Shown piece by piece: positions 1-28,475 of a stretch of DNA of 28,475 bases. The position numbers and the translations under genes were made by a program. The stretch spans positions 1 through 28,475 of the IMG/VR virus record IMGVR_UViG_3300048019_000033. One strand, 5' to 3'. This DNA is from a virus. The notes beneath the pieces were generated by a model that was not told the DNA's origin, ran no database searches, and saw nothing but the letters and a program-made list of their open reading frames with translations. The first letter of the stretch is position 1; each line of letters opens with the position of its first letter.

Positions 1-13
1 AACTGAGGTAGAA

Positions 14-175
14 ATGGACAAGCTAGATTACTTTGATGTAGGTGATGAGGTTTTAATACATGGACTCGATGAAACTTACGTTATAAGCAGTATAAAAGAT
101 GGCATATTAGAGCTAGAGGATACGTCTGGAGATGTAGTTGGTTTCTATTCTATTGATGCTGTGGAGCTAGTGTAA
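14..175 (+). CDS. Small acidic protein, unknown function
   Basis: This is a 53-codon reading frame ending in TAA at 173-175. It is open to the window's left edge, so the ATG at 14 is a choice: GAGG at 5-8 lies five bases upstream and makes a good ribosome binding site. A longer protein entering from the left is not excluded. The product is acidic, with the pattern DVGDEVLIHGLD...YVISSIKDGILELED. That alternation of short beta-like segments and turns resembles small SH3/KOW-like barrels, but I do not recognise a family. Two hairpins follow directly, so this gene probably ends a transcription unit. Confidence 0.6.
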   Translation: MDKLDYFDVGDEVLIHGLDETYVISSIKDGILELEDTSGDVVGFYSIDAVELV

Positions 176-211
176 AAAAAAGGGGCTAGTTATAAAACTG
201 ACCCCTTAAAA
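174..211. terminator. Hairpin terminator, better oriented for the minus strand
   Basis: AAGGGGCTAGTT (180-191) pairs with AACTGACCCCTT (196-207) around an ATAA loop, giving a 12-bp stem with one mismatch and one wobble. An uninterrupted A tract precedes it at 174-181. It therefore reads as stem plus U-tract on the minus strand. On the + strand the stem is followed by AAAATGATG, not a T run, so + strand termination would be weak. Confidence 0.55.
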
Positions 212-247
212 TGATGATTATTTGCACACTTCAACTAGAGTTAAAGT

Positions 248-275
248 AAAAACCCCCAAACTAGGGGGTTTCTCG
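248..275. terminator. Second intrinsic terminator-like hairpin
   Basis: AAACCCCC (250-257) pairs with GGGGGTTT (264-271) around a six-base AAACTA loop. On the + strand only TTTCTCGT follows. On the minus strand the stem is followed by a run of five T. It may act in both directions and insulates the promoter at 286 from upstream transcription. Confidence 0.6.
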
Positions 276-285
276 TATTAAGTGT

Positions 286-314
286 TTGACAACGAATACC
301 AAATACTTAATAAT
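286..314 (+). promoter_or_regulatory. Sigma-70-type promoter ahead of the structured RNA region
   Basis: A perfect TTGACA -35 box (286-291) is followed after 17 bases by AATAAT (309-314), a five-of-six match to TATAAT. The expected start of transcription is about 318-322. That coincides with the first base-paired position of the folded region downstream, and no coding sequence follows for about 480 bases. Confidence 0.7.
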
Positions 315-317
315 AAG

Positions 318-756
318 TTTGTCGACTGGTTTGCAGACCAGTAAGACCAAGTAACAGAACGAGGAACTCGGTAATACCTTGCCGACAAAAGAAATTATAC
401 TTTCACCTCCCTGTTTTATCAAGTCTTATTGCATCCAATCGACTGGTTAGCACTTGCACATGTCGCCAGAGATGGCTCACTCAGCAAGTAAAAAAAGAGG
501 ATACCGATAAGTCTAATCAATAACGCTATGAGTGGTTGATACTCATGCCAGTAAGTACATTGGGAAACCTTGCTTGCGGTGTGCTGAGTTCAGCGGTGTG
601 AAGCGTATCGGTGCGGTCATTAAGTCGTAATTCACACAGTATCAGCTTTAATGAGTAATGATACCCAGATAATGGTTCAAGCCGACTCGGATGAGCATAT
701 CTTGGCAGTACACTGAGGATTTTCTCTTTAGGAAGTCCTTGGGTAAGTATTGCCAG
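318..756 (+). ncRNA. Candidate large structured non-coding RNA (or very long structured leader)
   Basis: No reading frame covers this stretch, but the + strand folds by eye into many helices. 318-324 pairs with 383-389 (7 bp) and encloses a 6-bp hairpin (325-330/337-342) and a 4-bp hairpin (360-363/367-370). 422-425 and 428-431 pair with 441-444 and 436-439. 452-457 pairs with 484-489 and encloses GCCA-GAGA-TGGC, a GNRA tetraloop hairpin (465-476). 502-509 pairs with 606-613 (8 bp). 528-533 pairs with 541-546. 551-555 pairs with 569-573. 583-586 pairs with 591-594. 596-602 pairs with 631-637 (7 bp) and crosses 502-509/606-613 as a possible pseudoknot. 639-644 pairs with 659-664. 702-711 pairs with 747-756 (10 bp) and is capped by 713-719/736-742 and 721-724/732-735. 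A promoter sits just upstream. No terminator separates it from the gene at 795, so it may be processed from, or be a leader of, that transcript. I cannot assign it to a known family; it is not a standard tRNA, RNase P RNA or tmRNA. Confidence 0.6.
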
Positions 757-794
757 AATTCGATTAAACCTCTCAAATAAGCATATAGGATATT

Positions 795-1280
795 ATGAGA
801 AATATTAAACTTAACGATGCCGAAGTTAGATTAGCTAAATATCTAGGTAAAGCTAGAGAAGAAATGAACAAGACCACTACCGACATGAAGATGGGTAATC
901 AAGATAGTCTATCTACAAATATTGAAGCGGTTGGTGCTGAACTAGCCGTATGCAAGTATTTAAATTTATACCCTGATACCGACACTTCCAGTTGGGCAGT
1001 TGCAGATTGTATATTTCATGGGTTCACGATTGATGTTAAGTGGTCTAAGTCTCACAGAAGTAACCTAGTCGCAAAGAAGAAACCTGCTAACAAGACATGT
1101 AACATCTATGTCCAAGTTACTGGCGAGATGCCTAACTATAAGATAAACGGGTACTGTTCAGCCAAGCAGCTATTCTCAGAGGACAGTAAGACTGATTTAG
1201 GCTATGGAGAGACATACTTAGTATTGAACTCTAAGTTAAAAGACATAGAAAACCTCATTAAATATAAACAAAGCGGTTGA
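795..1280 (+). CDS. PD-(D/E)XK-like nuclease (putative)
   Basis: This 161-residue protein has the spacing expected of a minimal PD-(D/E)XK nuclease core. An acidic residue lies in a helix (E49, in GAELAV). A first beta-hairpin acid follows at D71, then D80-V81-K82 on the next strand, and a basic strand around residues 89-96 leads into CNIYVQVTGEMP. In this fold the acids bind metal and the lysine assists DNA hydrolysis. Uncharacterised phage proteins of this size and pattern are common beside replication genes, where they may resolve or trim recombination intermediates; that role is inference. The start is supported by TAGGA at 786-790, four bases before the ATG. The stop codon overlaps the -35 box of the next promoter. 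No identifiable DNA-recognition domain is present, so the substrate is unknown. Confidence 0.55.
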   Translation: MRNIKLNDAEVRLAKYLGKAREEMNKTTTDMKMGNQDSLSTNIEAVGAELAVCKYLNLYPDTDTSSWAVADCIFHGFTIDVKWSKSHRSNLVAKKKPANKTCNIYVQVTGEMPNYKINGYCSAKQLFSEDSKTDLGYGETYLVLNSKLKDIENLIKYKQSG

Positions 1281-1305
1281 CAATATTATCAGTCATGATT
1301 ACTAT
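1277..1305 (+). promoter_or_regulatory. Promoter for the helicase gene cluster
   Basis: TTGACA (1277-1282) is followed after 17 bases by TACTAT (1300-1305), a four-of-six -10 match. The -35 box overlaps the stop codon of the upstream nuclease gene. The ATG of the helicase lies about 20 bases past the expected start. Confidence 0.5.
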
Positions 1306-1328
1306 TACCTTACTTATTGGGAGGTAAT

Positions 1329-2816
1329 ATGAAGTTAAGACCACATCAAGAATTAGCAGTTAATATGCTACGCCAGTCAATATCTCATGGTAATAAGAGG
1401 ATAGTTCTGGCTGCTCCATGTGCGTTCGGTAAGACTCTTACAGCAGGGTATATAATTAGTAATCTAATCGCCAAGGGTAAGCAAGCGTTATTTATCTGCG
1501 ACCGAATTAAACTTGTTCAACAGTCATTATCTGCATTTGACTCACTTGGGTTGAATGTAGGTGTTATTCAAGGTAATCACGAGAGAACCGATTACTCTAA
1601 ACCTGTACAGATTGCATCCATTCAGACGTTAGCTAGAAAGAAGCATATTCCACATGCAGACGTAGTTATAGTAGATGAATGCCACATAGCGTACCGCAGC
1701 CTTAAAAATCTTATGGACAGATGGAATAACATCATTTTTATAGGGTTATCCGCTACTCCCTACTCCAAGGGTTTAGGACAGGTATATCAAGATTTAGTAG
1801 TGCCTATAACCGCAGAGCAACTAATGGATCAGTCCTATCTATGCCCAGTCGATTACTATGCAGGTGCATCATTGAACACAGATGGGGTTAAAATGAAGTC
1901 ATTACCTACAGGGGTACGTGATTATGATCCGCAGGGTTTAAAGATAGCATCGGAGGAACAGAAAGAGACCTTAACTGGTGACATCATTAAAAACTGGTTT
2001 ACCTATGCCAAGGGTAGACAGACTATTGCATTCAGCAGTTCTATTAAACACTCTAAGTATCTGGTTGACCAGTTTAGACAGGCAGGGGTTGGAGCGTATC
2101 ACATAGACGGGTACATGGAAGACAATGAGAGGCAGGAGTTATTTGAGGCTCATGATAATGGTGAGTTTGAAATCCTATCCTGTAGTCAGTTGTTATCCAC
2201 AGGGTACGACAGTCCCTCCAGTAGTTGCATTATTGATTGTAAACCAACTAAGAGTATTATTACGTATGTACAGATAGCAGGTAGGATTATGCGTACAGCT
2301 GAGGGGAAAGATAGAGCAATCTATTTAGACCATGCAGGTAACGTCCGTAGGCATGGGTTCGCTGAGTGCATCGTGCCTGATACTTTGGATGATGGTGAGA
2401 AGAAGTATAATGAGAAGAACCAAACTAAGGAGAAGAAAGAGCCACAGGTTCAGCAGTGTCCACAATGTTTTGGCGAGATGATGGGTGTCAGATGTAGTTG
2501 TGGGTATGAGATACCAATCACAAAGCAGATCCAAACCACTAACGAGATGTTGGCTAAGATGGAGAAAAGTCAGACCAAGAAAAACAATATACTATACACC
2601 CCTGAGCAGAAACAAAACTTCCTTGGTGAGTTATATCTTCATGCACATCAGAAAGGAAAGTCTAAAGGTTGGGTGGCTCACACATATAAGAGCAAGTTTA
2701 GTGTATTCCCTAATAAGATTATTCCTCGTGCAGCCCATACAGTCTCCCCCGAGGTGCAAAGTCACATTAAACACTGTGCTATCAAGTATGCAAAAGGAAT
2801 GAAGAATGCTAAATGA
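1329..2816 (+). CDS. Superfamily 2 DNA helicase (DEAD/DEAH-type) with zinc-ribbon segment
   Basis: This 495-residue ATP-dependent nucleic acid helicase carries the full SF2 motif set. The Walker A motif is APCAFGKT (29-36), the Walker B is VDECH (115-119), and motif III is SAT (141-143). Motif V is STGYDSP (about 290-296) and motif VI is QIAGRIMR (315-322), with the arginine fingers. After the two RecA-like domains, a charged linker leads to CPQC...CSC (C377, C380, C389, C391), a likely small zinc ribbon. A longer reading from a TTG at 1317 is possible. I chose the ATG at 1329 because GGGAGG (1319-1324) lies four to five bases before it and would otherwise be inside the gene. Position next to a primase-type protein suggests replication or recombination restart. 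It could also be a recombination helicase of the UvsW/RadD type. Confidence 0.9.
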   Translation: MKLRPHQELAVNMLRQSISHGNKRIVLAAPCAFGKTLTAGYIISNLIAKGKQALFICDRIKLVQQSLSAFDSLGLNVGVIQGNHERTDYSKPVQIASIQTLARKKHIPHADVVIVDECHIAYRSLKNLMDRWNNIIFIGLSATPYSKGLGQVYQDLVVPITAEQLMDQSYLCPVDYYAGASLNTDGVKMKSLPTGVRDYDPQGLKIASEEQKETLTGDIIKNWFTYAKGRQTIAFSSSIKHSKYLVDQFRQAGVGAYHIDGYMEDNERQELFEAHDNGEFEILSCSQLLSTGYDSPSSSCIIDCKPTKSIITYVQIAGRIMRTAEGKDRAIYLDHAGNVRRHGFAECIVPDTLDDGEKKYNEKNQTKEKKEPQVQQCPQCFGEMMGVRCSCGYEIPITKQIQTTNEMLAKMEKSQTKKNNILYTPEQKQNFLGELYLHAHQKGKSKGWVAHTYKSKFSVFPNKIIPRAAHTVSPEVQSHIKHCAIKYAKGMKNAK

Positions 2817-3261
2817 CTTTCTAGCAAGGTTGGATAACGTAAAGAAGAATGGTGATGACTACTATGCTATATGCCCAGTCTCTAATCATAGTGGCAAACG
2901 CAGGACTTTATCAGTAAGAGAGAAAAGTGGCGTAATCATGGCTCATTGTTTCAGCTGTGGTGCAAAGAGTAAGGAAGTTGCTAATGCTATAGGTTATAAG
3001 TTTAAAGTAAATGAATCACTGGCTAAACATAGAGAGAAGATACCATACTATAGTAAAGACCAAAGAATGTTTGACGCATACTTCATACAAGTTGTAGAAG
3101 ATGCAGAGTTCAAAGTTCCACTGAAAGATAAACTAAAATACAGACAATGTAAGCAAAGGATGAATAATTACAATGAAAGAGTTAAAGAATACTACGACAG
3201 CAGAACTACTAAAGGGCATGTATCGGAATTCCTTTCTACGCTATCACGACATCTCAGATAG
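2806..3261 (+). CDS. Stand-alone primase-type (CHC2-like) zinc-finger protein
   Basis: The 151-residue product has C23-x4-H28 and C48-x2-C51 within a pattern (YAICPVSNHSGKR...MAHCFSCGAK) typical of the zinc-binding domain at the N terminus of DnaG-type primases. In primases this module recognises the template start site. There is no TOPRIM catalytic domain here; the C-terminal 80 residues are basic and tyrosine-rich and I do not recognise them. It may be an accessory primer-recognition subunit working with the helicase or a host primase (inference). The start overlaps the helicase stop by 11 bases. AAGGA (2794-2798) lies seven bases before the ATG, suggesting translational coupling. Its 3' end overlaps the next gene by 89 bases, which is unusually long. 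Confidence 0.7.
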   Translation: MLNDFLARLDNVKKNGDDYYAICPVSNHSGKRRTLSVREKSGVIMAHCFSCGAKSKEVANAIGYKFKVNESLAKHREKIPYYSKDQRMFDAYFIQVVEDAEFKVPLKDKLKYRQCKQRMNNYNERVKEYYDSRTTKGHVSEFLSTLSRHLR

Positions 3262-3403
3262 ATCTGGCATCCCCGTATCAACTATGCAGCAATGGATGTA
3301 TAATAATAGAGAACCCAGTTTCTCAAAGTGCGTTAAGATGATTGAAGCAATGGGTTATAAAGTCACAATAGAGGTGAACAATGAACCTGATAATGAAGTT
3401 TGA
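3173..3403 (+). CDS. Small XRE/Cro-like helix-turn-helix protein
   Basis: This 76-residue protein is mostly one DNA-binding domain. A first helix lies at about 10-22, a turn-helix at YHDISDRSG (24-32), and a probable recognition helix at PVSTMQQWMYN (34-44). Closing helices and a short strand (MIEAMGYKVTIEV) follow. Such proteins repress or activate phage promoters as dimers. Plausible targets are the palindromic GTAT...ATAC repeats at 4102-4183, but this is inference. The reading frame overlaps the upstream gene by 89 bases and the downstream gene by 23. The ribosome binding site is poor (AAAGGA about 12 bases upstream), so expression may depend on coupling. A later start at the ATG near 3218 would still keep the domain. 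Confidence 0.6.
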   Translation: MKELKNTTTAELLKGMYRNSFLRYHDISDRSGIPVSTMQQWMYNNREPSFSKCVKMIEAMGYKVTIEVNNEPDNEV

Positions 3404-4097
3404 CTACAAGAAAATGGAAAGCATGATCGACAGCGAGGAGGGGAAAAGACAAGTACCCTACATCGTTACAGACATGATAAACAAAACACTCCTATCACTC
3501 AGACGTACACAGAAAGAAGAACTAGGTAGATTTACTGATAAGAACCCTAACCCTTATACTAAGAACAGCAGTTCGATTATCTTTGCTAAATCAGATCGCT
3601 TATTAGGTCTTTATGGTTTTGGTTATCGCAACAATCAAGATATGAGACAAGGTAACTCAAACTACGTTGGTAGATTGACAAGGGGTGGTGAAGTAACAGC
3701 TAAGAAGAAACGCCTAGTAGAGTTAAATCCTACCTATAAGGGTAAAGGTGTAACCAAGGGTGGCAGACTTAAAAAGGACTTCATCAAAGAAGTTTCAGCA
3801 GGTCAACACAAAGACTTCTTTACTGGTACTATTAAAGGTCGATACGGTGTATATAAGAGATTATCCAAGTCACAAAGACGACAGCTAACTAAAGCAGGTA
3901 AGAAAGATATTCCAGTCACCAAGATGATAGATCTAGAGGATACCAGTAGACGACAACCCAAGGTCTACAATGCTAGAGGTAGAGCCTTAAAATTCATCAT
4001 GAGCAAGAATAGAATGGAACGCCAGTTCAAAGCATCAACTAGAACAGTTCTAAGACAGCAGCGTTCATGGTTATTGAATAGATTAATGAGAGCATAA
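3381..4097 (+). CDS. Lambda gpZ-like minor tail / tail completion protein (putative)
   Basis: The product is 238 residues and strongly basic. The N-terminal pattern QVPYIVTDMINKT (24-36) followed by a basic helix and NPNPYT (55-60) resembles the start of gpZ-type proteins. Those proteins carry a similar VPFA-AxNxTA segment and FDRPTPYT, and act at the tail top during tail completion or head joining. GAGGTG (3371-3376) four bases before the ATG supports the start. The location is odd: it lies among replication and regulatory genes, about 9 kb upstream of the other connector and tail genes. In lambda, Z sits next to U and V. The C-terminal half is rich in lysine and arginine and could bind DNA, so a DNA-binding role is an alternative. 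Confidence 0.5.
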   Translation: MNLIMKFDYKKMESMIDSEEGKRQVPYIVTDMINKTLLSLRRTQKEELGRFTDKNPNPYTKNSSSIIFAKSDRLLGLYGFGYRNNQDMRQGNSNYVGRLTRGGEVTAKKKRLVELNPTYKGKGVTKGGRLKKDFIKEVSAGQHKDFFTGTIKGRYGVYKRLSKSQRRQLTKAGKKDIPVTKMIDLEDTSRRQPKVYNARGRALKFIMSKNRMERQFKASTRTVLRQQRSWLLNRLMRA

Positions 4098-4128
4098 AGG
4101 GGTATTCCATACACCCCTCTATTTTATT
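4098..4128 (+). terminator. Hairpin directly after the gpZ-like gene
   Basis: AGGGGT (4098-4103) pairs with ACCCCT (4113-4118) and is followed by CTATTTTATT. It begins on the base after the TAA stop. It overlaps the first of the three 33-bp-spaced repeats, so it could serve both as a weak terminator and as part of a protein-binding site. Confidence 0.45.
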
Positions 4129-4183
4129 CAACAAGTATCCCATACACCCCTACTCAAAAAGAAACCTGTATCCCATACACCCC
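4102..4183 (+). repeat. Three 16-bp direct repeats at exact 33-bp spacing (iteron or operator array)
   Basis: GTATTCCATACACCCC (4102-4117) and two copies of GTATCCCATACACCCC (4135-4150 and 4168-4183) differ at one base only. Starts are exactly 33 bp apart, about three helical turns, so bound proteins would lie on one face of the DNA. Each repeat contains a small palindrome, GTAT-NCC-ATAC. A partial copy, GTATCCC, is at 4277-4283. Such arrays are typical of replication origins or operators; a single repressor gene candidate is the XRE-like gene just upstream. Confidence 0.75.
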
Positions 4184-4450
4184 CATTTCAAACTCAAAAA
4201 TAAAAAAGTCAATAAAATCAATGACTTACACGTTATAAGTGGGGTTGGCTAATGGTCAAAAAATAAACAGTCGTCTGTATCCCTTTAAAAATGGGGGTTG
4301 TGGCGGTGCGTTTTGAATTTTTCTATATGCGGTAGGCTGATTATGGGGTAAAACGGTATTTTTAACGAAAGAATGCGGTTTGTGGCGGTATTTTTAAAAC
4401 CTTATACATTTATAGGCAAAACCGACCTAATAAAAATATAATCTTTTTTG
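4184..4450 (+). other. Gene-free region with CGGT repeats and AT-rich DNA, candidate origin/regulatory region
   Basis: No convincing reading frame is present. AAGTCA/TGACTT and ACTTA/TAAGT form short inverted repeats near 4205-4245. CCCCCATTT (4180-4188) is mirrored by AAATGGGGG (4289-4297). TTGTGGCGGT occurs at 4298-4307 and 4380-4389. CGGTATTTTTAA occurs at 4354-4365 and 4386-4397, 32 bp apart. CGGT cores recur at 4304, 4330, 4354, 4376 and 4386. A very AT-rich tract (about 4395-4450) follows and could be a duplex-unwinding element. Together with the adjacent 33-bp-spaced repeats this resembles a replication origin, but I find no convincing DnaA box. Confidence 0.4.
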
Positions 4451-4479
4451 TTGACAATGTTAGCGTTCGTGTTTATTAT
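4451..4479 (+). promoter_or_regulatory. Near-consensus sigma-70-type promoter for the small-gene cluster
   Basis: TTGACA (4451-4456), 17 bases, then TATTAT (4474-4479), a perfect -35 and five-of-six -10. It follows the AT-rich tract and precedes the first small gene by about 20 bases of leader. Confidence 0.75.
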
Positions 4480-4506
4480 CCATTCATCAACTAAGGGGAA
4501 GTCCAA

Positions 4507-4653
4507 ATGTATAAAATCAATACTTTCAAAAATACAGCAACCAAATTTAATAATGGTGCAACGGTTTGCACGCCTGACGGATTTGCACTTAAAGCACGCT
4601 GCAACCGTTTAAAATCAACTTTACGTTTTAACACTAAAAAACAAGGTAAATAA
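4507..4653 (+). CDS. 48-residue basic protein, unknown function
   Basis: ATG at 4507 to TAA at 4651-4653. AAGGGG (4494-4499) supplies a ribosome binding site about seven bases upstream, and it is the first frame after the promoter at 4451. The protein is basic and ends in a Lys/Arg-rich tail. It has two cysteines around VCTPDGFALKARC, and no signal peptide or membrane segment. The gene contains a perfect inverted repeat, GTGCAA-CGGT-TTGCAC (4556-4571), and a second pairing of AACGGTT with AACCGTT downstream, so an RNA fold may regulate it or may itself be the function. I do not recognise a family. Confidence 0.6.
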   Translation: MYKINTFKNTATKFNNGATVCTPDGFALKARCNRLKSTLRFNTKKQGK

Positions 4654-4655
4654 TT

Positions 4656-4988
4656 ATGATCTATACAGAATTAACAACTAATGAAATTGCGCAAGCTATT
4701 TATGCGGATGAATATAGCGGTATGAGTTACGAGGGCGCAGAAATTCTTGCTAGATGGCTTGAAGAAATTTACGAGGGTCAGCAATGGGAAATAGATATTA
4801 TTGCTATTCGTTGCGACTTTACAGAATACAACATAAAAGACCTTTACGACGCTTATAGTCATATAGTGGATATAAAAGACTTTGACGAAAAAGATGAAGA
4901 TCATGTAGATCAACTTATTGACCAATTAAGAGACCATTCAAGCGTTGTCGAGGTTAATTCGTTTACTTACATAGTGGCTGATTTTTAA
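4656..4988 (+). CDS. Conserved acidic phage protein, unknown function
   Basis: The 110-residue product is strongly acidic. A helical N-terminal part is followed by LARWLEEIYEGQQWEIDII, then AIRCDFTEY (50-58), and a segment rich in D and E (72-92). The C-terminal strand pair is SSVVEVNSFTYIVADF. The AIRCDFTEY centre and the closing strand resemble a small family of acidic proteins found in many phages and related plasmids, with no established function to my knowledge. Acidic phage proteins of this size sometimes mimic DNA to block restriction or host nucleoid proteins, but nothing specific proves that here. It starts two bases after the stop of the upstream gene, with AAGG about nine bases before the ATG. 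Confidence 0.75.
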   Translation: MIYTELTTNEIAQAIYADEYSGMSYEGAEILARWLEEIYEGQQWEIDIIAIRCDFTEYNIKDLYDAYSHIVDIKDFDEKDEDHVDQLIDQLRDHSSVVEVNSFTYIVADF

Positions 4989-4998
4989 GGGGTGCAAA

Positions 4999-5088
4999 AT
5001 GAAAATACTTTACAAGGGCAAGTATTATCAATGGGAACAATATTTATTGATTATCAAGGATAAATTCGAGGGGGTTAAAAATGTTTAA
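4999..5088 (+). CDS. 29-residue small protein
   Basis: ATG at 4999 to TAA at 5086-5088, with AAGGGGTG (4987-4994) in a good position. It overlaps the next gene by eight bases (ATGTTTAA), a coupling arrangement typical of real phage genes. The product begins MKILYKGKYYQWEQYLLII and is small, basic and aromatic-rich. It has no recognisable family. Its existence rests on spacing and ribosome binding site only. Confidence 0.45.
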   Translation: MKILYKGKYYQWEQYLLIIKDKFEGVKNV

Positions 5089-5296
5089 GACTCATAGTGA
5101 AGGAACAACGGGATCGGCTAACTGTGCTTTACGCCACCTTTATATTGAATGGCGGAATAATTATATCAGCATAGAAAAATTTGCAGCTAATAATAACATT
5201 GATTTAGATATTGCTAGAATGATAATTGATAAAGGGCGCATATATCACGATATTTATTGTCAATATAGTTTTGAATCAGCAGAAGCGGACTTATAG
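5081..5296 (+). CDS. Small protein, unknown function
   Basis: A 71-residue product with a clean start, GAGGGGG lying 7 bases before the ATG. The arrangement LYIEWRNNYISIEKFAANNNI followed by a helix and MIIDKGRIYHD suggests a small helical domain of the kind seen in short phage proteins with a W...NY...FA pattern and a final I-x-x-G-R-x-x-H segment. I cannot assign a function. It sits inside the run of small genes under the 4451 promoter and is probably expressed early in infection (inference). Confidence 0.65.
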   Translation: MFKTHSEGTTGSANCALRHLYIEWRNNYISIEKFAANNNIDLDIARMIIDKGRIYHDIYCQYSFESAEADL

Positions 5297-5304
5297 GGGT
5301 TAAC

Positions 5305-5496
5305 ATGGATAATATAAACTATAAAACGCTTTTTGATTGCGGTGAGTTTATCGCATCGGAGTATGATGGCAGTTGCAAGATCTATCTCTACAATGGAGCA
5401 TATTTTATTGTGCTTTCGGATAATACGGTAATAGGATTGGCAGAAGATCTAGACGATCCAATATTTAAAAATTATGGGGGTTTAAGTGGATATTAG
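5305..5496 (+). CDS. Small acidic protein, unknown function
   Basis: A 63-residue product. Its GGGG ribosome binding site (5296-5299) shares a base with the TAG stop of the preceding gene. The sequence alternates short beta segments (KIYLYNGAYFIVLSDNTVIGL) with an acidic C-terminal region, suggesting a small compact beta domain. No family is recognised. It overlaps the next gene by 11 bases. Confidence 0.6.
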   Translation: MDNINYKTLFDCGEFIASEYDGSCKIYLYNGAYFIVLSDNTVIGLAEDLDDPIFKNYGGLSGY

Positions 5497-5788
5497 GGAA
5501 CATACTAAAGACTTATTAAAACAGTTCAGCCTATTAGCGCTTAAGGACGTTTTAAACCTCGATAGCATACGTTCGTATGATGAATATACGAATATAATTA
5601 AGGTAGGCATTAAGAATGGGGTAGCAATTAGAATATTATGCCTTGATACTAATTTCAGTATTAAGATCAGCCACGGTAAAAAGGATCTCGAATTTGTAGA
5701 ACTGACATCATACGATCAGATAAGGTTATTATCAGTGGACGGCATAAAGGAGTTGTTACTACATGAAAGCATAGCAAAACACATATAA
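5486..5788 (+). CDS. Hypothetical protein with GTG start
   Basis: A 100-residue product starting at GTG (5486-5488), chosen because GGGGG (5476-5480) lies five bases upstream and no ATG with a ribosome binding site fits. It looks like an alpha/beta domain: two helices (3-34), strands NIIKVGIKNGVAIRILCL and FSIKISH, then a helix near the C terminus. I recognise no family. It is the last gene before the strong terminator at 5808. Confidence 0.6.
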   Translation: MDIREHTKDLLKQFSLLALKDVLNLDSIRSYDEYTNIIKVGIKNGVAIRILCLDTNFSIKISHGKKDLEFVELTSYDQIRLLSVDGIKELLLHESIAKHI

Positions 5789-5807
5789 TCCATTATAGTT
5801 GAATGCG

Positions 5808-5830
5808 CCCCCTTTTAAGGGGGTTTTTTT
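5808..5830 (+). terminator. Strong rho-independent terminator
   Basis: CCCCCT (5808-5813) pairs with AGGGGG (5818-5823) around TTTA, followed by seven T. It closes the small-gene transcription unit and separates it from the packaging and structural genes. Confidence 0.9.
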
Positions 5831-5998
5831 ATGCCTTGAATATAACCACTACGCCACCACCAACGATCCAACCACTAAAGATCCGCTTTACCTATCTATT
5901 GAACCACCACCAACGATCGCACCGCTGAACTATCTCAGCATTCAATTAATGAACCTTATACCTCTGCAGCCCACATAAACACTGGGTTTAATTATTTT
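5831..5998 (+). other. Gene-free region with a 15-bp direct repeat, candidate packaging/late control region
   Basis: No gene is seen. CCACCACCAACGATC occurs at 5854-5868 and 5904-5918, exactly 50 bp apart, with partial similarity continuing on the 3' side. GCAGCCCACA (about 5965-5974) is nearly the inverse of TGTGGGTCTGC at 6046-6056, allowing a long-range stem. Lambda-type phages carry their cos site just upstream of the small terminase gene, so this stretch and the next are the natural place to look for it. No cleavage site can be assigned from sequence alone. Confidence 0.4.
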
Positions 5999-6038
5999 AG
6001 ACGTCCAAACGTCCAGACGTTTAGGTACTTAGACGTCT
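5999..6038 (+). repeat. Five tandem degenerate octamers centred on ACGT
   Basis: The octamers AGACGTCC, AAACGTCC, AGACGTTT, AGGTACTT and AGACGTCT follow one another without gaps from 5999. ACGT cores stand at 6001, 6009, 6017 and 6033; the fourth unit is diverged. Another AGACGTTT, identical to the third unit, is at 6107-6114, about 30 bases before the -35 box at 6141. The arrangement suggests cooperative protein binding, for a late-gene regulator or for terminase. Confidence 0.65.
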
Positions 6039-6044
6039 AGATGG

Positions 6045-6081
6045 CTGTGGGTCTGCACAGTCGCGATAAAAATTTAGCGAC
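6045..6081 (+). repeat. Two adjacent inverted repeats
   Basis: CTGTG (6045-6049) pairs with CACAG (6056-6060). GTCGC (6060-6064) pairs with GCGAC (6077-6081) across an AT-rich 12-base centre. The second has the partial symmetry expected of a protein-cleaved or protein-bound site, but no specific role is shown. Confidence 0.4.
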
Positions 6082-6140
6082 AGAAATTACCCTTATACAT
6101 AAACATAGACGTTTACAATAACCTCCCTACAGCGTTATCT

Positions 6141-6168
6141 TTGACCTATTGGCATGTTGTGTTAAGAT
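6141..6168 (+). promoter_or_regulatory. Promoter for the packaging and structural operon
   Basis: TTGACC (6141-6146) is followed after 16 bases by TAAGAT (6163-6168). A TG at 6160-6161 gives an extended -10. It is weaker than the promoters at 286 and 4451, consistent with dependence on an activator that could bind the octamers upstream (inference). Confidence 0.5.
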
Positions 6169-6205
6169 ATAAACAAAACCGTTTAGAGTTGATTTAGGAG
6201 CTATT

Positions 6206-6604
6206 ATGGCAGGTGTTGAGTTTGGCAGTGATTACGATATTGCTAGGACTAGGAAGATGAATGCCGAGGCAGAAATGTCTGAATTGGAACTGGCGAAAGT
6301 GCATGGAGCATTGGTAGTTGCAGATCATGTGGTTGATGCTTGGAATGATGTGTTGGGTTCGTTCAAGGCTAAGTTAATGAGCGTACCTAGTAAGTTAGCA
6401 CCTATCGTTTCAGCTGAGGATGACCCTGCTTTATGCCAGAAGATAGTTGAAGATGTTATCAATGAAACCTTGGAGGAACTATCATCGTATACACCTGAGA
6501 TAGACCCGACCAAGGCTAACGTATCTGAAATAGTCGAGGAAGAAAAACCAAAGGCTAAACGTGGTAGACCGAAAAAGACTACAGCTAAAAAGGTGTTGAA
6601 ATGA
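6206..6604 (+). CDS. Terminase small subunit, Nu1-like
   Basis: The 132-residue product matches the C-terminal core of Nu1-type small terminases. It opens with a helix of the DIARTRKMNAEAEMSELEL type, then GALV, a long helix ending SVPSKLAPIV (59-68), and DDPALCQKIVEDVINETLEEL. Small terminases bind the packaging site and recruit the large subunit. The usual N-terminal winged helix-turn-helix of lambda Nu1 is missing. Instead the C terminus carries KRGRPKK (118-124), an AT-hook motif, so DNA contact may be made there. AGGAG (6196-6200) five bases before the ATG sets the start. It overlaps the large subunit gene as ATGA. Confidence 0.8.
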   Translation: MAGVEFGSDYDIARTRKMNAEAEMSELELAKVHGALVVADHVVDAWNDVLGSFKAKLMSVPSKLAPIVSAEDDPALCQKIVEDVINETLEELSSYTPEIDPTKANVSEIVEEEKPKAKRGRPKKTTAKKVLK

Positions 6605-8430
6605 ACCTAGTTGATAAGTGGACAAACCTACAAGGTAAGATAAAGGGTAGTATATCCTTACTTAAACCTCCGAAGAAACTTATGGTTTCTGACTGGGCAG
6701 ACACTTATCGCAAGCTAGATGGTCAATCATCAGCAGAGGCAGGTCAGTGGTATACCAGTCGAGCCGAGTATCAGCGTGGGATAATGGACGCATGTTCCGA
6801 TCCAGAAAACCGACAAGTTATCGTTATGGCAGGGGCGCAGCTTGGAAAGACAGAGGCTATTCTTAATATCATTGGCTATCACATACATAATGACCCATCT
6901 CCTATTCTATGTTTGCAGCCTACCTTGGATATGGCTCAGGCGTTTTCCAAAGATAGGGTTGCTAGTGGTCTGCTTAATTCCACTCCTGTATTACGTGATA
7001 AAGTAAAGAATCCTCGTTCTCGTGATAGTGGTAACACTACATTGCATAAGACTTTTGCAGGTGGGGCGTTGACTATGGTAGGTGCTAACTCTCCTAGTGG
7101 ACTAGCCTCAAGACCTATAAGAATCCTACTTTGTGATGAGGTGGATAGGTATCCTACGTCAGCAGGTTCAGAGGGTGATCCAATACAACTGGCGATGAAA
7201 CGTACCGCTACTTTCTGGAATCGTAGAATAATTATGGTTTCCACTCCTACGAATAAAGGTGTTTCTCGTATTGAGGATTCCTTTGAACAGTCGGACAAGA
7301 GATATTACAAAGTGCCATGTAAACATTGCGAGCATGAGCAAAGACTTGTTTGGTCTAATGTAAAGTGGGAGAAAGGTTTACCTGAAACAGCCAAGTATAT
7401 GTGTGAGGACTGCGGTGTTTTATGGTCTGACTCTGATAGAAGATGGTCAATTAGAAATGGTCGATGGGTAGCAACCGCACCTTTTAATGGTGTTGCAGGT
7501 TTCTCAATATCAGCAATGTACTCACCTTGGACTCCTCTAGCTGATGGTGTCAGAGACTTCCTAGCCGTTAGAAAGAACCCTGAGCAATTACGAGTTTGGA
7601 CAAATACCTACTTGGGCGAGACTTGGGAAGATGCAGGTGAGCAGATAGATAACTACTCTCTAGGTGAAAGACGAGAGGAAATGCCTTATATCCCGAAAGA
7701 AGTAGCACTTATGACTTGTGGTGTAGATACTCAGGATAACCGACTCGAGTTAACTGTCCAAGGTTGGAGTCGTGATGATGAGAGTTATGTAATATCTCAT
7801 GATGTCTTATATGGCGATCCGTCCACTCCGCAATTATGGCAAGCATTAGAAACTAAATTGTTCAAGGTCTATGAGACAGAGGATGGTAGAGAGATGAGTA
7901 TAAGCGCAACTGCCATAGATTCAGGTGGTCACTTTACTAACTCAGTTTACCAATTCTGTAAAAAGCATACTGGTCGCAGAGTATTTGCCATAAAAGGTGT
8001 TGGTGGCGATGGTAGGGCAATAGTAGGAAGACCAAGCAAGAACAACATTGCTAGATGCCCATTATTCCCTGTTGGTGTTGATACGGTCAAGGATTTAGTA
8101 TTCGCTAGGTTGAAAATATCAGAACAGGGTGCAGGTTATGTCCATTTCTCAGATGTATTAACCGATGATTACTTTCTACAGCTGACAGCAGAAAAGGCTG
8201 TAACTCGCTTCCATAAAGGGTTTAAGAAAAGAACTTACATTAAAGTTAGGACTAGAAACGAGGCGTTAGATTGTATGGTGTACTCTATTGCCGCTTATGC
8301 TATAATTAATGTTGACATAAATGCGTTAGCAGAAAGGCAGGAACGAGAAGTGCCTGTTCAAGAGCCAGAAAAGGCGAAAAAACCTGCTTTTGTTCCAAGG
8401 AAAAAGAACTTCATGAACTCTTGGCGTTAA
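6601..8430 (+). CDS. Terminase large subunit, GpA family
   Basis: This 609-residue packaging motor ATPase and nuclease has the GpA-family layout. The Walker A variant GAQLGKT is at 78-84, the Walker B ILLCDE at 175-180, and STPT at 214-217. A zinc-binding pair follows at C240/C243 and C268/C271. The RNase H-like nuclease domain begins with GVDTQDN (D376) and continues with ATAID (D440). The length is close to that of lambda gpA (641). The protein cuts concatemeric DNA and pumps it into the prohead through the portal. Its start overlaps the stop of the small subunit as ATGA, giving coupled translation. Confidence 0.96.
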   Translation: MNLVDKWTNLQGKIKGSISLLKPPKKLMVSDWADTYRKLDGQSSAEAGQWYTSRAEYQRGIMDACSDPENRQVIVMAGAQLGKTEAILNIIGYHIHNDPSPILCLQPTLDMAQAFSKDRVASGLLNSTPVLRDKVKNPRSRDSGNTTLHKTFAGGALTMVGANSPSGLASRPIRILLCDEVDRYPTSAGSEGDPIQLAMKRTATFWNRRIIMVSTPTNKGVSRIEDSFEQSDKRYYKVPCKHCEHEQRLVWSNVKWEKGLPETAKYMCEDCGVLWSDSDRRWSIRNGRWVATAPFNGVAGFSISAMYSPWTPLADGVRDFLAVRKNPEQLRVWTNTYLGETWEDAGEQIDNYSLGERREEMPYIPKEVALMTCGVDTQDNRLELTVQGWSRDDESYVISHDVLYGDPSTPQLWQALETKLFKVYETEDGREMSISATAIDSGGHFTNSVYQFCKKHTGRRVFAIKGVGGDGRAIVGRPSKNNIARCPLFPVGVDTVKDLVFARLKISEQGAGYVHFSDVLTDDYFLQLTAEKAVTRFHKGFKKRTYIKVRTRNEALDCMVYSIAAYAIINVDINALAERQEREVPVQEPEKAKKPAFVPRKKNFMNSWR

Positions 8431-8431
8431 T

Positions 8432-9016
8432 ATGAATAATATCTTTGACAGCAGTAATGCACCTATCACAGAACCAGAAGTATTTACTGTTGGTGACTTT
8501 GGGCAGTGGAAAAGACCAGATTTATCATCTGTGTACTCTCCTGACCTTTATACTTTGACGTATATTGCCAGAGTTAGTTCTGGTGGCAACTCTGAGATTA
8601 GAGTCACAGCGACAAATGATAATGGAGTTCATCTATTCACAGTCACATCGGCTGAATCATCATCTTACACAGCAGGTAATTATCACTGGCAGCTAGAGGT
8701 CGAGCAGATTTCTACTGGTAATAGAGTGGTAGTTCAGACTGGTGACGTCAAAATCGTTGTAGATTTGGATGAGAATAATACCAATCCTGCCACTCATGCA
8801 GAGACTATGGTGGCTAAGATTGAAAGCATCCTTCAAGGAAAGGCTGATTCTGATGTATCTAGTTACTCAATAGCAGGTAGATCGCTAACTAAGATGGCAT
8901 TCAACGAGTTGATTGAAGTAAGAGACTACTACAGAAAAGAAGTGGTTGCTGAAAAGACAAAGAACTCTATCCGAAACGGCAAAGGCAACTCTAGCTCAAT
9001 CAAGGTGAGGTTTTAA
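8432..9016 (+). CDS. Head-tail joining protein, gpW-like C-terminal domain (putative)
   Basis: The 194-residue product lies where lambda has gpW, between large terminase and portal. The C-terminal part (about 125-172), MVAKIESILQGK...YSIAGRSLTKMAFNELIEV, resembles the two-helix gpW fold (helix, beta-turn with an S-Y-S-I-x-G-R-S-L motif, helix) that joins head and tail. The N-terminal 115 residues are strand-rich (YTLTYIARV, EIRVTATNDNG, YHWQLEVEQI) and look like an immunoglobulin-like domain, an addition absent from lambda gpW (68 residues). The stop overlaps the portal ATG (TAATG). No strong ribosome binding site is seen, so it probably relies on re-initiation. Confidence 0.65.
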   Translation: MNNIFDSSNAPITEPEVFTVGDFGQWKRPDLSSVYSPDLYTLTYIARVSSGGNSEIRVTATNDNGVHLFTVTSAESSSYTAGNYHWQLEVEQISTGNRVVVQTGDVKIVVDLDENNTNPATHAETMVAKIESILQGKADSDVSSYSIAGRSLTKMAFNELIEVRDYYRKEVVAEKTKNSIRNGKGNSSSIKVRF

Positions 9017-10479
9017 TGTTCGGTATATTCAAGAAAAAGCAAAAAGCGAAAGTTTTTAAGCGTTCTTATGCCTCTGCCAATACTGGTCGCTTATTTGCCG
9101 ACTTCCAAGGTTCAGAGCGTTCAGCTGATAGTGAATTACGCCCAGTAATTACTAAAATTCGTGCTAGAAGTCGTGATTTAGCAAGAAATAACGAGTACAT
9201 AAAGCGTTATTTAGAGCTATTAAAGAACAACGTAGTAGGTGAGAAAGGTTTCACTCTCCAAGTTAAGGCGTCTGATACAGTCGGAAACTTGGATATGGAC
9301 GGTAACGACAAGATAGAACAAGCATTTAAGTCTTGGGCTAAAGTCGGTAACTGTACTGTAGATGGTAAAATGTCGTTTAACGATGCTACTAAATTGCTCA
9401 TTGAGTGTTTAGCTAGAGATGGTGAGGTATTTATCATCAAACATCGTGGTGCAAGGTTTAAAGATAGTTTCTCTATCCAATTCCTAGAGCCAGAGTATGT
9501 TGACCATCAGAAGAATGAGCGTTTACCTAATGGTAATCAGGTTCGTATGGGTGTTGAACTAGATGAGTTCATGAAACCTGTTGCGTATCACGTATTATCG
9601 CACCATACGGGTGATTACGACTATTCATCACACAGTACAAGTAAGAAACACACTAGAGTACCTGCTGACCGAGTAATTCACGTTTACAAGACCCTTAGAT
9701 CTGGTCAAACACGTGGAGAGCCTTGGACTTCACCTGCTATTAGCGCATTAAAGCAACTTGGTGGGTTCAGAGAGGCAAGTGTTGTCAATGCTAGAGTTAC
9801 TGCTAGTAAGATGGGTTTCTTTACTTCACCTCAAGGTGATGGTTTCGTGCCAGATGATATGGATCAGAGTATTCCTGTCATGGAGGCTGAACCTGCAACA
9901 TTCCACCAATTACCTAATGGTGTAGAATTTACTGCTTTCGACCCTAGCTTCCCTAGCCAAGAGTTTGATTCCTTCCATAAGTCAGTTTTAAAAGGCGTGG
10001 CAAGTGGTTTAGGCATCTCATACAACTCTCTGTCTAACGATCTGGAAGCAACGTCTTACTCCTCTATCCGTCAAGGCGCACTAGAGGAACGTGACAACTA
10101 TAAAAACATCCAAAAGTTCGTTATTGAACACTTTGTTATGCCTGTCTATGAAGAATGGTTGCAAAGTGCTATGGAACTTGGGACTGTTAACATCCCTTTG
10201 AGTAAATTTAACAAGTTTAGCATGGCTAGTGAGTTTAGAGGTCGTGCATGGAACTGGGTAGACCCTCAAAAAGAGATGAATAGTGCTATAATGGGTCTTA
10301 AATCAGGCATCTTGTCGCTACAAGACGTAGCTAACCAATATGGTAAAGATGCAGAAGAATTACTAGGTCAGATAGCAAAAGATAAAGAATTAATGGCTCA
10401 ATTCGGTGTAGATTACCAATTAGAACCATATAATGCTAACTTTGCACCTGTTGGAGATGATGATGCCGACTCCGAATGA
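9016..10479 (+). CDS. Portal protein, lambda gpB-type
   Basis: The 487-residue protein forms the dodecameric ring at the head vertex through which DNA passes. Family features include a basic N terminus, the RSRDLARNN segment (51-59) that precedes the first helix, and the central LRSGQTRGEPWTSPAI region. The C terminal half carries SNDLEATSYSSIRQGALEER and an acidic tail. GAGGT precedes the ATG and the start overlaps the upstream stop. Lambda gpB is 533 residues and carries a fused-type organisation with protease C; here the protease follows as a separate gene fused to the capsid protein. Confidence 0.94.
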   Translation: MFGIFKKKQKAKVFKRSYASANTGRLFADFQGSERSADSELRPVITKIRARSRDLARNNEYIKRYLELLKNNVVGEKGFTLQVKASDTVGNLDMDGNDKIEQAFKSWAKVGNCTVDGKMSFNDATKLLIECLARDGEVFIIKHRGARFKDSFSIQFLEPEYVDHQKNERLPNGNQVRMGVELDEFMKPVAYHVLSHHTGDYDYSSHSTSKKHTRVPADRVIHVYKTLRSGQTRGEPWTSPAISALKQLGGFREASVVNARVTASKMGFFTSPQGDGFVPDDMDQSIPVMEAEPATFHQLPNGVEFTAFDPSFPSQEFDSFHKSVLKGVASGLGISYNSLSNDLEATSYSSIRQGALEERDNYKNIQKFVIEHFVMPVYEEWLQSAMELGTVNIPLSKFNKFSMASEFRGRAWNWVDPQKEMNSAIMGLKSGILSLQDVANQYGKDAEELLGQIAKDKELMAQFGVDYQLEPYNANFAPVGDDDADSE

Positions 10480-12670
10480 TACTATGAAGAAAAACGCAAG
10501 ACGAGGTTTGGACTTGCGTAAAGAATACGGTAGAGGTGGTACTGAGGTTGGTGTTGCCCGAGCTAGAGACATTGTTAACGGTAAGAATTTATCGGATAGC
10601 ACTGTCAAACGTATGTATTCATTTTTCAGCCGTCATGAATCTAACTATGATAAGCATTATGGTGAGAAAGAATCTGATGGTGGAGAGAACGCATTTACTA
10701 TCGCTTGGCTACTTTGGGGCGGTAACGCAGGATACTCTTGGAGTAAAAAGTTAGCTAACTCAGACAGAGGTTTGGATATGAGTGAAGAATTAAAAGATGA
10801 CATCTTAGACGATGTAGTAGAAGATGTAGTTGAAGAAGTCACTGATGAAGTGGTAGAAGAAATCGAAGTAGATGAAGTTGAGGAAATGCCAGAGGAGCGT
10901 AAATGCTCAGGCGAAGTAGTTCATCGTTCATCTGTTATTAAGTCTAAGTATGTAGACGAAGAAACAAGAAGTTGCATGATTGGTGTTTCGTCAGAAGAAC
11001 CTGTAGAGCGTTCTTTTGGTAACGAAGTATTAAGTCATAATAAAGAATCAATCGACTTGTCATTCATGGCTAGTGGTCGTGCGCCACTATTATTAGACCA
11101 TGACCCTGAGAAGCAAGTTGGTGTTGTAGAATCTATCGAACTCGATGAGAAAACACGCAGACTACGTGCTAAGGTTCGCTTCGGGAGAGGCAAACTTGCA
11201 TCAGAGGCGTTCGATGATGTTACCGATGGTATTAGAACTAACATTAGTGTTGGCTATTCCATTAGTGAGATGAAGCGACAGGACAATGAAACTTATGTAG
11301 CTACTAAGTGGAAACCTGTTGAAGCTAGTCTAGTAAGCATTCCTGCTGACCAGTCGACACTGGTTGGGGTGGGTCGTTCTAGCGATAGCAAAACAAACCA
11401 AGAAGATAAACCTACTGAAACTATTAAGGAGTCAATCATGACTGATACAGTAGATATTGCATCTGTTGAGCAAAACGCTAAGAAAGATGCACAACGCAAC
11501 GCAAGCCAAATTTTAGAATTAGGTATGCGCCACAACTTACAAGAAATGGCTAGTGACGCTATTAAAAATGGTGTTTCTATTGACCAGTTTCGTGGTGACG
11601 TACTAGATAAAATTGGCTCTAGTCGTGCTTTAGAAGCGCAAGAAATCGGCATGAAGAAAGAAGAAGTACGTAACTTCTCTTTATTACGTGCTATTCGTGC
11701 ATTAGCTAATCCACATGACCATAAAGCACAGCAAGAAGCGGCATTTGAATTTGAATGTTCACGTGCAGCTGCTCAAGCATACGGTGCAAACGCTCAAGGT
11801 ATTATGTTACCTGCTGACGTATTACGCACTTGGGGTCAACGTGACTTAAATTCTGCTGATGAATCAGATCTTTTCGGTGATGATTATCGTGCAGGTGCTT
11901 TCATTGACGTACTACGTAATGCCTCATCTGTAATGAGTGCAGGTGCGACAATGTTATCTGGTTTATCTGGTGACGTTAAGATTCCTAAGAAACTTACTGC
12001 TGCATCAGCTGCTTGGATCGCTGCTGAGGGTGGAGCTGCGAGCGAATCAGAAATGACTGTTGGTTCTATCTCAATGACTCCTAAGACTCTTGGTGCATAC
12101 ACTGACGTTACTCGCCAGTTGTTGATCCAATCTAGCTTAGACGTTGAAAACCTAATTCGTGATGACTTAGTTAAAGCGATGGGTCTTGCTATTGATAAGG
12201 CTGCATTAGAAGGTACTGGTACAGGTGGTCAGCCTACAGGTATTCTTAACACTACTGGTGTTAACACTACTACTTTCGCTGCTGCTAATCCTACTTTCGC
12301 TGAAATTGTGGCGATGGAAACAGCACTTCGTAACGATAATGTAAACTCTGAGTCTTTAGCGTACATTCTACCATCTGCAATTAACGGTGCGTTGAAAACT
12401 ACCGAGAAAGCAACTGGTACAGCGCAATTCGTTACAGACGGTCGTTCAATGAACGGTTATCGCACTGTAGTATCTAACCAAGGTACAGCAGGTAACGTAT
12501 ACTTAGGCGACTTTAGCGACTTACTAATTGGTATGTTCGGTGGACTTGACCTAACTGTTGATCCATACTCACTAAGCACAACTGGTTCAGTACGTGTTGT
12601 AGCTTTACAGAGTGTTGACACAGCAGTACGTCATGCACAGTCGTTCTGTGTATCTAATGACGGTGCGTAA
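10463..12670 (+). CDS. Fused prohead protease and major capsid protein (HK97-like)
   Basis: The reading frame extends upstream to 10433. I chose the ATG at 10463 because GGAG (10453-10456) lies six bases before it, giving 735 residues. Residues 1-95 form a domain typical of phage head proteins (GLDLRKEYGRGGTEVGVARARD...FTIAWLLWGG). An acidic heptad-like linker follows (about 105-145). A prohead protease domain (about 150-310) carries LLLDHD (H213) and ISVGY (S262), the usual catalytic histidine and serine. The rest is an HK97-fold capsid protein: a helical delta-like segment (about 330-420), then a mature part rich in G, A and T with a conserved GTGTGGQPTGILN loop. The ATG at 11438 with AAGGAG six bases upstream could start the capsid part separately. 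Confidence 0.92.
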   Translation: MPTPNDTMKKNARRGLDLRKEYGRGGTEVGVARARDIVNGKNLSDSTVKRMYSFFSRHESNYDKHYGEKESDGGENAFTIAWLLWGGNAGYSWSKKLANSDRGLDMSEELKDDILDDVVEDVVEEVTDEVVEEIEVDEVEEMPEERKCSGEVVHRSSVIKSKYVDEETRSCMIGVSSEEPVERSFGNEVLSHNKESIDLSFMASGRAPLLLDHDPEKQVGVVESIELDEKTRRLRAKVRFGRGKLASEAFDDVTDGIRTNISVGYSISEMKRQDNETYVATKWKPVEASLVSIPADQSTLVGVGRSSDSKTNQEDKPTETIKESIMTDTVDIASVEQNAKKDAQRNASQILELGMRHNLQEMASDAIKNGVSIDQFRGDVLDKIGSSRALEAQEIGMKKEEVRNFSLLRAIRALANPHDHKAQQEAAFEFECSRAAAQAYGANAQGIMLPADVLRTWGQRDLNSADESDLFGDDYRAGAFIDVLRNASSVMSAGATMLSGLSGDVKIPKKLTAASAAWIAAEGGAASESEMTVGSISMTPKTLGAYTDVTRQLLIQSSLDVENLIRDDLVKAMGLAIDKAALEGTGTGGQPTGILNTTGVNTTTFAAANPTFAEIVAMETALRNDNVNSESLAYILPSAINGALKTTEKATGTAQFVTDGRSMNGYRTVVSNQGTAGNVYLGDFSDLLIGMFGGLDLTVDPYSLSTTGSVRVVALQSVDTAVRHAQSFCVSNDGA
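11426..11440 (+). promoter_or_regulatory. Internal ribosome binding site and in-frame ATG for the capsid protein
   Basis: AAGGAG (11426-11431), spacer of six bases, ATG (11438-11440). The ATG is in frame inside the protease-capsid fusion and begins MTDTVDIASVEQN. It would yield a 410-residue product containing the delta-like segment and the capsid fold without the protease. This is one of the best Shine-Dalgarno sites in the window and lies between the two domains, so it is unlikely to be chance alone. Confidence 0.6.
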
Positions 12671-12683
12671 GTAAAGTCATATT

Positions 12684-12701
12684 GGGGTGGGTTTCCACCC
12701 C
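12684..12701 (+). terminator. Hairpin after the capsid gene
   Basis: GGGGTGG (12684-12690) pairs with CCACCCC (12695-12701) around GTTT. It is followed by TCTAACTTT rather than a long T run, so it is a partial terminator or an mRNA-stabilising 3' end. Such an element would keep capsid mRNA more abundant than downstream tail mRNA. Confidence 0.6.
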
Positions 12702-12721
12702 TCTAACTTTAGAGGTGATAT

Positions 12722-12925
12722 ATGTATTTAGTATTAAGTGACTGCGTAGCAAGTGGTAAGCGTCTTAAATCAGGTGATATTGTAGAACTTGACCAAGAGA
12801 CAGCTGATACATTAGTTAGAATTGGTCGTGTTGAAAAGACCAGTGCTAAGAAAGAAGAAAAACCTGTAGAGCAAGTTAAGAAGACTACTCGTCAGGCAAA
12901 AGCAAAGACTAAGCGAGAGAAGTAA
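12722..12925 (+). CDS. Small head-region protein, unknown function
   Basis: The 67-residue product begins MYLVLSDCVASGKRLKSGDIVELDQETADTLVRIGRV, a pattern common to small phage proteins found right after the major capsid gene, and then has a Lys/Glu-rich tail. The first half looks like a small beta domain with a helix. The position matches lambda FI, an accessory packaging protein, but I see no direct sequence proof. AGAGGTGA precedes the ATG, and the stop overlaps the next ATG as TAATG. Confidence 0.6.
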   Translation: MYLVLSDCVASGKRLKSGDIVELDQETADTLVRIGRVEKTSAKKEEKPVEQVKKTTRQAKAKTKREK

Positions 12926-13224
12926 TGTTTTCTACCGCAAATGACGTATTAATCTCACTTTCTGATTTTGGTCAGCAAGTAACACACACCAAAGATGGTG
13001 TGGATACAGTCATAACTGCAATATTCGATAACGAATATGATGCGGTTGACATAGGCGGTGGAGTACCTTTCGCAATGAGTCAGCCTAGACTTACATTTAG
13101 GACGGCTGACTTACCTAATTTAGAAAATGGTGATCAAGTCACAATAGATGGTGTTGATTATCATGTAGTTATCATCATGCCAGATGGTACAGGTGTAACT
13201 GTAGTAGACCTAGAGAAACAGTAA
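12925..13224 (+). CDS. Head-tail connector, lambda gpFII-like
   Basis: The 99-residue product has the C-terminal pattern GDQVTIDGVDYHVVIIMPDGTGVTVVDL, which matches the beta-rich FII-type connector that caps the head after packaging and receives the tail. Order and size (lambda FII is 117 residues) agree. It starts within the stop of the preceding gene and the next gene begins one base after its own stop. Confidence 0.7.
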   Translation: MFSTANDVLISLSDFGQQVTHTKDGVDTVITAIFDNEYDAVDIGGGVPFAMSQPRLTFRTADLPNLENGDQVTIDGVDYHVVIIMPDGTGVTVVDLEKQ

Positions 13225-13653
13225 ATGCACATCAGACAGAAGATAAGAAATAATCTTAAAACGCTGCTTACTGGACTTACAGACACAGGCGATCGTGTCT
13301 ACATGAATAGAGTCTACCCGTTAGATAAGCAAAATGGCATATTAATATTTACCAACTCAGAAGATACCCAGTATTTAACAATGGGTGATCCTAGATCGCA
13401 AGAGCGCACTTATTCAGTAAAAATTGAAATATTCGTTAAAGGTATCAGCAACTATGATGGTAAAATAGACGATATTTCAGTAGAAATAGAACACGCAATA
13501 GCAAACGATAGAACACTATCAGGCATTGCAAGTGACACTATGATTACTGGATTCTCATCAGAGTTTGGCGCAGAAGGGGATGTCCCCGTAGGTGTCGGCA
13601 CTCTGACTTTAATGGTAAAATACTTAACAACTGAAAACTCGATAGAGGTGTAA
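13225..13653 (+). CDS. Tail terminator protein, lambda gpU-like
   Basis: The 142-residue product is the size of gpU (131), the ring that ends tail-tube growth and joins tail to head. Family-like features are IRQKIRNNLKTLLTGL at the N terminus, MNRVYPL, the strand YSVKIEIFVKG, the helix IDDISVEIEHAIANDRTLSG and a closing strand TLTLMVKYLT. It lies between connector and tube genes, as U does in lambda. The ribosome binding site is weak, so translation probably follows from the upstream gene. Confidence 0.78.
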   Translation: MHIRQKIRNNLKTLLTGLTDTGDRVYMNRVYPLDKQNGILIFTNSEDTQYLTMGDPRSQERTYSVKIEIFVKGISNYDGKIDDISVEIEHAIANDRTLSGIASDTMITGFSSEFGAEGDVPVGVGTLTLMVKYLTTENSIEV

Positions 13654-13654
13654 A

Positions 13655-14047
13655 ATGGCAACATATAAAGGTAATTCTGGAGCAGTATATTCTGGTTCAA
13701 ATGCAGTAGCAGAGATTCGTGATTGGTCTGTAGAGACTTCATCTGAGGTCGTGGCTGATACTGTAATGGGTGATGCTTGGGTAACTAACAAACCTACTCA
13801 AAAATCATGGACAGCATCTTTCAACGCTTACTGGGATGACACTGATGCAAATGGTCAGGGCACATTGGTAGAAGGTGCTGAAATCACTTTAAATCTATAT
13901 CCAGAAGGCAATACTTCTGCTAAGACTTACTGGTCTGGCGCATGTATCATTACTTCTGTATCTAAATCTGCGTCATTTGACGGTTTGATTGAATCATCTT
14001 TCTCTGCAACTGGTAATGGTGCTTTGACAGACGAAACGGTGGCGTAA
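13655..14047 (+). CDS. Major tail tube protein
   Basis: The 130-residue product has the tail-tube pattern of strands MATYKGNSGAVYSGSNAVAEIRDWSV, then VMGDAW, KSWTASFNAYWDDTDANGQG, ITLNLYPEG, TYWSGACIITSV and SFSATGNGALTDETV. Hexameric rings of such proteins stack around the tape measure to form the tube. It is shorter than lambda gpV (246), which carries an extra immunoglobulin-like domain. AGAGGTG precedes the ATG. High expression is expected but no separate promoter is visible. Confidence 0.9.
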   Translation: MATYKGNSGAVYSGSNAVAEIRDWSVETSSEVVADTVMGDAWVTNKPTQKSWTASFNAYWDDTDANGQGTLVEGAEITLNLYPEGNTSAKTYWSGACIITSVSKSASFDGLIESSFSATGNGALTDETVA

Positions 14048-14048
14048 T

Positions 14049-14360
14049 ATGAGTGTACTAGATAAAGCGTTAACTCATTTTTCGAGTAAGACTGTTCGTG
14101 AATTGTATGTCCCTGAGTGGGAGTGTACGGTTTATGCTAAGAACATGTGCTTAGAGGATAAGGCTAAACTACTTAGTAGAGCCAATGGGGATAACGCAAG
14201 TTATCTGGTATATTCTCTAATTTACGGACTTCAAGATGATAAAGGTGAAAGCGTATTCACTATTGGTGATAAACCAAAACTATTGAAATACGTTGATCCA
14301 GATGTGGTTGCTAAAGTTGCTAATTTCGTACTCTCTGTCGAGGATGACGAAAAAAACTAA
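14049..14360 (+). CDS. Tail assembly chaperone, gpG-like
   Basis: The 103-residue product corresponds to lambda gpG, a chaperone that coats the tape measure during tail assembly. It contains TVRELYVPEWECTVYAKNM, a helical central part (LEDKAKLLSRANG...YLVYSLIYGL) and an acidic end. It stops at TAA (14358-14360) straight after a canonical slippery heptamer, so a fraction of ribosomes continue as the longer G-T form described separately. This location between tube and tape measure genes is the same as in lambda. Confidence 0.85.
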   Translation: MSVLDKALTHFSSKTVRELYVPEWECTVYAKNMCLEDKAKLLSRANGDNASYLVYSLIYGLQDDKGESVFTIGDKPKLLKYVDPDVVAKVANFVLSVEDDEKN

Positions 14361-14506
14361 AGAATGATCAAGGTGAAAAAACCGAACTGTACACTATGTA
14401 CCAACTGGCGGAACACCTTGGTCAACCACTTCAAACAATTCTAGACATGACCCAATCTGAGTATCTGGGTTGGTTTCACTATCTGAGGATTAAAAATGAG
14501 CAGTGA
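14049..14506 (+). CDS. Tail assembly chaperone G-T fusion by -1 frameshift
   Basis: The segments are 14049-14357 joined to 14357-14506, re-reading base 14357, for 152 residues. At A AAA AAC (14351-14357) the codons read GAA AAA AAC. Slipping back by one base continues as CTA AAG AAT and opens a 49-residue extension ending at TGA 14504-14506. The extension (LYTMYQLAEHLGQPL...YLGWFHYLRI) resembles gpT-type C-terminal domains that bind the tape measure protein. Nine bases after the slip site, ATCAAGGTG (14367-14375) pairs with CACCTTGGT (14414-14422) and encloses a GTAC-GTAC hairpin, forming a likely stimulator. The T end overlaps the tape measure start by 11 bases. Confidence 0.88.
14351..14422 (+). 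promoter_or_regulatory. Programmed -1 ribosomal frameshift signal
   Basis: Slippery heptamer A AAA AAC at 14351-14357 in the correct phase, a nine-base spacer, and a stem of nine pairs (one wobble) from 14367-14375 with 14414-14422. A smaller GTAC/GTAC hairpin (14389-14392/14398-14401) lies inside. The G frame stops immediately after the heptamer. Confidence 0.88.
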
Positions 14507-16706
14507 TATTGATGTTAAATTAGGGGGAGACGCTAAAGGGTTTGTTAATGCTTTAAATGAAGCAAACAAAGCAAGCACAAAAACAACATCAGCAATGCGT
14601 AAACAGCAAACTCAGCTAGATGCGTTAGCCGCTGCAAATCATAGATATACCGCTGCAACCCGAAAGTCTAATAAGTCTAATAGGGTGTTTTCAGGTCAAC
14701 TTCCTCAAATGGGTCATCAACTGCAAGATATTTCAGTGCAGTATCAGATGGGTACATCAGCTAGTATAATTTTTGCACAACAGGGTTCTCAGATAGCATC
14801 CTTAATGGGTAAGAATGGTCCACTATATGGTGCTTTGCTTGCCATTGGTGGTGTTATGGCAGGTACTCTTATCCCAATGTTAGGGGCATCATCCAAAGAG
14901 ATTGACTCACTAGCTGACAAGATTAAAGAGTTAAACCCAGAGTTAGATAACCTTACTGCTGCACAGCAAAGACTTCTTAACCTACAAAATAAGATAAAGC
15001 GAACAGAACTTGCTGAAACTATGGCAAGTCAAACTGATAGAGTTGCAGAACTGAAAGTTGAGATGAATGAACTCCGAAACTCAACTGGCGGTTACATAAA
15101 TATGCAATCTAGAGGTTTTAATGTATCTGATAAAAGAAATAGTCAGCTAGAGAATTTAATTAAACTTCTCACGATAGAAGAAGCCAAGTTAGAAATATCC
15201 AAGATACAGATGGAAGAACTTGCTGATACCAAGGATAAGTTAAATGGCAAGAGTCGTGAGACTAATGACGACTATAAAGAAATATTCGCTAACCTACAGA
15301 AAGAAAGTGCGCTTTTAGGCAATCAAATTAAGTTTAAGTATACTGCAACTGAGGCAGAGATAGCTTATAGCGCTGCCAAAGGTGGCGGCACTCAGGCTGA
15401 TATAGATAGAGCCATATCATTGTATCGGTCGAATATTGAGATGCAGGAATCTATTGATGCAGCCGAAGATGCTGCTACTGCTGAGAATAAAAGAAAGGAA
15501 AGCATAGAACAGATCCTAACCAAGATGGATCAAGAGTCTAAGGCACTTCAATTACAGATAGACGGAAAGCATTCTTTAGCACGAGCAAATATGCAAGTAG
15601 CTTTAACAGCTAAGGGTCTTGAGGGTCAAGAACTGGCTAATGCTATGGCTAAGTATGATGCCATTGAAGCGCAAAGAGAAGAACTCAAGCAGCAGAAGAA
15701 AAACGCCAAAGCAGAACAAGACGCAATCGACAAGAAAGATAAGTTTATTACCGCTCTACATGAGCAGGTTAATACTTTCGGTCTTAGTCAAGAAGCATTA
15801 CTTATCAATAAAGCATTAACGATGGATCTGACTAAGGCAGAGCAAGAGTATGTCATTGAATTGCTTAATGCCTTACAGGCTAAGAAACGTCTTAACGAGG
15901 AAGATAAAAATAAACCTAAGAGTAAAGATGGTTTAGACCCAACAAGCAACCTATCAGCCATAAAAGACAACGCTAAATCAGAGTACGATGCGATGATGGG
16001 TGCTTTTGCTATGGAAGAAAACGCATTAGCAGAAAGCACAAATCGCAAACTTAAAATACTCAATGACTATCACATGACTTCCAATATGAGTCAGGAAGAA
16101 TACGCTAGTTCAATGATGGCTATCGAGGAAAGTTTGGCTGCTAATACCCAGTCTACATTAATGGGTCAGTTTAGCCAGTTAGCCTCAATGTTCGATCAAA
16201 CAACTTCACTAGGTAAAGCATTCTACGCTATCCAACAAGGCATGGCAGCGGCAGATGCAATCATCAAAGGTTATCAGACTGCATCAGCAATAAGATTAGC
16301 TCACGCAAATATCGCTGCTATGATGCCAGACCCAACTGGTGCAGCTGCAACAGCTATGCTTGCTAAAGGTGAAGTGATGGGTAATGCGTCTATCGCTATG
16401 GGTTTTGCTACAGCAGGGGCGATTGCAGGGCAAACTGCCGCATCATTTGAAGGCGGTGGTGTTACATTTTCAGGCGTTCGCTCAGGTGGCTTGGATGGTA
16501 AGGGTGGGCGCATGGCTGTTGTTCACCCAAATGAGAAAATTACTGACTTAGAAAAAGGTGGTAGCACTGGTGGTACAGTTAACGTATCATTCACTATTAA
16601 TGCTGTAGATACCCAAGGGTTCGACCAATTACTGCAATCACGCAGAGGTCAAATCGTAGGTATGGTGCAGAAAGCAGTGAATAACCGTGGTAAGAGGATT
16701 ATGTAA
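14496..16706 (+). CDS. Tape measure protein
   Basis: The 736-residue protein sets tail length and is probably ejected into the host. At the N terminus, QMGHQLQDISVQYQMGTSASIIFAQQGSQI (71-100) is the recurrent tape measure signature. It is followed by a glycine-rich hydrophobic segment (about 110-130). Residues 140-480 and 500-600 are long helical, coiled-coil-like stretches. A second hydrophobic, Ala/Gly-rich region lies near 615-650, then FEGGGVTFSG and a glycine-rich end. At roughly 0.15 nm per residue the tail would be about 110 nm (family rule of thumb). GAGG precedes the ATG. Confidence 0.92.
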   Translation: MSSDIDVKLGGDAKGFVNALNEANKASTKTTSAMRKQQTQLDALAAANHRYTAATRKSNKSNRVFSGQLPQMGHQLQDISVQYQMGTSASIIFAQQGSQIASLMGKNGPLYGALLAIGGVMAGTLIPMLGASSKEIDSLADKIKELNPELDNLTAAQQRLLNLQNKIKRTELAETMASQTDRVAELKVEMNELRNSTGGYINMQSRGFNVSDKRNSQLENLIKLLTIEEAKLEISKIQMEELADTKDKLNGKSRETNDDYKEIFANLQKESALLGNQIKFKYTATEAEIAYSAAKGGGTQADIDRAISLYRSNIEMQESIDAAEDAATAENKRKESIEQILTKMDQESKALQLQIDGKHSLARANMQVALTAKGLEGQELANAMAKYDAIEAQREELKQQKKNAKAEQDAIDKKDKFITALHEQVNTFGLSQEALLINKALTMDLTKAEQEYVIELLNALQAKKRLNEEDKNKPKSKDGLDPTSNLSAIKDNAKSEYDAMMGAFAMEENALAESTNRKLKILNDYHMTSNMSQEEYASSMMAIEESLAANTQSTLMGQFSQLASMFDQTTSLGKAFYAIQQGMAAADAIIKGYQTASAIRLAHANIAAMMPDPTGAAATAMLAKGEVMGNASIAMGFATAGAIAGQTAASFEGGGVTFSGVRSGGLDGKGGRMAVVHPNEKITDLEKGGSTGGTVNVSFTINAVDTQGFDQLLQSRRGQIVGMVQKAVNNRGKRIM

Positions 16707-17062
16707 TGGCAGGTTCATTCCCAACTAGCGTAGGTTTTACAGAGGTATCATTCAGTAAAAGAAGATACGACCTTTATAGTGAGTCAATCAACGGAAGGAT
16801 ACAGGTAAGGTCGCTTGGTGCTGTCAGGAGAGAGTTAAATATAACATTTCCACCAATGACTAGAACTGAATTTAAGCCAGTTTATGACTTTATTGAGAGC
16901 CAAAACGGTCGTGAAGGTACATTCACAATACAAGTTCCAGACCCTACCCATGCCACAAATAACATAACTATCACAGTTCGTTTAGCTAATGAGTTACAAG
17001 AGTACCCAATTGGTACTGATTCGTTGTATAATTACGAGGTCGACTTAATTGAGGTCTTATAA
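16706..17062 (+). CDS. Minor tail protein, gpM-like (tail tip)
   Basis: The 118-residue product carries the pattern FSKRRYDLYSESINGRIQVRSLGAVRRELNITFPPMTR, then FIESQNGREGTFTI, and ends with a strand pair YNYEVDLIEVL. This matches the small distal tail proteins (lambda M type) that link the tube end to the hub. It directly follows the tape measure, as M does. Its start overlaps the tape measure stop and its own stop overlaps the next ATG. Confidence 0.72.
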   Translation: MAGSFPTSVGFTEVSFSKRRYDLYSESINGRIQVRSLGAVRRELNITFPPMTRTEFKPVYDFIESQNGREGTFTIQVPDPTHATNNITITVRLANELQEYPIGTDSLYNYEVDLIEVL

Positions 17063-17616
17063 TGTCAAGAGTTACCAACTCAGCAACTATAACAGCACTA
17101 GCTAGTGATAGCCTTCGTTTAGCAACTTTAATAAAGCTAAACTTCCCTACGCCTATATATATTACTGATTACGGTCAAGATATAACTGTTAACACAATTA
17201 CCTATGACGCTAGTTCTTACATTTTGCAAGTTGGCGATGCTAGTGAAACTGGCGATATTCGGGTTAACTCAATGGACTTGGTTTTAAGTGCCGTTGAGCG
17301 TTCATATGTATCCCTATTATTAACTTCAGATTACATTAATAAGCAGGTTCTTGTTCAAAGAGCGTGCCTTGACCAAAATGATAATATAATAGGCGATCCT
17401 ATAACGTACTTTGATGGTAGAATTGTATCTTACGAAATAGAAGATTCTGGAACTGACTCAAAGATAAACCTTGAGATAGCTAGTCATTGGCAGGATTTTG
17501 ATAAGGTGCAAAATAGAAAAACAAATACTAAGTCACAGCAATTCTACTTCCCTAATGACAGGGGTTTCTCTTATGCTTCTAGCACAATAACTAACTTAAA
17601 ATGGGGTAGAAAATAA
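17062..17616 (+). CDS. Minor tail protein, gpL-like or hub-adjacent
   Basis: The 184-residue product carries SLRLATLIKLNFPTPIYITDYG near the N terminus, then beta-rich segments, VERSYVSLLL, and the end WQDFDKVQNRKTNTKSQQFYFPNDRGF. The final segment (W-x-x-F-D-K, then a basic N-rich turn, SQQ, FP-D-GF) is shared by L-type and related hub proteins. Lambda gpL binds an iron-sulfur cluster through cysteines. Here only one cysteine is present, so such a cluster is unlikely. GAGGT precedes the ATG and the stop overlaps the start of the giant hub gene. Confidence 0.7.
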   Translation: MSRVTNSATITALASDSLRLATLIKLNFPTPIYITDYGQDITVNTITYDASSYILQVGDASETGDIRVNSMDLVLSAVERSYVSLLLTSDYINKQVLVQRACLDQNDNIIGDPITYFDGRIVSYEIEDSGTDSKINLEIASHWQDFDKVQNRKTNTKSQQFYFPNDRGFSYASSTITNLKWGRK

Positions 17617-20600
17617 TGGCATTCGACTTTGGTTTATCAGCACTAGTAATCGCAGTAATTAGCGCAGGTGCGTCTTACATACAGGCTAAAAAAGCACAAA
17701 AGAAAGCTAAAGAAGCTACTGAAGGTGTAGAAGCTAATATCGAATCTAACTCTAAAGAAATACCTGTTATTTACGGTGAGCGCAGGGTTGGTGGTACTCG
17801 TGTATACATTGACACATCAAGAGACGTTAAGCACCAGTATCTTTATATGGTATTGGTTATGGCTGAGGGAAAAGTAGAATCAATCTCTGATATTAAGATT
17901 GATGACATCCCCATTACAGACTCTAGGTTCACAGGTAAAATTACAACAAGCGTGCATCTAGGTGATGATAATCAACCTGTATCCACACTCATAAAAAATG
18001 GCACAAAGTACGATAATGATGAGGATGTTTGGGATGACCCCTATGACGATGAGCATGACCCTGATGATCTTATCCCTAGCGTGTCCTATCCTTGGGGAGA
18101 TAACCATCGGTTGCGTGGTGTTGCATATCTTGCACTTAAATTTAAGTGGGATGAGAATGCGTATAGTGGAGTGCCTAACGTAACAGCGGTAGTTAAAGGT
18201 AAGAAAGTATATAACCCTGACACTGGGGTAACTGAGTGGTCTGACAACCCTGCTTTATGTATTCGTGATTACTTAACTAACTCTCGATACGGTAAAGGTT
18301 TACCTGCATCAGCTATTGATGATACTGCTTTTATATCAGCTATGAATGACCTTAATGGTTTTACTATTACACCATTTACAGGCTCTACAGATACCCAAAA
18401 ATTATTTACAATGAACCATGTTGTAGATACATCAAAGACAATACTACAAAACCTAAATGACATGCTATTGTCATGCCGAGCGTTTTTACCGTACTCAAAT
18501 GGTTTGTACTCACTAAAGATAGATCAAACGTCTAGCTCAGTAATGAGTATTGGCGCTGACAAGATTATTAGTGGAATTGCAATTGCAGGGACTAAGAAAG
18601 AAGATAGGTTCAACCAAGTTAAAGTAAACTTCTTTAACAAGGCTCAAAACTACAAGGAAGACCAAGCTGTCTACCCTGAAAGTGATACTGGATTATATCA
18701 AACATACTTAACCGAAGATGAAGATGAGCCTCTTATTGATGAAGTTGATTGCTTCTCGATTAATAATTACTATTCAGCAAGAGAGATGGCAAGGTTATTC
18801 CTAGAGCGCAGTCGTCAAAATATGACGGTTGCATTTCAAGGAACAAGTGAACTAATAAATTTAGAAGTTGGTGAGGTGGTATCTATAACTCATCCTACGC
18901 CACAGTGGACTAATAAGTTATTCCAAGTGCAAGAAGTTGCTTTAGGTTTTGATGGCACTGTGCAGGTTACATGTATAGAGTATGATGCTGCATTGTATAC
19001 ATATGATACGCCAGATGAAGAACAGCCGTTTATTGGGTCGAGACTTCCTGATCCAAATCAAGTTGACCCAGTAACATTATTGACCACAACTACAGGAACT
19101 TACATTGAGTCAGACGGTAAAGCCATCGGATATATAGATATAACTTGGAGCGCTCCTTCAGATTCACTGGTTGATAGATACGAAATTAAATTCCAATACT
19201 CCAGTAAAGAGGAAGTAATAGAGGTTGCATCTGCTGAATACCGATACAAGCCAACTCAGGATAATGTAAGCTATACGATATCTGTTCGGGCGGTCAATGG
19301 GCTAGGAATACGTAGCTCATGGGTTGATGCTAGTGCTATTACATCAGTTGTTGATACCACTGCACCAAGTGTGCCAACAGGCATCACAGCTACAGGTGGA
19401 ATTAAGCATATTACATTGGATTGGACTAACCCGACAGAAGACGACTTTGATGTTGTAGAGATTTATGCTCATACTTCTGACATAGCTGATTTAACAACAG
19501 TCCAGACAACAGCTTCACTTATAGCTACAGTTAAAGTTGATAATTTTCAGCATGACCTAAATGCTAATGAAGTAACACGTCACTACTTCCTACGCTCAGT
19601 AGACCGTACTGGTAATAAAAGCGCATTTACAGATGGTGTAAGTCAGTCAACTGTCAAGGTTGTGTCTGGCGATATGGATGTAAATGAGTTATCAGATATT
19701 AGTGCTGACTTAGGTGCTATTACTGGTGGTTCAATCAATATCAATAGTGGAGTTTTCACTGTAGATAGTAGTGGTAACATGAACTCTACTAGCGCAGTTA
19801 TTGACGGTAACATTACAGCGCAATCTTTAGATGTTGAAGACGCTACCGTTACAGGTACGTTTATCGCCCCTATTGGGTGGTCTGACTCTACCTATACTCA
19901 CGTAATTGGCAGGGGAAACCTGTCTGAGTCTGTAACCAATCTTATAGATGAAAGAATAGCGGAATACGGACTATCTAGCTCAGGTGACTTTAAGGAGGCT
20001 ACAGGTAGCTTCTACTGGGAAGATGATGACCCTACAGACACATTACAGCGCACATACCCTACCATTTCTAGCTTTTCTCATGCTAACGGGAGACCTGTAG
20101 AAATAACTATTACAGGCAGTAGAACTTGGTCTGAATATTTAGCTACAGCACCTGCTGACCCTGTTACAACAGAAAATGACATAACGCTAACGTTACAGAC
20201 TAAGTTGTCTAGCTCTAGCACTTGGACTGACCTACAAACTTGGACAAGGGATGGAAGTCCTGAGATAACTGGTGGTAATTACAGCAACTCATACGGTAAC
20301 GTATACTACATAGGTGTTAATATCGCTATAGAGTACACTCATACTGGTCATACAGCAGATGATTATGATTACCGAGTTGTTATTGGGGATAATCTAGGTA
20401 CGAACTATACTCACCAAGTTGATATTAATCTGCAAGCCAATGAAGCAGGTACAGCTACAGGCGGTGGCGTAAATGATTACGCAGACTCATTCACAGTAAA
20501 TACTAGCGGTGTTCTAACTATCGGGCGAACAGGCTCTCTAGCAGACCTCACAGCCGATATATCTACATACGTAAGTAATCAGGTTAGTGCATTAGTAGAT

Positions 20601-23600
20601 AGCGCACCAGACGCATTGAATACGCTTAACGAACTAGCAAGCGCACTAGGTGATGATGAGAATTTCTCAGTAACTGTTAACAATAGTATTGCAACAAAAG
20701 CTAGTAAGGCAGGTGATACGTTTACTGGCACTGTAAATATCAATAAAACAGGAACAGCGTTAAACATACGCTCAGCCGAAGATACCACAACGCCTAGTAA
20801 AATAACATTTAGCACTCAAGGCACTTCTGGAACGCAGATAGGACATATTCAGTACACTCATAGGGATGGTTCATCTTATGGTGCTAATGAGTCTTTCACC
20901 ATAGGCGGTACAGAGAGTAGTACGGTTATTTTAGCTGATGGTCAGTTCTATTATAAAGATGGTATTTACAAGAAACCTGCAAGTGGAACAGAAGCAGGAA
21001 CTAGAAAAGATGCTAACTGGGACACAGCATATGGATGGGGCAACCATGCAAGTGCAGGGTATTTAACATCCGTACCAAGCGAGTATCTAACTCAAACAGA
21101 GGGCGATGCTAGGTATGCATTACCTAGTTCAGTTGTTCAAACTGTCTACCAAAAGAACATGAATACCTCTAGTGCAGGGTATATATCTTTTGAGTTTACA
21201 GGTTATGTAGGAACAATAGGTAGAGACTTCTATGTATTCGATGTTATAGGCTACAAAGATTTTACTGACGCTGAAAGTTTCGTACACTATACAGTTTACT
21301 TAAATTGTAAAGGGGCGTTTGGAGGTACTCTAGCTGAGAATACAATAACTGCTGATGTAATTTCTCGCAATCAGTCTGTAGATGCTAACCTAACATTTAA
21401 GCTAGAGAGAAACTTATCCCCTAATAATACCCATAAATTATGGATAGGTATTGATGAGGGTTATTCTGGTATACACATACTTCACTACCCTACATATATA
21501 GGTGATCTAACTAGGGTCTCGTCTACTAGTTTTGATTTTACATCTACAGAGCCAACAACAACTGCTACATTTGAGCCAACTGCTTATCTGCCGTTAACTG
21601 GTGGTACGGTTACAGGTGTAACTTCATTTGTTGGCACTGATGTTGGTGGTGGAACATCAAGTTATGCTGACTTTATTATAAAGGATGTTGATGCCCATTT
21701 AGACATTACAAGTAACTCAGCAGGAAGTTGGGGTAGTGTAATAAATCTTAGGGAGACAGACGGAACAGATTTTGTTAACTCTTGGTCAATCGCAAGAAAT
21801 ACAGGTTCTAGCGCAAACTTAAACTTTAACTTTGGCACTGTTAACGATCATAACGTTGGTGGTATAAAAGTATCTATCTCAAGCACTGGTGTTATATCCG
21901 CTCTAGAGGGTAACTCTAATGAATGGAATGATGCGTTTAATTGGGGTGATCACGGTAGCGCAGGGTATTTAACATCAATACCAACGCCTATTGCTGGTGA
22001 TTGGTGGAACAATGGGTTTGCGCAGATTAGAACAGATGGTGTAATGGAAGTTGGTAAGTATATTGACTTCCACGGAACAGATACAGGGACAAGTGACTTT
22101 TCAGCTAGGGTCACTAATAATGGTTCTCACCTTTACGCATCAGGTCGTTGGTATGTGAATAACAACCAAAGAGTGTTTGCGGATGACTACCACCCTAATG
22201 CAGACAAATGGACAACTGCCAGAACTATAACACTAAGCGGAGACCTAACAGGCTCTGTATCTATTGATGGGTCTAGCAATGCTACGCTATCTGCACAGGT
22301 GGTTAATGACAGCCACACTCACGATGGTCGCTATGTGAACGTTACTGGCGATACTATGACTGGTGATTTAATATTAGGCACTAATCAATTAAACTTTAAA
22401 ACATCAGGTGATTCTACATCACCTCAACTACTAGGACATAGATCTAGCACCGACCTAAATAGTAGATTTTTTACCTCAGAGGGCGGATTTTCATACACAA
22501 CTTTCGATGGGGGAACATCTAATCGACCTAGCACAGTCACAAACAACGCTAACGGATTATTTACCTTCAACACGCACTCAGGTAGTTACTCTCATCAACT
22601 ATCTTTTACTAATGGTGGCGGAGTATTCCACAGAGACAACCATAATGGAACTATAAGTTCTTGGGATAGAATATTTGCGGATGACTACCACCCCAACGCT
22701 GATAAGTGGACTACAGCTAGAACCCTATCACTAACAGGTGATGTTACTGGCTCAGTGTCATGGGATGGTTCAGCTAACGCTAGTATTACAACTGTTGTAG
22801 CTAACGATAGTCATACTCACGATGGTCGTTACTATACTGAGACTGAGTCAGATAGTCGTTTTGCGAATATTACTGGTGATACTTTCACAGGGAACGTAAA
22901 TGTTGACGGTGGTTATCTACAAGCGCATGGACTTTTCTACCTACGTGATGACTTAAACTTCATCAATTCAGGTGCTAATGGTTGGCATACAATTATAGAA
23001 AAGAATGGTGGTAATCCATACTTTAACGCTATTGATAGCTATCGTGTTGGTGGTACAACTGTAATAGACTCAAGCCGTAACCTTACTAATATTGGAACTA
23101 TCACCACATCTGGAAAAGGTATCTTTGGAGGAGATGACAATTATATAAGAGTAGGTGGCAGTGGCGGTGGTAAGTCAGGTGTTTTTGGAAACCGCATGAC
23201 TAGCAATGGGTCTAACTTGTCCTATGGGGCATATCTAGCCTATGACGCTTTCTGGAACGGTTCTGCATGGCAAGCTAATAGAACGACTCTTACTAGAAAG
23301 TGGATGACTCACATTGGTGGGTATCATGATAATAACTTCCATATTAATTATTACGGAAATAGTGCGAGTGGAACTTGGGCTGATAGTGATTGGACTAGAC
23401 TACTTACATTAAATTCTAGTGGTTTACTTAATACGCTTTCAGGCTATCAAGTTAACGGAACAACAGTTATAGACTCTAGCCTTAACCTTATTAATATTGA
23501 CGATGCAACCATAGGGACTGGTAGTGCTAACTTTACTAGGTACACATCGGCTAACTTATCCGTACCAGATCTTAAATTTTATGCAGGTGGAAAGACTGGT

Positions 23601-26246
23601 TGGGGAGTAGATGACGAACTAGGTAAGATAAGATGGTACATAAATGACGGCTCAGGTATTGGAGCTAGAGATGCGGTTAAGATAGTTGCATTATGTGAAA
23701 GTGGCAATGGAACAAGTACAACAACATTTAGTGGTGCTTTAGCATTCCATACGTCAAGTTACAACGCTCAACCTAGAGAGACTATTAGATTTGACTCAAA
23801 TGGCAATCTTAATGTAAAGATTGGTGACTACCAAGTCAATGGCACAACTGTTATAGACTCTAATCGTAACCTTACCAATGTATCATCTATATTTGCTAGT
23901 AGTAGAATATCTACAAGTTCAACAGTTAGCGCATCATCATTATCTGGGATAACTACCGGTCAAGGCGCTTTCTTTGCTTACCACCCAACTCATACGGCAG
24001 GCACTACCACGTACTACCCAACTATAGGTAGTACGTCTATACATAACAATGGTTATAGACAGCACTTATCATTTGGTCATAAGCGTGCATCTGCGTGGGA
24101 CGAAGCATACATAGCTTTAGGTGGTAATGACGCATACCCAACTAAAGAATGGTTGTTTGACGCTGTATCTGGTTCATTTAGCTCTGAGTCTTATAAGGTA
24201 AGTGGCACGACTGTTATAGATTCTAGCAGAAGCCTTACCAATATAGGATTAATTACTTGCTCAGGATCATTAACAAGTAGTGATAAGGTTAAAAGTGTAT
24301 ACTCAAGCACTAACTATTCACAGCTTGAAAGTAATGCTTCTGGTGGTGTGTTAAAACTTGAAGGTGGTGGCAGTACTTTACTTAGAAGTTATGGGTTATC
24401 AGAGTTCCCTAACGGAATAGGCATTGGGTCTACAACTGTAATAGACTCTAGCCGTAACCTTATTAATGTAGGTAAGATTAACTCAGGTGCTATTACAAAT
24501 GACAACACAGGCGCACTAAGAATACTTCACCCAGATGGAGCATCTTATACATCTAATGGCGCAACTGGAGCAATCAAAATAACCCTACCTGTAGCATGGA
24601 CTAATACCATGATGCGTATGACCGTTAAGGTTTACGAGTATACTACAGGCGAGTCATTTGAGGTTTGTGTTGGTGGGTACAACCACACTGGTAGTAATGG
24701 TCTTTGGTATAACACGTTCGCTCATATCATTAGCGACCCAGACACCAATAGAAACTTTACTGTTAGATATGGTCATGATGGCTCTAAGGCGTGTATATGG
24801 ATAGGTGAAACCAACTCATCTTGGGCGTATCCAAAAGTATCTGTTGTAGACTTTCAAGCAGGGCATAATAGTTCAAGTGAAGCGACATGGGCTACTGGGT
24901 GGAGTGTAGGTTTTGTAACTAGCTTTGGCACTGTTCAGCGCAGTCATACTAATAATGAAGTTGGTATTGATGGATATGAAAAGCGCATTGGTGGGATAAC
25001 AGTAATAGACTCTAGCCGTAATGCTACATTTGCAAATTTAACTACATCTGGGACTACCACACTTGGTAATGGTACTGGCGATAAAACAAAAATAAATGAC
25101 ATACTTGAGTTGTGGTCTACTGATTCTGGTGATGCCCACTTCTACTTTGGTGAGAATAGCTCAGGTGGATACGGGTCTTACTGGAATTGGGATTCTTCCT
25201 ATACCCATACATGGCACTCTAGACATGCAGGTACTAATTCTGCAATTATGTCACACGATACCCGATATACTCACAAGTTTAGAGTTAATAGAGGCATTGA
25301 AAGGGTTGGTCATAGTAACGGCTACTTTATAGGGTCTTATAACTCTACAGGTGCAAATTCCTACAAAACAAACCCAATATACACTATAGGTGATAGCTAT
25401 AGACCTACAGATACCTCACTAGGTAATATGTATGGTGTTGGGTATGCTCATAATAACTTTTGGGGTTCAGGTAAATCTGTCGGTTGGGGTCTTTATGTTT
25501 GTGAAGCAGGTGTATTCAAAACCACTATAGCGGCTGGTGGGTTGTGGCAAAACGGAACTATTGATGCTACAGGTGGTTTTAAGTTAAATAGTACTGTAGT
25601 TATAGATGGAAGTCGTAACCTTACTAATATCGGTAATGCCACTTTAAGCGGTGATATTAATTGCGATGATGTAATTACCAATAGAGTAATAGATAAAGCA
25701 GATAGTTCAACATATCTAGAATTGCGTGGCGATGGTGGCGGGTTAAGAGCGCAAACAGCAAGTGGGCACATAGATATAGGCGCAAGGAATACAAGTCATG
25801 CTCATTTCTACACTGATAGAAGTAACTACTACTTCAACACAGAGATTAGAGTAGACTCAGGGATTATCGGGTCTTACAATGAGGACTTAAAACTACGTAG
25901 AGCGTCAAACAGTAGTCACCAAATGACACTCACCACCTCAGGGGCTACATTTACAGGTAACGTTACAGCATACTCAGATGCTAGACTTAAAGATAATGTG
26001 AAAACATTAGACGGCAGTAAAGTATACGAGATGCGTGGCGTATCATTCACTAAGGACGGTGAACTCGGCTCAGGTGTTATTGCACAGGAACTTGAACAGG
26101 TCGCACCAGAGCTAGTAATGACAAATAGTGATGAGATGCAAACCAAGTCAGTTGCATACGGTAACGTGGTAGGCTATCTTATTGAAGCAATCAAAGAACT
26201 TAAACTCGAAATAGAGGAACTTAAAAATGGCACTAACAGCAATTAA
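17616..26246 (+). CDS. Giant tail-tip hub and fibre protein, J-like, with C-terminal S74 chaperone
   Basis: A single 2876-residue protein of about 8.6 kb. A hydrophobic N terminus is followed by a J-type hub (about 50-470) with EIPVIYGERRVGG and NPALCIRDYLTNSRYGKG (about 211-228). Two FN3-like domains follow (about 480-570 and 577-680). A J-type central region lies at about 680-760. The rest is a very long beta-rich fibre with collar-like repeats and seven TVIDSSRNLTNIG-type units. The C terminus, YSDARLKDNVKTLDGSK...GSGVIAQELEQVAPELV, is an S74 intramolecular chaperone. Ser2787 and Lys2792 are the expected self-cleavage dyad, releasing about 90 residues after trimer folding. The lambda K- and I-type genes that normally lie before J are absent. 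The protein very likely binds the host and fixes its range. Confidence 0.88.
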   Translation: MAFDFGLSALVIAVISAGASYIQAKKAQKKAKEATEGVEANIESNSKEIPVIYGERRVGGTRVYIDTSRDVKHQYLYMVLVMAEGKVESISDIKIDDIPITDSRFTGKITTSVHLGDDNQPVSTLIKNGTKYDNDEDVWDDPYDDEHDPDDLIPSVSYPWGDNHRLRGVAYLALKFKWDENAYSGVPNVTAVVKGKKVYNPDTGVTEWSDNPALCIRDYLTNSRYGKGLPASAIDDTAFISAMNDLNGFTITPFTGSTDTQKLFTMNHVVDTSKTILQNLNDMLLSCRAFLPYSNGLYSLKIDQTSSSVMSIGADKIISGIAIAGTKKEDRFNQVKVNFFNKAQNYKEDQAVYPESDTGLYQTYLTEDEDEPLIDEVDCFSINNYYSAREMARLFLERSRQNMTVAFQGTSELINLEVGEVVSITHPTPQWTNKLFQVQEVALGFDGTVQVTCIEYDAALYTYDTPDEEQPFIGSRLPDPNQVDPVTLLTTTTGTYIESDGKAIGYIDITWSAPSDSLVDRYEIKFQYSSKEEVIEVASAEYRYKPTQDNVSYTISVRAVNGLGIRSSWVDASAITSVVDTTAPSVPTGITATGGIKHITLDWTNPTEDDFDVVEIYAHTSDIADLTTVQTTASLIATVKVDNFQHDLNANEVTRHYFLRSVDRTGNKSAFTDGVSQSTVKVVSGDMDVNELSDISADLGAITGGSININSGVFTVDSSGNMNSTSAVIDGNITAQSLDVEDATVTGTFIAPIGWSDSTYTHVIGRGNLSESVTNLIDERIAEYGLSSSGDFKEATGSFYWEDDDPTDTLQRTYPTISSFSHANGRPVEITITGSRTWSEYLATAPADPVTTENDITLTLQTKLSSSSTWTDLQTWTRDGSPEITGGNYSNSYGNVYYIGVNIAIEYTHTGHTADDYDYRVVIGDNLGTNYTHQVDINLQANEAGTATGGGVNDYADSFTVNTSGVLTIGRTGSLADLTADISTYVSNQVSALVDSAPDALNTLNELASALGDDENFSVTVNNSIATKASKAGDTFTGTVNINKTGTALNIRSAEDTTTPSKITFSTQGTSGTQIGHIQYTHRDGSSYGANESFTIGGTESSTVILADGQFYYKDGIYKKPASGTEAGTRKDANWDTAYGWGNHASAGYLTSVPSEYLTQTEGDARYALPSSVVQTVYQKNMNTSSAGYISFEFTGYVGTIGRDFYVFDVIGYKDFTDAESFVHYTVYLNCKGAFGGTLAENTITADVISRNQSVDANLTFKLERNLSPNNTHKLWIGIDEGYSGIHILHYPTYIGDLTRVSSTSFDFTSTEPTTTATFEPTAYLPLTGGTVTGVTSFVGTDVGGGTSSYADFIIKDVDAHLDITSNSAGSWGSVINLRETDGTDFVNSWSIARNTGSSANLNFNFGTVNDHNVGGIKVSISSTGVISALEGNSNEWNDAFNWGDHGSAGYLTSIPTPIAGDWWNNGFAQIRTDGVMEVGKYIDFHGTDTGTSDFSARVTNNGSHLYASGRWYVNNNQRVFADDYHPNADKWTTARTITLSGDLTGSVSIDGSSNATLSAQVVNDSHTHDGRYVNVTGDTMTGDLILGTNQLNFKTSGDSTSPQLLGHRSSTDLNSRFFTSEGGFSYTTFDGGTSNRPSTVTNNANGLFTFNTHSGSYSHQLSFTNGGGVFHRDNHNGTISSWDRIFADDYHPNADKWTTARTLSLTGDVTGSVSWDGSANASITTVVANDSHTHDGRYYTETESDSRFANITGDTFTGNVNVDGGYLQAHGLFYLRDDLNFINSGANGWHTIIEKNGGNPYFNAIDSYRVGGTTVIDSSRNLTNIGTITTSGKGIFGGDDNYIRVGGSGGGKSGVFGNRMTSNGSNLSYGAYLAYDAFWNGSAWQANRTTLTRKWMTHIGGYHDNNFHINYYGNSASGTWADSDWTRLLTLNSSGLLNTLSGYQVNGTTVIDSSLNLINIDDATIGTGSANFTRYTSANLSVPDLKFYAGGKTGWGVDDELGKIRWYINDGSGIGARDAVKIVALCESGNGTSTTTFSGALAFHTSSYNAQPRETIRFDSNGNLNVKIGDYQVNGTTVIDSNRNLTNVSSIFASSRISTSSTVSASSLSGITTGQGAFFAYHPTHTAGTTTYYPTIGSTSIHNNGYRQHLSFGHKRASAWDEAYIALGGNDAYPTKEWLFDAVSGSFSSESYKVSGTTVIDSSRSLTNIGLITCSGSLTSSDKVKSVYSSTNYSQLESNASGGVLKLEGGGSTLLRSYGLSEFPNGIGIGSTTVIDSSRNLINVGKINSGAITNDNTGALRILHPDGASYTSNGATGAIKITLPVAWTNTMMRMTVKVYEYTTGESFEVCVGGYNHTGSNGLWYNTFAHIISDPDTNRNFTVRYGHDGSKACIWIGETNSSWAYPKVSVVDFQAGHNSSSEATWATGWSVGFVTSFGTVQRSHTNNEVGIDGYEKRIGGITVIDSSRNATFANLTTSGTTTLGNGTGDKTKINDILELWSTDSGDAHFYFGENSSGGYGSYWNWDSSYTHTWHSRHAGTNSAIMSHDTRYTHKFRVNRGIERVGHSNGYFIGSYNSTGANSYKTNPIYTIGDSYRPTDTSLGNMYGVGYAHNNFWGSGKSVGWGLYVCEAGVFKTTIAAGGLWQNGTIDATGGFKLNSTVVIDGSRNLTNIGNATLSGDINCDDVITNRVIDKADSSTYLELRGDGGGLRAQTASGHIDIGARNTSHAHFYTDRSNYYFNTEIRVDSGIIGSYNEDLKLRRASNSSHQMTLTTSGATFTGNVTAYSDARLKDNVKTLDGSKVYEMRGVSFTKDGELGSGVIAQELEQVAPELVMTNSDEMQTKSVAYGNVVGYLIEAIKELKLEIEELKNGTNSN
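22168..22838 (+). repeat. Pair of long fibre repeats within the hub gene
   Basis: Two paralogous segments encode FADDYHPNADKWTTART, then a GD(L/V)TGSVS strand set and NDSHTHDGRY. The identical stretch TTTGCGGATGACTACCACCC is at 22176-22195 and 22674-22693. Histidine-rich NDSHTHDGRY motifs of this type occur in many phage fibres, where the histidines can bind metal at the trimer axis. The second copy continues into TESDSRFAN-type collar sequence. Confidence 0.8.
23040..25634 (+). repeat. Seven interspersed TVIDSSRNLTNIG-type fibre units
   Basis: Units begin at 23040, 23445, 23829, 24192, 24417, 24981 and 25578, each 19 residues long and ending in variants of NLTNIG. The core T-x-V-I-D-(S/G)-(S/N)-R-N is preserved while the intervening domains (225-597 bp apart) differ. 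This suggests a modular shaft in which variable receptor-facing domains are strung between constant connectors. Confidence 0.85.
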
Positions 26247-26484
26247 AACAGTACAGCGTGTAGAAGTATATGGCGATAAGCGAGTCATGGTAGTCTACGA
26301 GATTACCATTGACGACCCTAACGATAACCTTTTGCCTGCTGTATCAAATCAAGTGGTACACCTAAATCCAACTACTGTAACGGTAGATGATGAGGGTGTA
26401 GAAACTACAACAGCAACAGATGTATCTGACCATGATGCACTTGTTCAGACTATCTGTACAGCAGTATGGGCTGAGGATGAGTAA
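26227..26484 (+). CDS. Small protein after the fibre gene, paralogue of the next
   Basis: The 85-residue product begins MALTAIKTVQRVEVYGDKRVMVVYEITIDDPNDNLLP. It starts 20 bases inside the end of the hub gene, with GAGGAAC as ribosome binding site. It shares the layout MA-x-T-x-x-x-T, strand, M-x-V-x-Y, then DP-x-D-x-x-LP with the following 73-residue product. I do not recognise a function. A fibre-associated or tail-tip assembly role is inferred only from position. The stop overlaps the next ATG. Confidence 0.65.
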   Translation: MALTAIKTVQRVEVYGDKRVMVVYEITIDDPNDNLLPAVSNQVVHLNPTTVTVDDEGVETTTATDVSDHDALVQTICTAVWAEDE

Positions 26485-26705
26485 TGGCTATTACAACAAC
26501 TAGAACTCTAGTGGGGATAGATGTTGCGTATGAGAACGGGGTAGTCAGTAAAATGGCTGTCGCATACTCTTACCACTTCGATGACCCTGACGACACAGAA
26601 TTGCCTGTAGACGTAATTAAATGGAAGGAAATATACTCTGATACCGATGTTACAGGTGAGCATGCAGACGTAATCGCTATGCACAATTATTTATACGGTG
26701 AGTAG
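26484..26705 (+). CDS. Small protein, paralogue of the preceding gene
   Basis: The 73-residue product begins MAITTTRTLVGIDVAYENGVVSKMAVAYSYHFDDPDDTELPV, aligning with the previous protein across the N-terminal strands and the DPDD-x-x-LP motif. The C-terminal halves differ. GAGGAT precedes the ATG and the start overlaps the upstream stop, so the two are translated together. Duplication followed by divergence is the simplest reading; no function is recognised. Confidence 0.6.
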   Translation: MAITTTRTLVGIDVAYENGVVSKMAVAYSYHFDDPDDTELPVDVIKWKEIYSDTDVTGEHADVIAMHNYLYGE

Positions 26706-26707
26706 TT

Positions 26708-27817
26708 ATGGCTGATTACATTGTCGGTATATCACATCAAGGTACTGTCTTTGAAGAATGTTGGCCTGACGTAATCAGTATATCTTCCAATAGTTCAACT
26801 ACGGGTTATTCTGGCACTCAGGTTAACAATGCTATAAATAGTAGCTATACAACAGCACCATCTAGTCCATTACCTATTAATACTGGTGATAGGATTAGGG
26901 TTGTGGTTTACGGGCAAAACTATTATCAGCATGACATATCCTTTAATTCCGCTATAGACCCTAGTTTTCTGACCAATGGAACAAGTGTGTCAGGTCTTAA
27001 CGTATCAGGTGTGACTAGGCACTTTCCTAGTTCGACCACTTGGTACACTGTAGGCAACACATCGGGCAACTTTAAGATAAACCTAAACTTCACAGGTTAT
27101 GAAACAGATGACTGTGAGTTTGATGAGCAGGACTTCCTAGCAGGTAGACGGCTTTGGTTTAATGTGTCCTCACTAGGCGCATCTAGTACGCTAATTCCGC
27201 TAGGAATAATATCTGGTGCAATATCTATGGGTAATCTTAGTGATTTCTTTGGCACACCATCTTATACATCCGACACTATAGCGATGTCTGACCTATATAA
27301 AGGTGGATACTTAGTTCCTAATATATCAGAGAATTCCCAAGTTCCTACTAGTGGCTCTGTAAGTCTATCTAACTTCTATAGCTCATACACTAGATTGGAA
27401 TTTGACAAGCATCCTACTACAAAATGGATAGAGGAATTTAGCACGCAGTCCACAGGTACTATGCAAGCGCAATGGGTTATGAATATAACACCTACTGGGC
27501 AAGGTGATTTTGATGTTGGCTACGGTATGCTTAAAGCTAGTGACTTGGAGTACCGTTGGGTGGTCACAGGTGGCAATCAGTTAACCCGTATGGTCATAGA
27601 TGGTAATGTTTACACAACGTCATCAAGTACGTATACTAGTCCTTGGGGTAGCACAGGTACGTTACAATTAGAACGTGACTGGACTTCCGCTAATCAGAGT
27701 TTTGAAATATCTGGCACTGCAAGAGTAGAGGTCAGAAAGGTATGGAACTCTGTAACTTATACTATTTCATCTAGTTCAGCTAGTTGGAAACTGCATAAAT
27801 TTAACTCAGTGGAGTAA
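26708..27817 (+). CDS. Fibre-like virion protein (putative)
   Basis: The 369-residue product is Ser/Thr/Gly-rich and beta-strand-rich. It contains ISMGNLSDFFG followed by VPTSGSVSLSNFYSSY, a motif (I-S-M/L-x-x-(L/F) ... VPxSG-x-(I/V)-SLS-x-FY) that occurs in many phage virion proteins near tail fibres. The C-terminal 120 residues are beta-sandwich-like (LQLERDWTSANQSFEISGTARVEVR). A tail-tip decoration or receptor-binding role is plausible but not shown. GGTGAG supports the start. Confidence 0.6.
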   Translation: MADYIVGISHQGTVFEECWPDVISISSNSSTTGYSGTQVNNAINSSYTTAPSSPLPINTGDRIRVVVYGQNYYQHDISFNSAIDPSFLTNGTSVSGLNVSGVTRHFPSSTTWYTVGNTSGNFKINLNFTGYETDDCEFDEQDFLAGRRLWFNVSSLGASSTLIPLGIISGAISMGNLSDFFGTPSYTSDTIAMSDLYKGGYLVPNISENSQVPTSGSVSLSNFYSSYTRLEFDKHPTTKWIEEFSTQSTGTMQAQWVMNITPTGQGDFDVGYGMLKASDLEYRWVVTGGNQLTRMVIDGNVYTTSSSTYTSPWGSTGTLQLERDWTSANQSFEISGTARVEVRKVWNSVTYTISSSSASWKLHKFNSVE

Positions 27818-27820
27818 AAA

Positions 27821-27973
27821 ATGAACGAAACACAAATCAACGCAATGTTCCAATCACTACAGCAACAGAACCAACAGCTTTCGGGTCAATTAGCCGAAGC
27901 ACATGGACAGCTTGCAGTATTGCAGAAAGAGTTGGAAGAATTAAAGTCTGATGATAAAGACGTTAGTGAGTAG
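27821..27973 (+). CDS. 50-residue coiled-coil peptide
   Basis: ATG at 27821 to TAG at 27971-27973, with GGAG about seven bases upstream. The sequence (MNETQINAMFQSLQQQNQQL, then GQLAEAHGQLAVLQKELEEL) is a near-continuous heptad pattern rich in Q and L, predicting a parallel coiled coil, and it ends acidic. Similar short coiled-coil proteins occur near tail fibre genes in other phages. It could be a small trimerisation or chaperone peptide. It overlaps the next gene by 23 bases. Confidence 0.65.
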   Translation: MNETQINAMFQSLQQQNQQLSGQLAEAHGQLAVLQKELEELKSDDKDVSE

Positions 27974-28475
27974 CTTAATTGTAGTTAGTTTAGGTGTATT
28001 GGCACAGAATACCCAAACAGGGGATCTGAATACCAATACTCAAGACTCTACAGTTAACTCAAATAATTCCACTAGCTCTAAAACCTATAATGGTGCAGGG
28101 TCTAGTGGTATGCCTGTGACATCTACCATTAGTCCTAGCCTTATGTCTAGCGGTAATGATAGCTGTTTACGGTCAAGAGTCGGTGGTATTCAACTGGCTA
28201 TTATTGGTGTATCCCATGGTGCATACTACCAAGATAAAGAATGTAACCGTAGGAAAAATGCTAAGACGCTAAAAGAGTTAGGCATGTCAGTAGCTAGTGT
28301 AGCTTTGATGTGTCAGAACCTGGATATTTGGAAAGCAATGTTTATTGCGGGTACACCATGTCCTATAGTGTCATCTAATAAATTAATAGTGGGCAGGAAT
28401 GCTTACTACTTGATGAGGCAGAACCCAGAATTTCATATACCTAATTACATGGATGATGTTGAGTTCTACAATACG
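27951..28475 (+). CDS. Predicted secreted or periplasmic phage protein (3' end outside the window)
   Basis: The frame is open to the right edge, giving 175 residues so far. MIKTLVSSLIVVSLGVLAQ is a good signal peptide with a Lys near the start, a hydrophobic core and V-L-A before a likely cut at A18. A Ser/Thr/Asn-rich segment follows (about 20-55). Then comes a conserved-looking domain with SGNDSC, DKECNRRKNAKTLKELGMSVASVALMC, and AGTPCP. The four cysteines could form disulfides in the periplasm. The pattern resembles uncharacterised phage proteins encoded after fibre genes, but function is unknown to me. The ATG at 27951 is preferred over GTG at 27966 because it supplies the signal's N-terminal charge. 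Confidence 0.65.
   Translation, partial: MIKTLVSSLIVVSLGVLAQNTQTGDLNTNTQDSTVNSNNSTSSKTYNGAGSSGMPVTSTISPSLMSSGNDSCLRSRVGGIQLAIIGVSHGAYYQDKECNRRKNAKTLKELGMSVASVALMCQNLDIWKAMFIAGTPCPIVSSNKLIVGRNAYYLMRQNPEFHIPNYMDDVEFYNT

Follow-up and report, generated by a model that had tools for sequence, protein, structure and literature searches.

A structured RNA of uncultured phages in the place of a replication initiator gene, with features that suggest antisense control

The RNA locus and its opposing promoters

The window, a 28.5-kb phage contig from IMG/VR analysed over its full 28,475 nucleotides, carries a gpA-type terminase gene plus further head and tail genes. The RNA locus studied here occupies positions 318-756 and is followed on the + strand by genes for a small protein (phrog_18407; 795..1280) with homologues downstream of the RNA in three relatives (L002, L003 and L036), for an SF2 (ResIII) helicase (phrog_16; 1329..2816) and, 3' of the helicase, for a primase-like protein that has the CHC2 zinc ribbon only (2806..3261). 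No + strand ORF of at least 50 aa lies within 176-794, the flanking ORFs ending at 175 and starting at 795, and no tRNA or tmRNA was found in the window. Far from the locus, a single ORF of 2876 aa (17616-26246) is tail-like and contains many repeats of a VIDSSRNL-type motif.

A sigma-70-like promoter on the + strand (286..314; -35 TTGACA, 17-nt spacer, -10 AATAAT; predicted start ~320-322) matches the consensus at 11 of 12 positions; an earlier note on this DNA was right to describe a gene-free stretch of about 440 bases behind a consensus promoter. It had also judged by eye that the stretch folds, and this is borne out on the + strand, where 318-756 reaches -134.5 kcal/mol (z -3.7 versus shuffles), as against z -0.4 on the - strand; folded separately, the + strand of 318-441 and of 442-756 gives z -3.3 and -2.9, respectively. 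Because one of 40 other window stretches of the same length folds more extremely, folding energy by itself is weak evidence for an RNA here. That stretch, a coding one at 26641-27079, lies slightly beyond the RNA locus in this measure (z -4.1 versus shuffles).

The 5' domain of the window has the elements by which the family described below is defined: sense promoter, helix P1, hairpin P2, opposing promoter and distal element. P1 joins TTTGTCG (318..324, + strand) to CGACAAA (383..389, + strand), a stem that the earlier note had listed and that compensatory change in relatives supports. In many of these the P1 3' strand lies ~40 nt past P2, with differing complementary sequences, for example TGTGTCGG/CCGACACG, TGTCGCGGG/TCCGCGACA and TATGTTCCGGA/TCCGGAACATG; taken singly, the P1 pairings are mostly not significant. 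A MAFFT alignment of the 5' domain, in which the P1 3' strand was misplaced, was kept out of the counts. P2 (CTGGTTTGCAGACCAG; 326..341, + strand) has the loop UUGCAG, and its centre follows the end of the sense promoter -10 by 18-26 nt in 20 of 20 members examined.

Among 20 members the P2 stems covary and the loops vary. The loops TTGCAG, CTGCAA, TTGGCAG, CTGCCAA, TTGGTAG, TTACCAG and TTGGCG are represented, the first being the exact reverse complement of the second and the third that of the fourth, and the near-identical cores of L041, L045, L055 and L040 carry differing loops. Such variation, reverse complements included, is the pattern expected of a loop by which sense and antisense RNAs recognise each other, making the P2 loop a candidate for that role. 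Three loci (L079, L080 and L083) combine a conserved core with a quite different 5' domain in which no obvious P2 is seen.

The 5' arm of P2 also has a second potential partner. The distal element TGCATCCAATCGAC (430..443, + strand) is complementary to GTCGACTGGTTTGCA at 321-335, a pairing mutually exclusive with P1 and P2, and across members the distal partner of the P2 arm lies ~65-145 nt further on. The P2 arm pairs better with a member's own distal element than with the elements of other clades (Wilcoxon p 7e-5 over 19 members that are related and non-independent). With these moderate statistics, the sequences suggest that the sense RNA has mutually exclusive conformations, in which the P2 arm is paired either locally or distally.

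A second promoter points back at this domain from the - strand (422-394; -35 TTGATA at 422-417, 17-nt spacer, -10 TATAAT at 399-394; start ~387), and with it goes a predicted antisense transcription unit that was absent from the earlier account. The predicted antisense RNA (243..387, - strand; ~145 nt) would comprise a three-way fold of P1/P2, a hairpin over the sense promoter and an intrinsic terminator at 267-253 (CCCCTAGTTTGGGGG then TTTTTACTTT); it folds with z -4.7, and across the eight members of the window's clade the corresponding stretch lies between z -3.2 and -5.6 in every case. Outside that clade the antisense stretch is not unusually stable in most members tested, and no obvious antisense terminator was seen. 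A promoter-like site on the opposite strand, with a spacer of 16-18 nt and pointing back from 52-75 nt beyond P2, is present in most members with enough sequence, the exceptions being L045 and L055; in L041 it is the second-best site. Just upstream of the antisense terminator, a near-palindrome (ACTTCAACTAGAGTTAAAGT; window 225-250), mostly kept in L002 and L003, is a possible operator.

A family of RNAs with a covarying core

About 24 distinct relatives were found in IMG/VR contigs, and the RNA is carried by many uncultured, mostly aquatic phages whose surrounding genes differ. L002 and L003 were recovered by a search with the downstream protein, and L016 and the truncated L005 with the hairpin CTGGTTTGCAGACCAG; motifs common to the first relatives led to L036 and then to more loci, which carry AGGCGGG..AAACAGCGT. 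The final set comprises 46 loci in 24 clusters, nearly all of them members; L095 is a chance coding match.

The core was defined from an alignment of 25 sequences, which was scanned for columns that covary, with no fold assumed beforehand. The scan gave a 5' hairpin (H0), a loop pseudoknot (pk0), a helix a, and helices b and c, which a crosses; the invariant helix d (CAGCG/TGCTG) and the hairpin e were added by inspection. The resulting shared core of ~230 nt has seven helices, two pseudoknots and 41 pairs, within a + strand RNA of ~440-550 nt. Paired cells amount to 94.7% versus 70.5% in shuffled alignments, changes on both sides occur in 28 of the 41 pairs, and the covariation score is 0.609 versus 0.179 when shuffled and at most 0.141 when slid, values that are to be read with the structure and its controls coming from the same alignment, which favours the structure. 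So large an effect, with so many compensatory changes, leaves no reasonable doubt that the core is a structured RNA. The large structured phage RNA proposed in the earlier note is in this way supported through covariation in its relatives.

The search for a known family in Rfam that the note had also suggested turned up nothing relevant: neither the window nor the relatives tested have a relevant match in release 15 at gathering or permissive thresholds, and RNAI (RF00106) has none at gathering and one chance-level match of 17.8 bits against a cut-off of 47. No published description of the RNA family was found. The covariation is strong, and Rfam release 15 has no entry for this class of structured RNA. 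The window and four relatives gave no real blastn match to cultured phages (INPHARED) or plasmids, and the RNA was not found in Roseobacter phage CRP-823, which has the closest terminase among cultured phages. In 398 Pseudomonadota genomes the core model found one marginal match of 20.9 bits (L127; G191 C55 4114-4222). Two matches to the exact hairpin pattern in genome contigs were set aside as chance, their genomes lacking a core match. A weak match to the core model in Pseudoalteromonas phage HS5 (L128 21185-21275; 15.8 bits, E 0.002) may also be chance.

The window itself departs from the family in its 3' part (444..756, + strand), which ends in AAGTATTGCCAG, resembling the ACTATTGCCTG of the family. 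Window and L002 share 92-95% identity in the two flanks (window 1-342, and from 794) and do not align in 343-793, the interior having been replaced between these near-identical sequences; L002 keeps parts of the family core (partial model match, E 7e-6). The 3' part of the window has no significant match to the core model R1, a forced fit onto the family core failed, and 442-790 has no convincing match in any other fetched locus. Since neither the core model nor any fetched locus matches, the window copy combines the shared control domain with a different or strongly diverged 3' part, which may nevertheless do the same job as the family core. All three remaining stems of the earlier note (502-509/606-613, 596-602/631-637 and 702-711/747-756) fall within this part, which has no homologue among the fetched loci.

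Genomic context and the function of the RNA

The RNA lies between recombination and replication genes. Upstream are recombination genes (Erf, YqaJ, SSB, NinG and similar), and downstream, often directly, are the SF2 helicase and the CHC2 zinc-ribbon protein; the helicase directly follows the core in L041, L078, L081, L084 and L088, mostly with the CHC2 protein next. In cultured phages that have the corresponding helicase and primase-like genes, RepL is encoded on the upstream side: directly before the helicase gene in Vibrio phages 1.233.A and 1.115.A, and one gene further up in Pseudoalteromonas phage HS5 (RepL confirmed by HMM for 1.233.A only). The RNA occupies the place where cultured relatives keep the RepL initiator gene. 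RepL was not found in 27 RNA-bearing records, and searches of 17 such records gave no integrase, Pol A, lambda-O-like protein or DnaB above cut-off, all of these records being fragments. GC skew was rejected as an origin signature: along seven contigs it keeps one sign throughout, rising in the direction of the RNA, and co-oriented genes give the same pattern. DnaA boxes form no consistent pattern. In G009 (L112/L113) the early region also has genes for a Tet/JBP-type oxygenase and ParB-like proteins, a hint of possible DNA base modification.

The reading preferred here, to which we give a probability of about 0.55, is that the locus is a replication initiation module that is built on an RNA and controlled in antisense, and the best explanation of how such a module would work is in the manner of ColE1 RNA II/RNA I, from outside the ColE1 family. 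It is preferred because the locus follows the logic of ColE1: an RNA stands where other phages have an initiator gene, a predicted antisense RNA opposes it, and its 5' domain appears able to switch. The + strand RNA would be transcribed toward the helicase gene, and its compact 3' core with two pseudoknots would open or prime an origin just upstream of the helicase-primase genes, as RNA II does in ColE1, and would so replace a protein initiator. The short RNA from the opposing promoter would copy the P1/P2 domain in antisense. Meeting through the P2 loop, the two RNAs would pair and so block the switch of the P2 5' arm to its distal partner, setting the folding fate of the nascent RNA; replication would thereby be limited and compatibility groups defined. 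The computed basis of this scheme consists of the covarying RNA family, the conserved positions of both promoters, the alternative pairing (with moderate statistics), the location and the gene content, and from it we infer transcription, priming, antisense action and an equivalent role for the divergent 3' part of the window.

A variant, put forward tentatively, keeps initiation by the double-pseudoknot RNA without a protein initiator and assigns it to a non-ColE1 mechanism with a swappable antisense specificity module. The folded core might, for example, itself recruit host replication enzymes, and the swappable module might define compatibility or immunity groups among related phages.

That the RNA is instead an antisense-controlled 5' leader of the helicase or early operon seems rather unlikely. 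The antisense RNA would then decide whether the leader is read through or adopts a fold that terminates transcription or blocks translation, a scheme known from the pT181 and pIP501 attenuators, where an antisense RNA chooses between alternative folds of the nascent leader. The RNA does lie directly upstream of genes in the same orientation, its 5' domain looks switchable and is faced by an antisense promoter, and in L036, L056, L082 and L088 its 3' end ACTATTGTCTGGAG leads straight into what is probably a ribosome-binding site. However, no terminator-like hairpin was noticed where the core ends, a promoter-like sequence lies (by eye) between core and gene in L039 and L097, the conserved ~230-nt double-pseudoknot core exceeds the needs of a leader, and the missing initiator would stay unexplained. 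The gene that follows the RNA, which in several members is not the helicase, cuts both ways: its variation among phages speaks against a leader, and because it need not be the helicase, a leader role for nearby genes keeps some plausibility.

A trans-acting structural RNA of the GOLLD or ROOL kind, serving as RNA cage, scaffold or regulator with the antisense control incidental, is improbable. The earlier note had named these as the nearest parallel, and an ornate, non-coding, phage-borne RNA of ~440 nt that covaries over much of its length would suit them; yet a search of the Rfam models gave no match to GOLLD, ROOL or any family, the linkage to replication and recombination genes recurs, and the anatomy differs in its opposing promoter within the RNA, its alternative pairing of the first hairpin and its location in the place of a replication-initiator gene. 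A DNA-level element, made up of operators and inverted repeats near early promoters and involving no functional RNA, would account for P2 as an inverted repeat that tolerates reverse-complement loops and for the inverted repeat in the promoter spacer of the window's clade, but is very improbable when pseudoknotted pairs separated by up to ~300 columns show the covariation of RNA pairing, with G-U pairs among them, and the + strand of 318-756 folds better than the - strand.

If antisense-controlled initiation by the RNA is true, a group of uncultured phages swaps its replication-initiator protein for an RNA, and antisense control of the plasmid type also governs how many copies of phage DNA are made or how co-infecting relatives compete. 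At its small size the module can be tested on a plasmid, and the covariance model is a direct means of finding more members. Even with the function left aside, the family adds a covarying structured RNA class new to Rfam release 15.

Comparison with known systems

The pT181 and pIP501 attenuators resemble the phage locus in the antisense choice between alternative folds, and differ in that here neither a protein initiator gene nor a terminator was found downstream of the switch. GOLLD and ROOL are likewise large ornate RNAs (PMC12286853); the phage family has no Rfam match to them, lies in another context, has another architecture and includes an antisense unit.

RNA-based origins have been proposed for the prophages of cluster A mycobacteriophages, in which the stability of lysogens depends on the RNA region and some origins are incompatible with related ones (PMC7157519). 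As proposed here, replication would begin at a non-coding RNA stretch, ~400-500 bp long, and involve no replication protein (PMC7157519). The hosts are different, however, and the mycobacteriophage origin lies beside parABS in extrachromosomal prophages, for which the paper describes no secondary structure (PMC7157519), and the contigs here show no integrase.

The closest model is ColE1, in which replication is primed by RNA II, whose start lies 555 bp upstream of the origin, and RNA I, with its start 445 bp upstream, diverts RNA II into the wrong fold (PMC11012335). The phage family has no sequence or covariance-model similarity to RNAI (RF00106), and its core has no recognisable sequence or structure in common with the ColE1 RNAs in Rfam. 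It has one main 5' hairpin where ColE1 has three, it is phage-borne with a conserved double-pseudoknot core, and priming, established for RNA II, is here inferred. In the window's clade the predicted antisense RNA resembles RNA I in its length of ~110-145 nt, its structured loops and its terminator, a likeness not seen in the other clades, and the RNA-bearing records, all of them fragments, show no initiator protein. The two systems are alike in RNA length, in an opposing promoter within the first 60-110 nt and in a sense RNA with (here predicted) mutually exclusive folds.
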